A stretch of DNA of 64,000 bases, from NCBI GenBank assembly GCA_025963775.1, contig JAOQAD010000027.1, positions 1-64,000 on the forward strand. The letters run 5' to 3'. Of the stretch, positions 1-64,000 are shown in pieces (the first letter of the stretch is position 1; each line of letters opens with the position of its first letter). The position numbers and the translations under genes are program-made. The notes under the pieces were generated by a model. It was not told the origin of the DNA, made no database searches, and saw only the letters and a program-made list of their open reading frames with translations. The DNA is from Bacteroidota bacterium. Lineage in GTDB: Bacteria > Bacteroidota > Bacteroidia > 2-12-FULL-35-15.

Positions 1-2
1 TG

Positions 3-785
3 CAGCAAAGCTTAGGCAGCTTTGAGCTGATCTGCATCAACGATGGCTCCGGCGATTCCACCGGAGAGGAGATCCTCCGGTTCAGGGATCCGCGCATCCG
101 CTACATCAACAAAGCCAATACAGGAGTTTCGGATACCCGCAACGTAGGCTTCAGCCTGTCGAACGGGAAGTATATCCTGTACCTTGATGCGGATGATATT
201 TTATCCGAACATTTTCTGCAGAAACGCGTAGACTATCTTGAGCAACACCCGGAGATGGGATTCTGCTGCTCCGAAGTGATCAAGATCGATGAAGCAGGTA
301 CTATCATTACAGACACAAAATGGGTGGGCGCCCATTCAAACATCCTGCTGGAAGTGCTGAGCTATAACCTGAAGATCATCACCTGCCCTTCGAATTATCT
401 TTTCAGGAAAGAGCTGTTGCAGCAGCATTCGATAAAATTCGATCCGGGCCTTTCGAGCAGCGCCGACCGCTTTTTCCTGATCGAGCTTTCAAACGTAGCG
501 AAATGCGGTTTGGTGAAAGATGCTTATCTTTATTACCGCATGCACCCCTCGAGCATGTCGCACAAGCTTACACTGAACCTCCTGCGTGACAATTTTGTTT
601 TCAAGCAGAAAATTTTAAGCCTTGATTACATTCCCGCTGAGCTGAAAAAAGAATTTTGTTTCAAGACCAATTATATCCTTGCGGGAAGTTATTATAAACT
701 GAAGAAAGCAGGGCCTTTTCTTTTGTATTCACTGAAGGCATTTTATTATAACCCGGCAGGATTTTTAAAGCAATTAACAAAGTAA
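3..785 (+). CDS. Glycosyltransferase family 2, N-terminus cut by window edge
   Basis: A GT-A fold glycosyltransferase that would transfer a sugar from a nucleotide donor during surface-glycan assembly. The frame is open from base 3 with no start in view. It reads ICINDGSGDST, then NTGVSDTRNVGF and YILYLDADD, which are the family 2 donor-binding motifs with the DXD-type metal site. Only the first few dozen residues should be missing. The helical C-terminal part is poorly conserved and would choose the acceptor. The stop is 10 bases before the asparagine synthetase start, so it probably leads the co-directional glycan operon that runs to 5115. The specific sugar cannot be read from the sequence. 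Confidence 0.85.
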   Translation, partial: QQSLGSFELICINDGSGDSTGEEILRFRDPRIRYINKANTGVSDTRNVGFSLSNGKYILYLDADDILSEHFLQKRVDYLEQHPEMGFCCSEVIKIDEAGTIITDTKWVGAHSNILLEVLSYNLKIITCPSNYLFRKELLQQHSIKFDPGLSSSADRFFLIELSNVAKCGLVKDAYLYYRMHPSSMSHKLTLNLLRDNFVFKQKILSLDYIPAELKKEFCFKTNYILAGSYYKLKKAGPFLLYSLKAFYYNPAGFLKQLTK

Positions 786-795
786 AACCAGCATC

Positions 796-2679
796 ATGTG
801 CGGAATAGCAGGATTTTATTCACCCGGTAAGGTATTCTCAGAAGCGGAGCTGCGTGCGATGACGGATGCCCTGGCGCACCGCGGGCCTGATGCTTCCGGC
901 TATTACACGGACGACATGGTTGGCTTCGGGCACCGCAGACTGAGCATCATCGACCTGTCGGACAATGCGAACCAGCCGATGCATTCGCTGGACGGGCGCT
1001 ACGTGATGGTGTACAACGGCGAAGTGTACAATTACAGGGAAATTGCCACTGAGCTGAAACAGAAATTCAAAACCTCCTTCCGCACTTCCTCCGACAGCGA
1101 AGTGATCATTGAAGGCTATGCGCGCTACGGCCCGGAAATAGTGAACAAGCTGAATGGCATGTTTGCACTGGCCATTTACGACAAACAGAAGAAAGAGCTG
1201 TTCGTCTGCCGCGACCGCATCGGCATCAAACCCTTTTATTATTTCTGGGACGGGACTAATTTCGCATTTGCATCGGAGCTGAAATCGCTGCTTTGCTGTG
1301 CGCACATCCCGCTGGAAATAAACAAGAACGCGATCTACCATTTCCTGCACCTTGGCTTTATTCCCGCTCCCGACTCCATTTACCAGTCGGTGAAAAAGTT
1401 GAAAGCCGGCACCTGGATGAAGATCTCGGGAAGCAATGTGGAAACGAAAAAGTACTGGTCGGTGAACGCCGCCATTCATGAAAAAGTGATCAGCAATGAA
1501 AAGGAAGCGATCGTGAAGCTGAGCGACCTGCTCATGAGCTCGGTGCAATACCAGATCAAAAGCGATGTGCCTTTCGGCGTATTCCTAAGCGGTGGAATTG
1601 ATTCAAGCCTTGTCACCGCCAATGCCGTGAACCTTTCCGGCGTGAAGGTGAATACATTCTCTATCGGCTTTGAAGAGAACCGCTTCAATGAATCCGTTTA
1701 TGCCAAGGCGATCGCGAATTACCTCGGCACCAACCATCATGAGTTTGTTGTTTCCTACAAGGATGCGATCAGCCTCATCGATACTATTTTTGATGCCTAC
1801 AGCGAGCCTTTTTCCGACTCCTCCTCCATCCCGACCATGCTGGTTTCCAAGCTGGCAAGAGAGCATGTAACCGTTACGCTTTCGGGCGAAGGCGGCGATG
1901 AATTGTTCATGGGCTATGGCGCTTATAAATGGGCAAAGCGCCTCAACAATCCGCTTATCAGGCAGCTCAGGCACCCGATCGCTGCCATGCTTTCCGCTTC
2001 CGGCGAGCGTTTCGAGCGGCATGCACGTTATTTCCAGTATCCTCACCGCAATCTCCAGTACAGCCATATCCTCTCGCAGGAACAATATTATTTTTCGCTC
2101 GATGAGCTGGACAATATGCTGACAAGCGATTTTACGGAATCACCGGGAAGCACAACCACGGAGCTGCTCAATAATTTCGGGATCGAGATCGACCACCTGG
2201 GAAGGGAATTGAAGCCGATCGAAAAGCAGGCGGTATTCGACCTGAATGTTTACCTGCAGGATGACCTGCTTACTAAAGTGGACCGCGCAAGCATGCACTT
2301 CTCGCTTGAAACGCGCGTGCCTTACCTCGATCACAGGATCATTGAATTTGCATTGAACCTTTCGCCTGCACTGAAATACAATAACGGCACGGCCAAATAT
2401 TTACTGAAGGAGATCCTTTATCAATACGTTCCGAAAAAATTCTTCGCAAGGCCGAAGCAGGGCTTTGCCATTCCGCTTGAGAAATGGCTGAAAAACGAGC
2501 TCCGCTTCCTGATCGAAGAGAACCTTTCAACGGAAGTGATCGGGAAATACGGGATCGTTCATACGGATTACGTTGAAAACCTGAAGAAGAAATTTTTCGC
2601 CGGCAAGGATTATCTTTATAACAGGATCTGGGTACTGATCGTGCTGCACAAATGGCTCCAAAAATACCACAAGCGATGA
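796..2679 (+). CDS. asnB: Asparagine synthase (glutamine-hydrolysing)
   Basis: 627 residues, normal for AsnB. The start gives Met-Cys-Gly-Ile-Ala-Gly, exposing Cys2 as the glutaminase nucleophile after Met removal. The N-terminal Ntn amidotransferase domain (about 1-190) has the HRGPD motif. The C-terminal synthetase domain carries the PP-loop SGGIDS near residue 265 and SGEGGDE near 362, which bind ATP. Known chemistry is ATP-dependent amidation of a carboxylate using glutamine. In glycan loci such paralogs often amidate uronic acids or act on a polymer precursor rather than making free asparagine, so a role in surface-polymer decoration is inferred from its neighbours. The 3' end overlaps the deacetylase start by 4 bases (ATGA), indicating translational coupling. 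Confidence 0.93.
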   Translation: MCGIAGFYSPGKVFSEAELRAMTDALAHRGPDASGYYTDDMVGFGHRRLSIIDLSDNANQPMHSLDGRYVMVYNGEVYNYREIATELKQKFKTSFRTSSDSEVIIEGYARYGPEIVNKLNGMFALAIYDKQKKELFVCRDRIGIKPFYYFWDGTNFAFASELKSLLCCAHIPLEINKNAIYHFLHLGFIPAPDSIYQSVKKLKAGTWMKISGSNVETKKYWSVNAAIHEKVISNEKEAIVKLSDLLMSSVQYQIKSDVPFGVFLSGGIDSSLVTANAVNLSGVKVNTFSIGFEENRFNESVYAKAIANYLGTNHHEFVVSYKDAISLIDTIFDAYSEPFSDSSSIPTMLVSKLAREHVTVTLSGEGGDELFMGYGAYKWAKRLNNPLIRQLRHPIAAMLSASGERFERHARYFQYPHRNLQYSHILSQEQYYFSLDELDNMLTSDFTESPGSTTTELLNNFGIEIDHLGRELKPIEKQAVFDLNVYLQDDLLTKVDRASMHFSLETRVPYLDHRIIEFALNLSPALKYNNGTAKYLLKEILYQYVPKKFFARPKQGFAIPLEKWLKNELRFLIEENLSTEVIGKYGIVHTDYVENLKKKFFAGKDYLYNRIWVLIVLHKWLQKYHKR

Positions 2680-3599
2680 AGATCAGGATTTTTCTTTTTC
2701 ACAGGGTTTCTCCCATGCGCGATCCCTTATGGGATCCCATGTCGCCTGCGCTGTTTGAAAGGATAGTCGCCTATCTTGGCAAAAGCTATGAAGTGGTGCC
2801 GCTTGAAAGAACGCTCATAGGCGATCATATCCCGCTTTCAAAAAAAGAGCTTTGCGCGATCACCTTTGATGATGGCTATAAGGATTTTATCAACTACGCT
2901 TTCCCGATCTTAAAAAAACACAACTGCCCTTCTTCCATGTATGTGATCAGCGATTGCGTGGATCAGAACCTTCCGCCATGGACCTACATCATCAACCACC
3001 TGTTCATCAATACTTCCCACTTATTGCTCGACATCCATTCAAAGGCGCTGCCTGCAAACCTTTCCAAAACAACCTGGAACAACAGCAAAGAGCGGATCGG
3101 CTATGCAAGAAAGCTTTCGCCTTTTATGAAGCAGCTGAACAACCGTGAACGCGTGCTGATCTATGAACAAATCCAGAAGGAGTTCAATGATGTGGACGAT
3201 CCGCACGACATGATGATGAGCTGGGACAACATCCGGGAGATCGGCAGGAACGGCTGCGAGATCGGCTCCCACTCTGCTTCACATCCGCTCCTGGCAAAAA
3301 AAACAAACGAGCTGGAGCATGAGCTTACCGCTTCCGCTGAAAAGATAAAAACTGAAACAGGGAAATTTCCACTTGCCATTTCATATCCTTTCGGGAATTA
3401 TAATGATACGGTTAAAACAATGTCGGAAAACGCCGGCTATAAAACAGGCCTCACCGTCAATTACGGAACGTACAACAGCGACGTGCACCACCTCTTTGAG
3501 ATCCCGCGGATCGAGCTGTATTCCGAGTCATTCTTCAAATCCAGGCTGCGCATCAAAGGTTATATTGAGAACACGAGAAAGATCATAAAGTTGAAATAA
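2676..3599 (+). CDS. Polysaccharide deacetylase family protein
   Basis: A carbohydrate esterase 4 (NodB-like) protein of 307 residues from the chosen ATG. This start overlaps the asnB stop as ATGA and removes eight unlikely upstream residues. ITFDDGYKDF near residue 65 supplies the catalytic base and metal Asp, and SHSASHP near residue 190 supplies the two metal-binding His. SYPFGNYND follows as the typical motif 3/4 region. Such enzymes remove N-acetyl groups from amino sugars in peptidoglycan, chitin-like or exopolysaccharide chains. No signal peptide is visible, so it probably acts on a cytoplasmic or membrane-linked intermediate of the glycan made by this operon. Confidence 0.88.
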   Translation: MKIRIFLFHRVSPMRDPLWDPMSPALFERIVAYLGKSYEVVPLERTLIGDHIPLSKKELCAITFDDGYKDFINYAFPILKKHNCPSSMYVISDCVDQNLPPWTYIINHLFINTSHLLLDIHSKALPANLSKTTWNNSKERIGYARKLSPFMKQLNNRERVLIYEQIQKEFNDVDDPHDMMMSWDNIREIGRNGCEIGSHSASHPLLAKKTNELEHELTASAEKIKTETGKFPLAISYPFGNYNDTVKTMSENAGYKTGLTVNYGTYNSDVHHLFEIPRIELYSESFFKSRLRIKGYIENTRKIIKLK

Positions 3600-3601
3600 G
3601 G

Positions 3602-4330
3602 ATGCTGACGATTCTGACACATGAGTTTCTTTTTATCCGGAAAAAGGAGATCTGGTTTTACGATGGCGGCGATACGGAGCCGGCGGCATACACTTCTTTT
3701 TGCTATGCATTGAAACGCCCCGCCATGCACATCGATACGGAAGTGAAAGAGTTTACCACGGTGCTTGACCTTCGTGCTGATGAAACAAAATTATTCGATG
3801 CCATCAGCAGCACTTTCCGTTATCACATCCGGAAAGCAGCAACAGCAGGCGTTCAATGTATTTATGATGTTGAGCCTTCTCTTTCAGAATGCAGGGAGAT
3901 CATCCGCCGGTTCAATGTTTTTGCAGCGAAAAAAAAGATCACACCTGCCAATTCAAAGCGCATTCTTGCTTTGCAGGAACAGAAGAAGGTCATCATTTCA
4001 AAAGCAATGCAGGGCGATGCAACACTTGTAACGCATGTGTACCTTCACGACGATAACAGGATCCTGCTCATGCATACTTTTCACGAAGAAGAAGAAACGG
4101 ATCCGCAACTGAGAGGATACGCCAATAAATCGCTGCACTGGGAGGACATCCGCCTGTTCCGCGAAAAAGGCTTTCATACTTACGATTTCGGCGGGATCAA
4201 TAGTGAAGAGTTGCCGGGGATCTCCCATTTCAAGCTCAGCTTCGGGGGCAAGGCAGAGCAGGCCGACAGCTTTATCGCGGTAAAGCCCGTTTACAGGGCC
4301 TTCTATAAATTGTATAAGAACATTCGCTGA
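3602..4330 (+). CDS. GNAT/FemAB-like acyl- or aminoacyltransferase
   Basis: 242 residues starting 2 bases after the preceding stop, behind AAGG. The C-terminal half resembles FemAB/GNAT proteins found in polysaccharide clusters: YHIRKAATAGV early, then HTYDFGGIN, followed by SHFKLSFGGKAE. The last segment is the usual 'K..FGG..' signature of lipid II FemX-like and PEP-CTERM/FemAB transferases. It would attach an acyl or aminoacyl group to an amino sugar, perhaps one exposed by the neighbouring deacetylase. That pairing is inference. No membrane segment or export signal is seen. Donor and acceptor are unknown. Confidence 0.7.
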   Translation: MLTILTHEFLFIRKKEIWFYDGGDTEPAAYTSFCYALKRPAMHIDTEVKEFTTVLDLRADETKLFDAISSTFRYHIRKAATAGVQCIYDVEPSLSECREIIRRFNVFAAKKKITPANSKRILALQEQKKVIISKAMQGDATLVTHVYLHDDNRILLMHTFHEEEETDPQLRGYANKSLHWEDIRLFREKGFHTYDFGGINSEELPGISHFKLSFGGKAEQADSFIAVKPVYRAFYKLYKNIR

Positions 4331-4338
4331 TCAGCATC

Positions 4339-5115
4339 ATGGAAATAAATAAAAAAGTGTATTCAAACAGCGAGGTTGTAAAGCATTATGCCGATTACAG
4401 CTCCACGCTGCAGCGCCCCGAAAAAACGATCACGGAGCTGCTCCAGCCAAAGCTAAAAGAGATGAGGATGCTCGACATCGGGGTTGGCGCCGGAAGGACC
4501 ACCGTTTTTTTTGCTGACAAAGTAAAAGAATACACCGGCATTGATTTTTCGGATGGCATGATCGAAGCCTGTAAGGAAAAATTGGGCAAAGCCTATCCTG
4601 CAGCAGGGTTTGAAACGATGGATGTGCGCGACCTTTCGCATTATGCAGACAACAGCTTTGACTTTGTGCTCTTCAGCTTTAACGGGCTCGACAATATTTC
4701 ACACGAAGAGCGCATCGTTGCCCTCAGCGAGATCAGGAGGATCTGTGCGGAAAAAGGAACTTTTTGTTTTTCATCGCACAACCTGCAATGCCTTCCCGTT
4801 TTTTTCAGCATCCGCTTCCGCTGGCACCCGGTCCGGTTCCTGAAAAGCCTCTTTGCAAGAAAAAGGCTGATCGCACGGAACAAGGAGCAGATCGGCAAAT
4901 TTCCGGAAGCAGACCACGTTACGATTTTCGATGATGTGTATGATTTCGGCCTGCATACGTATTACATCCGGCCCTCTGCACAGATCGAACAACTGAGAAA
5001 AAATGGTTTCAGCAATGTAAAAGTGTTCAGCTTCGATACGGGAGAAGAATTACCGGAGCAGCAGTACGATTCCGCCACAGATTCATGGCTGTATTATCTC
5101 TGCAGCAAAAATTAA
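4339..5115 (+). CDS. Class I SAM-dependent methyltransferase
   Basis: 258 residues. Motif I MLDIGVGAGRTT near residue 44 binds S-adenosylmethionine. YTGIDFSDGM holds the acidic residue that contacts the ribose, and FDFVLFSFNGLDNI is motif II. The family is Methyltransf_11/25. It starts 8 bases after the upstream stop and is the last gene of the forward glycan run, so methylation of a sugar or glycan intermediate is the likely role. Its stop codon overlaps head-on with the stop of the convergent membrane protein through the shared bases TTAA. Confidence 0.85.
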   Translation: MEINKKVYSNSEVVKHYADYSSTLQRPEKTITELLQPKLKEMRMLDIGVGAGRTTVFFADKVKEYTGIDFSDGMIEACKEKLGKAYPAAGFETMDVRDLSHYADNSFDFVLFSFNGLDNISHEERIVALSEIRRICAEKGTFCFSSHNLQCLPVFFSIRFRWHPVRFLKSLFARKRLIARNKEQIGKFPEADHVTIFDDVYDFGLHTYYIRPSAQIEQLRKNGFSNVKVFSFDTGEELPEQQYDSATDSWLYYLCSKN

Positions 5116-6446
5116 ATGCGCATTTTTTTCTTTGATTGCTGCTCATAAAAATACTTGAGCACAAAAAGACTGGAGATGTAAAAAGGAATGCAGGGTATCT
5201 TCAATCGCACCAGCGAACCAAAATTGGAAGTGGCGATACCCACGGAGAAGGCGAAAAATAAAGAGAACAAGACCGAGAACAGCAGCAGCGGATTTTTACC
5301 GATCAGGCGGAAGAATCCCATGAACTTCAACCGGATAAGGAGAAAGATCGTCAGTAAAAGAATGTAGGTATTCTCCAATGCCGACAAAAGCATAACCGGA
5401 TTTTTCGCATCCCAGAGATAAGGCCTGAACAAGGTCGCGGCAATGGCAAGGTGCGCCTTCCCCAGCATACTGATCGGGTTCGCATCAAACTCCCCGATGT
5501 CAAAGCTTTGCCCGCCATAATATTCCTGCTTCTGGTCAAGATTTACCACCACAGCACGGTCAAGCACATTATCGATCCGGTACAAACCGAGAAAATCACC
5601 CATCTGCGAAAGCAGCAGCAAGCTCAATCCGAGCCCCACGGAAATGAAAAAAGGTGCTGCCATGAATTTCAATGCCTTGTTCCTGAGGCCCGATAAGCGT
5701 TCATTCGAGAGCCAGATCAGCGATCCCGGCAGCAAGGCAAAAAAGATATAGGGCTTGATCGCGATCAGCAGGAAAGCCGATATGAATACGCAAAGCAGGC
5801 TTCCTATCTTGTATCTTTTCCGGATGAAAAAATAATAAAAATGATAGGTATACCAGCCAACCGCCGAGAGCGTGATCGTATCCTTCAGAAGGCCGGAACC
5901 CCAGAACACCACGGAAGGAATGAACAATACGGAGATCGCAAATTGCCGCTGCAGCTGCGGAAACTGCGTGTTGAACAACAGGAAGAGCCTCCAGATACCG
6001 CTGTAGCAAATCCACGCGAGCAACAATGCCATGACCACAAAGCTGTGAAAGGAAAGAAAATAAAGTGGCACCAGCAGCCTGGATACGAAAAGAGCCTTGT
6101 CATCAAGCCAGAATACAGGATAACCGGTATTTGAATCGAAGTAAGAATAATTCTCCCTCGAGTTATTGCCCATCAGCATATCAAAAAAAACATTAATGTT
6201 CTTATGGGCCACATTACACATAGCTTCTGTAGTAATGTAATAATTGGTCGTATCACCGCCTGCATAATAATATTGGTAGATCAGGCAAACTGCAATGGCG
6301 CCGAACAGCTTTATCATCAAACCCCGGCTATACCATTTGTACAGCGGCTGCTTCAGCATGTTCTTGTGCCCGATAAAGCTCGAGATGAAGTAGATCATCA
6401 GGAGATAGAGCGGCGTAAGCAACAAGTCGAAAATCGTAACTACCAT
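5112..6446 (-). CDS. Polytopic membrane protein, possible glycan polymerase (Wzy/EpsG-like)
   Basis: 444 residues with about ten hydrophobic spans and a short basic C-terminus (KKKMRI). It begins MVVTIFDLLLTPLYLLMIYF. A larger polar loop follows the second or third span (residues about 65-115) and contains GGDTTNYY, reminiscent of a periplasmic loop in polymerases of the EpsG/Wzy type. SVVFWGSGLLKDT in mid-protein resembles a motif seen in Bacteroidota proteins annotated only as hypothetical membrane proteins of polysaccharide loci. Function as polymerase or ligase is inferred from topology and context. It runs opposite to its neighbours and shares stop-codon bases with the methyltransferase gene. 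Confidence 0.55.
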   Translation of the reverse strand: MVVTIFDLLLTPLYLLMIYFISSFIGHKNMLKQPLYKWYSRGLMIKLFGAIAVCLIYQYYYAGGDTTNYYITTEAMCNVAHKNINVFFDMLMGNNSRENYSYFDSNTGYPVFWLDDKALFVSRLLVPLYFLSFHSFVVMALLLAWICYSGIWRLFLLFNTQFPQLQRQFAISVLFIPSVVFWGSGLLKDTITLSAVGWYTYHFYYFFIRKRYKIGSLLCVFISAFLLIAIKPYIFFALLPGSLIWLSNERLSGLRNKALKFMAAPFFISVGLGLSLLLLSQMGDFLGLYRIDNVLDRAVVVNLDQKQEYYGGQSFDIGEFDANPISMLGKAHLAIAATLFRPYLWDAKNPVMLLSALENTYILLLTIFLLIRLKFMGFFRLIGKNPLLLFSVLFSLFFAFSVGIATSNFGSLVRLKIPCIPFYISSLFVLKYFYEQQSKKKMRI

Positions 6447-6507
6447 CGGGTTTGCGGGGAATTCTTATTTAGCAGGTGTTGTAAAAAAATGCTGGAATAA
6501 TTTTCAT

Positions 6508-6622
6508 CGGTCACTTCGTTGCGTAACGCAGTGGAGCCCTTCGGCTCCGCTCAGGATAAACTTCCCGAGAAGTAGGCCAGTTCTCGATACTTTCGCCAAA
6601 AGGCGAAAACTCGAACTGACAT
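6508..6622. repeat. Dispersed intergenic repeat (GTCA-cgaactgac family), degenerate copy
   Basis: This 270-base gap holds no gene. It contains a degenerate copy of a sequence also found at 13525-13620, 32668-32780 and 40268-40470: pieces of TCGATACT, CGAACTGAC and stop-start phrases around 'cttcggctccgctcagga'. Several short internal palindromes are visible (GGAGCCCTTCGGCTCC; TTTCGCCAAAAGGCGAAA). It may form hairpins downstream of neither gene, since both flanking genes point away from it. Confidence 0.6.
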
Positions 6623-6716
6623 AAGCATTCCAACATTTTTTCCTACAACAGTCTTTAACAAAAGTAACACATTGTTTTAAATATTATCTTAAACTTGTAC
6701 CGGTAAATGCGTTAGA

Positions 6717-7955
6717 ATGAAAGTCCTTTATATCTCCTACGATGGAATGACCGATCCGCTTGGGCAATCCCAGGTGATCCCTTATTTGCAGGGACTTTCC
6801 GCGAAGGGACACGAGATCACGCTTTTGAGCTGTGAGAAGAAAGGCCGTTTTGCAGCGCACAGCGGTATGATCAGCAAGCTGCTTTCAGCATCCAATATTT
6901 CATGGCATCCCGTGCCTTATTCATCCCTGCCTTCAGTGCTTTCCAAGCAGCTCAACCTGTTCGCCATGGAAAAAAAAGCAAAGCAGCTCTGCGAAACGCA
7001 AAAGCCGGAAGCGGTGCATTGCCGCAGCTACATGGCAGCGCTTATCGGGCTTAAATTAAAATTAAAATACGGAATCAAATTCATTTTCGATATGCGCGGA
7101 TTCTGGGCGGATGAGCGGATCGACGGCAACATCTGGAGCCTCAGCAACCCGCTTCACAAAAGGATCTACGCCTACTTCAAAAAAAAAGAGCTCAGCTTTT
7201 TACTGAATGCCGACCATACTATTTCACTTACTGAAAATGCAAAAAAGGAGATCCTTTCCTGGCCCCAGCTGAAAGGAAAACAGGTTCCGATAGAAGTAAT
7301 TCCCTGCTGTGCCGACCTCGGTCTTTTTTCCGCGAAAACAATTGATCCTGCAAAACAAGATTCATTACGCTTAAGTTTCGGCATCAGCGAAGATGAGCTG
7401 GTGATCAGCTATCTCGGCTCCATCGGCACCTGGTACATGCTCGGTGAAATGCTTGATTTTTTCAAGTGCCTGTTAGCAAAAAGGCCGGATGCAAAGTTCC
7501 TCTTCATCACTCCTGATGCAAAAGAACTGATCCTTGAAGGCGCAGGAAAGAAAGGCATCGCGGCAAAGAAGATCATCGTGGTTTCCGCACAGCGCGCCGA
7601 AGTGCCTGCTTACCTCAGCTTATCCGCGATCTCACTGTATTTCATCAGGCCACTGTATTCAAAAAAAGCCTCTTCACCAACAAAAACGGCCGAGATCATG
7701 GGACTCGGCATTCCGCTGATCACCAACGCAGGCATCGGCGACAGCGACCTGATCCTTGGCGAAGCGCAGGCAGGCACACTTATAAATGAGTTCAGCAAAG
7801 CAGAATATGAGCGCGTAATTGAACAAATTGATGTACTTTTAAAGCTCGATAAAACAAAAATAGCGCAGGCTTCGGAAAAATATTTTTCCCTTCAGAAAGG
7901 CGTTGAAAAATATGCCGCTGTTTACGAAAAGCTTGCCCATAACAGCATGAAATAA
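6717..7955 (+). CDS. Glycosyltransferase family 4 (GT-B fold)
   Basis: 412 residues. The N-terminal Rossmann-like half starts MKVLYISYDGMTDPLGQSQV, the acceptor-side GT4 signature with the glycine-rich loop. The C-terminal half has SYLGSIGTWYML and the donor-binding region KTAEIMGLGIPLIT, where the family's second Glu would be expected. It should transfer a hexose from a nucleotide sugar during glycan assembly. The gene opens a new forward transcription unit; a weak TAAACTTG sits about 30 bases upstream. galE follows after 4 bases and may feed it UDP-galactose, which is inference. Confidence 0.87.
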   Translation: MKVLYISYDGMTDPLGQSQVIPYLQGLSAKGHEITLLSCEKKGRFAAHSGMISKLLSASNISWHPVPYSSLPSVLSKQLNLFAMEKKAKQLCETQKPEAVHCRSYMAALIGLKLKLKYGIKFIFDMRGFWADERIDGNIWSLSNPLHKRIYAYFKKKELSFLLNADHTISLTENAKKEILSWPQLKGKQVPIEVIPCCADLGLFSAKTIDPAKQDSLRLSFGISEDELVISYLGSIGTWYMLGEMLDFFKCLLAKRPDAKFLFITPDAKELILEGAGKKGIAAKKIIVVSAQRAEVPAYLSLSAISLYFIRPLYSKKASSPTKTAEIMGLGIPLITNAGIGDSDLILGEAQAGTLINEFSKAEYERVIEQIDVLLKLDKTKIAQASEKYFSLQKGVEKYAAVYEKLAHNSMK

Positions 7956-7959
7956 AGGC

Positions 7960-8997
7960 ATGGAACCAGGAAAAACAATACTTGTCACCGGCGGCGCGGG
8001 ATACATTGGCTCACATACGATCATCGAATTGCTCGAAACCACTTCCTTCCATGTGATCTCCATTGATAATTTCTCCAATTCTTCCCCGAAAACGTTTGAG
8101 CGCATCGAAAAGATCACAGGAAAAAAAGTGCAGAACTACGCGGTTGACATGTGCGACATGAATGCACTGGCCGCTGTATTTGAACAGGAAAATAATATCG
8201 GCGGCATCATTCATTTTGCAGCATACAAATCGGTTCCCGAATCGGTGCTGCAGCCTGCAAAATATTACCATAACAACCTCAACTCATTGCTGAATGTGCT
8301 TGAGTGCTGCAAAATATATAAGGTCACTGATTTTATTTTTTCTTCGTCCTGTTCCGTTTACGGCAACATCAGCGAGCTGCCGGTAAAGGAAAGTACGCCG
8401 CTTGGCAAGGCTGAATCGCCTTATGCATATACAAAGCAGGTGGGTGAAGAGATCCTGAAGGATTATGCAAAAGCATTTCCGCAGCTGAATATTGTTGCAC
8501 TGCGCTACTTTAACCCGGTCGGGGCGCACCCTACAGGGCTGATTGGTGAATCGCCGCTCAACAAGCCGAATAACCTTGTGCCGATCATCACCAATACTGC
8601 CATTGGCAAGATCCCGCAGATGGCAGTTTACGGGAACGATTATCCTACGCGCGATGGCACCTGCATCCGCGATTACATCCATGTAACAGACATTGCCGCA
8701 GCGCACATCAAAGCCCTGGAGTACATCGGCAGCAAAAAGCAAAGCAGCAACTTTTTTATTTTCAATCTCGGTACCGGCCAGGGCGTCAGCGTACTGGAAG
8801 CCATTCATGCCTTTGAAAAAGTGTCCGGCCAAAAGCTGAATTACATCCTTGGCGAAAAGCGCCCGGGAGATGTCGGCGCCATTTATTCCGACAACTCCTT
8901 TTCGGAAAAGGAACTGGGCTGGAAACCAAAATTCTCCCTCGATGAAATGATGCAAACGGCCTGGAAATGGGAACTTGAACAAAAGAGAGAGAATTAA
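7960..8997 (+). CDS. galE: UDP-glucose 4-epimerase
   Basis: 345 residues, normal for GalE. The short-chain dehydrogenase fold begins with GGAGYIGSHT near residue 10 for NAD binding. SSSCSVYG provides the catalytic Ser and YAYTKQ provides the Tyr-x-x-x-Lys pair. FNPVGAHPTGLIGE and RDYIHVTD are GalE-specific substrate-loop motifs. It interconverts UDP-glucose and UDP-galactose (or the N-acetyl forms) in the cytoplasm, supplying precursors for the surrounding glycan genes. Spacing of 4 bases from the GT4 gene supports an operon. Confidence 0.95.
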   Translation: MEPGKTILVTGGAGYIGSHTIIELLETTSFHVISIDNFSNSSPKTFERIEKITGKKVQNYAVDMCDMNALAAVFEQENNIGGIIHFAAYKSVPESVLQPAKYYHNNLNSLLNVLECCKIYKVTDFIFSSSCSVYGNISELPVKESTPLGKAESPYAYTKQVGEEILKDYAKAFPQLNIVALRYFNPVGAHPTGLIGESPLNKPNNLVPIITNTAIGKIPQMAVYGNDYPTRDGTCIRDYIHVTDIAAAHIKALEYIGSKKQSSNFFIFNLGTGQGVSVLEAIHAFEKVSGQKLNYILGEKRPGDVGAIYSDNSFSEKELGWKPKFSLDEMMQTAWKWELEQKREN

Positions 8998-9064
8998 TTT
9001 GTCAGGCTGTTAATCTGGTATAGGCTTATTTTAATGATCGGGAACAGGCTTAGCACAGGCTTAA

Positions 9065-10183
9065 ATGAAAACACAATTATTGTATTTCCCGGGATTGAAT
9101 GGGCTTCGCGCCATTGCAGCTATGGCCGTAGTTATTTCACATACTACCCTTTCACTGGGTGAATTCAATCTTCCGGCCATGTTCAGCCAGGGAGGTGATG
9201 TACAACCCCAGGGATTAAAGCTGGCCTCATACGGGGTAAGCATTTTCTTTGCACTCAGCGGCTTCCTTATCACTTATCTTCTCCAGGCCGAAAAAGAATT
9301 TCAGCCAATTGACATCAAAAAATTTTATCTCCGGAGGGCACTCCGTATCTGGCCCTTATATTACCTTTACATAATTCTCATAGCTGTTATGCTGTCGGCA
9401 TCAGGAGTCGGGATAATCGGAAGGCCATTTTTCTTTACTGTTTTTATGGCCGCCAACATACCTGCGCTCTTCGGACAGGGTATTTTCCTTATTGGCCATT
9501 ATTGGTCCCTGGGCGTGGAAGAGCAGTTTTATATTGTGTGGCCGTGGATTAACCAAAAAGTTACCCGTTACTTAAAACCGTTTATACTTTCAATCATCAT
9601 ACTGGTAGTAAGCACAAAGATTACCCTGCATTTTTTCTTTCCTGGTTCACAACTGGAGATGATCCTGCATATCAACCGATTTCATTGCATGATGACTGGC
9701 GCATTGGGTGCAATACTTTTTAAGGAGAAAAACAGGCTATTTCTACAACTTGTGGACAACAAGCTTAGCCAGTCGGTCTGTTGGCTCATCATGCTGATGC
9801 TGCTAATCAACAAATTTCATTTTGCCTCCGTTATCGACGACGAGCTTATTTCAATAGTTGCACTTTTCCTGATCATTGGGCAGATAAACATCAGGCACCG
9901 CATCCTGAACCTGGAACTGGGGATTTTCAATTACCTCGGGAAAATATCCTATGGCATTTATGTGATCCATCCGCTCATTATTTATTTACTTTCGAAGTTC
10001 ATCCGCAAGAATGGACTCCCGAATGCATCCAAATACATTCTCGTATATGCCAGTGTAATAGCTGGCACCATTGCTATGTCGCATTTATCCTATGTTTTCT
10101 TCGAAAAATATTTCATGAACCTTAAAAAAAAGTTCGTTGTTGTGGGCAGCTCAGCTTCCCGTTCCGGTTCAACCCCCGGATAA
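9065..10183 (+). CDS. OafA/YrhL-type membrane acyltransferase
   Basis: 372 residues of the acyltransferase 3 family, with about ten membrane spans. LNGLRAIAAMAVVISH puts the conserved His at residue 26. FFALSGFLITYLL, RRALRIWPLYY and HYWSLGVEEQFYIVWPW are the family landmarks. These proteins move acetyl groups across the inner membrane onto sugars of O-antigen, capsule or lipids. There is no SGNH domain, so transfer would rest on this domain alone or on a partner. It ends the left glycan block. Base composition is slightly more AT-rich than galE. Confidence 0.88.
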   Translation: MKTQLLYFPGLNGLRAIAAMAVVISHTTLSLGEFNLPAMFSQGGDVQPQGLKLASYGVSIFFALSGFLITYLLQAEKEFQPIDIKKFYLRRALRIWPLYYLYIILIAVMLSASGVGIIGRPFFFTVFMAANIPALFGQGIFLIGHYWSLGVEEQFYIVWPWINQKVTRYLKPFILSIIILVVSTKITLHFFFPGSQLEMILHINRFHCMMTGALGAILFKEKNRLFLQLVDNKLSQSVCWLIMLMLLINKFHFASVIDDELISIVALFLIIGQINIRHRILNLELGIFNYLGKISYGIYVIHPLIIYLLSKFIRKNGLPNASKYILVYASVIAGTIAMSHLSYVFFEKYFMNLKKKFVVVGSSASRSGSTPG

Positions 10184-10291
10184 AAATTCCCGGTTAGATT
10201 ATCCCCTTAAGAGCTATCCTTAAAATGCCCGCTTTCCCCTTTCATCAAACAGCTTAAATTGTTAACTTTACACCGGTAAAACCGAACTTTT

Positions 10292-12508
10292 ATGCAAAAA
10301 CAGGTATCAATTGATGTAGAGGCTGAAAAGAAAGAAATACTCAAGCGCTATCGGGCACTCCTTCATGCATGCAAGCGCACACTTGAAAAGGGCGACAAAT
10401 TACTCATCCGTAAAGCTTTTGACATTGCACTGGAAGCGCATAAGGACATGCGCAGAAAATCAGGCGAGCCGTATATTTACCACCCGATCGCCGTTGCGCA
10501 CATCTGCGCCGAAGAGATCGGGCTGGGTACCACTTCCGTTGTCTGCGCCCTTCTTCACGATGTGGTGGAAGACACCGACCTCACGCTCGATGATATCCGC
10601 GGGCTGTTCGGGGAAAAAGAAGCAAAGATCATCGACGGGCTTACAAAGATCTCCGGCGTGTTCGACCAGAGCTCTTCCCTGCAGGCAGAGAATTTCCGCA
10701 AGATGCTGCTTACCCTTTCGGAAGATGTGCGTGTGATCCTCATCAAGCTGGCCGACCGGCTGCACAACATGCGCACACTGGAAAGCATGAAGCGTGACAA
10801 GCAGTTAAAGATCGCCTCTGAAACATTATACCTCTACGCACCGCTGGCACATCGCCTCGGGCTGAATGCCATCAAGACCGAGCTGGAAGACCTTGGCTTA
10901 AAATATACCGAGCCGGATGTGTATGAAGATATCCAGATTCGCCTGAAAGAAGGGGAAGCCGAACGGAAAAGGTTCATCACCAAGTTCATGGTGCCGATCA
11001 AGGAGATCCTGGATGAAGTTGGATTGAAAGCGAAGATCATCGGCCGCCCGAAATCCATCTTCTCGATCAACAATAAAATAAAGACGAAGGGTGTTCCCTT
11101 TGAAGAGATCTACGATCTGTTCGCCATCCGCATCATCATCGATTCGCCTCCCGAAAATGAAAAATCGGATTGCTGGCGTGTGTACTCCATCGTTACCGAT
11201 TTTTATCACCCAAGCCCGGAAAGGCTTCGCGACTGGATCTCCACGCCGAAGGCAAACGGCTATGAAAGCCTGCACACTACGGTGATGGGCCCTGACGGGA
11301 AGTGGGTGGAAGTGCAGATCCGCACAGTGCGTATGGATGAGCTTGCCGAAAAAGGATATGCAGCGCACTGGAAATACAAGGACAGTGCGAACGAAAGCCA
11401 GCTCGATGAGTGGATCCGAAAGATCCGCGAGATCCTTGAAAATCCGCAGGACAATGCCCTTGAGTTCCTCGATGATTTCAAGCTGAATTTATTTGCCGAA
11501 GAGATCTTCGCCTTCACTCCGAAAGGAGAAATGAAAACACTTCCCATCAATGCAACGGCACTCGATTTTGCATTCGACATTCATACGAAGATCGGGGAAA
11601 AATGCATCGGTGCAAAAGTGAACCACAAGCTGGTTCCATTAAGCTACAAGCTGAAAAGCGGCGACCAGGTGGAAGTGCTCACCTCCAGCAAGCAAACGCC
11701 GAAAGAAGACTGGCTCAATTACGTGGTGACCGCAAGGGCAAAAGCAAAGATCAAGAATGCGCTCAAGGAAGAACGGCGCAGGGTTGCAGAAGAAGGCCGC
11801 GAAATGCTCGAGCGCAAATTCAACCACCTCAAGATCGATTTTACAGTGCCGAACATTAACAGCCTTGCTAATTATTTCAAGCTGCCGAGCAGCCAGGAAT
11901 TATTTTACCGCGTGGCTGTCGGAAATATCAACATCAAGCATTTAAAGGATTTCAGGCAGGAACAGGGCACCATTGTCCACAAAACCGGCAGCATCAAAAA
12001 AGCTGAGGCAGCGCCTTCACTGGAACAGATGGTGGCGAATGCACGCGGAAAATCCGACATGCTCGTGATCGGCGAGAACCTTAATAAGATCGATTACAAG
12101 CTTTCCCCATGCTGCTCGCCTATCCCGGGCGATGACGTATTCGGCTTTGTGACCATCAATGAAGGCATCAAGATCCACCGTGTGAACTGCCCGAATGCCG
12201 TGCAGCTTTTATCCAACTACGCATACCGTGTGGTGAAGGCCAAATGGACCAGCCAGGAACTCATTTCTTTCCTTGCCGGCATCAAGATCACCGGGATCGA
12301 TGAGGTTGGTTTGGTAAGCAACATCACCAAGATCATTTCCAACGAATTGAACGTAAACATGCGCTCCATCAGCTTCGATACAAACGACGGAACTTTCGAC
12401 GGCAGCGTAACCGTATTCGTGCACGATACGCACCACCTTACCGAGCTCATGAAAAAGCTCAAAAAGGTGCACGGCGTGCTCACCGTTACCCGGATGGACG
12501 GCAATTAA
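10292..12508 (+). CDS. rsh: RelA/SpoT-family (p)ppGpp synthetase/hydrolase
   Basis: 738 residues in the standard order of a bifunctional long Rsh. The HD hydrolase domain (about 50-200) has ALLHDVVEDTDL with the metal-binding His-Asp pair. The synthetase domain follows (about 250-370), with KANGYESLHTTV. A TGS domain begins near 405 (IFAFTPKGEMKTLP) and a C-terminal ACT domain starts near 660. It makes and degrades the stringent-response alarmone during nutrient stress. HD residues look intact, so hydrolysis should be retained. A near-consensus -7 box, TAACTTTA at 10263, precedes it, and an intrinsic terminator lies just after the gene. Confidence 0.95.
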   Translation: MQKQVSIDVEAEKKEILKRYRALLHACKRTLEKGDKLLIRKAFDIALEAHKDMRRKSGEPYIYHPIAVAHICAEEIGLGTTSVVCALLHDVVEDTDLTLDDIRGLFGEKEAKIIDGLTKISGVFDQSSSLQAENFRKMLLTLSEDVRVILIKLADRLHNMRTLESMKRDKQLKIASETLYLYAPLAHRLGLNAIKTELEDLGLKYTEPDVYEDIQIRLKEGEAERKRFITKFMVPIKEILDEVGLKAKIIGRPKSIFSINNKIKTKGVPFEEIYDLFAIRIIIDSPPENEKSDCWRVYSIVTDFYHPSPERLRDWISTPKANGYESLHTTVMGPDGKWVEVQIRTVRMDELAEKGYAAHWKYKDSANESQLDEWIRKIREILENPQDNALEFLDDFKLNLFAEEIFAFTPKGEMKTLPINATALDFAFDIHTKIGEKCIGAKVNHKLVPLSYKLKSGDQVEVLTSSKQTPKEDWLNYVVTARAKAKIKNALKEERRRVAEEGREMLERKFNHLKIDFTVPNINSLANYFKLPSSQELFYRVAVGNINIKHLKDFRQEQGTIVHKTGSIKKAEAAPSLEQMVANARGKSDMLVIGENLNKIDYKLSPCCSPIPGDDVFGFVTINEGIKIHRVNCPNAVQLLSNYAYRVVKAKWTSQELISFLAGIKITGIDEVGLVSNITKIISNELNVNMRSISFDTNDGTFDGSVTVFVHDTHHLTELMKKLKKVHGVLTVTRMDGN

Positions 12509-12531
12509 TTCCGGGTAAACCGTTTTCCGGA

Positions 12532-12579
12532 AAGAGCTCAACAATCCTGCAACAGCAGCGCTTTTGGGCTCTTTTTTTT
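12532..12579 (+). terminator. Intrinsic terminator after rsh
   Basis: AAGAGCTCA (12532-12540) pairs with TGGGCTCTT (12565-12573) as a 9-bp stem containing one G-U pair, with a 24-base loop, followed by a run of eight T. Confidence 0.75.
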
Positions 12580-12607
12580 GTTAATATCTTATCCTTCCCG
12601 TACCGAA

Positions 12608-12615
12608 TAATTTTG
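12608..12615 (+). promoter_or_regulatory. Putative -7 box upstream of fur
   Basis: TAATTTTG fits the Bacteroidota TAnnTTTG consensus and lies 29 bases before the fur start. No convincing TTG -33 element is seen at 17-23 bases upstream. Confidence 0.35.
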
Positions 12616-12643
12616 TATTTTTATATCCTAAATCGTTGGGAAC

Positions 12644-13123
12644 ATGGCAGCTGTTGATACAAAGGAAACAGTTAAACAATTATTTTCGGAATACCTCACT
12701 ACGAACGGGCACAGGAAAACGCCCGAGCGCTTTGCTATTTTAAATGAGATCTATTCACATGGAGGCCACTTTGATATTGAATCACTGTACATCCACATGA
12801 AGAACAAGAAATACCGCGTGAGCCGTGCCACACTATACAATACAATTGAATTGCTCCTGAATTCGAACCTCGTTACCAAGCACCAGTTCGGAAAGAACCT
12901 CGCGCAGTTCGAGAAATCGTACGAATACAAGCAGCACGACCACCTCATTTGCCAGGATTGCGAGAAGGTCTTTGAATTCTGCGATCCGCGCATTCAGCAG
13001 ATCCAGAAAATGGCAGGCGACATCCTGGATTTCAACATCTCGCATCATTCGCTGAACCTGTATGGCAAATGTAACAAGCTGGCTTCAAATGGAGTTTGCG
13101 AGCACAGGAAACTGAAAAAATAA
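12644..13123 (+). CDS. fur: Fur-family transcriptional regulator
   Basis: 159 residues. The N-terminal winged helix contains [15 protein letters not shown] and [15 protein letters not shown], where the latter is the recognition helix. [15 protein letters not shown] carries the His/Cys metal-binding cluster of Fur-type proteins, and later Cys residues (GKCNK, GVCEH) differ from the classic CxxC spacing. It is a metal-responsive repressor; iron is the likely ligand, but zinc or peroxide sensing cannot be excluded from sequence. The STAS gene follows after 12 bases in the same direction. Confidence 0.88.
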
Positions 13124-13135
13124 ACAGAAGAACAT

Positions 13136-13483
13136 ATGATCTTTGATTACAAATCCAAACCCGAGAACGGCCTCAATGTTTATCACCTCATGGGTGAACT
13201 GATCGACCGCGACCAGGCAGTGAAAATGCTTGCAGAGATGGATGCAGCCATTTTAAAGGGAGAGAACAAAGTGCTGCTGAACCTGCAGGACCTGAAATAC
13301 ATCAACAGCAGCGGCCTGAATGTTTTCATCAACATCCTCACAAGGGCAAGAAAAGCCGGCGGGGATGTGGCCATCTGCTGCGTGAATAAAAAGATCACCG
13401 AGCTGCTGGTGATCACCAAGCTGAACAGCGTTTTTAATGTAAGCGATTCGGCAGAGAAAGCGATTGCAGTGCTGAATAAATAA
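13136..13483 (+). CDS. STAS-domain protein (anti-sigma factor antagonist type)
   Basis: 115 residues forming a single STAS domain. LLNLQDLKYINSSGLNVF contains the conserved Asn-Ser-Ser-Gly, where one Ser is the usual phosphorylation site in SpoIIAA/RsbV-like switches. Bacteroidota generally lack SigB/SigF, so the binding partner is unknown. A SpoIIE-type phosphatase encoded at 41563-42975 could dephosphorylate such a protein, but that link is inference. It is co-directional with fur and probably co-transcribed. Confidence 0.85.
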   Translation: MIFDYKSKPENGLNVYHLMGELIDRDQAVKMLAEMDAAILKGENKVLLNLQDLKYINSSGLNVFINILTRARKAGGDVAICCVNKKITELLVITKLNSVFNVSDSAEKAIAVLNK

Positions 13484-13524
13484 GTAGGTTGGAGTTGGGA
13501 GGTTGGAGTTTGTAGACGGTTTTA

Positions 13525-13690
13525 GCGTCAGTTCGAGTAGCGAGGTACGAGCATATCGAGAACAAGCTTACCCGCTTTATCGATACTCTCCCTTCGGTCG
13601 AACTCGAAATGACAAAACACACCGGGTTCATAATAGAATTAGTAGTTTGGAATAAGATCCCTCGGACAAGCTCGGGATGACAAATACACC
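13525..13690. repeat. Two dispersed repeat copies between the STAS gene and purA
   Basis: 13525-13620 is a copy of the 'cgaactcgaaatgac' repeat, with the phrases TCGATACTCTCCCTTCGG and GAACTCGAAATGACA. 13650-13687 is a copy of the repeat reading AAGATCCCTCGG then CTCGGGATGACAAA. The rest, up to purA, is AT-rich filler made of repeated 'taattagtaaattcgtaa' type phrases. No gene is present. Confidence 0.65.
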
Positions 13691-13742
13691 GATTGGTAAT
13701 TAGTAAATTCGTAAATTAGTAACAATTCGTAATTAGTAGTAA

Positions 13743-15023
13743 ATGAAGGTAGATGTATTACTGGGTCTTCAGTGGGGAGACGAAGGAAAAGGAAAAATCG
13801 TAGATGTATTAACGCCAAAATATGACATCATCGGGCGATTCCAGGGTGGCCCGAACGCAGGACATACCCTTGAGTTCAACGGGATCAAGCATGTATTGAG
13901 GACCATTCCTTCCGGGATCTTCCATGAAAAATCATTGAACATAATCGGCAACGGCGTGGTGATCGACCCGGTGGTGCTGATCGCTGAGATCGATGCGCTG
14001 ATCAAAATGGGAGTTGATGTAAAATCAAAGCTCCTCTTTGCACAGAAGGCTCACCTCATCCTACCGACACACCGCCTGCTGGATGCAGCTTCGGAAGCAT
14101 CAAAAGGAAAAGAAAAGATCGGATCCACGCTGAAAGGCATCGGGCCGACCTACATGGACAAGACCGGCCGCAACGGGATCCGCATGGGCGATATCATGCT
14201 GCCGAACTTCAGGGAAAAATACGATGCGCTGGTGGAAAAGCACAAGCAGATCCTCAGCCATCACAATTTCGAATACAATCTTTCAGATATGGAACCGGAA
14301 TGGTTCAAAGCCATTGAAACGCTCAAATCCTTTCAGCAGATCGAAAGCGAGCATTACATCAACAATGCGCTGAAGGAGAATAAGGCCATTCTTGCCGAAG
14401 GTGCACAGGGCTCTTTGCTGGACATTGATTTCGGCTCCTATCCTTTCGTAACATCTTCCAATACCATTTGCGCAGGCGCCTGCACAGGGCTTGGCATTGC
14501 GCCGAACCGCATCGGCAACGTATATGGAATTTTCAAAGCCTACTGCACACGCGTAGGCAGCGGCCCTTTCCCGACCGAACTGCATGATGAGGTTGGCGAC
14601 CAGATCCGTAACAACGGCCGCGAGTTCGGCTCCGTTACCGGCCGCCCGAGGCGCACCGGCTGGCTCGACATCCCCGCATTGAAATATGCAGTGATGATCA
14701 ACGGTGTTACCGAATTGCTGATGATGAAAGCCGATATCCTCAGCGGCTTCGAAAAGATCAAAGTCTGCACAGCCTACACTTACCAGGGAAAACAGATCGA
14801 TTACCTTCCCTACGATTATTCACCGGAATTGCTTTCTCCCGTTTACACGGAACTGAAAGGATGGAACCAGGACCTTACAGGTTTGCATGACCCTAACGAA
14901 ATGCCGGAAGCCCTGAACGAGTACATTGCATTTATTGAGCGTCAAACCGGTGTGCCAATCACAGTGGTGTCTGTAGGCCCTGACCGTACCCAAACACTTA
15001 TCCGCAAGAAAGAACTGGTATAA
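13743..15023 (+). CDS. purA: Adenylosuccinate synthase
   Basis: 426 residues, the usual length. LLGLQWGDEGKGKIVD near residue 5 is the P-loop with catalytic Asp. NAGHTLEF, GIGPTYMDK, GAQGSLLDIDFGSYPFVTSS and GRPRRTGWLD are PurA signatures in order. It joins IMP and aspartate using GTP in the first committed step of AMP synthesis. It appears to lead an operon with the OstA-like and DUF6438 genes, although a 12-bp hairpin lies in the gap just after its stop. Confidence 0.97.
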   Translation: MKVDVLLGLQWGDEGKGKIVDVLTPKYDIIGRFQGGPNAGHTLEFNGIKHVLRTIPSGIFHEKSLNIIGNGVVIDPVVLIAEIDALIKMGVDVKSKLLFAQKAHLILPTHRLLDAASEASKGKEKIGSTLKGIGPTYMDKTGRNGIRMGDIMLPNFREKYDALVEKHKQILSHHNFEYNLSDMEPEWFKAIETLKSFQQIESEHYINNALKENKAILAEGAQGSLLDIDFGSYPFVTSSNTICAGACTGLGIAPNRIGNVYGIFKAYCTRVGSGPFPTELHDEVGDQIRNNGREFGSVTGRPRRTGWLDIPALKYAVMINGVTELLMMKADILSGFEKIKVCTAYTYQGKQIDYLPYDYSPELLSPVYTELKGWNQDLTGLHDPNEMPEALNEYIAFIERQTGVPITVVSVGPDRTQTLIRKKELV

Positions 15024-15040
15024 AATTTGAACTTCAACAG

Positions 15041-15074
15041 CATCATTCCTTTTCCGCAAGGTAAAGGAATGATG
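15041..15074 (+). promoter_or_regulatory. Hairpin overlapping the start of the OstA-like gene
   Basis: CATCATTCCTTT (15041-15052) pairs perfectly with AAAGGAATGATG (15063-15074) around a 10-base loop. The 3' arm contains the presumed ribosome-binding bases and the tandem ATG starts at 15069/15072. There is no U-run after it, so a terminator is unlikely. Control of translation or mRNA processing between purA and the downstream gene is the plausible role. Confidence 0.55.
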
Positions 15075-16763
15075 ATTAAACCTAATTCCAGACGGATGTT
15101 CAGAAGCGCAAAATACTCCAGGTACATTTTTCAGCTCAGCTTTTGTGTTTTCCTGTTTTCTTCCCTTAGTACCTTCGCGCAAAGCACCGCTAAAGTTGGC
15201 GGCAAAAAGATCGAGATCCTTAATGCAGGCGCCTTACGCTTTTCCGACAGCATCGGCAATGGTGCAAAGCGGCTCATCGGCGATGTACGCTTAAAGCACG
15301 AAACTGTGCTGATGTTCTGCGACAGCGCCTACCTCTATTCTGATAATTCGCTGGATGCATTCGGCCACGTGCATATCCGGCAGAATGATACCATCAACCT
15401 GTATGGCGACCTGCTGAAGTACAACGGGAACACAAAAAAAGCGATCCTCACAAAAAATGTGATCGTGAACAAAACCGATATGACGCTCACTACACAGGAG
15501 CTGAATTACGATGTGACCACCAGCGTCGGCTTTTACGTAACGCCCGCGAAGATCGTGAACAAGGAGAATGTGCTCACCAGCGACCAGGGTTATTTCTTCG
15601 CGAAAACAAACGACCTTACCTTCAAGAAAAATGTGGTGCTCACCAACCCGCAGTTTGTGATCAACTGCGATACAATGCGTTACAACACCACTTCCAAGAT
15701 CACTTACTTCACCGGCCCGACAACCATTAAAAGCAAGGAAAATCTCATCTACTGCGAAGACGGATGGTACGATACCTTTAACGATGTTTCCCGCTTCAGC
15801 AAAAATTCATACATCCTTACAAAGGATCAGAAAATGCTGGGCGACAGCCTCTATTACGACCGCAAGAAGGGGCTTGGCAAGGCGAAAAAAAATGTGCAGA
15901 TCATTGATACCGCTCAAAAGGCCACCATCACCGGCGATCTCGCGCTTTATTACGAGTTCAGCGACCTCTCGGTCATGACCGGGCACGCGCTGCTCACACA
16001 GATCTATGATACCGACAGCCTGAAAAAAGACACACTCTACATCCATGCCGATACGCTGAAAGCATGGGGTGAACTGGCTGCAAGGGCTGCTGCTTCCGGC
16101 GGGAGGATCAAATACATGAAGAGCAGGAACAAGGATCCGAAAGACCCGAAAGCTCTTATAGATCCGAAGAACCCGAATGATACAACAGAGTTTGACAACG
16201 ACCAGCGCTTGTTCGCTTATCACAAAGTAAAATTCTTTAAGAACGATATGCAGGGCAAATGCGATTCACTTATCTACAGCACTTACGATTCCACCATGAA
16301 GATGTATGGAGATCCCGTGCTGTGGTCGGATGCGAACCAGCTGACCTCAGACAGCATCCGTGTAAGCACCGGGAAGAAATCCATCAAGGCGCTGGAGCTG
16401 TTCGGCACCGGATTTATTGTTTCGCAGGAGGATAGCCTTCGTTACAACCAGATCCGCGGTAAATACATGAAGGGCTTTTTTAACGACAACAAATTGTACC
16501 GCGTGGATGTGGAAGGCAACGGGCAAACCATTTATTTCGCAAAGGACAAGCAGGAAGTAAAAGCGGTGAACCGCGCTGATTGCAGCGACCTGCGCATCCT
16601 GCTGAAGGATAACCAGATCGACAAGATCACTTTCCTGACAAAGCCTGAAGCAACTTTATACCCGCTTGACAAGATCGATGTAAAAGAACTGAAGCTGAAA
16701 GATTTCAGCTGGCGCATAAAAGAAAGGCCATTGACCTTCAAAGATATTTTCACCTGGCAATAA
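15069..16763 (+). CDS. OstA-like (LptA/LptD N-domain) LPS-transport protein
   Basis: 564 residues from the ATG at 15069. An upstream in-frame TTG at 15027 would add an unlikely tail, and an ATG at 15096 (MFRSAKYSRY) would also leave a signal peptide. The hydrophobic segment ends STFAQS, a good signal peptidase I site. The rest is a run of OstA beta-jellyroll repeats (DVRLKHETVLMFCDSAYL; NTIN/GDLLKYNGN; QMLGDSLYYD), which in LptA/LptC/LptD form the groove carrying LPS across the periplasm. Bacteroidota commonly encode such a long OstA-like protein separate from LptD; LptD itself lies at 22835. It follows purA with no other gene between and precedes the DUF6438 gene by 12 bases. Confidence 0.82.
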   Translation: MMIKPNSRRMFRSAKYSRYIFQLSFCVFLFSSLSTFAQSTAKVGGKKIEILNAGALRFSDSIGNGAKRLIGDVRLKHETVLMFCDSAYLYSDNSLDAFGHVHIRQNDTINLYGDLLKYNGNTKKAILTKNVIVNKTDMTLTTQELNYDVTTSVGFYVTPAKIVNKENVLTSDQGYFFAKTNDLTFKKNVVLTNPQFVINCDTMRYNTTSKITYFTGPTTIKSKENLIYCEDGWYDTFNDVSRFSKNSYILTKDQKMLGDSLYYDRKKGLGKAKKNVQIIDTAQKATITGDLALYYEFSDLSVMTGHALLTQIYDTDSLKKDTLYIHADTLKAWGELAARAAASGGRIKYMKSRNKDPKDPKALIDPKNPNDTTEFDNDQRLFAYHKVKFFKNDMQGKCDSLIYSTYDSTMKMYGDPVLWSDANQLTSDSIRVSTGKKSIKALELFGTGFIVSQEDSLRYNQIRGKYMKGFFNDNKLYRVDVEGNGQTIYFAKDKQEVKAVNRADCSDLRILLKDNQIDKITFLTKPEATLYPLDKIDVKELKLKDFSWRIKERPLTFKDIFTWQ

Positions 16764-16775
16764 AACCCTGATCCT

Positions 16776-17264
16776 ATGAAATTCATTTTGTATTCCACAT
16801 TTGTGCTGCTGCTTGCACCCTGTAATGCATCAAAAAAAACAGCTGCCGCCGGCACTCCAGCAAAGGCAGACAAAACAAAAACGATCGTGATCACCTATGA
16901 AAAAACGGTCTGCTTCGGCAAATGTCCTGCCTTTACCATGAGCATCAGCGGGGAAACAAAGAAAGCCCTGTACAAAGGCGATTCGAATGTGGAGAAGCTG
17001 GGAAATTATGAAAAGAGCATTTCGGAAAATGAGCTGACAAAGCTCGCAGATGCTTTTGAAAAATATAAATTCTTCGATATGAAGGATGAGTATACCAGCA
17101 TGATCACCGATGTGCCGAGTAAGTACATCACCTATACCATCGATGGCAAATCGAAAAAGATCAAGGACCGTTACAATGCGCCTGCCGAATTAAAGGAGAT
17201 TGAAAAATTGCTGGATGCCATTGCTGACAGTGGCGGCTGGGAGAAAGCGAAAGATCCGGAATGA
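16776..17264 (+). CDS. DUF6438-type exported protein
   Basis: 162 residues. An N-terminal hydrophobic segment (MKFILYSTFVLLLAP) ends at a Cys that is not a canonical lipobox because Pro precedes it. The body has VCFGKCPAFTMSISG, matching the CxGxCPxY/F motif typical of DUF6438 proteins, then short beta-rich stretches and a C-terminal helix. The family has no known function. Probably periplasmic or lipid-anchored and co-transcribed with the OstA-like gene. Confidence 0.72.
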   Translation: MKFILYSTFVLLLAPCNASKKTAAAGTPAKADKTKTIVITYEKTVCFGKCPAFTMSISGETKKALYKGDSNVEKLGNYEKSISENELTKLADAFEKYKFFDMKDEYTSMITDVPSKYITYTIDGKSKKIKDRYNAPAELKEIEKLLDAIADSGGWEKAKDPE

Positions 17265-17316
17265 TCAAAGCAAGATTTTAAAATCCGTAGTATCACATTA
17301 TGCATCCTGAGTGATT

Positions 17317-17415
17317 GTCATACCGTGCCGCGACACGGTATCTCTCTATAATCATAAGGTGAAGGGAATCTCGCGGGAGTGAACATTCCGTAGAGATGCC
17401 GTGTAAGAGCATGAC
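17317..17415 (+). repeat. MITE-like palindromic element, copy 1
   Basis: 99 bp bounded by GTCATACCGTGC...CACGGTATCT and AGATGCCGTG...GCATGAC, which are inverted versions of one terminal palindrome. The spacer includes CTATAATCATAAGGTGAAGG. The same ends and spacer recur at 25.4-26.4 kb and, inverted, at 50036-50164. Confidence 0.75.
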
Positions 17416-17436
17416 ATCATCATTTTAGTAATAACT

Positions 17437-17922
17437 TTACTTCAGCACCCTGCTCTGCCAGCTTTGTTTCAACGGAATTTCCCATTCCTTTTCAAATGCG
17501 GCTTTACTGCTCACCATGTTATTGAATACGATCGTATTTTCATCCACGCTTTTCTGCTCAGCAAGCTTTTCAAATTCATTGAGGGAACAGGCAAGGATCT
17601 CATTTCCGTTCTTGTAAGCCACCTGCATGCGGTCAAAAAAGTCCAGGTTGAATTTCTGTTCCAGGTTCTTTATAAAGTGCACCGATTTATCGATGCTGCA
17701 TCCGCTGGCAAGCGCCTGCTTCTCATCCACTGCGATCACCACAAAGCGGCCGTATAAAATTTCAAAGGATGCTCTCAGGGCAGCGCCATGCGCACTCCAG
17801 CCGGAAATGAATTGCTCGCCTTCTTCCTGTATTGCTTTCAGCTCCGCGTCCGATAAAGGCTTGTTGCTTTGGTACACCCATAAGCGGGCATCGGGGGGCA
17901 TTTGTTGTATAGTTGAGTTCAT
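17437..17922 (-). CDS. Conserved Bacteroidota protein often mislabelled 'ABC transporter ATPase'
   Basis: 161 residues with no Walker A, Walker B or ABC signature, so the common database label is not supported. Recognisable features are ARLWVYQSNKPLSD near the start, FISGWSAHGAALRASFEILYGRFVVIAVDE in the middle, GCSIDKSVHFIKNLE and a closing IPLKQSWQSRVLK. It is compact and cytoplasmic with no signal. It lies downstream of the two Fe-S protein genes on the same strand, an order I recall as common in the phylum. Function unknown. Confidence 0.75.
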   Translation of the reverse strand: MNSTIQQMPPDARLWVYQSNKPLSDAELKAIQEEGEQFISGWSAHGAALRASFEILYGRFVVIAVDEKQALASGCSIDKSVHFIKNLEQKFNLDFFDRMQVAYKNGNEILACSLNEFEKLAEQKSVDENTIVFNNMVSSKAAFEKEWEIPLKQSWQSRVLK

Positions 17923-17939
17923 TTTTGTTAATCTAAATG

Positions 17940-18112
17940 TGGGATGGATGTTATGTTAAAGTTTAGACTCCAGCGCAGCGTCTTCTTCAGGAAGCCGCAT
18001 AACCCGATGCAAGATCCCTCCGCTACGGTCGGGATGACACCCTGCTAACATTCAACAGCATATCTACATTATCAGATTCGTAAATTCGTAATAATTCGCG
18101 ATCCGTACAATA
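17940..18112. repeat. Short intergenic repeats
   Basis: 18010-18040 is a copy of the AAGATCCCTCCG...GTCGGGATGACA repeat also seen at 13650, 40360, 40497, 50208 and, inverted, 53866. The remainder repeats 'cgtaaattcgtaataattcg' phrases. No gene is visible. Confidence 0.55.
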
Positions 18113-18901
18113 CTACAAATCATTCGCCTGCGCGATCAGCTCCGCAACATCCAGCACCTTTACGCTCTGCTCTTTGTTGAAATGCTTCACGCCATCCGTC
18201 ATCATGGTGTTGCAAAACGGGCAGCCCACTGCGATCACATCCGGGTTCAATGCCAATGCTTCTTCTGTCCGCTCGATGTTTACTTCCTTATTTCCTTTTT
18301 CCGCTTCCTTGAACATCTGCGCACCGCCTGCACCGCAGCACAGTCCATTCTGCCTGCTGCGCTTCATTTCCGCCAGCTCTGCATCCAGGTTCAGCATCAC
18401 CGAGCGCGGCGCTTCGTACACATCATTTCCTCTTCCGAGATAGCAGGGATCGTGGAAAGTGATCTTTTTTCCCTTGAAGCTTCCGCCTTCTATTTTTATC
18501 CTTCCGGTGTTCAACAGGTCCTGCAGCAATTGCGTATGGTGCACCACTTCGTAATTTCCACCTAAGGAAGGATATTCATTCTTGATCGTATTAAAGCAAT
18601 GCGGACATCCCGTCACGATCTTCTTTACCTCGTAGCCATTCATTACGGCAATGTTGGTCATCGCCTGCATCTGGAACAGGAACTCATTACCTGCACGCTT
18701 TGCAGGATCGCCGGTGCAGCTTTCCTCTGTTCCCAATACTGCAAACTTTACATTTGCATGGTTAAGGATCTTTACAATGGCTTTTGTGATCTTTTTTGCA
18801 CGGTCGTCAAAACTGCCGGAGCAGCCTACCCAGAATAAGATCTCCGGTGTTTCACCGCTTGCCATGTAATCGGCCATTGTTTTTACTGATAGTTCGCTCA
18901 T
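18113..18901 (-). CDS. Fe-S oxidoreductase, CCG-domain (HdrB/LldE-like)
   Basis: 262 residues. Two cysteine-rich CCG units are present: GCPHCFN ... FHDPCYLGRGNDVY, then RQNGLCCGAGGAQMF ... VGCPFCNTMM. In heterodisulfide reductase HdrB and related subunits, these motifs hold a non-cubane [4Fe-4S] centre. No membrane span. It would act with the adjacent membrane-bound ferredoxin-like protein (19023-20363) in electron transfer to or from quinone. The electron donor is unknown; the pair resembles split HdrD or glycolate/lactate oxidase Fe-S subunits without their flavoprotein. Confidence 0.85.
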   Translation of the reverse strand: MSELSVKTMADYMASGETPEILFWVGCSGSFDDRAKKITKAIVKILNHANVKFAVLGTEESCTGDPAKRAGNEFLFQMQAMTNIAVMNGYEVKKIVTGCPHCFNTIKNEYPSLGGNYEVVHHTQLLQDLLNTGRIKIEGGSFKGKKITFHDPCYLGRGNDVYEAPRSVMLNLDAELAEMKRSRQNGLCCGAGGAQMFKEAEKGNKEVNIERTEEALALNPDVIAVGCPFCNTMMTDGVKHFNKEQSVKVLDVAELIAQANDL

Positions 18902-19022
18902 AATATATTTTTATTTACCGCAAAGAGCGCTAAGCATTCTCGCAAAGATGCAAAGAGCGCAAAGACTGCATTTTTTTAACAAACACAGATTCGTAAATCC
19001 GTATCGATCTGCATCTGTACTA

Positions 19023-20363
19023 TTATTCGTTTTTCCAGTTCAGCCTGTCAGACGGGGAGAACTGCCATGGCGCACCGTTGTTCTCCATGTTGTTGAACAT
19101 CATGTTCAGCTCCGCAGGCGCAGCGCTCTGCTCCATCACGAGAAACCTTCTCAGGTCCATGATGATGCTCAAAGGATCGATGTTCACAGGACATTCCTGC
19201 ACGCAGGCATTGCAGCTTGTACAGGCCCATAATTCTTCCGGCGTGATGTAATCATGCAGCAGCGACTTTCCATCCTCCTTGAATTCACCTTTGTTCGCAT
19301 CCATGTTCTTTCCTACTTCTTCCAGCCTGTCACGCGTTTTCATCATGATGAGGCGCGGCGATAACACTTTGCCGGTGATATTTGCCGGGCAGGCAGATGT
19401 ACATCTTCCGCACTCGGTGCAGGTGTATGAATCGAGCAGTTGCTTCCAGCTCAGGTCTGTCACTTCCTTCGCGCCAAAGCGCATAGGGCCATTCGGATCA
19501 GCTGCAGGAGGCGTGAATGAAGGATCCATCATTGCTTTTACCTCATTCGTAACCGATCCGAGGTTCGTAAATTTTCCTTTTTTCTCGAGGTTCGAATAAT
19601 ACACATTCGGGAAAGCCAGCAGGATATGGAAATGCTTTGAATACGGCAGGTAGTTCAGAAAGCCGAGCACCATACAGATGTGTCCCCACCAGCCGATGCG
19701 CTCAATGATGTGCAGCGAATGCTCCGACATTCCGCCAAACAGCACAGGCCCTAAATGGCTGCTGATCGTGAGTCCGAGTGAGCCATCTCCCATGTTCTGC
19801 GCATGCGACATGCCTCTTGAATACAACACCTCATCGGCTCCGTTCATCATGAAAATAAAGCAGATCAAAGTGATCTCGCCCAAAAGGATAAAATTGGCAT
19901 CCAGCTTCGGCCAGCCATTCAGCTCACTTTTTACAAGGCGCGGCACTTTCAGTAAATTTCTTCTTGCAAGAAAAGCAAGCGTGCCAATGAATGCAAGCAC
20001 GGATAAGATCTCAATAAAGCTGACCATGAAGGTGTAGAAGCCGCCGAGTGAAGGACGGAACATGCGGTGATTTCCAAGTGCACCGTCCAATACGATCTCG
20101 ATCAGCTCTACCTGGGTGATCACAAAAGCCACATACAGGAACAGGTGAAGGATTGCGGGGATAGGGCGGTTGAACATTTTTTTCTGTCCGAAAGCCACCA
20201 GTATCATAGTTTTGATCCGCTCGGCAGGTTTGTCGGTGCGGTCAATATCCTTTCCAAGCAATATGTTCCGCCTGATCTTGCTGACATTGTAAAAGAAAAA
20301 GGCACTGCCGCCTGCGAACAATAAAATGAAAATAATGATTGAGATCATAATCCAGACTGTCAT
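19023..20363 (-). CDS. Membrane-anchored 4Fe-4S dicluster protein (HdrE/HdrC-like fusion)
   Basis: 446 residues from the ATG at 20363. An upstream GTG adds five residues that fall inside a repeat element. The N-terminal half has five or six membrane spans like the cytochrome b-type NarI/HdrE domain. The C-terminal half has two clusters, CTECGRCTSACPA and CTSCNACVQECPVN, each a [4Fe-4S] binding set. It should pass electrons between the quinone pool and the CCG protein encoded 121 bases downstream. The chosen start codon is part of the palindromic element at 20359-20424. Confidence 0.87.
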   Translation of the reverse strand: MTVWIMISIIIFILLFAGGSAFFFYNVSKIRRNILLGKDIDRTDKPAERIKTMILVAFGQKKMFNRPIPAILHLFLYVAFVITQVELIEIVLDGALGNHRMFRPSLGGFYTFMVSFIEILSVLAFIGTLAFLARRNLLKVPRLVKSELNGWPKLDANFILLGEITLICFIFMMNGADEVLYSRGMSHAQNMGDGSLGLTISSHLGPVLFGGMSEHSLHIIERIGWWGHICMVLGFLNYLPYSKHFHILLAFPNVYYSNLEKKGKFTNLGSVTNEVKAMMDPSFTPPAADPNGPMRFGAKEVTDLSWKQLLDSYTCTECGRCTSACPANITGKVLSPRLIMMKTRDRLEEVGKNMDANKGEFKEDGKSLLHDYITPEELWACTSCNACVQECPVNIDPLSIIMDLRRFLVMEQSAAPAELNMMFNNMENNGAPWQFSPSDRLNWKNE

Positions 20364-20424
20364 CCCATGCCCCGGCACAGGTCTGTTAATACTGCTTCAT
20401 TTATGAGATCCCGTGTCGGGGCAC
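20359..20424. repeat. Degenerate palindromic element overlapping a start codon
   Basis: GTCATCCCATGCCCCGGCAC with TCTGTTAAT on one side and AGATCCCGTGTCGGGGCAC on the other are the two ends of the same element family as 43118-43500. On the minus strand, the GGGATGAC terminus supplies the ATG of the Fe-S membrane protein. Confidence 0.65.
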
Positions 20425-20436
20425 AGGCTCAATGCG

Positions 20437-21414
20437 CTACTCCTTGGGCTTGTTCCTGTCCTTGCGGCCGAATACGGAAATGTGCACATAGCGCTCAGGA
20501 TTGATGCGAAGGTCTTTCAGCAAACGGTCAAGATCCTCGGAAGATTTATCCAGCTTGCGGTACAGGCTGTCGTTATTGATGAGCATCCCCATTGTCCCTT
20601 CGCCTTTGTTGATCTTCGTAAGGATGACAGAGGCCTGCGACAAGGCCACATCGGCATTATTGATGGCCGACATGATATTTGATTTTGCAAGGGAATCGCT
20701 GATATTCGAGAAGTTGCTGATCACGTTGCCCAGCTTATCGCTGTTATCGGCAAGGGTTTTTGCAAGGACATTCACTTTGGTAAGGATGCTGGAGATCTTT
20801 GCTTTTTCGGTGTAAACAAGCGTATCCAAACGGTAAGCCGTATTCTGCAGCGAGGTGATCGCCAGCTTTATGCTTTCGAAGCTTTTGGAAAGATTGGCCC
20901 GGGCGTTCTCATTGAACACCTGCTGAACCACTACCATTACGGAATCAATAGAAGAAAGCAGGTCGGAAGCCTTTTTCTGCAGCGGGGCAACCACTTTATT
21001 AACGGATGATTTCAGGTTTTCCTCGGATGCTGAGGTCAGCGTATCGCCATTCTGCGCCAGCACAGTGCTGTCGCCGATCTCCAGCTGCACGGCTTTGGAG
21101 CCAAGGATGTCGGAACTGATCACTTTTGCGATCGAATTTCTTGGAATATCCACCTCATCATTCAGGATGAGCGTAACAATAACACTTTTGCTGGTATCTT
21201 TTGAAAGCTGGATCTCCCCCACCATTCCTACCCTGAAGCCATTGATCAGCAATGGATTTGCTTCAACCAGCCCGTCGATGTCCTTATACACAGCATAGAA
21301 CTTGCGCTGCGTTGAAAATAAGTTCTTTCCTTTTAAGAAGCTGAAACCATACAGAAAACATCCTATGGCCACCACTGTAACTAAGCCTACTTTAACTTCT
21401 TTCGATAGTTTCAC
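20437..21414 (-). CDS. MCE/MlaD-family lipid-transport protein
   Basis: 325 residues. A GTG start gives MKLSKEVKVGLVTVVAIGCF, a typical MlaD N-terminal anchor helix. The MCE domain follows (about 37-115) with YKDIDGLVEANPLLINGFRVG and SSDILGSKAVQLEIG. After that comes a long helical region with LLSSIDSVMVVVQQVF and several 'NxxxLA.S' repeats that could form a coiled tunnel. MCE proteins carry phospholipids between inner and outer membrane in Gram-negative bacteria. Usually MlaE/MlaF (permease/ATPase) partners exist; none are in this window. Tandem with the amidase gene on the same strand. Confidence 0.88.
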   Translation of the reverse strand: MKLSKEVKVGLVTVVAIGCFLYGFSFLKGKNLFSTQRKFYAVYKDIDGLVEANPLLINGFRVGMVGEIQLSKDTSKSVIVTLILNDEVDIPRNSIAKVISSDILGSKAVQLEIGDSTVLAQNGDTLTSASEENLKSSVNKVVAPLQKKASDLLSSIDSVMVVVQQVFNENARANLSKSFESIKLAITSLQNTAYRLDTLVYTEKAKISSILTKVNVLAKTLADNSDKLGNVISNFSNISDSLAKSNIMSAINNADVALSQASVILTKINKGEGTMGMLINNDSLYRKLDKSSEDLDRLLKDLRINPERYVHISVFGRKDRNKPKE

Positions 21415-21459
21415 AATTCGTTTGTTTGGTGCTGAGGCAAATTTAATGAATTATTGCAA

Positions 21460-22743
21460 TTATTTCAACGGAATTCGCTTCCCGTCCTGCATTGCAATAA
21501 CAAAAGCATCTTTAAAGCCATTTTTGCGCAACTGGGATTGCAGGCGGATGGCATCCTCCTGTTTGGCGAATTCTCCGGCGGTATATTTGTAAATGCCCTT
21601 ATCTTCATACTCGGCTGGCTTTTCCACATCCTTGAACTTATCAGAATTCAGTGGAATTTTTTTATCCGAAGAGGCGATCTGCACTTTGTACACCACCGGC
21701 GATTTGGGAGTATCATCCGTTTTCACAACCGGGATTTTGGTGTCTTTCGGTGGATCCGCCACATCCTTTTTATCCACCGGCTTGTTCTTAGATGTATCTT
21801 TCGTATCCTTTGGAGCCGATTTTATCGCTTTCATTTCCGCCAGCTCGATCGAATCTTCTTTCGACAATTTATAAGCTTCCTGCTTTTCAAAATCGTCATC
21901 GTATTTTTTCGAGACGCCTTCCACTTCATCCTTGTACTCCCTGAATGCACGGAACAGTCCGGAAGCAACGTAATCCTGCCCCTTGGACGAACCAAGGAAC
22001 TGCTCTTCCTCCGGGTTGGTCAGGAAGCCGATCTCAGTCAGAACGCTTGGCATATAGGTTCTCCACAGCACCCAGAGGCTGGCACGCTTTACGCCTTTAT
22101 CCGCACGGGCAGCCTTGTTCCGGTATTGCTTCTGCACTTTGGAGGCAAAGCTGAGGCTCTGCTCAAGATACGTATCGGTGAACATGCTCATGATGATGTA
22201 GGATTCGTCCGAATTCGGATCGAAACCATCGTATTTCTTCACGTAATTATCCTCGAGAAGGATCGCGGAGTTCTCTCTTTTTGCCACATCCAGCTTCCCC
22301 TGCTCGTTCTTGATCCCCATCACATAGGTTTCGGCGCCATGTGCATCGTCGTTGCAGACATCCCTTTTGAGTTTTTTATCGCGGTAGCAGGCAGAATTGC
22401 AGTGAATGCAGATGAACAGGTCGGCCTTTGCCTTGTTGGCGATCTCGGCACGCTGCTGCAGCTCGATGAACACGTCGGTTTTGCGGGTGTACACCACTTT
22501 CACGTCCTTCATGTTCTCTTCGATGTATTTCCCCAGCTTTAACGCTACGGCGAGGGCCACATCCTTCTCCTTGTACTTGCTGCCGTGGCATCCCGGGTCC
22601 TTACCACCGTGGCCGGCGTCAATAACAATGGTTTTGACGGTAAATACTGGCGTGAATTTTGGAGAGAAAGACGTCCAAAAAATTGAGCAGGCAAGAAGGG
22701 AGAATAGTATGATCAGCTTTTTCACGTTCTGTTTTTTTAACAC
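21460..22743 (-). CDS. N-acetylmuramoyl-L-alanine amidase with C-terminal SPOR-like region
   Basis: 427 residues from a GTG start; a nearby ATG is out of frame. A signal/anchor segment (KKLIILFSLLACSIFW) is followed by an amidase_3 domain: VIDAGHGGKDPG with zinc His45, KEKDVALAVAL with Glu59, FICIHCNSA with His114 and LTEIGFLTN with the catalytic Glu near 237. A Lys/Asp/Pro-rich linker (about 270-345) leads to a C-terminal module starting VYKVQIASSDK that resembles a SPOR peptidoglycan-binding domain. It cleaves the glycan-peptide bond in the periplasm during division or turnover. A TATTTTTG -7 box lies 74 bases upstream. Confidence 0.9.
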   Translation of the reverse strand: MLKKQNVKKLIILFSLLACSIFWTSFSPKFTPVFTVKTIVIDAGHGGKDPGCHGSKYKEKDVALAVALKLGKYIEENMKDVKVVYTRKTDVFIELQQRAEIANKAKADLFICIHCNSACYRDKKLKRDVCNDDAHGAETYVMGIKNEQGKLDVAKRENSAILLEDNYVKKYDGFDPNSDESYIIMSMFTDTYLEQSLSFASKVQKQYRNKAARADKGVKRASLWVLWRTYMPSVLTEIGFLTNPEEEQFLGSSKGQDYVASGLFRAFREYKDEVEGVSKKYDDDFEKQEAYKLSKEDSIELAEMKAIKSAPKDTKDTSKNKPVDKKDVADPPKDTKIPVVKTDDTPKSPVVYKVQIASSDKKIPLNSDKFKDVEKPAEYEDKGIYKYTAGEFAKQEDAIRLQSQLRKNGFKDAFVIAMQDGKRIPLK

Positions 22744-22816
22744 TCCTGCATGAATACCGGGCGGCGTTTTCTTGTTTTTTTTAGTTAGTTTTGAAGCCTG
22801 TAAATGAGTATAAACA

Positions 22817-22824
22817 CAAAAATA
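22817..22824 (-). promoter_or_regulatory. Putative -7 box for the amidase gene
   Basis: On the minus strand this reads TATTTTTG, a match to TAnnTTTG, in the 91-base divergent gap between the amidase gene and lptD. Confidence 0.4.
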
Positions 22825-22834
22825 GCGGTATAAA

Positions 22835-25345
22835 TTGCGTCAGGATCCGGTAAAAACATATTTTATCCTCGTTTGCCTGTTAATAACTGCAAATAGCTGC
22901 CTGTTCGCGCAAGGCAGCGACACCCTTACGAAAACCGTTCCAAAAGCCTTCCTCGACGACAAAGTAGACTATCATGCCGATGATTCCATGATCACCGACA
23001 TCACCAACCAGAAGGCTTATCTCTTTAACAATGCAGTGGTTGTTTACCAGGATATGACCCTGAAAGCGGGCTACATCGAGATCGATTTCAAGAACAATGT
23101 GGTGTATGCATACGGCGTAAAGGACAGCACGGGAAAGGATACGCAGCGCCCTGATTTCAAGAACAAGGACGGGCAGTATGTTGCAGGATACATTGCCTAT
23201 AACTTCGATACGAAGAAAGGAAAGATCCGCGATGTGATCACGCAGCAGGATGAAGGATTCATCCACGGAAGCGTGATCAAGAAAGATACGAACGATGTGT
23301 ATTATGTGAAGGATGGAAAATACACTACCTGCGACCTCGAGCATCCGCATTATTACATTGGCGCCAAAAAGATCAAGGTGATCCCCGACGACAAGATCAT
23401 TACCGGGCCGGCCCAGATGTGGGTTGCCGACATTCCTACCCCGCTTGTTTTGCCATTCGGCTATTTCCCGAATAAGAAAGGCAGGCGCTCCGGTATCCTC
23501 ATCCCGAGCTACGGCGAATCGGCCGTATGGGGCTTCTTCCTGAAGGATGGCGGATTTTATTTCGGGGGAAATGAATATGTTGACCTTGCACTTACCGGCG
23601 ATATTTATTCCAACGGAAGCTTTGGCCTCAAAGCCAACACCAATTACCGCAAGCGCTACCGCTTTGATGGCGGGCTGAACGTAAGCTACTCGAGAAACCT
23701 CAGCGGCGACAAGGAGCTGCCGAACACGGTAGTGGAAAATAATTTCTTTGTCCGCTGGCGCCACGCGCAGGACCCGAAAGCCCACCCGAGCAGCCGCTTT
23801 TCCGCGGATGTGAACGCAGGAAGCAGCAGGTACAATAAATACAACGGAAGCGTTACCGGCGATTACCTGCAGAGCAATTTCCTTTCCAATATCTCCTATT
23901 CAAAATCCTTTACGGGAACGCCTTTTAACTTTTCCGCGAATGCGCGCCACAACCAGAACACCATCACCAAAAAGATGGACATCACGCTTCCTGAAGTATC
24001 GCTGACGATGAACAGGATCTATCCTTTCAAAAACAAAAAGCGGGTGACCAACACCTGGTATGATAAGATCGGGATGAGCGCCACAGCCAATGCACGGAAC
24101 GACATCAGCACCTACGATTCACTGCTGTTCACCAACCAGACGCTTCAGCACATGCGCAACGGGCTGCGCTTTACAGTACCCGTCAGCACATCTGTGAACA
24201 TCCTGAAATACCTTACGCTCACGCCGATGATCAACGGCTCGAGCAATATTTATTTCGAGAGCATCAGCAAGCGCTTTGACCCGGAAACGAACACGGTAGT
24301 AATCGACACCGTTCCGGGAACTGTGGTGGCAAACGATTTCGCCATGTCGGCAGGATTAAGCACAAGGCTGTACGGCGATTATTATTTCAAAACAAAACAT
24401 TTAAAGCAGATCCGGCATGTGGCCACACCAACCCTCAGCGCCAGCTACCACCCGGATTTCGGCGAAAGCAAATACGGGTATTACAAAACGGTAGCGCTTG
24501 ACTCCGCCGCAAGCAAAACGGAACAATACTCCATTTTCCAGAACGGTATTTACGGATCTCCTCCTGCCGGAAGGTCAGGTGTAGTGGCTTTCAGCCTCAA
24601 CAATACGATCGATGCAAAAACGAAGCAGCAGAGCGATTCGGGCGCGGTATATAAAAAAATTGCGCTGATCGATAACCTCGGGGTTTCCTTTGCCTATAAC
24701 ATGGCAGTGAAGCATTACAACTGGAGCAACATTAACCTGGTAGGCCGCACCAAGCTGTTCAAAATGCTGAACATAGATGCAGGTGCTTCGCTTAACCCTT
24801 ACCAGATCGATTCCAGCGGAGTGCAGGTGGAGCGCTTTGAATGGAACAACGGAAGGATCGGGCGATTGACGAACATGAATGTAGCCTTCAGCACAAACAT
24901 AACCAGCAAGGAAAAAAAGGGGCAAAAACCGGTGAGCAATTCTGCTACACAGGACCAGCTGGACTACATCAATTCCCACCCGGAAGCGTATGTTGATTTC
25001 AATGTGCCCTGGAGCCTTTATCTTACCTACACGATCAGCTATACCCGCCCGGGATTGCCGAAAACAGAAAAAACCACGCAATCGCTTGCTTTCAGCGGCG
25101 ATCTCAGCCTTACCCCTAAATGGAAGATCAGCTTAAGCTCCGGCTATGATTTTACAACCAAGAAGGTCACACTTACTTCCATCAATGTGTACCGCGACCT
25201 TCATTGCTGGGAAATGCATTTCAACTACGTTCCATTCGGATTCATGAAAAGCTTTTCACTGGAGATCAACATAAAGGCATCTGTTCTGAAAGACCTTAAA
25301 CTGACCAGGAGAAGCCCTCCTACTTATGGGCAGGCTACTTATTGA
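22835..25345 (+). CDS. lptD: LPS-assembly outer-membrane protein LptD
   Basis: 836 residues. The only usable start is TTG at 22835, because an in-frame stop lies 12 bases upstream and the next ATG would remove the signal peptide (KTYFILVCLLITANSCLFAQG). An N-terminal OstA domain (about 40-210) has DKVDYHADDSMI and KAGYIEIDFKNN. The large C-terminal beta-barrel (about 230-836) has GYFPNKKGRRSGILIPSYGES and many alternating strands ending in an aromatic Tyr. LptD inserts LPS into the outer leaflet, usually with lipoprotein LptE. It is divergent from the amidase gene. Confidence 0.9.
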   Translation: MRQDPVKTYFILVCLLITANSCLFAQGSDTLTKTVPKAFLDDKVDYHADDSMITDITNQKAYLFNNAVVVYQDMTLKAGYIEIDFKNNVVYAYGVKDSTGKDTQRPDFKNKDGQYVAGYIAYNFDTKKGKIRDVITQQDEGFIHGSVIKKDTNDVYYVKDGKYTTCDLEHPHYYIGAKKIKVIPDDKIITGPAQMWVADIPTPLVLPFGYFPNKKGRRSGILIPSYGESAVWGFFLKDGGFYFGGNEYVDLALTGDIYSNGSFGLKANTNYRKRYRFDGGLNVSYSRNLSGDKELPNTVVENNFFVRWRHAQDPKAHPSSRFSADVNAGSSRYNKYNGSVTGDYLQSNFLSNISYSKSFTGTPFNFSANARHNQNTITKKMDITLPEVSLTMNRIYPFKNKKRVTNTWYDKIGMSATANARNDISTYDSLLFTNQTLQHMRNGLRFTVPVSTSVNILKYLTLTPMINGSSNIYFESISKRFDPETNTVVIDTVPGTVVANDFAMSAGLSTRLYGDYYFKTKHLKQIRHVATPTLSASYHPDFGESKYGYYKTVALDSAASKTEQYSIFQNGIYGSPPAGRSGVVAFSLNNTIDAKTKQQSDSGAVYKKIALIDNLGVSFAYNMAVKHYNWSNINLVGRTKLFKMLNIDAGASLNPYQIDSSGVQVERFEWNNGRIGRLTNMNVAFSTNITSKEKKGQKPVSNSATQDQLDYINSHPEAYVDFNVPWSLYLTYTISYTRPGLPKTEKTTQSLAFSGDLSLTPKWKISLSSGYDFTTKKVTLTSINVYRDLHCWEMHFNYVPFGFMKSFSLEINIKASVLKDLKLTRRSPPTYGQATY

Positions 25346-25363
25346 GGCTGAAACACTACTAAA

Positions 25364-25460
25364 TTATTCCTGACCCGGAATCTCGTTATAAACATAAGGT
25401 GAAGGGAATCCTGCCAGCCGCAACATTTGAGAGAGATGCCGTGTCGAAGCACGGCATGAC
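25364..25460 (+). repeat. MITE-like element, left-truncated copy 2
   Basis: It lacks the first few bases but retains CCTGACCCGGAATCTCG, the CATAAGGTGAAGGGAATC spacer, and the right end GATGCCGTG...CACGGCATGAC. It lies 18 bases after lptD. In the gap to 25698 nothing other than this and copy 3 is seen. Confidence 0.7.
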
Positions 25461-25508
25461 GAATAAAACGGGTAGAAGAAGAACTATTAAATTATTTCTA
25501 ATTTTACT

Positions 25509-25635
25509 GTCATTCCGGGCTCCGACCCGGAATCTCGCTAAGAACATAAAGTGAAGGGAATTCTGCCAGTTTCAATATTTGAGAGAGAATGCAGTGTCCC
25601 CAGATCAGTCCGGGGCAGGTACAATACGGCATGAC
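25509..25635 (+). repeat. MITE-like element, copy 3, with extra inner palindrome
   Basis: 127 bp with left end GTCATTCCGGGCTCCGACC and right end ending CGGCATGAC. The right stem carries an inserted inner palindrome (CCCCAGATCAG...CCGGGG), also found in the elements at 50036-50164 and 52763-52813. It ends 63 bases before the GIY-YIG gene. Confidence 0.7.
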
Positions 25636-25698
25636 GGGAATAAGAAAGGGAAGATTAAGAAGTATCCGATTAATAATAGAAACATTTTAAAATCAAAT

Positions 25699-26004
25699 AT
25701 GAACTTAAACAGAGCTTACGTTTATATCTTATCGAATAAAAATTTAATGGTTTTTTATATTGGTGTAACGAATGATCTTGAAAGAAGGATGCGTGAACAT
25801 AAGGAAGGTTCGGGATCAATTTTTACTCAACGATACAATGTAAATGTGCTGGTGTATTATGAGATCCACAACGATATCCGGCAGGCGATTAAACGGGAGA
25901 AACAACTGAAAGCATGGAAGCGGGATTGGAAAATAGAATTGATAAGATCAATGAATGCAGATATGATTGACCTTGCAAAAGACTGGTGTGAAGATGCATT
26001 GTAA
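25699..26004 (+). CDS. GIY-YIG nuclease domain protein, copy 1
   Basis: 101 residues from the ATG at 25699; longer upstream readings run through repeat DNA. AYVYIL and FYIGVTNDLERR are the GIY and YIG strands with the catalytic Arg, and AIKREKQLKAWKRDWK contains the conserved Glu and basic region. It is a single-domain member of the UPF0213/YhbQ-like group, predicted to nick or cut DNA. It is very similar along its full length to the protein at 43146-43460. It is flanked by direct copies of the palindromic element on both sides, and its own codons are AT-richer than those of neighbouring lptD. Confidence 0.85.
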   Translation: MNLNRAYVYILSNKNLMVFYIGVTNDLERRMREHKEGSGSIFTQRYNVNVLVYYEIHNDIRQAIKREKQLKAWKRDWKIELIRSMNADMIDLAKDWCEDAL

Positions 26005-26029
26005 ATTTTCAAGTTAATTATAATGATTG

Positions 26030-26387
26030 GCTATCCTGTGCTCCGACACGTAATCTCACTATAAACATAAGGTAAGAAGAATCCTGCCAGCCGCAACATT
26101 TGAGAGAGATGCCGTATCGAAGCACGGTATGACGAATAATCTGATTACTAATTTACTGTCATTCCGGGCCTGGCCCGGAATCTCGCTATGAACATAAGGT
26201 GAGAAGAATCCTGCCAGCATGAACAGACGAGAGAGATGCCGTGTCGAAGCACGGCATGACGAATAATCTGATTACTAATTTACTGTCATTCCGGGCCTGA
26301 CCCGGAATCTCGCTATGAACATAAGGTGAGAAGAATCCTGGCCAGCATGAACAGACGAGAGAGATGCCGTGTCGAAGCACGCATGAC
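26030..26387 (+). repeat. Tandem array of three MITE-like elements
   Basis: Copies are 26030-26133, 26158-26260 and 26285-26387. The last two are nearly identical and repeat with a period of 127 bp, including the linker 'gaataatctgattactaattt'. Each has a left hairpin (TTCCGGGCCTGGCCCGGAA type), a spacer with CATAAGGTGAGAAGAATCC, and a right hairpin (GCCGTGTCGAAGCACGGC). The 465-base gap holds only these and a terminator. Confidence 0.8.
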
Positions 26388-26417
26388 GGAATAATCAAAT
26401 GAATTAATAAACACGCA

Positions 26418-26455
26418 TAAAAAAGCCCGCGATCTTCATCGCGGGCTCGTTTTAT
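26418..26455 (-). terminator. Intrinsic terminator of the FG-GAP protein gene
   Basis: AGCCCGCGAT and ATCGCGGGCT form a perfect 10-bp stem with a CTTC loop at 26424-26447. On the minus strand a T-run follows the stem. It ends transcription of the gene finishing at 26470. Confidence 0.85.
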
Positions 26456-26469
26456 AATGAGGTATTAGA

Positions 26470-29382
26470 TTAGTTCTTCACAACACGCTGAACGCTTTGT
26501 GCGCTTTCGCCCGCAACTTTCACCATATAGGTTCCTTTTGCAAGTCCTGCAATGTTCAGCTCGATCTTTTCAGTTGCGCTGAATGACTGCTCGGAAACAA
26601 TACGTCCGGCAAGGTCGACAATGGTAACAGAAACTTTTCCGGTCACTGATTTGTTCAGGCTCACTGTTAAGTTATCAGTAGCAGGGTTAGGATAAACCGT
26701 TGCGATGCTGTTTGCATTATTCTCTGCGATGCCTGTTAATGTTGTTACTGTAGCAGTAACCGGGATCCTTGAGCTTGTACAAACGGTTGGAGCTGATGCC
26801 ACTTTCCAGTCGTAGAAGTAATAATATGCGGTGCTGCTTGTTGCAGTACCTGTCCATCCCTGTGTGATCGAAACCAATCCGCTTACAGTGTATGGATATG
26901 TTACACCGGAAGTGCTTCTTTTCATTACAGGAGAAACGGCTCCGAAGTTGGTGTTGTTCAATGCTCCGTCAGTGGTCAGGCGGTAGTTGGTTCCAGGAGT
27001 TAATGCAAAATTGAGGTTCACAACAGTTGTATCGGTTGTAAGATTAACTGTCATTGAATCGATCACCGTTCCGGATGAATTAAGGAGACGGATCTCACGT
27101 GTTCCGAACGTTCCTGTGTACACTTTCACGCTGTTCAGGGTACAAGCACCCATAACATCGAAATCAAGTGCGCCATTGATGGTTGTTGCACTGTATGCGC
27201 TTGATCCGGTCTGGTATGCTTTACCGGTAGTGTTGAGCGATCCCGGGTACGTAGTTGCATCTTCCACATAGTAAGTGGTGGTTGCGCTGATCACAGGAGT
27301 GGTATAGCTTGTTCCTGTTGTAAGCAATGTTCCGCCTGTTGGCATATCGTACCATGTCAAGCTTCCGCCTGTTCCTGTTGCCGATAAGTTAAAGGATGCA
27401 GGGCCAGGTCCGGATGCTCCTGTTCCTGTTGGAGAAGGTGCAGCCAGTACAGAAACGGAAACAGGTGTTGCGCTGAAACTTGCGCAGGTTCCTGTGATCG
27501 TTAATGAATATGTTCCTGATGTAGGAGGATTGATCGTTTGTGATGTTGCAGTGAATCCGCCCGGGCCGCTCCATGCGTATGCCGATGCAGGTGTGCTTGA
27601 CAAGGTGTAAGTTCCTGCGCAGGATGTAGCACCCATGCTTGTCACTGTCGGAGTTTCATCAGGGTTCAGTGTAACGCCCACTGTCGGAGAAATGTTTGTG
27701 CAGGTACCTGAAGTAACCATCACGTTAAATGTTCCTGCAGTTGAAGTGCTGATGGATTGTGTTGTTGCACCGGTTGACCATAAGTAAGAAGGATACCCGC
27801 TTGCTGCAGTCATTGTAGTGCTTTGTCCTGTACAAAGAATGATCGGGCCCGGGATCACGTTACCGGTGATCGTGCAGGTGCCTTCCACTGCGGTAACAAA
27901 CTGGTCAGCATTCAACGCTCCGAAATTTGTTGTTCCGCCGGCAGGCCAGTCGATGGTTGCACTTGTAATGGAAGTGTTTGAACCTAAACCGAAATGCAGC
28001 TGCATTGAGTTTGCGGTACCATAGGTTTCACCAGCCCTTACTTCACGCACCTGCGTTCCGAAAGCGCCTGTGATGGTCACACGCGCACCGATCGCACTTT
28101 TATTGCTGACAGTTCCGGTAAGGTTAAAAGTGATAAAGTGGTTTCCGTTGTTTGTATTATTAAGGTACAATACATCGTTTGTTGTTGTAGGTGTATTGTA
28201 AACATTCCCGTAGGAAGCAAGCACGTCGATCTGTCCGTCGTGGTTCAGATCTCCTGTTGCGAATGACAGCATACCGTTTGACTGTGAAGGGAAAGTTCCG
28301 CTCAGCGCAGTGAATGTTTTATTACCATTGTTGCGGTACACCCAGTACGAATCTCCTGATCCGCCGCCTGACATTAAGATATCCACATAACCATCGTTGT
28401 CAAAATCTTCAAGGATGGATTCGATGCCATCGTTGTTCCAGCTGAAACCGGTTGTTGCAGTAATGTCGGTGAAATGTCCTGCACCGTCATTTTCAAGGAT
28501 CTGGCTTGCACCTGTATGGTTCATCATTAACACGTCGAAATCGCCGTCGTTATCGATGTCGCCAAAGCTGGTGGTCCAGGTCTGCCTGAAATTTGTTACT
28601 TCAATTCCGTATGTTGCTGCAGCTTCGGTGTACACATTGCTTCCGTTGTTCACGAACAAACGGTCCCTTCTGCGCTGATCGGTGCTGCTGGAAGTACTCT
28701 GGCGGCAATGCGCAATGTACAGATCCAGGTCACCATCGTTATCGAAATCCAGCCATACGCTTCCGTAGTTACCGGAATCATAAGGATCGCCTGAGTAGGT
28801 CATACCCGGGTTGATGTTGGTATTGATCATGGCAGTTGTTGGCGTTTGCAAAGCAAGTGTTCCGGTTGTGTTCTTGTAGATCTTCATGTAATCCACATCG
28901 TCGCACACTGCAAGATCCACCCATCCGTCGTTGTTGAAATCGCCAAACGTTACGTTCTGTACGAAATAAGAGCCTCCGAGTGTTGTTGTTGTTGCAGTGA
29001 TGGTAGTTCCCGACCATGCCAGCTTTACAAGGTACATGCTTCCGTTCGTACCGGTAGCTACATCTTTCCAGCCATTGTGATCCACATCGGCCACAGCCAT
29101 TCCCCATACACGTGAGCCGCCGGTGATGTTACCAAGGCTGTAATGCGTGTACGTTCCGTTTTGTTTCTGAAGGTCGACCAGCAAGGTTGTACCCTGATCC
29201 ATTTTAACAAGGTCATCAAGGCCGTCGTTGTTTACATCGACTACCGTGATAGCACAACCACTGTGTGTAGCAGTCGGGATAAGACTGTTTGCATTTGTAA
29301 ATGAAAATTGTGCGAAGGAGCTTGCTGCTCCTAACATACAAGATGCAAATACAACTGTGCGGGGAAAAGTAATTTTTACCAT
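26470..29382 (-). CDS. Secreted FG-GAP/VCBS and ASPIC-UnbV protein with T9SS sorting domain
   Basis: 970 residues. A signal peptide (FASCMLGAASSFAQ) precedes a seven-bladed-propeller type region (about 30-410) with repeated Asp-rich calcium loops such as DVNNDGLDDLV, DFNNDGWVDLAV, DFDNDGDLDLYI and DIDNDGDFDVLM. An ASPIC/UnbV domain follows (about 415-490: SAIGARVTITG ... LHFGLGS). Then come Ig-like/PKD-like modules with YLWSTGATTQSISTSTAG, and a C-terminal sorting domain (about 885-970) with VYPNPATDNLTV and LAKGTYMVKVAG. It should be exported by Sec, then T9SS, and anchored or released at the surface. FG-GAP/ASPIC proteins bind polymers or partner proteins; substrate unknown. 67 bases separate it from the upstream cytochrome gene on the same strand. 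Confidence 0.87.
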   Translation of the reverse strand: MVKITFPRTVVFASCMLGAASSFAQFSFTNANSLIPTATHSGCAITVVDVNNDGLDDLVKMDQGTTLLVDLQKQNGTYTHYSLGNITGGSRVWGMAVADVDHNGWKDVATGTNGSMYLVKLAWSGTTITATTTTLGGSYFVQNVTFGDFNNDGWVDLAVCDDVDYMKIYKNTTGTLALQTPTTAMINTNINPGMTYSGDPYDSGNYGSVWLDFDNDGDLDLYIAHCRQSTSSSTDQRRRDRLFVNNGSNVYTEAAATYGIEVTNFRQTWTTSFGDIDNDGDFDVLMMNHTGASQILENDGAGHFTDITATTGFSWNNDGIESILEDFDNDGYVDILMSGGGSGDSYWVYRNNGNKTFTALSGTFPSQSNGMLSFATGDLNHDGQIDVLASYGNVYNTPTTTNDVLYLNNTNNGNHFITFNLTGTVSNKSAIGARVTITGAFGTQVREVRAGETYGTANSMQLHFGLGSNTSITSATIDWPAGGTTNFGALNADQFVTAVEGTCTITGNVIPGPIILCTGQSTTMTAASGYPSYLWSTGATTQSISTSTAGTFNVMVTSGTCTNISPTVGVTLNPDETPTVTSMGATSCAGTYTLSSTPASAYAWSGPGGFTATSQTINPPTSGTYSLTITGTCASFSATPVSVSVLAAPSPTGTGASGPGPASFNLSATGTGGSLTWYDMPTGGTLLTTGTSYTTPVISATTTYYVEDATTYPGSLNTTGKAYQTGSSAYSATTINGALDFDVMGACTLNSVKVYTGTFGTREIRLLNSSGTVIDSMTVNLTTDTTVVNLNFALTPGTNYRLTTDGALNNTNFGAVSPVMKRSTSGVTYPYTVSGLVSITQGWTGTATSSTAYYYFYDWKVASAPTVCTSSRIPVTATVTTLTGIAENNANSIATVYPNPATDNLTVSLNKSVTGKVSVTIVDLAGRIVSEQSFSATEKIELNIAGLAKGTYMVKVAGESAQSVQRVVKN

Positions 29383-29449
29383 TTGCGTTTGTTTAAATTG
29401 GTTTTTAAATAACTTATTAGTTTAGAGATAGATAAAGTAAGGGAATATT

Positions 29450-31405
29450 TTATGATTTTACAACTTTTTTATAATAAGTTTTTCTTGCCGTCCTGATCTT
29501 CAGATAATATACGCCCGGAGCTGAAGGAAGCTCGAAATTCAATTCCGGCTGGTAGCCTGTGTTCACAAGGTGCAGCGGATGTTTGCCATCTCCGGTGTAC
29601 ACATCGATCTCCCTGACAAGGTCGCCATAATCGGCAGAAACATTCACTTTTCCATCCCCGGTAAGGGTCGGCCAAACGTGGATACCTTCCTGGCCTGGCA
29701 TAGCCATAATTCCGGTCGTCAATCCCACATTCACAAGGCTGTCCGCCACCATGAGGAATGGGCGCTGGTCGGCAGACTGGTACATGGCCTCGAACTTATC
29801 GATCTCGGGAGCAGACATGGTGAAGAGCTGATCCACCCATTTCGGCGGAACGGCCTGGTAATACATTTTCGCGCGGATCTTCAGGTTCCCGACAGCGCCT
29901 GTAACGGGAGCATGCACGGTTACATAATCAATCCCGCTTCCTTCCACCATACCTGTTTTATTAAAATCGGCATCGGCAAGGGCATCGGCTGAAACCAGCG
30001 TGGTATCGTAAACGGGCGAAGCGGTTGTGAACCCGGCAGGCGGAATGCGGTTGTCCTTCAGCACAACAGCTGCACGCTCGAGTATCGAGGTAAAATTGCT
30101 GTTTACATCGCCGGGTGTTAATTCGTAGATCTGCGGAACATTCGATTGCGAGATGATGGCATGGTGCGGCTCAAAGGAGGGGTTCTCCCCGATCACCCGC
30201 TGCTGGCTGTTGAAAGTCCCGGAACGGAACACGGTATCATTCACCGCATCGGTGATCACCAGTTGAAGCACAGCCCTCCGTGAAGGATAACCGGAAGGGA
30301 ACTTGTGCCCTGCCTTGTTTTTGATCTTCACACGGTAATAGGCCGTATCAGCCGTTACGCTATCGAGAATAATGTTGAGGTCGATGGATTTTTGCTTCAG
30401 CAGGGCCGAGGTGGCAACGATCGTGGAATCAAACTTATCATCCGGCACATATACATTAAGGCTGTCCTTGTTATTTTTGATCAGGTTGAGCATAAAATAG
30501 TTCGCTCCCTGGAAGGTATGCTGGTTGAATGGCGTACGTGGCGTTAAGCCGCTGGTGCTGTTGGAAATAATAATGGCATCCTCGATCTGCGGCATGTGGC
30601 AGGTCTGGCATTTAATATCGTTCGCAGGAAAGTCTGAATTCACATACTCGTGGTAAGTCGCCTGTTCTACAAAATAGCCACCGGTAGCGGTACCGCCAAG
30701 GTCGGCTGTCTGGGTGATGAGGGTATGGCAGGAAGAGCAAAGCTTGCCTTTATCCATGTGGGCGCTGAACACCGGTGTGAATCCTTCATACAATTGCATC
30801 GGGCCTACGTAAGGTGCAGGGAAAGGGCCGTATTCCACATGCGTGGTATCGTAGGGAATATTGCCGGAATAGAAGTTTCCTGTGCCAAGTCCGTTCGGGC
30901 CGATGGCATGGCAGGCGCCGCAGGATACGCCGTCTTTTCCAAGTGTATCATTGGCAAGGTCCGACAATCCGTAAAACGGTTGTCCGTGGTATTTAAAGGT
31001 ATAGCTTCCCAAAGGGGCATGGCAATCGAGGCATTTGTTCTGGAGCTCGCTGGCATGCCCGGGATTGATCATGATCTCCTGGCGCACTTTTGCCTTCCAG
31101 AAAGGATCTTTTGCACTAAGGGCCATCATGGAGCTTTCCCAGCGGGAAACGAGGTTTACATCATTACCTGCTTCATCGATGCTGGCAGCATGGGCGGAAT
31201 CATAGCCGTGGCAGCCCCTGCAGCTGGAAGACGGAAGGAAATATTCCCCGGCGGCGATCGGTGCGCGAAGCATGGTATCCTGGTACGCTTCGATCTGTTC
31301 TGCAGTATGGTATTTATAGGAAGAAACTCTGGATGATGCCGAATTCAGAAATTTAAAGCCTACGGCGAAGCCAACAAGTATAAAGAGAATCGTAATTTTT
31401 TTCAT
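29450..31405 (-). CDS. Pentaheme cytochrome c family protein, secreted, probable T9SS tail
   Basis: 651 residues. An N-terminal signal/anchor (ITILFILVGFAVGFKFL) is followed by five CxxCH heme sites at residues about 62 (CRGCH), 125 (CLDCH), 162 (CGACH), 223 (CSSCH) and 266 (CQTCH). Distal His ligands could come from FKYH, THVEYG and similar. The C-terminal half (about 300-600) is beta-rich with no heme, and the final stretch YYLKIRTARKTYYKKVVKS resembles a T9SS sorting-domain ending, though the YPNP part is absent. Likely a periplasmic or surface electron carrier or cytochrome c-554-like protein. The pairing with the FG-GAP protein suggests a joint surface role, which is inference. Confidence 0.8.
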   Translation of the reverse strand: MKKITILFILVGFAVGFKFLNSASSRVSSYKYHTAEQIEAYQDTMLRAPIAAGEYFLPSSSCRGCHGYDSAHAASIDEAGNDVNLVSRWESSMMALSAKDPFWKAKVRQEIMINPGHASELQNKCLDCHAPLGSYTFKYHGQPFYGLSDLANDTLGKDGVSCGACHAIGPNGLGTGNFYSGNIPYDTTHVEYGPFPAPYVGPMQLYEGFTPVFSAHMDKGKLCSSCHTLITQTADLGGTATGGYFVEQATYHEYVNSDFPANDIKCQTCHMPQIEDAIIISNSTSGLTPRTPFNQHTFQGANYFMLNLIKNNKDSLNVYVPDDKFDSTIVATSALLKQKSIDLNIILDSVTADTAYYRVKIKNKAGHKFPSGYPSRRAVLQLVITDAVNDTVFRSGTFNSQQRVIGENPSFEPHHAIISQSNVPQIYELTPGDVNSNFTSILERAAVVLKDNRIPPAGFTTASPVYDTTLVSADALADADFNKTGMVEGSGIDYVTVHAPVTGAVGNLKIRAKMYYQAVPPKWVDQLFTMSAPEIDKFEAMYQSADQRPFLMVADSLVNVGLTTGIMAMPGQEGIHVWPTLTGDGKVNVSADYGDLVREIDVYTGDGKHPLHLVNTGYQPELNFELPSAPGVYYLKIRTARKTYYKKVVKS

Positions 31406-31587
31406 GCAGGTTCAAGTGTGTAATAAACAATGGATTGTGTATTAACAAATGTAAAGAAATGAATCTGAAATAGAAAGAAAAAACGACGGGGATCAGGAAG
31501 GATCCTATAAATTAATTATGCTAAGGGATAATTTTGGGAAGAACTAAATGTTTTGCCCTCCGGGGCAGGATTATTCGGATGGTGTCC

Positions 31588-31700
31588 AGAACCGTTTTTT
31601 CTTTTTTCTTGATAAAAAAGAAAAAAAATCAAGAAAGCCTGATCGCTTCCCGCGGGCGATACGGCATCGCAGGCTTTCAGGCCTTGCGCGCGGCTCCGTA
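31588..31700. repeat. Inverted AT-rich repeat in the 31.4-31.9 kb gap
   Basis: This 507-base gap has no convincing gene apart from the DUF1328 gene terminator at its end. TTTCTTGAT and ATCAAGAAA bracket a poly-purine run at 31607-31646, and the sequence continues into a GC-rich stretch with GCGGGCGATACGGCATCGC. I recall very similar 'ttcttgataaaaaagaa' sequences as dispersed intergenic repeats in other Bacteroidota. Role unknown. Confidence 0.5.
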
Positions 31701-31835
31701 GAATGTTTCAGATAAACCTTGCAGATTGCGTATGTGCGTGCTGTGATCAACATTAGCAGCATGCTTCCTTCTTATGAGGAAGAAATGATCCATGAAAAAC
31801 TAAAGCAAAAAACGCTTTATTTTATACATAAAAAG

Positions 31836-31900
31836 AAAACCGCCCGCGGAACTACCCTGTATCATTCAAGTACAGAGATGTTCCCCGAAGCGGTTTCCAG
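31836..31900 (-). terminator. Intrinsic terminator of the DUF1328 gene
   Basis: On the minus strand, GGAAACCGC...GGGGAAC pairs with GTTCC...GCGGGCGGTTTTC across a loop holding a small inner stem (CTGTA/TACAG), followed by TTTTCTTTTT. The 63-codon open frame crossing it on the plus strand is therefore unlikely to be a gene. Confidence 0.7.
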
Positions 31901-31912
31901 GATCTTTTAAAA

Positions 31913-32083
31913 CTATTTTCGCTTCACAAGTGATGAGCCGGCAATTAATGCAACGACAAACAACACCAGGAATACGAAGAACAGAATTTTAGCAATAGAT
32001 GCTGCTCCTGCAGCAATGCCTGTAAATCCGAATAACGCTGCAACCAGCGCTACTACAAGAAATATAAGTGACCAACGTAACAT
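31913..32083 (-). CDS. DUF1328 small membrane protein (YtjA-like)
   Basis: 56 residues: [20 protein letters not shown], then [36 protein letters not shown]. It has two hydrophobic helices and matches the DUF1328/YtjA pattern (W near the start, GxxGIAAGAA.IAKILF, basic tail). Such proteins are small inner-membrane proteins often induced by stress; the molecular role is unknown. It has its own terminator and stands alone in its orientation between the repeat gap and ridA. Confidence 0.8.
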
Positions 32084-32279
32084 AGTAAAAAGATTTTAGT
32101 TTGTAATTAGTTATCTGCGGAGGTACAACAAATTATTATGCCAAGCCTGCTTCGCCTTTGTTTACAAGCATTTCAAAAAAATCATCCAGGATGCGGGTGT
32201 AGAATTAAATTCACAAAACACAGCGGGATTCCACAGATTGACAATTTTAATTACTTTCGCATCAACCAAAATATACCTC

Positions 32280-32657
32280 ATGAAAAAGATCATCACATCC
32301 AAAAATGCCCCTGCACCGATCGGCCCATACAGTCACGGCGTACTGATGGGCAATACCTTATTTGTAAGCGGACAGGTTGGAAAGCACCCGGTGAGCGGTG
32401 AGCTGATGCTGGGCGATATTAAAACGGAAACAAAACAGGTGATGGAAAATATAAAGGGGATCCTTACAGATGCGGGAATGGATTTTCCGGACATCTGCAA
32501 AACAACGATCTTCCTTACCGACATGAATAATTTCGCAGCGGTGAATGAAGTGTACGGCTCCTACTTTAAAGGAGATTTTCCGGCAAGGGAAACCGTGCAG
32601 GTATCGAAGCTGCCACTGAATGTGAATGTGGAGATCAGCGTGATCGCGATGAAGTAG
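32280..32657 (+). CDS. ridA: RidA family enamine/imine deaminase
   Basis: 125 residues from the ATG at 32280, which fits the family's usual length; the longer frame upstream crosses promoter-like sequence (TACTTTCG near 32252). APAPIGPYSHGVLMGNTLFVSGQ at the N-terminus, NIKGILTDAGM, and PARETVQVSKLP with the substrate-binding Arg and CGEISV-like VEISVIA ending are RidA hallmarks. It hydrolyses reactive 2-aminoacrylate and related imines in the cytoplasm. In relatives I recall this gene next to lptD; here the two are separated by about 7 kb. Confidence 0.93.
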   Translation: MKKIITSKNAPAPIGPYSHGVLMGNTLFVSGQVGKHPVSGELMLGDIKTETKQVMENIKGILTDAGMDFPDICKTTIFLTDMNNFAAVNEVYGSYFKGDFPARETVQVSKLPLNVNVEISVIAMK

Positions 32658-32667
32658 CTGAGTGCTA

Positions 32668-32780
32668 TCGACACTTCTTGATACGCTTCACGCGTTACGC
32701 ACCCGATTGACGTTGGTGTCAGCTCGAGTGTTTTCTGACGACAGGAAGAAAACGTATCGGGAACAAGCGTACCTGATTTT
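32668..32780. repeat. Dispersed intergenic repeat copy
   Basis: Degenerate copy of the 'cgatacgcttc...gtcagctcgag...cgggaacaagcgtacc' repeat shared with 6508-6622 and 13525-13620. It lies between convergent gene ends and contains short palindromes (TTTTCTGACGACAGGAAGAAAA). Confidence 0.5.
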
Positions 32781-32782
32781 TC

Positions 32783-33220
32783 TTACCTCATCAGCCGGCT
32801 TTGCTCCAGCTTTGTTTTGTAACCTGCAATACGGATCCAGTAAATGATCCAGCATACGAGGCCTGCAATGGAAGCGAGCGAGCCCAGGATGGGAATGATG
32901 CCGCAGCAAAACAAAATGCAATATGCGAGCCCTATCGATGCGCCGGGCCTTTCCTCCTCCATCGGGATGTTTCTTTCCGTGCATTCGGCACGCAGTGAAT
33001 CGGCGATCCTGTTCACGACAATGAACTGCCAGACCATTCCGAAGAAAGGGATCAGCATAAGCCAAACCTGTCCGGGAGGCATTTGCCTGTTATGCGGGCT
33101 TACTTCGTTGAGTGTGTTCTGCAGGGTAAGCAGGTAAAAGATCATGGGGATCAGCCCGATAAGAATACCAGCAATTACTGCTATGGCAATAGCGCCGAAA
33201 GCGAATTCATCTGAATACAT
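32783..33220 (-). CDS. Small multi-span membrane protein, DUF4328-like
   Basis: 145 residues with four hydrophobic spans: IAIAVIAGILIGLIPMIFYL, PPGQVWLMLIPFFGMVWQFI, GLAYCILFCCGIIPILGSLA and SIAGLVCWIIYWIRIAGY. The RADSLRAECTERN-type helix between spans 2 and 3 and the W-I-Y-W motif near the end resemble DUF4328 or related Bacteroidota proteins. No catalytic motif. Same strand as two more small membrane proteins and the M61 peptidase, with a terminator between it and the next gene upstream. Confidence 0.7.
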   Translation of the reverse strand: MYSDEFAFGAIAIAVIAGILIGLIPMIFYLLTLQNTLNEVSPHNRQMPPGQVWLMLIPFFGMVWQFIVVNRIADSLRAECTERNIPMEEERPGASIGLAYCILFCCGIIPILGSLASIAGLVCWIIYWIRIAGYKTKLEQSRLMR

Positions 33221-33244
33221 ATTTTATAATTTTAAGGATGGTGT

Positions 33245-33273
33245 AAAAAAATCCCCCCGCGTTTGCGGAGGGA
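33245..33273 (-). terminator. Intrinsic terminator of the gene ending at 33301
   Basis: TCCCCCCGC and GCGGAGGGA pair with one mismatch around a GTTT loop; on the minus strand the stem is followed by seven T. Confidence 0.75.
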
Positions 33274-33300
33274 CTTCTTTGTATTGAATGTGATTGTGAA

Positions 33301-33780
33301 TTATGACATATATTTTAAGTTCACACCGTAAAGGATGATGAACACGACAGGAATGATTGCTCCGAGCACCAGTGCAATGCCGCCGAAAGCTGTAGCTCCG
33401 AGCAATATTGCGCTAACAACAAGCGGAATGATCTGTCCGGCAACATAAATATAATAGCCGGTCTTTTTCAGTTTCCACATCATCATAGAGCCTGCGAAGC
33501 ATAAAAGAATTCCAAGAACTCCTACCGCCAGGCTGATGCCTGCATACTTCATTGCATTCATTGTTTCTTCCATTCCCGGCATTGCCGACATATTGGTCAT
33601 GGCATCAGGATCTGAAGCTGAAGCCACATCCATCATAGCACCTGCCGTTTGAACAGCGAAATAACCCATAACTGAAGCGATCAACCCGATACCGCAGCCG
33701 ATCCATGTAAGGATGCATAATACTGTAATAAACTGAGGCCTTTTTGCTGGTACGCCAGCTTCCATGTTTGTTTGTTCCAT
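33301..33780 (-). CDS. Small membrane protein, paralog A
   Basis: 159 residues. A polar N-terminus is followed by KRPQFITVLCILTWIGCGIGL, a Met-rich extracytoplasmic loop (DPDAMTNMSAMPGMEETMNAM), MMWKLKKTGYYIYVAGQII and a C-terminal span ending YGVNLKYMS. It shares the FLTVLCILTxIxCG, MMWxLKKxG and LKYM/MKYM landmarks with the protein encoded at 33906-34346, so the two are tandem paralogs. No known function. The Met-rich loop might bind metal, which is speculation. Confidence 0.72.
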   Translation of the reverse strand: MEQTNMEAGVPAKRPQFITVLCILTWIGCGIGLIASVMGYFAVQTAGAMMDVASASDPDAMTNMSAMPGMEETMNAMKYAGISLAVGVLGILLCFAGSMMMWKLKKTGYYIYVAGQIIPLVVSAILLGATAFGGIALVLGAIIPVVFIILYGVNLKYMS

Positions 33781-33905
33781 AATTTTTGTTTTAGATGTTT
33801 GTGAATTGTTTCTGTTTGTAAAGCTAATTAAGTAAAAAAAAGGAGAGGCTCAGAACTCCGCATTCAGAACTTATCAACAAAGTAAATGTTATGAACAATT
33901 TTAAC

Positions 33906-34346
33906 TTAACGCATGTATTTCATTTGCGAGGCATACATGGTAACAAATAAGCTTGTAAAGAATACTTCAGCGAAATTTAAATGAAGGTTCAGCCAGACTA
34001 CAGGAAGGGATAAAAGGATGATGTTGGCAATGGTATAAAAATGAAAGCCGTTCTTTTTCAGGTTCCACATCATGATGGCGCCAGCAAGTGCAAGCAGCAC
34101 AGGCAACAGGGATACCATGTAGAATGCCCAGCCTGCCTTCATGAGCAGGAACTGCTCTGTATATGCATCGGCATTGTAGCCGGGCGATTGCTTTATGAAC
34201 TCTATCATAAAATCAGCCATCGGGGTTATGATGAATGTGCGCATCACTCCCAGCCCGCATGAAATAAATGTGAGGATGCAAAGCACTGTTAAAAACATGC
34301 TGCGCTTTGCGGGTTGTTCCTTTGTATGCTGATCATGACCTTCCAT
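33906..34346 (-). CDS. Small membrane protein, paralog B
   Basis: 146 residues. His-rich start (MEGHDQHTKEQPAKR), then SMFLTVLCILTFISCGLGVM, a loop, LLALAGAIMMWNLKKNGFHFY and ASQMKYMR. Landmark motifs match paralog A but overall similarity is modest, so the duplication is old. It starts 12 bases after the M61 peptidase gene and likely shares its transcript. Function unknown. Confidence 0.7.
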   Translation of the reverse strand: MEGHDQHTKEQPAKRSMFLTVLCILTFISCGLGVMRTFIITPMADFMIEFIKQSPGYNADAYTEQFLLMKAGWAFYMVSLLPVLLALAGAIMMWNLKKNGFHFYTIANIILLSLPVVWLNLHLNFAEVFFTSLFVTMYASQMKYMR

Positions 34347-34358
34347 AAAATCTTCTCC

Positions 34359-36104
34359 TTATAATTTAGTACTGCTCCATAATTCATAATTCATTTTCTG
34401 CCCTGCGGTCATTTCTTTCTGCCGCTGAATTTTTACGAGCTTATAATAGTGTCCCGGCTGCGGATCGATCTCCAGCTTTTTTACGCGGGCATTATCTGCA
34501 ATTGTTAGCTGCAGGTGATGATTTCCAAAGTAACTGCACCACTCGGTAAAGTTTGTCCCTGTATTATCGGGGCGCACCTGTATGTTGTTAATGGCTAGCA
34601 GGTCGTCGTTCAGGGAGATACCTGCAAGATCGGCAACGGAACCGGGATATACGGCAACCACTTTGCAGAGCCCTGCCACTTCATGCACTTTGATCCCAAG
34701 CGCATGCTCCTGGAATTTCGATGAGTTGGTTTTCACCAGCTCGCAGCCGATGTAGTCCATTGCTTCCTTTAAGAGCGGTTCATAATCGCGTGTGCCGTTA
34801 AAATATCCGCTGAAGATCTCATCAAAGGATGTATTGGCGTAATGTTCAATGATGCCTTTGTAATCTTTATCGGAATAGCCTTTCTGCTTCAGTGCAAACT
34901 CTTCGTAGAGATGACGCATAACATCGTCGAGGGAATGTTTGTTCGCGGAATTTTTCCGGATGAACATGTCCGTTACAAAGGCAAGTAAATTTCCTTCATC
35001 GTAAATATTTGTCTTGCGGTTGGGGATGCCGGGAGCATAGCCATCGAGCCAGGTATCGAAGGATGAATCGGCTACAGACATGTTGAACCTTCCTGCATTA
35101 TCGAAATGTTTCTGGAGGCGCTCGTTGAAGGTGCCGAAGTATTGCTCTTCATTGAACACGCCGCAGCGGTACAATAAATAATCGCCGTAATAGGTAGTAA
35201 CGCCTTCGCAGACATAACCGAGCTTTGAATAATTCTCTTTTGTGTAATCATAAGGCTGCATCTCCACAGGACGGATGGTTTTGATGTTCCATGCATGGAA
35301 GAGCTCGTGGCAGCTGACACCGAGCAGGTCTTCATACAGATCGCCTTTCATTAAATTATAGCCGGGCCCTAAAGCAATGACTGTGGAAGTGGTATGCTCT
35401 ACGCCGTGATAGATGCGCTGCGGCAGTACCTGGAACAGGAAGTGATACGCCTCGAAAGGGGCTTTCTTCATCATCGCGAGCTGATGATCGCAGAACTTTA
35501 TAAAATCGGCGTTGAGCTTCCCCCAGTCGGGACGGCATTCACCCTGGAACCAGAAATTGAATTCGATGCCATCGCAAACAAATTTGTTGTGCTGCAGTGA
35601 AGCGGATGCAATGAACGGGGAATCGGCAAGCTCATGGAAACCGGCACACTCTATTTTTACATTCCCGTTCCCGGAATGTTTTGCGCCACAAGCCACATTA
35701 TATTCTGCAGGCAGCTGCAATTCCATTTCGCATTTTTCAGCGATCCGTTCCGGGATGTAGGCACAGCAGTTCACGGGATTCATATACAGCTGCGTTTCAT
35801 CCAGGAAGGTTGATCCGGCATTGATCTCGGCTGCATAATAATTGTATTTGATATGAAGCTCAGTAATTCCTTTTGTCTGCACTTTCCAGCTGTCTTTTGT
35901 GAGCTTTTGTGATTTTAAGGTATTGCCTTTTTCATCGAAAGCGGCCCATTTCTGAACGTTCTTCGCGAAATTGCCGAGCTCGTACCTTCCGGGACGCCAG
36001 GCTGGGAGCTGGATGAGGGTTTCATCGGAGCTGATCTTATCTGCAATGAATTCAAGATCTATGAAGTGGTTATGGGGCTGTTTGTAGGAAACAATGTATT
36101 TCAT
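34359..36104 (-). CDS. M61-family peptidase with PDZ domain
   Basis: 581 residues. The N-terminal beta domain (MKYIVSYKQPHNHFIDLEF ... LPAWRPGRYELGNFAKNV) is typical of M61 glycyl aminopeptidase-like enzymes. The zinc site CHELFHAWN lies near residue 265, followed by NIKTIRP and a downstream Glu in the YEGVTTYYGDY-like segment (VCEGVTTYYGDYLLYR). A PDZ domain spans about 470-545 (HEVAGLCKVVAVYPGSVADLAG). No signal peptide is obvious, so it may be cytoplasmic. Cleavage of N-terminal small residues is known for the family; natural substrate unknown. Confidence 0.9.
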   Translation of the reverse strand: MKYIVSYKQPHNHFIDLEFIADKISSDETLIQLPAWRPGRYELGNFAKNVQKWAAFDEKGNTLKSQKLTKDSWKVQTKGITELHIKYNYYAAEINAGSTFLDETQLYMNPVNCCAYIPERIAEKCEMELQLPAEYNVACGAKHSGNGNVKIECAGFHELADSPFIASASLQHNKFVCDGIEFNFWFQGECRPDWGKLNADFIKFCDHQLAMMKKAPFEAYHFLFQVLPQRIYHGVEHTTSTVIALGPGYNLMKGDLYEDLLGVSCHELFHAWNIKTIRPVEMQPYDYTKENYSKLGYVCEGVTTYYGDYLLYRCGVFNEEQYFGTFNERLQKHFDNAGRFNMSVADSSFDTWLDGYAPGIPNRKTNIYDEGNLLAFVTDMFIRKNSANKHSLDDVMRHLYEEFALKQKGYSDKDYKGIIEHYANTSFDEIFSGYFNGTRDYEPLLKEAMDYIGCELVKTNSSKFQEHALGIKVHEVAGLCKVVAVYPGSVADLAGISLNDDLLAINNIQVRPDNTGTNFTEWCSYFGNHHLQLTIADNARVKKLEIDPQPGHYYKLVKIQRQKEMTAGQKMNYELWSSTKL

Positions 36105-36677
36105 GTTGATTAATTATGACAGATGCGAATTTAAGAAAAACTTTGGCAGTGCGGGTTGTCATTTCGGGCGAAGTCGGGAAAGTGGGCTGGGCTTTAGCAA
36201 AAGAGTTTACCACTAAGGCATGGAGGACACGGAGAAGCACTAAGTTATTTTACCACGGAGAAACGGAGAAAACGGAGAAGCACGGAGGAATTCTTAATTA
36301 GAGGACACAGAGGAAGCTTCGCTTCTTAGAATGAAAGCATTGGAATACGTAATTTTTACTCATACTACAATTTAACTCAGTATCGTCATCCCGTGCCACG
36401 ACACGGGATCTCATAAATGTTTGCTGGATATTTTAGCCACAGATTTGCATATTAAAAAAGGATTGATTGTCCTGAATAATTAGGTGTGAGTTGTCATTTC
36501 GAGAGAAGCCGGGAAAGCGCGCAAGTCTACCGTAAAAACACGGCATTAAAAATGGGTGTTTTTGCGGATTGACTTTGGGAATAAGCAAGGTAAGTTTGTA
36601 TAGCATTTGACTTTCTGTTTTAATACAATACATTTGAATGCATTTACACCAATACTTAATTAACAATCTCTAAATCC
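36105..36677. repeat. Repeat-rich intergenic region
   Basis: 573 bases with no convincing gene. It contains the GGTTGTCATTTCGGGCGAAG repeat start (36157), a stretch of purine-rich repeats of the ACCACGGAGAAACGGAG type (36210-36290), one solo palindrome GTCATCCCGTGCCACGACAC at 36385-36411, another GTTGTCATTTCGAGAGAAG copy (36489), and an AAAAACAC/GTGTTTTT stem near 36530-36560. It marks the left border of the AT-rich protease pair. Confidence 0.65.
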
Positions 36678-37394
36678 ATGACTTCAGGCCTAACTCCTTT
36701 AAAAATCATTACAAATACTAACGTTGAACCTTTTAGCCATATTTGCTATCAGCAAATCAGCAGGAAGAAGATATTTCGTAGCAGCAATTATATGTCTACC
36801 GGCTTTTTGATCCGGCGTAATATAATACTTACCGCGGGGCACAATATCTATTCGAATGCATTTTCAACAGTATCGAATATTAAAATTTTTCCGGGGCGGT
36901 ATAAAGAAACGTATACATATGACGTCATTGAAATTCCAGGTACAGAATTGTGCCAGGCATCTATACGGGTTCATCCCAATTACTCGTTTACAAAAAACAA
37001 TAAGATAGATTACGATTTCGGAATCATCATTATTCCGGAAGCAATACTTAAAAACACGAAGAACTGGCCCACGGCAGCCAGCTTTGAGCTTGACAAGCTC
37101 TATACATTAGAACCCGGCCATGAAATTCATGTTGCAGGCTTCCCTGCCAGCCATGGTTATGATGGCTCATTAATGACCGCTCAGCAGCAGGCTTGTGGTA
37201 ACGTGAATGAAAAAACTTTTTCCCATGAATTTGATACGCAAACAGGAAACAGTGGCTCACCTGTTTGGGTGGAAATAAACGGAAAAAGGATTGTGGTTGG
37301 CGTTCATACATTTGCAGAGGCCGCAACCAAACTCACATTGGAAAATATTGATCATATCACAAAATGGATCAACACGGTTCCTCAAAATTCTTAA
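36678..37394 (+). CDS. Trypsin/V8-like serine protease, cytoplasmic
   Basis: 238 residues with no signal peptide. The chymotrypsin-fold triad is visible: LTAGHN with His55, DYDFGIIII with Asp113, and TGNSGSPVW with Ser192. GFLIRRNIILTAGHN and VAGFPASHGYDG match V8/glutamyl-endopeptidase-like proteases. Most members are secreted; the absence of an export signal suggests action on cytoplasmic proteins. It is followed after 40 bases by a membrane-anchored protein of unknown function, and both are AT-richer than the chromosome around them. Such protease/partner pairs occur in defence or signalling modules, but nothing here proves that. Confidence 0.82.
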   Translation: MTSGLTPLKIITNTNVEPFSHICYQQISRKKIFRSSNYMSTGFLIRRNIILTAGHNIYSNAFSTVSNIKIFPGRYKETYTYDVIEIPGTELCQASIRVHPNYSFTKNNKIDYDFGIIIIPEAILKNTKNWPTAASFELDKLYTLEPGHEIHVAGFPASHGYDGSLMTAQQQACGNVNEKTFSHEFDTQTGNSGSPVWVEINGKRIVVGVHTFAEAATKLTLENIDHITKWINTVPQNS

Positions 37395-37434
37395 CAACCA
37401 AACACTATATTATTTTAACCAATAAGCTATTTTC

Positions 37435-38178
37435 ATGAGTTTTTTTAATTACCTCAAAAACAATTCTGATTTCTTTCAGCTGATAGGGACTGTTGCAGGA
37501 CTTATTTTAACAGTTGTACTATTTTATACAGGATACCGGATTCAGAAATTATCCATTCTTAAAGAATACCGTGATCCTCTTTTACTGTTCTCAAATGAAG
37601 CCTTAGATATCATTAGCGATATAGAAGGGCTTTGTGAAGTAGAACCTAAAAAATATGAATATTTTTTCATAAAGAAAAATGAGCTTATAAATAAACTATC
37701 TTCTCTCAGAGACAGAGGAAAGTTATTAATGCCTAATGAGAATCCTAAATTATACGGAGCTGATAAAAAGGCTGCCTACCAGGGAATCAGGGACGAATCA
37801 CTTGATTGTTTAAAATCTATCTTCCATAGTGCTGTAGCGATCAATTATAATTATCAAATTGAAAATAAAAGAAAAGTAAATATCAAAAGATTACTACCAA
37901 TAAAAAAGGACGAAAAGAAAAGAGAAAAAACAGGTAGAAAGAAGTACAAAAACATAACTTTAGGACTTCGGATTCTTGATAGTTTATCAAACTTACCTTT
38001 AGAATATCGCATAGAAGGTCCAATGGGCGATGATGGCTGGTCAGTTAAAGATTCGATAATAGAAGGCAAAAGACAATTTACGTCCCTCATGTTTATCAAA
38101 GTGAATCCCAGGGAATGGTATAAAGATGTGAGAAAGTTTATGAAAACATACCATGAACAAGCCGCCACCATTAAATAA
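37435..38178 (+). CDS. Membrane-anchored protein of unknown function
   Basis: 247 residues that I do not recognise. A single N-terminal helix (FQLIGTVAGLILTVVLFYTGY) is followed by a helical, Lys-rich body: FSNEALDIISDIEGL, then MPNENPKLYGADKKAAYQGI, a strongly basic stretch (KKDEKKREKTGRKKYKN), and PREWYKDVRKFMKTYHEQ near the end. The body would face the cytoplasm. It is AT-rich and the likely partner or substrate of the protease gene upstream, inferred only from adjacency. Confidence 0.68.
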   Translation: MSFFNYLKNNSDFFQLIGTVAGLILTVVLFYTGYRIQKLSILKEYRDPLLLFSNEALDIISDIEGLCEVEPKKYEYFFIKKNELINKLSSLRDRGKLLMPNENPKLYGADKKAAYQGIRDESLDCLKSIFHSAVAINYNYQIENKRKVNIKRLLPIKKDEKKREKTGRKKYKNITLGLRILDSLSNLPLEYRIEGPMGDDGWSVKDSIIEGKRQFTSLMFIKVNPREWYKDVRKFMKTYHEQAATIK

Positions 38179-38311
38179 AGTACACTACGCACCTTAAGTT
38201 TCCTGCTATTCAATTCACTTTATTTATACATCCCAAAGCCATCTTCTTTCAATGCACTTAACTCAGGTACATTTATTTAGTACGTAACAGTTAAATTAAA
38301 TCCTCAAGCCC

Positions 38312-38554
38312 ATGTGCAACTTCTCCATCGACTACCAGGGTGCAATTGAACCGCTTATTGAAAAAGCAAGAACGCAGATCATCTCCAACGGTGGCACCTT
38401 TAACGGCAATACCGAAAAAGGCTCCTTTTCCGTAAAAGGCATTGAAGGAAGTTATACCGTTCAGGCTTCTGCCATTGCTTTTCATATCAGCAAAAAGCCT
38501 TTTATTGTTGGTTGTGGCTTTATTGAGAATAAGCTGAGGGAGTATCTGGGGTAG
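38312..38554 (+). CDS. Conserved small protein, function unknown
   Basis: 80 residues: MCNFSIDYQGAIEPLIEKA, then ARTQIISNGGTFNGNTEKGS, FSVKGIEGSYTVQASAIAFH, ISKKPFIVGCGFIENKLREY. Alternating beta strands after a helix; it resembles short uncharacterised Bacteroidota proteins with an alpha-beta(4)-alpha layout. No signal or membrane segment. Its codon use is closer to that of the surrounding core genes than to the AT-rich pair upstream. Confidence 0.65.
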   Translation: MCNFSIDYQGAIEPLIEKARTQIISNGGTFNGNTEKGSFSVKGIEGSYTVQASAIAFHISKKPFIVGCGFIENKLREYLG

Positions 38555-38758
38555 GCCTTTGGGTTCTGATCCCGCGCACATTTCCCGATACATCCTTCCC
38601 GAAAAGTGAAGGATACTCGAAATAACGGCCCGCAGTGCATCAGGTGCCCAAATCTCTGCGTTCCCTGCGCCTTCCGATAAATCGGAACAGGTCCTGCGAG
38701 AAGATCATAATCCGTTAATCTGTGGCTAAACCTTTTTTCATTACCCGAATAATTTTCC

Positions 38759-38766
38759 TACTTTCG
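38759..38766 (+). promoter_or_regulatory. Putative -7 box for lpdA
   Basis: TACTTTCG, a common variant of TAnnTTTG, 46 bases before the start. The preceding sequence between the 38312 gene and here carries short fragments of dispersed repeats (for example ATACTCGAAATAACGG). Confidence 0.35.
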
Positions 38767-38812
38767 CATAGCATAATTAAGAAATCAGGCATAATCTTAT
38801 AATTTCAAAAAA

Positions 38813-40198
38813 ATGACTTACGATCTAATAGTAGTAGGAAGCGGTCCGGGCGGATATGTGGCTGCCATCAGGGCATCGCAGCTGGGACTTAAAACGGCGA
38901 TCATCGAGCGGGAAAACCTTGGCGGGATCTGCCTCAACTGGGGATGCATCCCTACAAAAGCATTGCTGAAAAGCGCACAGGTGTTCGAATACCTTAACCA
39001 TGCCTCCGATTACGGCATCACCGTGAAAGGCGGGGAAGCTGATTTCGGCGCTGTTGTAAAACGCAGCCGCGATGTGGCCGACGGGATGAGCAAAGGCGTT
39101 CAGTTCCTGATGAAAAAGAACAAGATCGACGTGATCAGCGGAACAGGCAAGATAAAGCCGGGAAAAAAAGTGGAAGTGACTGCCGATGGTAAATCTACTA
39201 CTTACGAGGCAAAACATATCATCATTGCTACAGGCGCACGTTCACGCGCATTGCCTAACCTGCCGCAGGATGGCAAAAAAATCATCGGCTACCGCGAAGC
39301 ACTGACCCTGCCGAAAATGCCAAAATCGATGCTGGTGGTTGGCTCCGGCGCTATCGGAAGCGAGTTCGCTTATTTCTACGCAACCATGGGCACCAAGGTA
39401 ACACTGGTGGAATTTATGCCGGGCATTGTTCCTGTGGAAGATGCGGAAGTATCGAAACAACTGGAGCGCTCTTTCAAAAAGATCGGCATTGATGTAATGG
39501 TGGAATCGACCGTGGAAAGTGTGGACACGAAAGGCAGCGAATGCAAGGTGAAGATCAAGACCAAAACAGGAGAGAAAACAGTGGATGCGGAGATCGTATT
39601 ATCTGCTGTGGGCATCCAGGCAAACATAGAAAATTTAGGATTGGAAGAAACAGGCATCGCGACCGACAAAGGCAAGATCCTGACCAACCCCTACTACCAG
39701 ACCAACATCCCGGGATATTATGCGATCGGCGATTGCGTGGGCGGACAAGCGCTTGCACACGTTGCTTCCGCAGAAGGAATTATATGCGTGGAGAAAATTG
39801 CGGGACACAACCCGGAGCCGTTGGATTATAACAACATACCGGGATGTACTTACTGCCAGCCGGAAATTGCATCTGTAGGCATGACGGAAGCAAAAGCAAA
39901 AGAAGCAGGCAGGGAGATCAAGATCGGGAAATTCCCATTCTCTGCAAGCGGTAAAGCAAGCGCTGCAGGAGCAAAAGACGGATTTGTAAAGCTGATCTTC
40001 GATGCGAAATACGGCGAATTGCTGGGAGCTCACATGATCGGTGCAAACGTTACGGAGATGATCGCAGAGATTGTTGCCATCCGCAAGCTGGAAACCACCG
40101 GGCACGAGATCATCAAAACCGTGCATCCTCACCCAACCATGAGCGAAGCGATCATGGAAGCTGCTGCTGCTGCTTATGGGGAAGTGATCCACATGTAA
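38813..40198 (+). CDS. lpdA: Dihydrolipoyl dehydrogenase
   Basis: 461 residues, normal for the family. GSGPGGYVAAIRASQLG binds FAD, GGICLNWGCIPTKALL has the redox-active disulfide, VVGSGAIGSEFAYFYA binds NAD, and GYYAIGDCVGG and VHPHPTMSEA (catalytic His-Pro-His near the C-terminus) complete the set. It reoxidises lipoyl groups of 2-oxoacid dehydrogenases or the glycine cleavage system in the cytoplasm. A perfect-stem terminator follows. Confidence 0.97.
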   Translation: MTYDLIVVGSGPGGYVAAIRASQLGLKTAIIERENLGGICLNWGCIPTKALLKSAQVFEYLNHASDYGITVKGGEADFGAVVKRSRDVADGMSKGVQFLMKKNKIDVISGTGKIKPGKKVEVTADGKSTTYEAKHIIIATGARSRALPNLPQDGKKIIGYREALTLPKMPKSMLVVGSGAIGSEFAYFYATMGTKVTLVEFMPGIVPVEDAEVSKQLERSFKKIGIDVMVESTVESVDTKGSECKVKIKTKTGEKTVDAEIVLSAVGIQANIENLGLEETGIATDKGKILTNPYYQTNIPGYYAIGDCVGGQALAHVASAEGIICVEKIAGHNPEPLDYNNIPGCTYCQPEIASVGMTEAKAKEAGREIKIGKFPFSASGKASAAGAKDGFVKLIFDAKYGELLGAHMIGANVTEMIAEIVAIRKLETTGHEIIKTVHPHPTMSEAIMEAAAAAYGEVIHM

Positions 40199-40232
40199 GG
40201 TACGAATACGAATCTATACGAATTTACGAATC

Positions 40233-40265
40233 TAAGCCCGGTAGAAATGCCGGGCTTATTTTTTG
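40233..40265 (+). terminator. Intrinsic terminator after lpdA
   Basis: TAAGCCCGG (40233-40241) pairs with CCGGGCTTA (40250-40258) around an 8-base loop, followed by TTATTTTTT. Confidence 0.8.
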
Positions 40266-40535
40266 TGCGCTGTCATTTCGAGTTCGACCGAAGGGAGAGT
40301 ATCGGGAAAGTGCGGAGGCTGGGTAACATATATACGAAGGTTGTAGTGTTTGGAATAAGATCCCTCGGGCAAGCTCGGGATGACAAACCAGTAAAAATGC
40401 CAGGATTACTTTTTTGCGCGCCGTCATTTCGAGTTCGACCAAAGAGAGAGTATCGAGAAAGCGCGGGGATAACGTAAATACGAAGGTTGCTGTGTTTGGA
40501 ATAAGATCCCTTCGCTACGTCGGGATGACAAATGC
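40266..40535. repeat. Two tandem copies of a composite dispersed repeat
   Basis: The unit begins GTCATTTCGAGTTCGACC, continues with GAGAGTATCG, and ends TGGAATAAGATCCC...GGGATGACAAA. Copies start near 40268 and 40421, a period of about 153 bp. The segment between them imitates the lpdA terminator tail (AATGCCAGGATTACTTTTTTG), so terminator sequence was duplicated along with the repeat. No gene present. Confidence 0.7.
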
Positions 40536-40952
40536 TCAGCGCCCGCTTACATCCTGCGACTGCTCCACGAATTTCTCCACCTGCTTCAGCAGCCATTCGA
40601 AAGCGGCAGGCTCATCATTGAACATTCTTGTAGGAGATGCCGGCTTATTGAACCGGATGAAAAAATTCCCGATCAGTTTATTCGCAAGCGACCTTGTTAC
40701 AAAAGCTGCAGCGATCCGTGTTTCTGTAAATTCCCTGCTCGCAAGCAATACCCGTGCTTCATTGGTAGGCGTGAAATCGGCGGAAGCATCCAGGAGGATG
40801 GCGAAAGGCCGGTTATCCGAAAAACGCAGATATACCTTCCTCATTTCGCGCGCATCATCTTCATCCAGCTCAACGCCCTCAAAAGGCCTGAGCCTGAAGA
40901 TGCGGGGACTAAGAATTGTTATTTCGAATTTGCTGTTAGAGTAATCAGCCAT
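40536..40952 (-). CDS. STAS/SpoIIAA-like (DUF7793-type) protein
   Basis: 138 residues from the ATG at 40952. An upstream TTG would overlap the -7 box and is rejected. Beta/alpha alternation and the segment FAILLDASADFTPTNEARVLLASREF look like SpoIIAA/STAS-fold proteins, where RPFAILLDAS is the central strand and the helix follows. A-A-F-VTRSLANKLIGNFFIRF is a conserved closing helix. Probably a cytoplasmic regulatory domain; the usual phospho-Ser motif is absent, so it may not be a classic anti-anti-sigma. Function unknown. Confidence 0.65.
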   Translation of the reverse strand: MADYSNSKFEITILSPRIFRLRPFEGVELDEDDAREMRKVYLRFSDNRPFAILLDASADFTPTNEARVLLASREFTETRIAAAFVTRSLANKLIGNFFIRFNKPASPTRMFNDEPAAFEWLLKQVEKFVEQSQDVSGR

Positions 40953-40964
40953 ATTGTTCCGGCT

Positions 40965-40972
40965 CAAATATA
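40965..40972 (-). promoter_or_regulatory. Putative -7 box for the SpoIIAA-like gene
   Basis: Minus-strand TATATTTG (TAnnTTTG) 13 bases before the ATG, giving a short or absent leader and supporting the start choice. Confidence 0.4.
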
Positions 40973-41023
40973 CTCAAAAAAGATTGTCGCGAAACGGATA
41001 CTGCATTGCTTGCACTTGTCATC

Positions 41024-41125
41024 CTGAGCGAAATGAAATGGAGCGAAGGATCTTCTCCCGGTTACTACGGTTAAAATGTTTTGCCCCTCCGGGCAAGACT
41101 ATACCGTTCTTCGGATCTTTTAAAA
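41024..41125. repeat. Dispersed repeat of the GTCATCCTGAGCG type
   Basis: GTCATCCTGAGCGAAATG followed by GGAGCGAAGGATCTTCTCC, a very common Bacteroidota intergenic repeat, then TTTTGCCCCTCCGGGCAAGA. A related piece (TTTTGCCCTCCGGGGCAGGA) is at 31551. No gene here. Confidence 0.5.
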
Positions 41126-41167
41126 ATGCTGGGCTTCTCTGAGGCCTTTCTTATAGGAATGATGAAA

Positions 41168-41500
41168 TCAATGCGCATCAAAATAAAAACGGGAATTATC
41201 TTTTGAATGGATCTTGTTCTCCACCAACTTTATTGCCTGCAATAGTAATTCCTCCGGAAGCTTATCTGCAGGAAGGCCTTGCAACAACTGGAGCATCCCG
41301 GGAAGTATATTTTTATCCTGCAGGTAGCCTTTGCTTTCAAAGGCTGTGAAACTCCTGCCGGCAGCGAGGTACACGATCACATAAAAGCTCTCTTCGTGCT
41401 CAAGCTCCTTTACATGATCGATGCTGTAATTGGCCGGTAAAGCCTCTGCCTGCTCCAGCAAAAAGTAGATCGCGTGATTATCTGTTATGATCCTGTTCAT
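41168..41500 (-). CDS. Small protein of unknown function
   Basis: 110 residues. MNRIITDNHAIYFLLEQAEA, a beta pair with EHEESFYVIVYLAAGRSFTAFE, then helices LPGMLQLLQGLPADKLPEELLLQAI and a closing FYFDAH. Acidic and soluble. It is divergent from the SpoIIE phosphatase gene, whose start is 62 bases away. Not recognised; a regulatory role is only a guess. Confidence 0.55.
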   Translation of the reverse strand: MNRIITDNHAIYFLLEQAEALPANYSIDHVKELEHEESFYVIVYLAAGRSFTAFESKGYLQDKNILPGMLQLLQGLPADKLPEELLLQAIKLVENKIHSKDNSRFYFDAH

Positions 41501-41547
41501 TGTTCACAAATTTAATCAGCGGGCCCGGATAGTTATGAATATTCTTT

Positions 41548-41555
41548 TATTTTTG
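41548..41555 (+). promoter_or_regulatory. Putative -7 box for the SpoIIE-like gene
   Basis: TATTTTTG just before the ATG at 41563, implying a very short leader. Confidence 0.35.
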
Positions 41556-41562
41556 TTAGTAC

Positions 41563-42975
41563 ATGAAGCTCTTCAGAAAATTCCAATACCTCATCATCGG
41601 TAAATTACTTGCAAACACGGATGATGTTTTTGAGAAAGCAAGGATCCACGTGCTTCTCAATTTCGTACTCCTGTTCATTTTACTGAATATCCCCTACACG
41701 CTTCAAACACTGAGCAACGGGAACACCTTTCATTTTTTCCTGGCCATCCTTACCACCACTGCTCTTTTAGCCAGCCTGATCATCCTGAAAAAAACAAACA
41801 ATGTAAAATGGGCGGTTTATTTTTATGTACTGAACCATACCATCCAGATCACATCACACTTCCTGATCAACAATGGCCGCATGGAGATGCAGGGAACTTC
41901 TTTCCTGATCTTATACGTCCTCTTTGGCTATGTAATGCTCGGAAGGGACTGGGGGCGCATCCTCACCCTGTTTGCTGTGCTGATGATGTTCAGCGGCATT
42001 TACAACATGAACACCAACTTCAGCCTGTTCCGCTTCCCGGATTCGTATGCCGATATCACCAGTCCGGGACTTCGCTATCTTGTGATCATCCCGGTTTTAC
42101 TGAACATTTACCTCGTCAGCGAATTTGTAAAGGCAAGGCATAAAGCAGAAAAGCAGATCCATGATCAGAAGCTGAAGCTCGAAGCGAACAACAAAGAGCT
42201 GGAATCAAAAAATGAAGACATCCTTTCCAGCATCAATTATGCGAAGCGCATCCAGCAGGCGATCCTTCCGAACGATGACACGATCCAGCGCGGTATTCCT
42301 CTTTCATTTATTCTCTACAAGCCACGCGATATTGTCAGCGGGGATTTTTACTGGTTCAACGACCTTGATGATGATTCTTACATCATTGTGGCTGCCGACT
42401 GTACAGGCCACGGCGTTCCGGGAGCTTTCATGACGGTGATCGGGAGCAACCTCTTAACGCAGATCATTTCGGAGAACAATGTAACTGCACCATCGAACAT
42501 TATGTCGGAGCTCGACAAGCACATCACCGCTACCTTAAAGCAGGAAAAGCAGCATTACCAGATCATCCAGGATGGAATGGACCTTTCGCTGCTGAAGGTG
42601 AATAAAAAGACAAAGGAATTTATTTACACGAGCGCAAAGCGTCCCGCTATATTTATCCGCGACAAACAGATCAGGGAGTTCAAAGGCAGCAAAAGCACGC
42701 TGGGCGGATTGCGCATGGAAGAAAAGAAATTTGATGAGATCAGCATGAAGTACGGGGAAGGCGATATGATCTATCTCTTTACCGATGGCTACATCGACCA
42801 GTTCGGTGGAGATGACAATAAAAAGTTCATGATCAAAAGGCTTCGCGAGCTGCTGTTGGAGATCCACCTGCTGCCGGTTGCAGAGCAAAAGCAAAAGCTC
42901 GATACCGCCATCACTTCCTGGATCGGGAAAAATGAGCAGACAGATGATATATTGATTATGGGGATCAGGTTTTAA
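41563..42975 (+). CDS. Membrane-bound SpoIIE-type PP2C phosphatase
   Basis: 470 residues. Five or six membrane spans occupy about 20-195. A coiled-coil (about 200-225, with LEANNKELESKNEDILSSI) leads to NYAKRIQQAILP and the phosphatase domain (about 230-470): IVSGDFYWF with a metal Asp, VAADCTGHGVPGAFMTVIG, YTSAKRPAIFIRD, YLFTDGYIDQFGG and a late EQTDDILIMGIRF with the second metal Asp. It would dephosphorylate a Ser/Thr protein such as a STAS-domain antagonist, possibly that at 13136, in response to a membrane signal. TATTTTTG lies 8 bases upstream of the start. Confidence 0.87.
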   Translation: MKLFRKFQYLIIGKLLANTDDVFEKARIHVLLNFVLLFILLNIPYTLQTLSNGNTFHFFLAILTTTALLASLIILKKTNNVKWAVYFYVLNHTIQITSHFLINNGRMEMQGTSFLILYVLFGYVMLGRDWGRILTLFAVLMMFSGIYNMNTNFSLFRFPDSYADITSPGLRYLVIIPVLLNIYLVSEFVKARHKAEKQIHDQKLKLEANNKELESKNEDILSSINYAKRIQQAILPNDDTIQRGIPLSFILYKPRDIVSGDFYWFNDLDDDSYIIVAADCTGHGVPGAFMTVIGSNLLTQIISENNVTAPSNIMSELDKHITATLKQEKQHYQIIQDGMDLSLLKVNKKTKEFIYTSAKRPAIFIRDKQIREFKGSKSTLGGLRMEEKKFDEISMKYGEGDMIYLFTDGYIDQFGGDDNKKFMIKRLRELLLEIHLLPVAEQKQKLDTAITSWIGKNEQTDDILIMGIRF

Positions 42976-43028
42976 GTACGGATCGTGAATCTTGATCTTA
43001 TTTTCGGAGAAATATGATAATGAATAAC

Positions 43029-43075
43029 GTCATCCCGTGCCACGACACGGGATCTGTCAATCGTTTACCATATCC
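43029..43075 (+). repeat. Relic end of a GIY-YIG cassette
   Basis: Matches 43118-43160 for roughly 45 bases, including the terminal palindrome and the adjoining coding end. Read on the minus strand, it retains codons for Asp-Met-Val-Asn-Asp followed by TGA, matching the Asp-Phe-Val-Asn-Asp-stop end of the intact gene. Confidence 0.7.
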
Positions 43076-43117
43076 AAATAACCATTCTCATTACGGAGAG
43101 GATATTACAAATTTAAC

Positions 43118-43500
43118 GTCATCCCGTGCTCCGACACGGGATCTGTTAATCGTTTACGAAATCCGGAAGAGCCCAATCCTTTGCCAAGTCTGTCATTTCA
43201 GAATTCAGTGTTTTAATCAATTCCAGCTTCCAATCCCTTTTCCATTCCTTCAGCTGTTTCTCCCTTGCGATTGCCTGTTCAATGTTAGAATGGATCTCAT
43301 AATAAACCAATTCATTCACATTATACTTTTTTGTAAAAAGAGAGCCGTTACCTTGCCTGTGTTCCACAATTCTTCTTTCAAGATCATTAGTAACTCCTAT
43401 GTAGAGTACTGTCCTGTTTTTGTTTGATAAAATATAAACGTAGGCTTTATTAAGATTCATAATTCTATTTAACAGATCCCGTGTCGGAGCACGGGATGAC
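43118..43500. mobile_element. GIY-YIG nuclease cassette with 32-bp perfect terminal inverted repeats
   Basis: The terminal repeats are 43118-43149 and 43469-43500, starting GTCATCCCGTGCTCCGACAC and ending TTAA on the inner side. They are identical inverted copies, each itself containing a hairpin. The 383-bp interior is filled by one nuclease gene. The gene's stop codon lies inside the 43118 repeat, and its ATG is 8 bases inside the other repeat. A target-site duplication is not evident. Classification as mobile is inferred from structure and from many gene-less relatives in this window. Confidence 0.65.
43146..43460 (-). CDS. GIY-YIG nuclease domain protein, copy 2, inside cassette
   Basis: 104 residues. 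AYVYIL at 6-11 and YIGVTNDLERR at 20-30 form the GIY and YIG elements with the catalytic Arg. AREKQLKEWKRDWKLELI carries the conserved Glu near 67 and a basic helix for DNA contact. Nearly the entire protein is one nuclease domain, of the UPF0213 group, predicted to cut or nick DNA. It matches the 25699-26004 product at most positions. Translation starts 8 bases from a strong hairpin (the terminal repeat) and the TAA stop is part of the other repeat, so gene and element boundaries coincide. The repeat hairpin in the leader may limit expression. Confidence 0.87.
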   Translation of the reverse strand: MNLNKAYVYILSNKNRTVLYIGVTNDLERRIVEHRQGNGSLFTKKYNVNELVYYEIHSNIEQAIAREKQLKEWKRDWKLELIKTLNSEMTDLAKDWALPDFVND

Positions 43501-43515
43501 AGTTACTTTATAATT

Positions 43516-44736
43516 TCAATCCTTAAGATTAACATTGGTTTTAATTAGCTTCGCCATATAAAACCCATCATAGCCTTCACTCGGCATAATGCTGCGCTCC
43601 TCTATAAATTCAAAGCCCTTATTCTTTTCAAGAAATAACTTCACCTGCTCATTGTTCTCCCCGGGCAGGATGCTGCAGGTGGCATAAATTAAAATTCCAC
43701 CCGGCTTCAGCATCTGCGAATAATTGCTGATGATTTCCTGTTGTGTCCTTTTTACCTCCTCAATAAATTCAGCGCTGAGCTTCCATTTCGCATCCGGGTT
43801 CCTGCGGAGCACACCCAGGCCCGAACATGGAACATCCAGCAACAGCCTGTCGGCAGAGCCTTTCAGCTGGCTGATCACCTGCGGGTTCACTTTCTTTGTT
43901 TTAATGATCTTCGCTCCTGCCCTGTCGGCACGCCTTTGCAGCTCCGTTAATTTCCGCTCTTCAATATCCATTGAAATGATGCTGCCTTTATTTTTCATCA
44001 TCGCAGCAATGTGCAGCGACTTTCCTCCCGCTCCCGCACAGGCATCGATCACCTGCATGCCCTGCAGCAACTCCATGTACGGCGCGATCAGCTGCGAAGA
44101 GGCATCCTGGATCTCGAACAAGCCCTTCTCGTATTCTTTCAGCGATTGCAGGTGCTGCCGTTTAACAAGGATAAGTGCATCCGGGTAAGTGACATCTTTT
44201 TTTGTTTCGATCCCGCTTTTCCGCAATAGTACCTGCAGCTCATCCGGGCCTGTTTTCAATGTATTCACGCGAAGTACCACCTGTGCTTCCTTGTTCAGCT
44301 CATGCAATTCTTTCTCCCAGCTTTCTCCCAATTCATTGCTTCCCATCTCATCCAGCCAGTCAGGGATCGACTCTCCGATCTTACGCACTTTTTTCAATTC
44401 CTTTATCTTTTCATTCACTCCATCCGCATTGATGGATGAGAACTCTTTCCAGTCGGGAAGTGCTTCACCTTTTATCAGCAGCCATGTTCCGAAAAGCATG
44501 AAATGATCATTGCGGTGTTTCAGCTCTGTTGCTTCATTGATCAGTCTCCACCAGCGCACCATGCCGTACACATTCTCCGCTATAAAACGCCTGTCGCGGG
44601 AGCCGAACCGGCTGTTTTGCTTCAGCGCCTGCTCCACAGCCTTATCGGCATACACGCCTCCCGAAAAAATAGTTTTCAATGTTTCCGTTACGGCAGATAC
44701 AAGTGTTTTATGCAGCTTTATAGGTTTGCTTTCCAT
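43516..44736 (-). CDS. RsmB/NOP2-family rRNA cytosine-C5 methyltransferase
   Basis: 406 residues from the ATG at 44736; a TTG nine bases upstream overlaps a -7 box and is rejected. An N-terminal NusB-like helical region precedes the methyltransferase: IDACAGAGGKSLHIAAMM binds SAM, SIISMDIEERKLTELQRRA, LLLDVPCSGLGVLRRNPD has one catalytic Cys, and ILIYATCSILPGENNEQV has the second. ASSQLIAPYM is the family substrate motif. It methylates a cytosine of 16S rRNA; which one (RsmB- or RsmF-like) is uncertain. It converges on no close partner and begins a monocistronic unit. Confidence 0.9.
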   Translation of the reverse strand: MESKPIKLHKTLVSAVTETLKTIFSGGVYADKAVEQALKQNSRFGSRDRRFIAENVYGMVRWWRLINEATELKHRNDHFMLFGTWLLIKGEALPDWKEFSSINADGVNEKIKELKKVRKIGESIPDWLDEMGSNELGESWEKELHELNKEAQVVLRVNTLKTGPDELQVLLRKSGIETKKDVTYPDALILVKRQHLQSLKEYEKGLFEIQDASSQLIAPYMELLQGMQVIDACAGAGGKSLHIAAMMKNKGSIISMDIEERKLTELQRRADRAGAKIIKTKKVNPQVISQLKGSADRLLLDVPCSGLGVLRRNPDAKWKLSAEFIEEVKRTQQEIISNYSQMLKPGGILIYATCSILPGENNEQVKLFLEKNKGFEFIEERSIMPSEGYDGFYMAKLIKTNVNLKD

Positions 44737-44742
44737 TACATG

Positions 44743-44750
44743 CAAAAGTA
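44743..44750 (-). promoter_or_regulatory. Putative -7 box for the rRNA methyltransferase gene
   Basis: Minus-strand TACTTTTG, 6 bases before the chosen ATG. Confidence 0.4.
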
Positions 44751-44835
44751 TAGTTTTTTAAGACAGATCACAGCTCCTTGATGCCGCAAAACAACGCATT
44801 CATCTAAATCCCTCCTGTATTACCCTGTTCTTAAT

Positions 44836-44843
44836 TACCTTTG
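44836..44843 (+). promoter_or_regulatory. Putative -7 box for the 44851 gene
   Basis: TACCTTTG, a full TAnnTTTG match, 7 bases before the ATG. Confidence 0.4.
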
Positions 44844-44850
44844 TATCCGC

Positions 44851-45249
44851 ATGAACAAGCTTTTATATTCAGGGACACTTTTACGCTTCAGCGCTATACT
44901 GATGGCCTGCCTGATCCTGTTCACGCAAACGGAATTAAGCCAGCTGGTGAAGCTCCCGGTGTTCCTCAAACACTATTCGGAGCATCAGCAAAAAGACCCG
45001 GGCCTCTCTGTCCTTAAATTCATTGCGATGCATTATTATGGCAATGATATGGACGACAGTGACAATGCCACCGATGCAAAGCTGCCCTTCAAATCACATA
45101 CTGCTCCTGCTTCCTTTTACTGTGTGCTGCAGCCAAATACTTCCGGCATCCGCACTTATGAGCTGAACAGCCCGGCGCCCGGCGAGGCTTATTATCTGTA
45201 CAAGCCACAGCAAACCGCCTTCGAGATCTGGCAACCGCCCAAGATCTAA
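44851..45249 (+). CDS. Exported or anchored small protein, function unknown
   Basis: 132 residues. MNKLLYSGTLLRFSAILMAC is followed by LILFTQTELSQLVKLPVFLK, giving a hydrophobic N-terminal anchor or uncleaved signal. KHYSEHQQKDPGLSVLKFIAMHYYG and a His/Asp-rich stretch (NDMDDSDNATDAKLP) follow, ending YYLYKPQQTAFEIWQPPKI. I recall similar small proteins upstream of outer-membrane receptor or metal-efflux genes in Bacteroidota, though none lies here. The next gene, a T9SS protein, starts 88 bases downstream. Confidence 0.6.
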   Translation: MNKLLYSGTLLRFSAILMACLILFTQTELSQLVKLPVFLKHYSEHQQKDPGLSVLKFIAMHYYGNDMDDSDNATDAKLPFKSHTAPASFYCVLQPNTSGIRTYELNSPAPGEAYYLYKPQQTAFEIWQPPKI

Positions 45250-45337
45250 GATCTTCAACACCTTCATTTTTTGCAGCATGATCATCCCGGTCATGTACTG
45301 CCTTGCATTTACATTTTAAATTCATTAAAAATCTATC

Positions 45338-47332
45338 ATGAAAAAGATCATTTTTCAATTTCTCATTCTTGCATTTACTGCGCTTTCGCTGAATGCACAA
45401 CACTGGACCGGCAATATCAGCTCCGACTGGAACAATTCAGCTAACTGGTCGGCATGGCCGCTTAACGGCAACAACATTACCATCGATCCGCTTACATATT
45501 CCGGGATCGCAGCATCTCCCGTAATTTCTGCAGCATCAGTTTTTACTCCTGACAAGATCACGATCCAGAACGGCGCTGTGCTCAGCATCCAGAACAACCT
45601 AAGTACCGGTGACGACATCAACATCCTCGGCACAGGCACACACGTGAACATCAGCTCCGGCATCATCAGTGTGGCGCCCGGTAACAATGGGCGTTTCATT
45701 ATTTCCGATGGTGCGTCCGTTACCATGAGCAACGGAACACTCAATACCGACCAGCGTTTACTGGTAGAGCTCGGTGGCATTTTTACACTTAGCGGCGGAC
45801 AGGTTAACGTAGGTGAAGTGCTTGCATTGTCAGATGGAAACGCTGACGGCAGCAGCCTCTTCAACATGAACGGGGGAACTGTTACAACCGGCGTGGAGCT
45901 TGCTTTTGAAAATGAGCTTGGCTTGTACTTTCCAACCTTTAATATGTCGGCAGGCACACTCAGCGTGAACGGCGATGTTACATGGTTTGGAACAGCGCCA
46001 GGCAGCGGAGCAGGAGGACTGATCAGCACAGGAGGAAATGTTGTTGTCAGCGGGAATGTGCTGAACCTGCCTGCAAGTACCATTAACCTGCACATACACG
46101 CAGGAGGCACTGCCGCCATCAGCATCAGCGGAGCACTCATCGATATGAACCAGGCGGCCGACACGCTGCTGCAATCGGGCAGCTCTTCGCTTACATTGCT
46201 GGGCACAAACAGCTGGAACAACCATGGCACTGTGCTTTCCGAAGCGAATACTTTCTTTGGCGGTAACAGTACGCTCACAGGAACAGGCAGTTTTGTGTTT
46301 CATAATCTTAACATCGCGGGCCTGAGATCATTGAGCCATGCAGCTCCGGCAACCATTACCGTTACCGGCGATTTCATGAACAATGGTACCTTCAATGCCA
46401 ATTCAAACGGCGTTATCTTTGCAGGCGCTTTTCCGCAAACCATCGGCGGAAGCTCATCCACAGCCTTTCACAATTTAACTGCGAATCATTCATCCACAGG
46501 TATTACGCTCGCCAGGGCTCAAAGCATAAGCGGAATGCTCACGCTTACAAGTGGGGTTATTTTCACGGATGCAACCAACCTGCTGACGCTTAAAGACAAT
46601 GCAACGTCTGCAAGTGGTTCCGACAGCAGCTTTGTGAACGGCCCGATGAAAAAAACAGGAAATGATGCCTTTGTTTTTCCCGCCGGAAAGAACGGAAAAT
46701 GGCGCAGGCTTGCAATGACTGCACCTTTGAACGCAACAGCAGAATTTACTGTTGAGTATTTCGACAGTGGCTATTCAACAGCCGGCCCGGTGATTGCACC
46801 ACTCACAGGTGTGAGCACGCTGGAATACTGGAATGTTGAACAGGCCGTGACCAGCGATCCATATCATGTTGAGCTGTATTGGGAAGATGCCTCCATGAGC
46901 AGCCTGTCCTGTGCAGACCTTGCAATGGCGCATTGGGATGGAACTGCATGGACAGTCGTTCCGGCAACAGCCTTTGGAACCTGCAGCGGCAGCGGGAACG
47001 GACTACTTTCTGCAGACACATTGGTCGCGGGCAACGGTCCTTTCACGTTCGGCTCAACAGCTGTAACCACCGGCATCAGCAGTATTGATGAGAAAGGACA
47101 GCGCATGAAAGTATATCCGAATCCAATATCTTCCGCAGGACAGCTTACGATCAGCGCTCCCTTTGCAATTGAGAGGATCGAGATCAGCGACCTTAGCGGA
47201 AGGATTGTATTGCAGCGTGATAACCTTACACCAGGTATACTGCAGCTAAACAATACCCTAAGTCCGGGCATGTATTACATCATTGTAAAAGGCAATACGC
47301 AGCAGTCGGTTCAAAAGCTTGTCGTCCGCTAA
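45338..47332 (+). CDS. T9SS-sorted beta-helix adhesin-like protein
   Basis: 664 residues. A signal peptide (IIFQFLILAFTALSLNAQ) precedes HWTGNISSDWNNSANWS, a start common in Bacteroidota surface proteins with right-handed beta-helix (G8/pectin-lyase-like) bodies. Repeating strands GNNITIDPLTYSGIAASP, GTHVNISSGIISVAPGNNG and ASVTMSNGTLNT continue to about 430. A C-terminal sorting domain (about 580-664) has KVYPNPISSAGQLTI and LSPGMYYIIVKG. It should be secreted through Sec and T9SS to the cell surface. Ligand unknown. A strong terminator follows. Confidence 0.85.
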   Translation: MKKIIFQFLILAFTALSLNAQHWTGNISSDWNNSANWSAWPLNGNNITIDPLTYSGIAASPVISAASVFTPDKITIQNGAVLSIQNNLSTGDDINILGTGTHVNISSGIISVAPGNNGRFIISDGASVTMSNGTLNTDQRLLVELGGIFTLSGGQVNVGEVLALSDGNADGSSLFNMNGGTVTTGVELAFENELGLYFPTFNMSAGTLSVNGDVTWFGTAPGSGAGGLISTGGNVVVSGNVLNLPASTINLHIHAGGTAAISISGALIDMNQAADTLLQSGSSSLTLLGTNSWNNHGTVLSEANTFFGGNSTLTGTGSFVFHNLNIAGLRSLSHAAPATITVTGDFMNNGTFNANSNGVIFAGAFPQTIGGSSSTAFHNLTANHSSTGITLARAQSISGMLTLTSGVIFTDATNLLTLKDNATSASGSDSSFVNGPMKKTGNDAFVFPAGKNGKWRRLAMTAPLNATAEFTVEYFDSGYSTAGPVIAPLTGVSTLEYWNVEQAVTSDPYHVELYWEDASMSSLSCADLAMAHWDGTAWTVVPATAFGTCSGSGNGLLSADTLVAGNGPFTFGSTAVTTGISSIDEKGQRMKVYPNPISSAGQLTISAPFAIERIEISDLSGRIVLQRDNLTPGILQLNNTLSPGMYYIIVKGNTQQSVQKLVVR

Positions 47333-47352
47333 GAGGCAACAACATTTTGTGC

Positions 47353-47384
47353 AAGCCCGCGTTTAAAAGCGCGGGCTTTTTTTT
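47353..47384 (+). terminator. Intrinsic terminator after the beta-helix protein gene
   Basis: AAGCCCGCG and CGCGGGCTT pair perfectly around an 8-base loop, then eight T. Confidence 0.88.
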
Positions 47385-47420
47385 GCCAGCTGCATGATTC
47401 CGAATAAGAAATAAAATTCG

Positions 47421-47428
47421 TATTTTTG
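47421..47428 (+). promoter_or_regulatory. Putative -7 box for recR
   Basis: TATTTTTG, 5 bases before the recR ATG, implying a nearly leaderless message. Confidence 0.35.
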
Positions 47429-47433
47429 AACTT

Positions 47434-48054
47434 ATGAATTTCTCCTCCAAACTTATAGAAGACACTGTTAACGAGTTCAGCAAGCTGCCGGGCGTTGGTA
47501 AGCGCACAGCGCTCCGTTTTGTGCTGCACCTGATGAAACAGAGCCCGGACGAGGTCAGTCAATTCAGCACTGCCTTTACCAGGCTGCGCCAGGAACTGCG
47601 CTACTGCGCGAAATGCCACAATGTTTCCGACAAGCCTTTGTGCGAGGTGTGCCTGAACCCGCACCGCGATCACAGCACCGTATGCGTGGTGGAAGACATC
47701 CGCGATGTGATGGCGATCGAAAACACACAGCAATACAGGGGTGTTTATCATGTACTGAACGGGATCATCTCTCCAATGGATGGCATCGGCCCTTCTGACC
47801 TTACGATTGAATCGCTGGTGCAGAAAGTTGCTGCAGGCGAGATCAAAGAGATCATTATGGCACTGAGCACTACCATGGAAGGCGATACGACCAATTTCTA
47901 TATCTACAAACGCCTGAAAGAATACAGTCTTACCGTAAGCACCATCGCCCGCGGCATCGCAATCGGCGATGAGCTGGAATACGCAGATGAGGTTACGCTG
48001 GGACGCTCCATCGTCAACCGCACACCTTACGAAAATTCATTGGTGATTAAATGA
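47434..48054 (+). CDS. recR: Recombination mediator RecR
   Basis: 206 residues. A helix-hairpin-helix ([17 protein letters not shown]) is followed by a C4 zinc finger ([16 protein letters not shown]) and a Toprim domain ([15 protein letters not shown] ... [10 protein letters not shown]). RecR works with RecO/RecF to load RecA on gapped DNA. It overlaps the next gene by 4 bases (ATGA), so the two are translationally coupled even though the functions are unrelated. Confidence 0.95.
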
Positions 48055-50006
48055 AGCTTTCCGTAATCATTGTCAATTACAACGTTCAGCATTTCCTGGA
48101 GCAGTGCCTGCATTCGGTACGCAAAGCTTCAAAAAATGTAAGCACGGAAATATTTGTAGTGGATAATAATTCGGTGGATGGTTCGGTGCAGATGGTGAAA
48201 GAAAAATTTCCTGAAGCATTCCTCATTGAAAATAAAAAGAACACCGGCTTTTCCTATGCCAATAACCAGGCGATCCGCATTTCAACAGGCGAATATGTAT
48301 TGCTGCTGAACCCGGATACCGTAGTTGAAGAAGATACCTTTGAAAAGGTAGTTGCCTTCATGGATGCGCATCCAAATGCCGGCGGGCTCGGCGTGAAAAT
48401 GCTGGATGGAAAAGGAAACTTCCTGCCGGAATCCAAACGCGGCCTGCCTACGCCTTCTGTTGCCTTTTACAAGATCTTCGGATTTTCAAAGCTCTTCCCG
48501 AAATCGAAAACTTTCGGGAAATACCATCTCGGCTTTTTAGATAAAGATAAAACACACGAAGTGGAGATCCTCTCCGGAGCATTTATGCTGATGCGTAAAT
48601 CGGTGCTGGACAAGGTCGGCTTGCTGGATGAAACATTCTTCATGTACGGCGAGGATATCGACCTTTCGTACCGCATCCTGCTTGGAGGCTATAAGAATTA
48701 TTACTTCCCGGAAACCCGCATCATTCACTACAAAGGAGAAAGCACAAAGAAAAGCAGCGTGAATTATGTCTTCGTTTTTTACCGTGCGATGGTGATCTTC
48801 GCTGAAAAACATTTTTCACAGAACAATGCCAAGCTCTTTTCTTTCCTGATCAACATTGCTATTTATTTACGTGCTGGGCTTGCCATTGCAGTGCGCTTTA
48901 TCAAATCGATCGCGTTGCCGGCAGTGGATTTCGGGTTGATGATGGCTGGCCTGTATCTCATTAAAGAGTATTACGAAAAGCATTTCCGCTTTCTTGAAGG
49001 TGGCTCTTATTCGCAGGCGATCATTGCCATCGCCTTTCCTGCATACATCCTGATCTGGATGTTCACCGTTTACCTGAGCGGCGGTTACGATAAGCCGATC
49101 CGCCTTTTCCGGATCATCCGCGGGGTGATCGTTGGAACGGGCATCATCCTTATCGGCTATGCACTGCTCCCGGAAACCTACCGCTTTTCGCGCGCGATCA
49201 TCCTGCTCGGCGCCGGCTGGGCAATGGCTTCATACCTTGTATCGAGATTGTTGCTGCATTTTATGGGCATTAAGTCTTTCAGCCTGAATCCCGATAAAAG
49301 CAAGCGCATCGCGATCATTGGCACGACCAACGAATTTGAACGCGTTGCAGGGCTGCTGAAGCAAACCAATATCAACACCAGCCTGCTTGGCTTTGTGAGC
49401 GCCGACAATACAGGAACGCAGCACAAGGATCACTTGGGAAACATTTCGCAGATCGCGGAAGTGATCGAGATCTACAAGATCAACGAAGTGATCTTTTGCT
49501 CCCGCGATATTTCCTCGCAGGAGATCATCGGCTACATGCACACACTGATCTCCGCCGATGTCGATTTCAAGATCGCCCCGCCGGAAAGCCTTTCTATCAT
49601 TGGCAGCAACTCGATCGATACTGCCGGCGACCTTTACATCATCGATGTGAATTCCATCAGCAAGCCCAAGAACAAACGCAACAAACGCCTGGTGGATATT
49701 CTTTTATGCTTCGCGCTGTTCATCCTTTCGCCCGACCTGTTCTTTATCCAGGAAAATAAAAAAGGTTTTTTCCGGAACATCTTCCAGGTGCTAACCGGGA
49801 AAAAATCATGGGTGGGTTATGGCAGCGAGCGCAATGAGCATCTTCCTAAAATACGTTCTTCTGTTGTATCGCCCGCCGATGCAATCAAGAATATCAGCAT
49901 CAATGAAGATACCCGCAACCGGCTTAACCTGGCATATTCCAAGGATTACAAAGTGGAGAATGATCTGAGCATTGTGTGGAGAAGTTTGAGGAAGCTGGGG
50001 AATTAG
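48051..50006 (+). CDS. GT2 glycosyltransferase fused to a degenerate polyprenyl-phosphosugar transferase-like module
   Basis: 651 residues in three parts. Residues 1-240 are a GT2 domain of the rhamnosyltransferase type: [44 protein letters not shown] and [13 protein letters not shown]. Residues about 255-410 contain four or five membrane spans. Residues about 415-540 form a Rossmann-like domain ([19 protein letters not shown]), as in WbaP/EpsE-type initiating transferases (CoA_binding_3). The tail keeps the re-entrant helix ([16 protein letters not shown]) and [18 protein letters not shown], which resembles the family's NVLKGxxSLVGPRP end. The catalytic segment with the Asp-Glu-Leu-Pro motif is missing, so phosphosugar transfer is unlikely. 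It would add a sugar to a lipid-linked glycan. Confidence 0.8.
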
Positions 50007-50035
50007 AACTGCTTTTTAAACATTCTCTACTGTTT

Positions 50036-50164
50036 GTCATTCCGTGCCCCGACACGGAATCTCTACGCAATGTTAACTTTTGTGGAAATCACCCTAACCT
50101 TATGATTATAGAGAGATCCCGTGCCTGCCCCGGACACCGATCCGGGGTCGGAGTACGGGATGAC
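50036..50164 (-). repeat. MITE-like element, inverted copy with inner palindrome
   Basis: 129 bp bounded by GTCATTCCGTGCCCCGACAC and GTCGGAGTACGGGATGAC. On the minus strand it contains CTCTATAATCATAAGG, as in copy 1 at 17317. One stem is extended by an inner palindrome (CCCCGGACACCGATCCGGGG). The 326-base gap also holds AAGATCCCTCGGGCAAGCTC (50210-50236) and an 'aatctgcgaatctgtggc' phrase. No gene. Confidence 0.72.
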
Positions 50165-50332
50165 ATAGTGATTGGTGTAGTATAAAACAAAAGGCCTTCG
50201 CACAGAATAAGATCCCTCGGGCAAGCTCGGGATGACAGGCTGCATCAATCGCGAAGCAGATTCAATCTGTGGTAATTTCAACCAACATAAATCTGCGAAT
50301 CTGTGGCAGAAAACTCATGCCTCACTGAGGCC

Positions 50333-51829
50333 TTAATCATACTTCAGCTTCAACAGCTCCCCGCTTCTCTTCCGTATTTCATGGCAAAGCGCAGGATCAG
50401 TATCAAGCGACAAACCGTAGGAAGGGATCATCTTTTTTAACTTTGCCTGCCATTCTGCACTCATCGCTTTTTCCCTGAAGCAGCGTTTGATCACATCCAG
50501 CATCACGGATACAGAAACGGATGCACCCGGGGATGCGCCCAGCAATGCGGCAATCGAGCCATCTGCAGCGCTTACGATCTCCGTTCCGAATTCCAGCACG
50601 CCGCCTTCCTCGTCATCCTTTTTGATCACTTGTACGCGCTGTCCTGCAACAGCAAGGTCCCAGTCCTCTAATTTGGCATCCGGTACAAAATGCTGCAGTG
50701 CTTCCAGCCTGTCTTCGGGAGATTGCTTCACCTGGTCGATGAGATATTTTGTTAATGGAATATTATGAATGCCCGCCGAAAGCATCGGGCGGATATTGTT
50801 CAGCTTTATTGATTTCGGAAGGTCCATCAGCGAACCATGCTTCAGGAAGCGCGTGGAGAAGCCTGCATAGGGGCCAAACAGCAGCGCTTTCTTTCCGCCG
50901 ATCATGCGGGTGTCTAAATGCGGCACCGACATAGGCGGAGCGCCTACTTCGGCAAGCCCGTACACTTTCGCAGAATGCTGCGCGATCACATCCGGGTTAT
51001 TGCAGATCAGCCATTGTCCGCTTACCGGGAAGCCGCCGTAGCCCTTTCCTTCTTCAATGCCCGATTTTTCAAGCAGCGTAAGCGCAGCACCGCCGGCACC
51101 AATAAATACAAATGGTGATTCGTACATTTTTTCTATGCCATTATCCGGGTTCCTGAATGTCACCTGCCAGCTTTTATTTTTTGCTTTATCAAGATAGGTC
51201 ACTTCATAGCCCATGTACATGCTCACGCCGGGAAGCGCAAGCAGGTGATCGAACATAAGGCGTGTGACCGCACCGAAATTCACATCAGTACCGAGATCCA
51301 TTTTTGTTGCAGCCACTTTCTCTTCCCTGCTCCTGTGCCGCATGATCAGCGGGATCCATTCTTCCAGCTTCTTCCTGTCATCTGAAAAATCCATGCTCCT
51401 GAACAGCGGGTGGCTCTTCATGGCTGCATGGCGCTTGCGGAGATATTCCACATTCTCTTCTCCCCACACAAAGCTCATGTGCGGAATATTGGTAATGAAT
51501 TTTTCAGGAGTAGCAACTGCGCCTTTCTCCACGAGGTAAGCCCAGAATTCTTTCGACACTTCAAAGGATTCGGCGATCTTCACCGCTTTGGAAATTTCAA
51601 TACAGCCATCCTCCAGCTCCGGTGTGTAATTCAGTTCGCAGAAAGCGGAATGTCCCGTACCTGCATTGTTCCATGCATCGGTACTTTCACCGGCAACTTC
51701 ATGAAGGCGTTCAATTATTTTTATGGTAAGATCGGGCTGCAGCTCTTTCAGAATGATCCCGAGTGTTGCACTCATAATGCCGGCACCGATAAGGATCACA
51801 TCGGTGCCTGTGTATTCAGAATTCTCCAT
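50333..51829 (-). CDS. mqo: Malate:quinone oxidoreductase
   Basis: 498 residues, normal. VILIGAGIMSATLGIILKEL binds FAD, NNAGTGHSAFCELNYTPE is a family signature, and the C-terminal part has GTEIVSAADGSIAALLGASPGASVS. A peripheral membrane flavoprotein that oxidises malate to oxaloacetate and reduces quinone, replacing or supplementing NAD-malate dehydrogenase in the TCA cycle. Monocistronic to all appearance. Confidence 0.95.
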   Translation of the reverse strand: MENSEYTGTDVILIGAGIMSATLGIILKELQPDLTIKIIERLHEVAGESTDAWNNAGTGHSAFCELNYTPELEDGCIEISKAVKIAESFEVSKEFWAYLVEKGAVATPEKFITNIPHMSFVWGEENVEYLRKRHAAMKSHPLFRSMDFSDDRKKLEEWIPLIMRHRSREEKVAATKMDLGTDVNFGAVTRLMFDHLLALPGVSMYMGYEVTYLDKAKNKSWQVTFRNPDNGIEKMYESPFVFIGAGGAALTLLEKSGIEEGKGYGGFPVSGQWLICNNPDVIAQHSAKVYGLAEVGAPPMSVPHLDTRMIGGKKALLFGPYAGFSTRFLKHGSLMDLPKSIKLNNIRPMLSAGIHNIPLTKYLIDQVKQSPEDRLEALQHFVPDAKLEDWDLAVAGQRVQVIKKDDEEGGVLEFGTEIVSAADGSIAALLGASPGASVSVSVMLDVIKRCFREKAMSAEWQAKLKKMIPSYGLSLDTDPALCHEIRKRSGELLKLKYD

Positions 51830-51870
51830 GCATTAAAAATACAATTTTTATACCCGGGCGAATCCGGGAT

Positions 51871-52704
51871 TTACATTTTTAATATGGTGATCTCCACGCG
51901 CCGGTTCGCTGTTTTTCCTGCTTCCGTGCGCTCGGAAGCAATGGGCTTGTCGAAGCTGTATCCCTTGTAGGTCATACGCTTGGGACTGATGCCATAATTT
52001 TTCAGGTAATTGTACACTTTCTCTGCACGCAGGATGGAAAGCTCCATATCCGGGCCGCAGCAAACGTGTCCGCCGATCTCGATCTCGATGGTGGGATGGT
52101 CCTGCATGAACTTTAACAATTCCTTTAATGCAGGCTCAGATTCCACCAGCAAAACAGGACTGCCTCCTTCAAAGTTCAGGTTCTTCAGGATCATTTTTTT
52201 TCCGACGGCAAGATCATCGGAGGACAAGCCAACGGAAGGTGCGGCATCCTTCTTTTCAGCAGGAACAGCTACTATCTCTTCTTTAACAGGAGCCGCTTGT
52301 ACAGAGGCTGGAAGCTTATATGTGATTGCGATCGTTGCACGGCGGTTCTTTGCCTTTCCCTGCTCCGTTGCATTATCAGCAACAGGACTGTCCTCGCCAA
52401 ATGAACTGGAAGCAATGAATTTTTTATCCAGCTTCGCCGCAGTAAAAAGATCCTTTACCGCTTTTGCACGCGATTGTGCCAGCAGGTCGTTGCTTTCCGG
52501 GGAACCGGCTGCATCGCAATAAGCAGAGATCTTCAGGGAATAATTTTCTGCTGTGATCAATAGCTTAGAAATTGAATCGATCCACTTTTTATCTGCGGGC
52601 TTCAGTTCGCTTTTACCGGAATCGAAATAAAGCGTGTGCTCAGCAACCTGCGATTTTGCGGTGCTGATAAGAACAAGAAACAGGAATGACAGGATGGTTC
52701 TCAT
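51871..52704 (-). CDS. Exported protein with two OmpA-like domains
   Basis: 277 residues. A signal peptide (TILSFLFLVLISTAKSQ) is followed by a first OmpA-C-like domain (about 25-130: LYFDSGKSELKPADKKWID ... RAKAVKDLF ... NRRATIAITY) and a second (about 165-277: LLVESEPALKELLKFM ... GGHVCCGPDMELSILRAEKV ... GKTANRRVEITILKM). OmpA-C domains bind peptidoglycan non-covalently. No beta-barrel or lipobox is present, so it is probably periplasmic. The second domain has an unusual Cys-Cys in the GH..-equivalent loop. Confidence 0.83.
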   Translation of the reverse strand: MRTILSFLFLVLISTAKSQVAEHTLYFDSGKSELKPADKKWIDSISKLLITAENYSLKISAYCDAAGSPESNDLLAQSRAKAVKDLFTAAKLDKKFIASSSFGEDSPVADNATEQGKAKNRRATIAITYKLPASVQAAPVKEEIVAVPAEKKDAAPSVGLSSDDLAVGKKMILKNLNFEGGSPVLLVESEPALKELLKFMQDHPTIEIEIGGHVCCGPDMELSILRAEKVYNYLKNYGISPKRMTYKGYSFDKPIASERTEAGKTANRRVEITILKM

Positions 52705-52762
52705 AAGATCGGTTTATGAAATAACGCCGGAAGGGCCCAAAAGATACACGTCCTTTTTAAAC

Positions 52763-52813
52763 AGATCCCGTGTCCCCGGATCGGAGCCCGGGGCAGCCGT
52801 GGCACGGGATGAC
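52763..52813. repeat. Solo palindrome of the GTCATCCCGTG family with inner palindrome
   Basis: AGATCCCGTG...GGCACGGGATGAC with CCCCGGATCGG...CCGGGG nested in the loop. Located between the OmpA and MoxR genes, where it could act on mRNA stability of either. Confidence 0.65.
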
Positions 52814-52825
52814 GTCCTGCGAGTA

Positions 52826-53788
52826 TTATTTGATCAGCTCCGCAATGATCGTATCCATGCTTACGCTTTCCGCTTCTGCCTTGAAATTGCGGACGATGCG
52901 GTGACGAAGGATCGCTGCTGCAACTGCTTTCACATCCTCGATATCCGGAGAATATTTCCCTTTGATCATCGCGTTGCATTTCGCGCCGATCACGAGGTAT
53001 TGCGATGCACGCGGACCTGCGCCCCATGAAAGGTATTTGTTTGCCACCTCAGCGGCATGCTCGGTGTTAGGACGTGTTTTTGATGCCAGCTTCACTGCGT
53101 ATTCCAATACATTGTCGGCAACGGGAATGCGGCGCACAAGCTCCTGGAAATACAGGATCTCTTCGCCGCTCAATACTTTTTTCAAGTCAGCTTTATAATT
53201 CGAAGTTGTATTTTTTACAACAGTAAGCTCATCCTGGAACTTCGGATAATCCAGCCATACATTGAACATGAAACGGTCGAGCTGCGCTTCCGGCAAAGGA
53301 TAGGTACCTTCCTGCTCGATCGGGTTCTGTGTTGCAAGTACAAAGAAGGGGCTTCCCAGCTCGTATCTTTTTCCAGCTGCGGTCACAGTCCTTTCCTGCA
53401 TCGCTTCAAGCAATGCTGCCTGCGTTTTCGGCGGGGTACGGTTGATCTCATCCGCTAAAATGATATTCGCGAACAAAGGCCCTTTGATGAATTTAAAATT
53501 ACGGTCATCGCCAAGGATCTCAGAGCCGATGATATCCGAAGGCATCAGGTCGGGCGTGAACTGGATACGGTTATAGCTTAAGCCGAGCACATCGGCGATG
53601 GTATTTACCAATAATGTTTTTGCAAGGCCGGGAACACCTACCAGCAGGCAATGTCCTTTGCTGAAAATAGAGATCAGCACGTCCTTCACCACTTCATCCT
53701 GCCCGATAATCACCTTGCCTATTTCGGCGCTTAATGTTTTGTACTTAACAACAAAAGCATCTACGGCTTCTACATCTGATTTATACAT
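52826..53788 (-). CDS. MoxR-type AAA+ ATPase
   Basis: 320 residues. Walker A is GVPGLAKTLLVN near residue 60 and Walker B is IILADEINRTPPKTQAALLEAM. ATQNPIEQEGTYPLPEAQLDRF is the sensor/MoxR signature. These ATPases act as chaperones for maturation of metalloproteins or VWA-domain partners; no VWA gene is within this window. It lies downstream of the PPIase genes on the same strand, separated by 216 bases of repeat-laden sequence. Confidence 0.92.
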   Translation of the reverse strand: MYKSDVEAVDAFVVKYKTLSAEIGKVIIGQDEVVKDVLISIFSKGHCLLVGVPGLAKTLLVNTIADVLGLSYNRIQFTPDLMPSDIIGSEILGDDRNFKFIKGPLFANIILADEINRTPPKTQAALLEAMQERTVTAAGKRYELGSPFFVLATQNPIEQEGTYPLPEAQLDRFMFNVWLDYPKFQDELTVVKNTTSNYKADLKKVLSGEEILYFQELVRRIPVADNVLEYAVKLASKTRPNTEHAAEVANKYLSWGAGPRASQYLVIGAKCNAMIKGKYSPDIEDVKAVAAAILRHRIVRNFKAEAESVSMDTIIAELIK

Positions 53789-53799
53789 AATCTACGAAT

Positions 53800-53990
53800 T
53801 TATCCTACTAAATACCAATATGTACAGATAACGAATCTATACGAATTTTACGAATCTGTGTTTTTGTCATCCCGAGCCTGCCCGAGGGATCTTATTCCAA
53901 CTATACCAATTACGAATCTTTACGAAGGTACGAATTACTGATACGTTGCAATAGTCATCATTCTAACATCTACGAACTCCAACCTCCTAA
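53800..53990. repeat. Intergenic filler and one inverted dispersed repeat
   Basis: Contains 'acgaatctatacgaattttacgaatct' type phrases also seen after lpdA (40200) and, at 53867-53900, GTCATCCCGAGCCTGCCCGA then GGGATCTTATTCCAA, the inverted form of the AAGATCCC...GGGATGAC repeat. No gene in this 216-base gap. Confidence 0.5.
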
Positions 53991-54004
53991 CTACAACCTT
54001 TCTG

Positions 54005-55351
54005 CTAATTGATCCACTTATTACTAAAGGTACAGCTTTTATAATCATCGGCAATGCGCACAAAATTATCCGAGAGCTTCTTTTTGATCCATGCCTGGAT
54101 CGCTTCTTCCTGCTTCTTGTTGAGCGCAGCTCCCTGGATCTTCTGGTAATCGTCGACCAGGTTGGCGATGTGCGGCTCCGTACGTTTTTTCAGGTAAAGG
54201 ATGCGGTATGCCTGCTTTCCTTCCTGTGTCATGTATGGCGTTGGCTTGGTGAACTCGCCGATCTTTATCTTATCGATGGCGAAAGCCACGTTCTGGTCGT
54301 ACTGCCCGATCTCGTCCATTGCAAAAAGCGTGGAGCCTGTGAACGGATTTACGATGAGCCCGCCGTTGTGCTTTGTCTCATCATCGTCGGAATAACGCGC
54401 TGCTGCTTCGGCAAACGTAACCGTATCTGCATTGAGCTTTGTATAAATTGTATCGAGCGCCATCTTCGCGGCAAGCAGGTCGGTCGGATCAATATCGGCA
54501 AAATACAGGAGGCTGCGCGCTTCCACTTCTTCACCTCTGCGCTCCACAAGCTGGATAAAGAAATAGCCGTATACCGTTTCAAACACTTCGCTCACTTCGC
54601 CGGGCTTCAGGCGGAACGCCCAGGCATCCCACTCCGGAACAAACTGCCCCCTTTGTACGCTTGGGTACAAGCCGCCCTTGCTGGCAGAGCCCGGATCTTT
54701 GGAATACAGCGCAGCAAGCGTTGCGAAGCTTTCTCCTTTCAATACACGCTGGCGAAGGCGTTCAATAAATTCCTTTGATTCTTTTTTTGCTTCCGGCTTA
54801 ATGCCCGGCTTCTTCACGATCTGCCCCACTTCCACCTCAGCGCTGATCAGCGGGATGGAATCTTTCGGAATGCTGTTATAGTATGCCCTGATCTCGTTCG
54901 GCGTCACGGAAATATCATTCGTGATCTTTCCCTGCATCTGCTGTGCAAGCAGGAGGTCACGCACATTGTCCTTCAATTCCGCTTTATAATCTTCGCTTGA
55001 CTTCCCATAGAAATCATGGAACTTTTCTTCCGATCCGAACTGCCCGAGGTAATAGCGCATTCTCCTGTCGAGCTCCTGCTCCACTTGTGCTTCGGTAACT
55101 TCAAGGCTGTCCTTCTGCGCCTGTGCAAGCAGCAGTTTCTGGAACAGCAGGTCTTCCAGCAATTTGCAGCGGGTGTTCTCATTCACAGGCTCCTGCTGGG
55201 CAAGCATCTGCTGGTACTGTGCTTCCAGCTCCGATTTCAGGATCGGGTTGGTACCTACAACTGCAACGATCTTGTCGATCACTCTTTCCTGTGCAGTGAT
55301 CATCCCGGAGAACAACAAAAAGGCTGCAAAAATTAATTTAATACGCTTCAT
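54005..55351 (-). CDS. SurA-like periplasmic peptidyl-prolyl isomerase
   Basis: 448 residues. A signal peptide (IKLIFAAFLLFSGMITAQ) precedes a SurA_N chaperone region starting VIDKIVAVVGTNPILKSELEAQ. Two parvulin-type domains follow (about 175-285, with SAEVEVGQIVKKPG, LAALYSKDPGSASKGG and GEVSEVFETVYGYFFIQL; and about 285-400). It assists folding of outer-membrane proteins in the periplasm. It overlaps the upstream lipoprotein gene by ATGA, so they form one operon. Confidence 0.9.
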   Translation of the reverse strand: MKRIKLIFAAFLLFSGMITAQERVIDKIVAVVGTNPILKSELEAQYQQMLAQQEPVNENTRCKLLEDLLFQKLLLAQAQKDSLEVTEAQVEQELDRRMRYYLGQFGSEEKFHDFYGKSSEDYKAELKDNVRDLLLAQQMQGKITNDISVTPNEIRAYYNSIPKDSIPLISAEVEVGQIVKKPGIKPEAKKESKEFIERLRQRVLKGESFATLAALYSKDPGSASKGGLYPSVQRGQFVPEWDAWAFRLKPGEVSEVFETVYGYFFIQLVERRGEEVEARSLLYFADIDPTDLLAAKMALDTIYTKLNADTVTFAEAAARYSDDDETKHNGGLIVNPFTGSTLFAMDEIGQYDQNVAFAIDKIKIGEFTKPTPYMTQEGKQAYRILYLKKRTEPHIANLVDDYQKIQGAALNKKQEEAIQAWIKKKLSDNFVRIADDYKSCTFSNKWIN

Positions 55352-56199
55352 TTAATGTAGATTTCTATTTTTTTATCGTTGGCGGCATCATTGTAAACAT
55401 CCTGCTTCATTTTCGTGATGAGCTCGAGCTTGCGCTTGTTTAAAATGATGTTCTTTATATTCTCTTTTTCGAAGCTCAGCGGGGAAATGCTGTTCTTGAT
55501 CTTAAAGCCTTTAATGTTTAAAAAATAATCATTCAGGGAATCGGCCACTTCCACAAAACGGTTATTCTGCAAAAATAACTCTTTATTATAGGTTTGGATC
55601 GGTATTTCTTTTAACAAATCGTCAAACAAAAGCCATGAATTATCATCAAGGTAAAAATTGGCGGCGAACTGGTGGCAATATCCTGCAAGCTGCTCGCGGT
55701 CCTTCATGTTGTCGGACTTATACCATTTCCTCAGCTTTTCAATACCGGGGGCTTTTTTATCCACCTTCACATAGATCACCTTGATGATGTTATCCTTTAA
55801 CTCAAAATCCGACTGGTTATTATTGTAATACTCCTCTATCTCCGAAGGCGAAATTACCGTATCCAGCTTCTGCCTCACGAGCTCTTTCTCGTAGCTGTAG
55901 GTGATGAGCGACCTGCGGTAATCCTGCAGCTGCTTCTCCACGTTCTTCTGCTCATCGGATAAATTGCTTTCCGCTTTCTGGATCACCAGCGATTCACGTA
56001 CCCAGTTGTCGATGTACTTTTTCAGCTGTTCGAGACTGTCCTTTTCGGAAGTGCCATCGGGAACCAGGTTGGTGATCTCATCGGCATACAGGTATTCATT
56101 GTTTGCCTTTGCAATGGCCACCCTGTCTTTTTCCCCGCCGGAACTGCCGGAACAGGAAGCGATCAACACCAACACTATGTATGACAGGATTCTTTTCAA
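55348..56199 (-). CDS. Lipoprotein related to PPIase chaperones
   Basis: 283 residues from a TTG start, the only codon keeping the MKRILSYIVLVLIASC signal with Cys as lipid attachment site. A helical SurA_N-like region follows (VAIAKANNEYLYADEITNLV ... VRQKLDTVISPSEIEEYYNNN). The expected parvulin domain is weak: ELKDNIIKVIYVKVDK is its first strand, but the catalytic landmarks cannot be found. It probably acts as a chaperone rather than an isomerase. Its position between two PPIase genes supports a role in outer-membrane protein maturation. Confidence 0.72.
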   Translation of the reverse strand: MKRILSYIVLVLIASCSGSSGGEKDRVAIAKANNEYLYADEITNLVPDGTSEKDSLEQLKKYIDNWVRESLVIQKAESNLSDEQKNVEKQLQDYRRSLITYSYEKELVRQKLDTVISPSEIEEYYNNNQSDFELKDNIIKVIYVKVDKKAPGIEKLRKWYKSDNMKDREQLAGYCHQFAANFYLDDNSWLLFDDLLKEIPIQTYNKELFLQNNRFVEVADSLNDYFLNIKGFKIKNSISPLSFEKENIKNIILNKRKLELITKMKQDVYNDAANDKKIEIYIK

Positions 56200-56210
56200 A
56201 AGGTTGTTTT

Positions 56211-56251
56211 AAAAACTAAAAAAGTTTATGGCGCTGATGCACCATAAACTT
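56211..56251 (-). terminator. Intrinsic terminator after the PpiD-like gene
   Basis: AAGTTTATGG and CCATAAACTT form a perfect 10-bp stem with a 10-base loop; on the minus strand TTTTTTAGTTTTT follows. It sits directly upstream of the lipoprotein gene, which may limit read-through into it. Confidence 0.8.
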
Positions 56252-56271
56252 CATTATCATGAATATTGTCC

Positions 56272-58239
56272 TTATTTAACGGTCGCCAGCACAGCCTTAT
56301 CGATCGTTACAGGATATTTTTTCTTCAGGGATTCGAGCCATTCCTTCTCAAGGAAATTCTGGTAGTCGGCTGTAACCATTCCTTTTGAATCCTGGTAGGA
56401 TTTAGGCTCCGGTTTCATCAGCTTGTTCACCACCACGATCACTGTTTTTCCGTCTTTGTCCCTGATGTCTGCAGAAGTTCCGGGATTCCAGTTCTTATCC
56501 ACATACTCATTCTCTCCCTTGTTGAACACCCTTGATTCCACCTGCAGGTTCAGCTGTGAATTTTTGTTCACCTCTGCTACGATCTCTTTCTCCGATTTTT
56601 TCTTTTTCATCAATGCGCGTACCTGTTTCGCGATCTTCTCATCAGCGCAGGTATATACCGAAGCATCTGCACGCTCATCCCACATGTAACTGGTTTTGTT
56701 CTTTTCATAGAAAGCTTTGGAGCCTGTAGTATCTTTCACTGCTTTTGACCACACTTTTTCATCTGTAAGCTCAAACAGTAAAATGCCATCACGGTACTCC
56801 TGCATCAATGCTTTGAATTCAGGATATTTCTGATCAAGGCGGGCTTCTTCATAGGCAACGGCCATTTCATCAACAAACTGCTTGTAGAACTGGTTAACGA
56901 CCATTGGAATATCGGTCTTCGGACGCTTGCTCTGGTGCGATTTGATATAGTTCGCGAAATCTGTCTGCGTATACACTTTATCGTTGAAGTTGAACATCGG
57001 CTTGTTCATTTTTGCCGCTTTAACGCCGTCCCAGCGTCCTTCGAACAATGTTGTGTCCAGCACTTTGTAAAATTCATCGCGCATTTTCAGGTTTTCTTTG
57101 AACTTATATTCACTTTTCACTTTCGCGATCAGGGAAGACCTTCCGACCTGTGAGCGGGAATCCTTGCTTACTTTTCCTTTCAGCTCGTTCTTCATGTCTT
57201 CGAAAGAAGCCAGTCCGCGCTTATCCACCAGCCTGATCACGTGCCAGCCGTATTTTGTTTTCAATGGCGCAGAATAATCGCCTTTGTTTGCCAGTGCAAA
57301 AGATGCCTTTTCAAATTCAGCAGGCATTTTACCTGTACCGAACCATGGAAGCTCCCCGCCTTTTTTAGCGGATGCCTTATCATCTGAGAATTGCTGTGCA
57401 AGCTCGTCGAATTTAGCGCCTGCTTTTAATTTGTTATAGATCTCTGTAATCTTTGTGAATGCATTCAGTGAATCCTCATTCGTCATGTTCGGCGTGGTTT
57501 TCACCATGATGTGGCCAACCAGCACTTCACCCTGCGCTTTTCTCCTGTCGATCACCTTGATGATGTGATAACCGAAACGGGTACGCACCGGCATTGAAAC
57601 TTCGCCTACTTTTGTGCTGAATGCAGCGGATTCAAAAGGATATACCATTTGCAGGGCAGTGAAATAACCAAGGTCGCCGCCGTTCTCTTTTGCTGAAGGA
57701 TCGCCGTTTGCAGCGCTTTCACGTGCAACAGCAGCAAAATCCTCTCCCTTTAAAATGCGCTTGCGGTATTCCATGATCTTGTTGTAAGCGAGGAGCGTAT
57801 CCTTCGGAAGGGCGCTTTCACCTACTTTTACAAGGATGTGTGCGGCATGCACATCTTCCTGCATGCGGTTATATGTTTCCTGCAATAATTTCTCATTTAC
57901 ATCTTTATCGGTAAGATAAGGCTGTGCAAGCTGCTTGCGGTATCCCATCAATTCGTCCTTAAACGATTTTGCCGTATCCAGGCCCATATCTTCCGCCTCT
58001 TTCACTTTGAGCTTAAAATTAACGAACAGGTCCACGTAATCATTCAGCGATTTGGTATCGCCGGTTGTTTCCTTGCTGTTGTTCTTATGATAGACATTTT
58101 CAAATTCCCCGACAGTAACTTTGGTGTTACCAACGGTCATCAGCACAGCATCCTTATTGGCTGTTTGTGCAAAACAGGAACTGATCGCAATGCATGCAAA
58201 TGACAAGGCAACTGATCGCGTTAAAAAGCTTTTGTACAT
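56272..58239 (-). CDS. Periplasmic PPIase with two parvulin domains (PpiC/PpiD-like)
   Basis: 655 residues. A signal peptide (VALSFACIAISSCFAQ) precedes a SurA_N-like helical region. A first parvulin domain (about 130-225) has VHAAHILVKVGE, AAVARESAANGDPSAKENGGDLGYF and VGEVSMPVRTRFGYHIIKV. A second (about 235-345) has VLVGHIMVKTTPN, LAQQFSDDKASAKKGGELPWF and LKTKYGWHVIRLVD. A degenerate third lies in the C-terminal part. It folds or quality-checks exported proteins. A good promoter (TTG, 18 bases, TACATTTG) precedes it and a terminator follows. Confidence 0.9.
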   Translation of the reverse strand: MYKSFLTRSVALSFACIAISSCFAQTANKDAVLMTVGNTKVTVGEFENVYHKNNSKETTGDTKSLNDYVDLFVNFKLKVKEAEDMGLDTAKSFKDELMGYRKQLAQPYLTDKDVNEKLLQETYNRMQEDVHAAHILVKVGESALPKDTLLAYNKIMEYRKRILKGEDFAAVARESAANGDPSAKENGGDLGYFTALQMVYPFESAAFSTKVGEVSMPVRTRFGYHIIKVIDRRKAQGEVLVGHIMVKTTPNMTNEDSLNAFTKITEIYNKLKAGAKFDELAQQFSDDKASAKKGGELPWFGTGKMPAEFEKASFALANKGDYSAPLKTKYGWHVIRLVDKRGLASFEDMKNELKGKVSKDSRSQVGRSSLIAKVKSEYKFKENLKMRDEFYKVLDTTLFEGRWDGVKAAKMNKPMFNFNDKVYTQTDFANYIKSHQSKRPKTDIPMVVNQFYKQFVDEMAVAYEEARLDQKYPEFKALMQEYRDGILLFELTDEKVWSKAVKDTTGSKAFYEKNKTSYMWDERADASVYTCADEKIAKQVRALMKKKKSEKEIVAEVNKNSQLNLQVESRVFNKGENEYVDKNWNPGTSADIRDKDGKTVIVVVNKLMKPEPKSYQDSKGMVTADYQNFLEKEWLESLKKKYPVTIDKAVLATVK

Positions 58240-58265
58240 AGTGATTGTATTTTTATTTTGGGTAA

Positions 58266-58294
58266 CAAATGTAGGTATTTAAACGATGTATCAA
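58266..58294 (-). promoter_or_regulatory. Bacteroidota-type promoter of the PpiD-like gene
   Basis: Minus strand: TTG at 58294-58292, an 18-base spacer, then TACATTTG at 58273-58266; this matches the -33 TTG / -7 TAnnTTTG architecture. 26 bases from the -7 box to the ATG. Confidence 0.6.
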
Positions 58295-58396
58295 AATAAA
58301 AGCGCGGGTAATCTTTCCGGGCCCTTTTGTTAATTTTTGTTAACTTCCGGCATCCCTGAATCAAGCGCTGAACCTTTACCATATTCACTTTTTTGC

Positions 58397-58404
58397 TATA
58401 TTTG
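58397..58404 (+). promoter_or_regulatory. Putative -7 box for the Ycf48-like pair
   Basis: TATATTTG, 20 bases before the first start; only a weak TTT is found at the -33 position. Confidence 0.45.
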
Positions 58405-58424
58405 ATACAACTAAATATGTAACC

Positions 58425-59666
58425 ATGAAAAAAATCTACACATTATCCATTCTCCTTTGTTCAGCAGTAGCATCCTTTGCGCAGGTCACTGCAACCTGGA
58501 CTGCCCTTACAACGGGTACTACAACCAATCTTATTGGCGTATCGTCACCAACAACATCCGTTTGCTATGCAGCGGGAAGCAGCGGTATTATCCTAAAAAC
58601 AAGCAACGGCGGAGTTTCCTGGACACCACAGGTGAGCGGCACCACGGAAGACCTTTATTCGATATGGTTTACCAGCGCAACAACCGGTTTTGCAGCAGGA
58701 GATAATGGAGTAGCCCTGCGCACAACAGACGGTGGAGTTACCTGGATTGACATGGGATTCGGCACATCCGACGCCTTCCGAGATGTATGGTTCTATGATG
58801 CCAATACAGGATTCATTTCAGGAGGCACAAATACGACAGGACCAACAACCGGCCACCCAAGGATCTTCAAAACGACCGACGGAGGCTTTACCTGGAGCGA
58901 TCTGAGCATCAGCGGAACAAATGCTGTTTACAGCGTTTTTTTTACGAGCGCTATGGTTGGATATGCCGACATCGGCTACTCGGAGCAGGTGATGAAAACC
59001 ACCAACGGCGGAACATCATGGACTGCAGTTTCAGCTGGCGGTACCTCCCCGCTGATCGGCAGAATGCATTTTACCAGCAGTACCAAGGGTTTTGTAGTGG
59101 GATCGGGCGGTACAGTGAAATCTACAACGAACGCCGGTGCAACATGGACCTCGGTAACAAGCGGGACCACCAATTTTTTGACCGGCATTGATTTTTACGA
59201 TGCCAGCAACGGCTTTATTGTAGGAGGCAACACCACGACCAACACTGGCGAGATCCTTTCCACAACTAACGGCGGACTGAGCTGGTCATCTTACTTACCG
59301 GGCACACAGCGCCTGTACCGCGTGGACATGGTGAATTCCAACCTCGGTTACGCTGTAGGCCTTGGCGGAACCATCCTGAAATACACCTCTAACGTAGGCA
59401 TCCAGGAATTAAGCAATGCCGCACAGTTCAATGCATATCCGAATCCATTCAGCTCTTCGACAACAATCGACTGCGGCGGTCACACATTTGTGAACAACGC
59501 GGTGCTGGAGGTATACAGCATGGACGGACGCCTTGTGGCAAGCAAAGAATATTCAAGAGAGGACAAAATCGTTTTTGAAAAAAATGACATGGCTGCGGGC
59601 ATGTACATCTTCCATGTATACGATGGAAGAACGGTCATCGGCAAAGGAAAAATTAATGTTGAATAA
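58425..59666 (+). CDS. Ycf48/Hcf136-like beta-propeller protein with T9SS sorting domain, copy 1
   Basis: 413 residues. A signal peptide (IYTLSILLCSAVASFAQ) leads into a propeller of Ycf48-type repeats, each with a GxVLKTTNGGxSW core: SGIILKTSNGGVSW, NGVALRTTDGGVTW, HPRIFKTTDGGFTW, YSEQVMKTTNGGTSW and GEILSTTNGGLSW. The C-terminal region (about 325-413) has VGIQELSNAAQFNAYPNPFS and MAAGMYIFHVYDGR, a T9SS type A sorting domain. Such proteins are exported to the surface and probably bind carbohydrates or partner proteins, but no activity is established. It is followed 19 bases later by a close paralog. Confidence 0.87.
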   Translation: MKKIYTLSILLCSAVASFAQVTATWTALTTGTTTNLIGVSSPTTSVCYAAGSSGIILKTSNGGVSWTPQVSGTTEDLYSIWFTSATTGFAAGDNGVALRTTDGGVTWIDMGFGTSDAFRDVWFYDANTGFISGGTNTTGPTTGHPRIFKTTDGGFTWSDLSISGTNAVYSVFFTSAMVGYADIGYSEQVMKTTNGGTSWTAVSAGGTSPLIGRMHFTSSTKGFVVGSGGTVKSTTNAGATWTSVTSGTTNFLTGIDFYDASNGFIVGGNTTTNTGEILSTTNGGLSWSSYLPGTQRLYRVDMVNSNLGYAVGLGGTILKYTSNVGIQELSNAAQFNAYPNPFSSSTTIDCGGHTFVNNAVLEVYSMDGRLVASKEYSREDKIVFEKNDMAAGMYIFHVYDGRTVIGKGKINVE

Positions 59667-59685
59667 TATAAATACCCTCTAAGAC

Positions 59686-60900
59686 ATGAAAAAAAATTAT
59701 TTTATCTCTTTAGCAACCTGCCTTATCTTCTGCGGGTTTATGCATGCACAAACATCAACCTGGACGGCACAGGCAAGTGGAACCTCTAATATCCTGCTGG
59801 GCGTTTCGGCCCCAAGTGAAGACACATGCTATGCCTGTGGCACTAACGGTACAATTCTGCGTACTGTAAATGGAGGTATTTCCTGGTCAGCTCAAAGCAC
59901 TGGTACAACTGAAAACATTGCTATTATTAATTTCATTAATAACAATAAAGGTTTTGCAGTGGGCGATAATGGAACTGTTTTGAAAACAACCAATGCAGGG
60001 CTAACCTGGACAAGCCTCTCAGTTACTACGAGTACTTTAAGGTTCGTATATTTTTATGATAATTCGCTCGGATTTATTGCAGGAGTAAATGGACTGATAA
60101 AAAGAACCTCAGATGGCGGAGCAACCTGGACCACTTCATCTACGGGTACTACTCAGCAATTAAATTCCATCTATTTTACCTCGGCTACAACAGGCTATGC
60201 TTCCGGTTTTGGTGGCACTATTCTTAAAACTACAGATGGTGGCTTGAACTGGACTTTACTAACAAGTGGTACTACTACCCCTTTAGGCATAATTCAGTTT
60301 ACAGCTCCGATGAATGGTATTGTTATCGGTGATAGCGACCTGATAAGACAATCAAGCAATGCGGGTGTTTCATGGAGTGCTACCTCAAATCCGTCAAGCG
60401 GTAATGTTCTAACAGGAATGGATTTCTTTAATTCATTAGAAGGCTTTATAGTTGGTGGCAATATCGGAGCCAATACAGGAATCATTATGAAGAGCAATAA
60501 CGGGGGCAATACATGGACTTCCTATACTCCGGGATCCTCCCGCTTAACAAGAGTAGACTTTGTTAATGCTAACACAGCCTATGCCGTTGGACTTGACGGA
60601 ACCATCCTGAAATACACTTCCAATGTGGGCATCCAGGAGTTAAGCAATGACGCGGCAGAGATCAATGCATATCCGAACCCATTCAGCGCATCCACAACCA
60701 TTGACTGCGGCAATCACACATTTGAGAACAATGCTGTGGTAGAAGTATACAGCATGGATGGGCGTCTTGTGGCAAGCAAAGAATATTCAAAAGAGAACAA
60801 AATTGTTTTTGAAAGGAATAATATGGCAACCGGAATATACATCTTCCATATTTACGATGGTAAAGCGATCATTGGCAAAGGAAAGATCAGCGTGGAATAA
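59686..60900 (+). CDS. Ycf48/Hcf136-like beta-propeller protein with T9SS sorting domain, copy 2
   Basis: 404 residues with the same layout: signal peptide (FISLATCLIFCGFMHAQ), repeats NGTILRTVNGGISW, NGTVLKTTNAGLTW, NGLIKRTSDGGATW, GGTILKTTDGGLNW, and the sorting domain with VGIQELSNDAAEINAYPNPF. The last 100 or so codons are almost identical to copy 1, while the propeller is more divergent and visibly more AT-rich. This suggests gene conversion or a recent swap of the sorting-domain end. Same operon as copy 1; a bidirectional terminator follows. Confidence 0.87.
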   Translation: MKKNYFISLATCLIFCGFMHAQTSTWTAQASGTSNILLGVSAPSEDTCYACGTNGTILRTVNGGISWSAQSTGTTENIAIINFINNNKGFAVGDNGTVLKTTNAGLTWTSLSVTTSTLRFVYFYDNSLGFIAGVNGLIKRTSDGGATWTTSSTGTTQQLNSIYFTSATTGYASGFGGTILKTTDGGLNWTLLTSGTTTPLGIIQFTAPMNGIVIGDSDLIRQSSNAGVSWSATSNPSSGNVLTGMDFFNSLEGFIVGGNIGANTGIIMKSNNGGNTWTSYTPGSSRLTRVDFVNANTAYAVGLDGTILKYTSNVGIQELSNDAAEINAYPNPFSASTTIDCGNHTFENNAVVEVYSMDGRLVASKEYSKENKIVFERNNMATGIYIFHIYDGKAIIGKGKISVE

Positions 60901-60914
60901 TACCATGTCAGAAA

Positions 60915-60956
60915 ACATAAAAAAAGCAGGCTGATACCATCCTGCTTTTTTTATGT
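60915..60956. terminator. Bidirectional terminator between Ycf48-like copy 2 and guaB
   Basis: A 16-bp perfect stem (ACATAAAAAAAGCAGG and its complement) with a 10-base loop; T-runs serve both strands, matching the convergent genes on each side. Confidence 0.88.
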
Positions 60957-60970
60957 GTATTATGTTGTTC

Positions 60971-62440
60971 TTACCTGCTGTAATTCGGAGCTTCCCTGGT
61001 AATGGAAACCCCATGCGGATGGCTTTCGCGGATCCCGGCATTGGTGATGCGGATGAACTTTGCCTTTTGCAGCGCTTCCACATTCTTCGCACCGCAGTAT
61101 CCCATTCCGGCACGCAGGCCGCCTGCAAACTGGTACAGCACTTCTGAAAGGCTTCCTTTGAAAGGAACACGCCCTGAAATCCCTTCCGGCACCAGCTTTT
61201 TAATATCGTCTTCCGCATCCTGGAAATAGCGGTCTTTCGAGCCTTTCTGCATGGCCTCGATAGAGCCCATCCCGCGGTATGATTTGAATTTACGTCCTTC
61301 GAAAATGATCGTTTCTCCCGGCGACTCTTCAACGCCTGCAAACATGGAGCCCATCATTACCGAGCTCGCCCCTGCTGCCAGCGCTTTCACAATATCGCCT
61401 GTAAAGCGGATCCCGCCATCGGCGATCACCGGAACTCCTTTACCTTTCAGTGCTTTTGCCACTTCCATCACGGCAGTGAGCTGGGGAACACCTACACCTG
61501 CGATCACGCGCGTGGTGCAGATAGAGCCCGGGCCAATGCCGACCTTCACCGCATCTGCACCTGCTTTCGCAAGCGCCAGTGCCGCTTCCGGCGTAGCAAT
61601 ATTTCCTACGACAACCTGCAGGCCGGGATATCCTTTTTTCACTTTCTTCAGTGCATCGATCACTCCTTTGGAATGCCCGTGCGCCGTATCAATGATCACT
61701 GCATCCACTCCTGCCCTTGCAAGTGCGTCCACCCGCTCCATAACATCAGCGGTTACGCCCACAGCTGCCGCCACACGTAATCTTCCCAGGGAATCTTTGT
61801 TGGCATTCGGGTGTACTTTTACTTTAATGATATCGCGGTAAGTGATCAGTCCGACCAGCTTGTTATTGCGGTCGACCACCGGTAATTTCTCGATTTTATG
61901 GTTCTGGAGGATCTGCTCTGCCTTCTTAAGGTCGGTACCCACTTTGGCCACTACCATGTTCTTGCTGGTCATTACTTCCTTTACGGGGCGCTTTGTGTTC
62001 TTCTCGAAACGAAGGTCGCGGTTGGTAACGATCCCGATCAGCTCACGGCTTGCATTCACTACGGGGATCCCGCCGATCTTGTTCTCCTTCATCAGGCTGA
62101 GCGCATCAGAAACCAATGCGCTTTCCAGCAAGGTCACCGGGTCCATGATCATCCCGCTTTCGGAGCGCTTTACACGGCGAACATGCTCTGCCTGGTCGGC
62201 AATGCTCATGTTCTTGTGAAGCACACCGATGCCGCCTTCCTGCGCAATGGCAATGGCCAGCTGGTATTCGGTAACCGTATCCATGGCTGCGGAAACCACA
62301 GGCATGTTCAGCTTTATTTTTTTCGTGAAATAGGAAGAGGTATCGACTTCGCGCGGAAGCACTTCGGAATAAGCAGGTACTAAAAGTACATCATCATAGG
62401 TTAATCCTTCACCTACAAATTTGCTTGAATCTAATGACAT
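60971..62440 (-). CDS. guaB: Inosine-5'-monophosphate dehydrogenase
   Basis: 489 residues. A TIM-barrel with EGLTYDDVLLVPAYS at the start, two CBS domains inserted at about 95-210, GPGSICTTR with the catalytic Cys near residue 308, and RGMGSIEAM with DRYFQ flap residues. It oxidises IMP to XMP with NAD, the rate-limiting step of GMP synthesis. PurA at 13743 covers the other IMP branch. Promoter elements TTTG and TATCTTTG lie upstream. Confidence 0.97.
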   Translation of the reverse strand: MSLDSSKFVGEGLTYDDVLLVPAYSEVLPREVDTSSYFTKKIKLNMPVVSAAMDTVTEYQLAIAIAQEGGIGVLHKNMSIADQAEHVRRVKRSESGMIMDPVTLLESALVSDALSLMKENKIGGIPVVNASRELIGIVTNRDLRFEKNTKRPVKEVMTSKNMVVAKVGTDLKKAEQILQNHKIEKLPVVDRNNKLVGLITYRDIIKVKVHPNANKDSLGRLRVAAAVGVTADVMERVDALARAGVDAVIIDTAHGHSKGVIDALKKVKKGYPGLQVVVGNIATPEAALALAKAGADAVKVGIGPGSICTTRVIAGVGVPQLTAVMEVAKALKGKGVPVIADGGIRFTGDIVKALAAGASSVMMGSMFAGVEESPGETIIFEGRKFKSYRGMGSIEAMQKGSKDRYFQDAEDDIKKLVPEGISGRVPFKGSLSEVLYQFAGGLRAGMGYCGAKNVEALQKAKFIRITNAGIRESHPHGVSITREAPNYSR

Positions 62441-62482
62441 AGAGAACAGGGTTTGAACTTTAATTATTGGTTAAAATTCCCG

Positions 62483-62514
62483 CAAAGATACATCTTTTTT
62501 ATTCATGTCGGCAA
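62483..62514 (-). promoter_or_regulatory. Putative guaB promoter
   Basis: Minus strand TTG (62514-62512), 21-base spacer, TATCTTTG (62490-62483). The 5' leader would be about 40 bases. Confidence 0.5.
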
Positions 62515-62520
62515 ACTATC

Positions 62521-62560
62521 ATCCTCCCGGGGATTTCGCGGCTGAAATCCCCGGGAGGAT
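62521..62560. repeat. Perfect 17-bp inverted repeat between divergent guaB and glycan genes
   Basis: ATCCTCCCGGGGATTTC and its exact complement flank the loop GCGGCT. No T-run on either side. It lies between the guaB -33 element and the -7 box (62587) of the divergent gene, a position suited to an operator or cruciform. Confidence 0.7.
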
Positions 62561-62586
62561 TCAGCCATCAAAATTATTATTTTAAT

Positions 62587-62594
62587 TACATTTG
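62587..62594 (+). promoter_or_regulatory. Putative -7 box of the MptE-like gene
   Basis: TACATTTG, 9 bases upstream of the ATG at 62604; an in-frame TTG at 62592 lies inside this box and is rejected as a start. Confidence 0.4.
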
Positions 62595-62603
62595 CCCTGT
62601 ACA

Positions 62604-63479
62604 ATGTCCGCAGCCGAAAAAACATACAAACAGCTTACTTCTTTCCTGTCAAAATGCAGCGCTACATTCGTTTCGGTGCTTAAGGTGCTGCTCCGCTCGA
62701 AGCCGGGAATAAAGCTTCCGGAAGCAACATCCAATACCTGCATCATTCTGGGCAATGGCCCATCGTTAAAGGAATCCCTGGGAAAGCATCCCGGATTTTT
62801 CAGCAAGCATCCTTTGGTTTGTGTGAACACCTTTGCTGTGACTGAAGAGTACACGCAGCTGAAGCCCGCTTATTACGTGATGCTCGATCCTAACTTCTGG
62901 CTGGTGGACAATGACTTTACAAGAAAGACGCTGAATGCCCTCGTTGAAAAAACCAGCTGGAACATGGCATTGCTTGTGCCGCAGCAGGCAAAGCGTTCGG
63001 CATTGTTCAGAGAGCTGGAACGCAGGAACCCGCAGATCCGCATCAGCTATTACAATTACACGGTATTCAGGGGCTTTGAAAGCATCACGCACTGGTTCTG
63101 CAAAAAGAACCTGGCCATGCTGCAAAGCCAGAATGTATTGGTCGCTTCCATTTTCCTTTCGATCAACATAGGCTTTAAAGAGATCTACCTTGTGGGCGCC
63201 GACCATACCTGGCACGAATCGCTGCATGTGAACGAAAACAATATGCTGTGCATTAAGGACGTTCATTTTTACGAAGAAAAGGAACACATCAGCTACAAGC
63301 CTTTCCGGGTTGCGCTTGACAGCGAGCGTACACACCGCGTGGACGAAATATTTTCCATCTGGGGGAAAACATTTTATGGTTATATTGCAATGAATAATTA
63401 CGCGAAATACCGCGGTGCTGCCATATACAATGCAAGCGAAGTATCATTCATCGATGCATTTAAACGCGTGAAACTTTAG
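62604..63479 (+). CDS. MptE-like/DUF115-type protein of a glycan locus
   Basis: 291 residues. [20 protein letters not shown] is the Rossmann-like DUF115/MptE start (GNGPS), then [30 protein letters not shown] and [20 protein letters not shown], which resembles GAD.xW segments of 6-hydroxymethylpterin pyrophosphokinase-like and sialyltransferase-like proteins. In polysaccharide loci such proteins are thought to be glycosyltransferase-like; a pterin role is unlikely here. The stop is 2 bases before the acetyltransferase gene, so they are co-transcribed. Confidence 0.75.
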
Positions 63480-63481
63480 AA

Positions 63482-64000
63482 ATGAAAGCCTTATTTACAA
63501 ACCCGATGACCATGTGGCTCCGCTGGCTGTTCAGGAAAATATCCCTGGAAAGCAAGTACCGGAAACAGCACCTGAAGCTGGAATACATGGTAGAGATCAC
63601 AAACTGTACTTTCGGCAATTACAATACGGTTTACAAATATGCCCGCCTGCGCGATACTGTGATGGGCGATTTCAGCTACGTAGCGCGCAATTCGCAGGTG
63701 TACAATACGAAGATCGGCAAGTTCAGCTGCATCGGCCCGAACGTAAATACGGGCATGGGCGCACATCCTTCCAACGCTTTTGTTTCCAGCCACCCGCTTT
63801 TTTATTCAACGCTGGGACAATCATCTGGAATGGTGATCGTGGAGAAAAACCTGTTCGATGAATTTCCATTGACGGAGATCGGGAACGATGTGTGGATCGG
63901 GAACAATGTAACGATCAAATACGGCGTGACCATCGGCGATGGCGCCATTATCGGTTCAGGCGCTGTGGTGACGAAAGATGTGGAGCCATACAGCATTGTG
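63482..64000 (+). CDS. Left-handed beta-helix O-acetyltransferase, C-terminus cut by window edge
   Basis: 173 codons are visible from the ATG at 63482 and the frame stays open to the end. Hexapeptide repeats are evident ([58 protein letters not shown]). [18 protein letters not shown] contains the catalytic His expected of CatB/maltose-type acetyltransferases. It would acetylate a sugar of the surface glycan with acetyl-CoA. Most of the fold is present; only a C-terminal tail should be missing. Confidence 0.87.

Follow-up and report, generated by a model that had tools for sequence, protein, structure and literature searches.

A probable duplicated end unit beside a palindrome-flanked GIY-YIG nuclease gene, and small GIY-YIG nucleases as candidate enzymes of CGTC-type repeats

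CGTC-tagged REPs are palindromes that carry a terminal CGTC, TGTC or CCTC tag, a stem 8-9 bp long whose first bases are complementary AT, a loop of 4-5 nt and an unpaired tail that is mostly CCA (Di Nocera et al. 2013, PMC3733652). They are reported there from five phyla, including Rickettsia, Neisseria and the rhizobia, and are apparently without a dedicated transposase. The palindrome considered here resembles them in its CGTC outer tag, in a stem that starts with AT (ATCCCGTG/CACGGGAT) and in its frequent occurrence as inverted pairs. It departs from that description by a loop of 6 nt and by a tail that is mostly CTG or CTC in the genome to which the window belongs (the window being the whole stretch of 64,000 nucleotides that was analysed), and on loop and tail it is filed as CGTC-like, outside the four CGTC-tagged REP families. 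A further difference is the presence of a GIY-YIG nuclease gene between the palindromes, the CGTC-tagged REPs being described in PMC3733652 with no transposase gene.

Several known systems share single properties with this arrangement. In REPtrons the gene of a small DNA-processing enzyme, the HUH tyrosine transposase RAYT (TnpA-REP), likewise lies between palindromes, many gene-less palindrome pairs (REPINs) occur elsewhere, and palindrome type and enzyme covary; the enzyme of the window is, by contrast, a GIY-YIG nuclease, unrelated to HUH transposases. The same catalytic domain is found in the GIY-YIG homing endonucleases of group I introns, and our working model is likewise a selfish nuclease whose cutting propagates the sequences on either side of its gene. 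Unlike the homing endonucleases, the window protein consists of a single domain of 104 amino acids too small to hold a DNA-binding domain of its own besides, and palindromes flank its gene. The closest solved sequences belong to the UPF0213 single-domain GIY-YIG proteins, which are of similar length (PDB 1zg2, E 5e-16; PDB 1ywl, E 3e-12).

The features of the locus are collected in Table 1. The neighbours of the cassette are a SpoIIE-domain gene and a gene for an RsmB/F-type methyltransferase, as identified by Pfam, and the stop codon of the nuclease sits within the repeat tail CTGTTAAT. The tag of the solo palindrome becomes CGTC once base 43028 is counted (43028-43031).

Table 1. Features of the palindrome-flanked nuclease locus, in window coordinates
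Feature	Position	Strand	Remarks
CGGAG box	43005..43009	+	24 nt outside the solo palindrome
Solo palindrome GTCATCCCGTGCCACGACACGGGAT	43029..43053	+	stem 8 bp ATCCCGTG/CACGGGAT, loop 6 nt, GTC tag
Tail of the solo copy	43054..43075	+	CTGTCAAT (common repeat tail) + 14 nt, 12 of them as in the nuclease coding 3' end
CGGAG box	43094..43098	+	24 nt outside the gene-3'-side palindrome of the cassette
Palindrome on the 3' side (stop-codon side) of the nuclease gene	43118..43142	+	
Intact single-domain GIY-YIG nuclease gene	43146..43460	-	104 aa; PF01541 69.8 bits, cut-off 22.6
Inverted palindrome 5' of the nuclease gene	43476..43500	-	closes the cassette 43118-43500

The match to PF01541 and the conserved residues place the gene product in the GIY-YIG superfamily as a predicted nuclease. 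An alignment of 19 family members (with L101 left out) shows Y9, Y20, G22, R30, H34 and E67 to be invariant; the invariant Tyr, Tyr, Arg and Glu are presumably the catalytic positions of GIY-YIG nucleases. A resemblance to the homing endonucleases is seen in TIGR01453, which is matched at E 1e-3 or better by 11 of the 19 members, with a best value of 1.4e-5. A reading of the gene as part of a defence system was rejected, PADLOC returning weak matches only (best E 0.0028). The genome contains nine GIY-YIG genes, only two of which lie within about 1.5 kb of a palindrome of the type studied. A second GIY-YIG gene of the window (25699-26004, plus strand) is 73% identical to the first, and palindromes lie near positions 25436, 26109 and 26236. 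The repeats around it are of a longer pair type with the palindrome GTCATGCCGTGCTTCGACACGGCAT, and this genome perhaps harbours, in that gene and its repeats, another system of nuclease and repeat.

The initial annotation had recognised a remnant of the nuclease coding end in about 15 bases beside the solo palindrome, and the remnant is borne out. Read on the minus strand, positions 43057-43074 give GAT ATG GTA AAC GAT TGA, against GAT TTC GTA AAC GAT TAA in the intact gene, so that the solo copy encodes Asp-Met-Val-Asn-Asp-stop (DMVND-stop) and the gene Asp-Phe-Val-Asn-Asp-stop (DFVND-stop). The extent of the similarity had been understated: the 22 bases that follow the solo palindrome (43054-43075) agree at 19 of 22 positions with bases 43143-43164, inside the gene-side palindrome of the intact cassette, and a repeat search of the window returns a repeat of 51 nt at 90% identity (43025-43075 against 43114-43164). 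Part of this similarity has no bearing on the gene. CTGTYAAT or a relative of it follows many of the 129 palindrome copies that were extracted, and the first eight matching bases are therefore uninformative.

The remaining 14 bases were compared with those of other copies in register with the palindrome. The palindrome family occupies 180 places in the genome, which is 65% complete, at no more than three mismatches, some of them counted on both strands; 97 are exact. The test set of 129 copies comprised all 97 exact ones and 32 others from the fetched stretches; 128 had enough flank, and the subtraction of the gene's own end (43118) and of the copy at 43029 leaves 126 comparators. Beyond CTGTYAAT, the copy at 43029 shares 12 of 14 positions with the gene end, whereas the best of the 126 others, two copies, reach 9 of 14. 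The random expectation for at least 12 of 14 is 3.2e-6 per copy and 4e-4 over the 129 copies. Over the full 22 bases, the other copies attain a maximum of 14 of 22. In the genome of the window the tail of gene codons thus stands out at 43029 only. A search of the whole genome for the long tail at no more than three mismatches returns 43047 and 43136 alone, the pattern having been built from these two.

These figures bear on the possibility that the tail is simply one of the ordinary tails of this repeat family, with no relation to the gene. Such a reading draws on the many copies followed by CTGTYAAT or its relatives, on tails such as CTTATAAATGTTTGCAGTATCC that reach 14/22 by themselves, and on the free local alignment to the gene, where the score of 43054-43088 is equalled in 15 of 500 shuffles and that of the part beyond CTGTCAA in 60 of 500. 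Against it stands the in-register comparison, in which a 12/14 match faces a best of 9/14 among the other 126 at a chance of 4e-4 over all copies, and on which chance or an ordinary tail was rejected as the whole explanation. We regard an origin unrelated to the gene as very improbable. The strength of the case for a coding tail lies in the match being in phase with the palindrome, the free local alignment being weaker.

The same copy had been taken for the relic of a second GIY-YIG cassette; as the remains of a whole unit, it would have lost its middle and far end. This part of the earlier interpretation does not hold up well. The gene end is represented in the solo copy by only about 19-22 bases, and elsewhere in 42976-43117, the stretches that were tested outside the palindrome resemble the gene no better than shuffled sequences do. 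A whole second cassette would agree with the coding-tail match at 43054-43075, and the left flank of 43029 contains TGAATCTTGAT, which is like the gene start at 10 of 11 positions, with GCGAATCT at the same place in the relative G010; the TGAATCTTGAT match, however, is equalled in 201 of 500 shuffles, and two outer stretches tested likewise do not rise above shuffles.

The geometry of the locus suggests tandem copies of one end unit. The copies at 43029 and 43118 have the same orientation and lie 89 bp apart. Positions 43000-43075 and 43089-43164 are identical at 55 of 76 positions, mostly in the palindrome and its tail; the outer part agrees at only 13 of 29, which counts against a duplication. 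The copy at 43029 is more readily explained as a duplicate of one end of the adjoining cassette than as the relic of a whole one: positions 43000-43075 would be a tandem duplicate of one end of the cassette 43118-43500, comprising the outer part, the palindrome and about 22 inner bases, and these inner bases would include the last five codons of the nuclease.

Comparison with relatives places this duplication in a wider history of the locus. G010 has a cassette at the same locus, with the same SpoIIE-domain and RsmB/F-type methyltransferase genes, in the opposite orientation. With the cassette's own ends counted, two end units lie 5' of the gene there and three lie 3' of it, so that three are extra. 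The extra unit on the 5' side terminates in ATGAATCTTA, the first codons of the gene, and is the sole extra unit with gene codons. This pattern points to a locus with a history of repeated end units, and the copy at 43029 fits such a history better than the loss of a whole second cassette. Since the end units of G010 carry a few codons only and so look like end duplications themselves, they also count against the remains of a whole second cassette, a reading that we consider unlikely. In G043 a cassette adjoins the same methyltransferase gene, and in G003 the SpoIIE-domain and methyltransferase neighbours meet without a cassette, as judged by eye.

Both the solo copy and the intact cassette have a CGGAG box at the same distance outside the palindrome (Table 1). 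Among the 129 copies of the genome, CGGAG stands at offset 24 in four and at offset 23 in one. By eye, it was found 23-25 nt outside the palindrome in the cassettes of G007, G010, G011 and G049 and was not seen at the two cassettes of G043. The loci noted for this nearly fixed distance among the relatives are L092, L093, L094 and L301. CGGAG fits CNNNG, which we take to be the cleavage motif of I-TevI. A role of the box as a cleavage site, an idea formed after the fact, was not retained.

Among the 129 copies are 22 pairs spaced 54-58 bp, with 12 more spaced 78-80 bp, one of which is of another make. All 22 short pairs combine one inner end of CTG type (once CCG) with one of CTC, CCC or CTT type. 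By eye, the cassettes of relatives at L093, L094, L301, L302 and L305 follow a corresponding order, with CTG on the 5' side of the gene and CTC on its 3' side; the cassettes of the window and of G010 depart from the asymmetry of the short pairs, each of their two ends being CTG. The short pairs across the genome, of about 81 bp, would be the gene-less counterparts of the cassette. At five of five short-pair sites, no such palindrome (at no more than four mismatches) was found in the orthologous stretch of G010. This could be due to loss in G010, where the intergenic stretches are generally diverged.

Repeats of other kinds occur in the same intergenic surroundings. The site of G010 (L323) orthologous to the short pair at C38:46207 of the window genome holds a different repeat, GTCATGCTGAGCG..., as if several repeat families were reusing intergenic sites. 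In the window, positions 40259-40511, about 2.5 kb to the left of the solo palindrome region, contain another repeat family, GTCATTTCGAGTTCGACC...GAGAGTATC, in two copies with 89% identity over 57 nt and a spacing of 151. Repeats of the GCTCCGGAGGAGC or GCCCCGGAGGGGC type, unlike the palindrome studied, lie beside or just inside the ends of two of the three Y1 transposase genes of the genome (L330 and L331, on C38 and C36).

Homologues of the nuclease are present in 182 of 296 Bacteroidota genomes at E 1e-10, and a scan of genomes of named species, from which the best 80 loci were kept, extends over many phyla. Flanks were examined by comparing 200 bp on each side of the gene, together with 30 bp inside it, as inverted repeats. 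Of 120 loci taken, three were without a nuclease ORF match and one was dropped for its short flanks; the resulting 116 include near-identical ones, such as L222 and L223. An inverted-flank score of at least 20 is reached by 74/116 nuclease genes, against 74/1441 control ORFs of the same loci and 11/204 size-matched controls; 42 of the 116 nuclease genes fall below the threshold. Direct-repeat flank scores of at least 34 are found in 34/116 nuclease genes and 16/1441 controls, and 86 of 116 pass one threshold or the other. The enrichment in direct repeats indicates that some of the loci have pairs or arrays of palindromes on both sides of the gene. The location of the stop codon in a repeat arm was discarded as a special trait, its frequency being 33/74 among the nuclease genes and 31/74 among the controls above the same threshold.

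The arms differ by host, yet often follow one plan, with GTC outward, then the palindrome, then ATCT or ATCCA gene-ward. The tag GTC[AG][TC] is present in 64 of 81 upstream arms with a score of at least 18, against 27 of 129 control arms. Five records from the plasmid collection score 35-78, and four of them come from species or genera named for CGTC repeats in PMC3733652. Four annotated plasmid loci score 35-78, whereas of 57 annotated control genes 3 score at least 20, the top control being an IS4 transposase. The pairing of gene and palindrome is wider than the initial annotation supposed.

Within this set we counted the other repeat copies that carry codons of the gene, using the fetched stretch of each nuclease locus and the window as a positive control. 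At least 12 nt of the coding 3' end accompany another repeat copy in 2 of 116 loci, and at least 12 nt of the 5' end in 3 of 116; with the limit lowered to 9 nt, the counts are 3 and 4 of 116, respectively. The earlier statement that gene end and repeat travel together is sound insofar as gene and palindromes act as one unit; as a rule for the coding ends it is ruled out by the 2/116 and 3/116.

Among the hosts that PMC3733652 names, Azospirillum lipoferum, Sinorhizobium meliloti, Novosphingobium aromaticivorans and Neisseria have records in which CGTC-type palindromes flank the nuclease gene. The architecture varies between hosts. Novosphingobium, like Rhizobium sp. CIAT894, has single inverted copies; in Azospirillum and Sinorhizobium each side bears copies of either orientation, in the latter with CCTC tags; the Neisseria locus has several palindrome copies; and the loci of Bradyrhizobium and Micavibrio, hosts also named in that paper, have inverted arms of CGTC type. 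On plasmid AZO_p3 of Azospirillum lipoferum 4B (L325, 9989-10282), the nuclease gene is located between sufB and sufC, with a palindrome pair on each side. No paper tying GIY-YIG genes to REP palindromes was found in the titles or abstract openings among the matches listed by a literature search that lacked preprints and most subscription journals.

The type of palindrome covaries with the protein. When 46 loci, in seven palindrome classes drawn by the authors, are mapped on the protein tree (17 of 63 palindromes being unclassed and left out), the class changes 12 times, against a mean of 31.0 in shuffled assignments, none of 200 of which was as low. Across all 63 loci the Mantel correlation is 0.25 (rho), a value reached by none of 2000 permutations. 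Taken class by class, clustering as tight was obtained in 79 of 500 shuffles for class B, in 4 of 500 for class G and in 0 of 500 for the other five. The phylum label also changes 12 times on the same tree, which, together with the weak classes B and G, indicates that shared ancestry explains part of the pattern. Class CTGAAC is distributed over Bacteroidota, Alphaproteobacteria, Gracilibacteria, Marinimicrobia and Thermotogota, and class CC[CT]GCG over Bacteroidota, Alphaproteobacteria, Cloacimonadota and Margulisiibacteriota.

A similar association is seen within the genus, where all 7 genomes whose nuclease shows 70% identity or more contain the palindrome, as do 5 of the 29 others (p 9e-5), the 70% limit having been set after the results were seen. 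The genomes G003, G042 and G048 have 43, 34 and 19 palindromes, respectively, without a nuclease at least 70% identical, G003 possessing one at 57%. The repeat can accordingly persist alone or be moved otherwise.

Such genomes lend some weight to the main rival view, with the nuclease gene as a passenger, in which palindromes insert or recombine beside small genes and another enzyme, for instance a Y1 transposase, moves them. The window genome does contain three Y1 transposase genes, palindromes occur in some genomes without the cognate nuclease, and some nuclease genes stand between palindrome pairs or arrays instead of two single inverted palindromes. Against it, none of the three Y1 genes has the palindrome in the fetched stretch of about 1.5 kb on each side (one contig ends 47 nt past the gene), and they score 14, 9 and 10 for inverted flanks; with none of them flanked, in a genome 65% complete, a Y1/RAYT transposase of the same genome finds no support as the enzyme of the palindrome. 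Moreover, size-matched control genes are rarely flanked (the 11/204 given above), and the palindrome classes, some of which are shared between phyla, cluster on the tree of the nucleases. A passenger role is, on balance, a tentative possibility and rather doubtful.

We infer instead that the nuclease is a candidate for the enzyme that moves the palindromes. On the simplest and most likely account, it would recognise or cut its cognate palindrome, or else act some fixed distance away from it. Repair of the break would then copy palindrome units to new sites or nearby ones, and on occasion the cassette in full. Tandem duplication would sometimes affect the end units beside the gene, a few codons being taken along. 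It is probable, in our judgement, that 43000-43075 is such a tandem end duplicate and that a nuclease acting at its cognate palindrome spreads the repeats. We also lean, if only slightly, towards the more general proposition that the dedicated enzymes so far missing for CGTC-type REPs are, in bacteria of many phyla, small GIY-YIG nucleases of a single domain. They would define a second kind of REPtron, one without an HUH enzyme: every lineage of the nuclease would spread a palindrome of its own, and the short pairs would be gene-less derivatives. The duplicated end in the window shows how a cassette can shed repeat units bearing a few of its own codons. With the nuclease often flanked by CGTC-type palindromes and the palindrome classes clustering on its tree, the question of the transposase of these repeats becomes directly testable.
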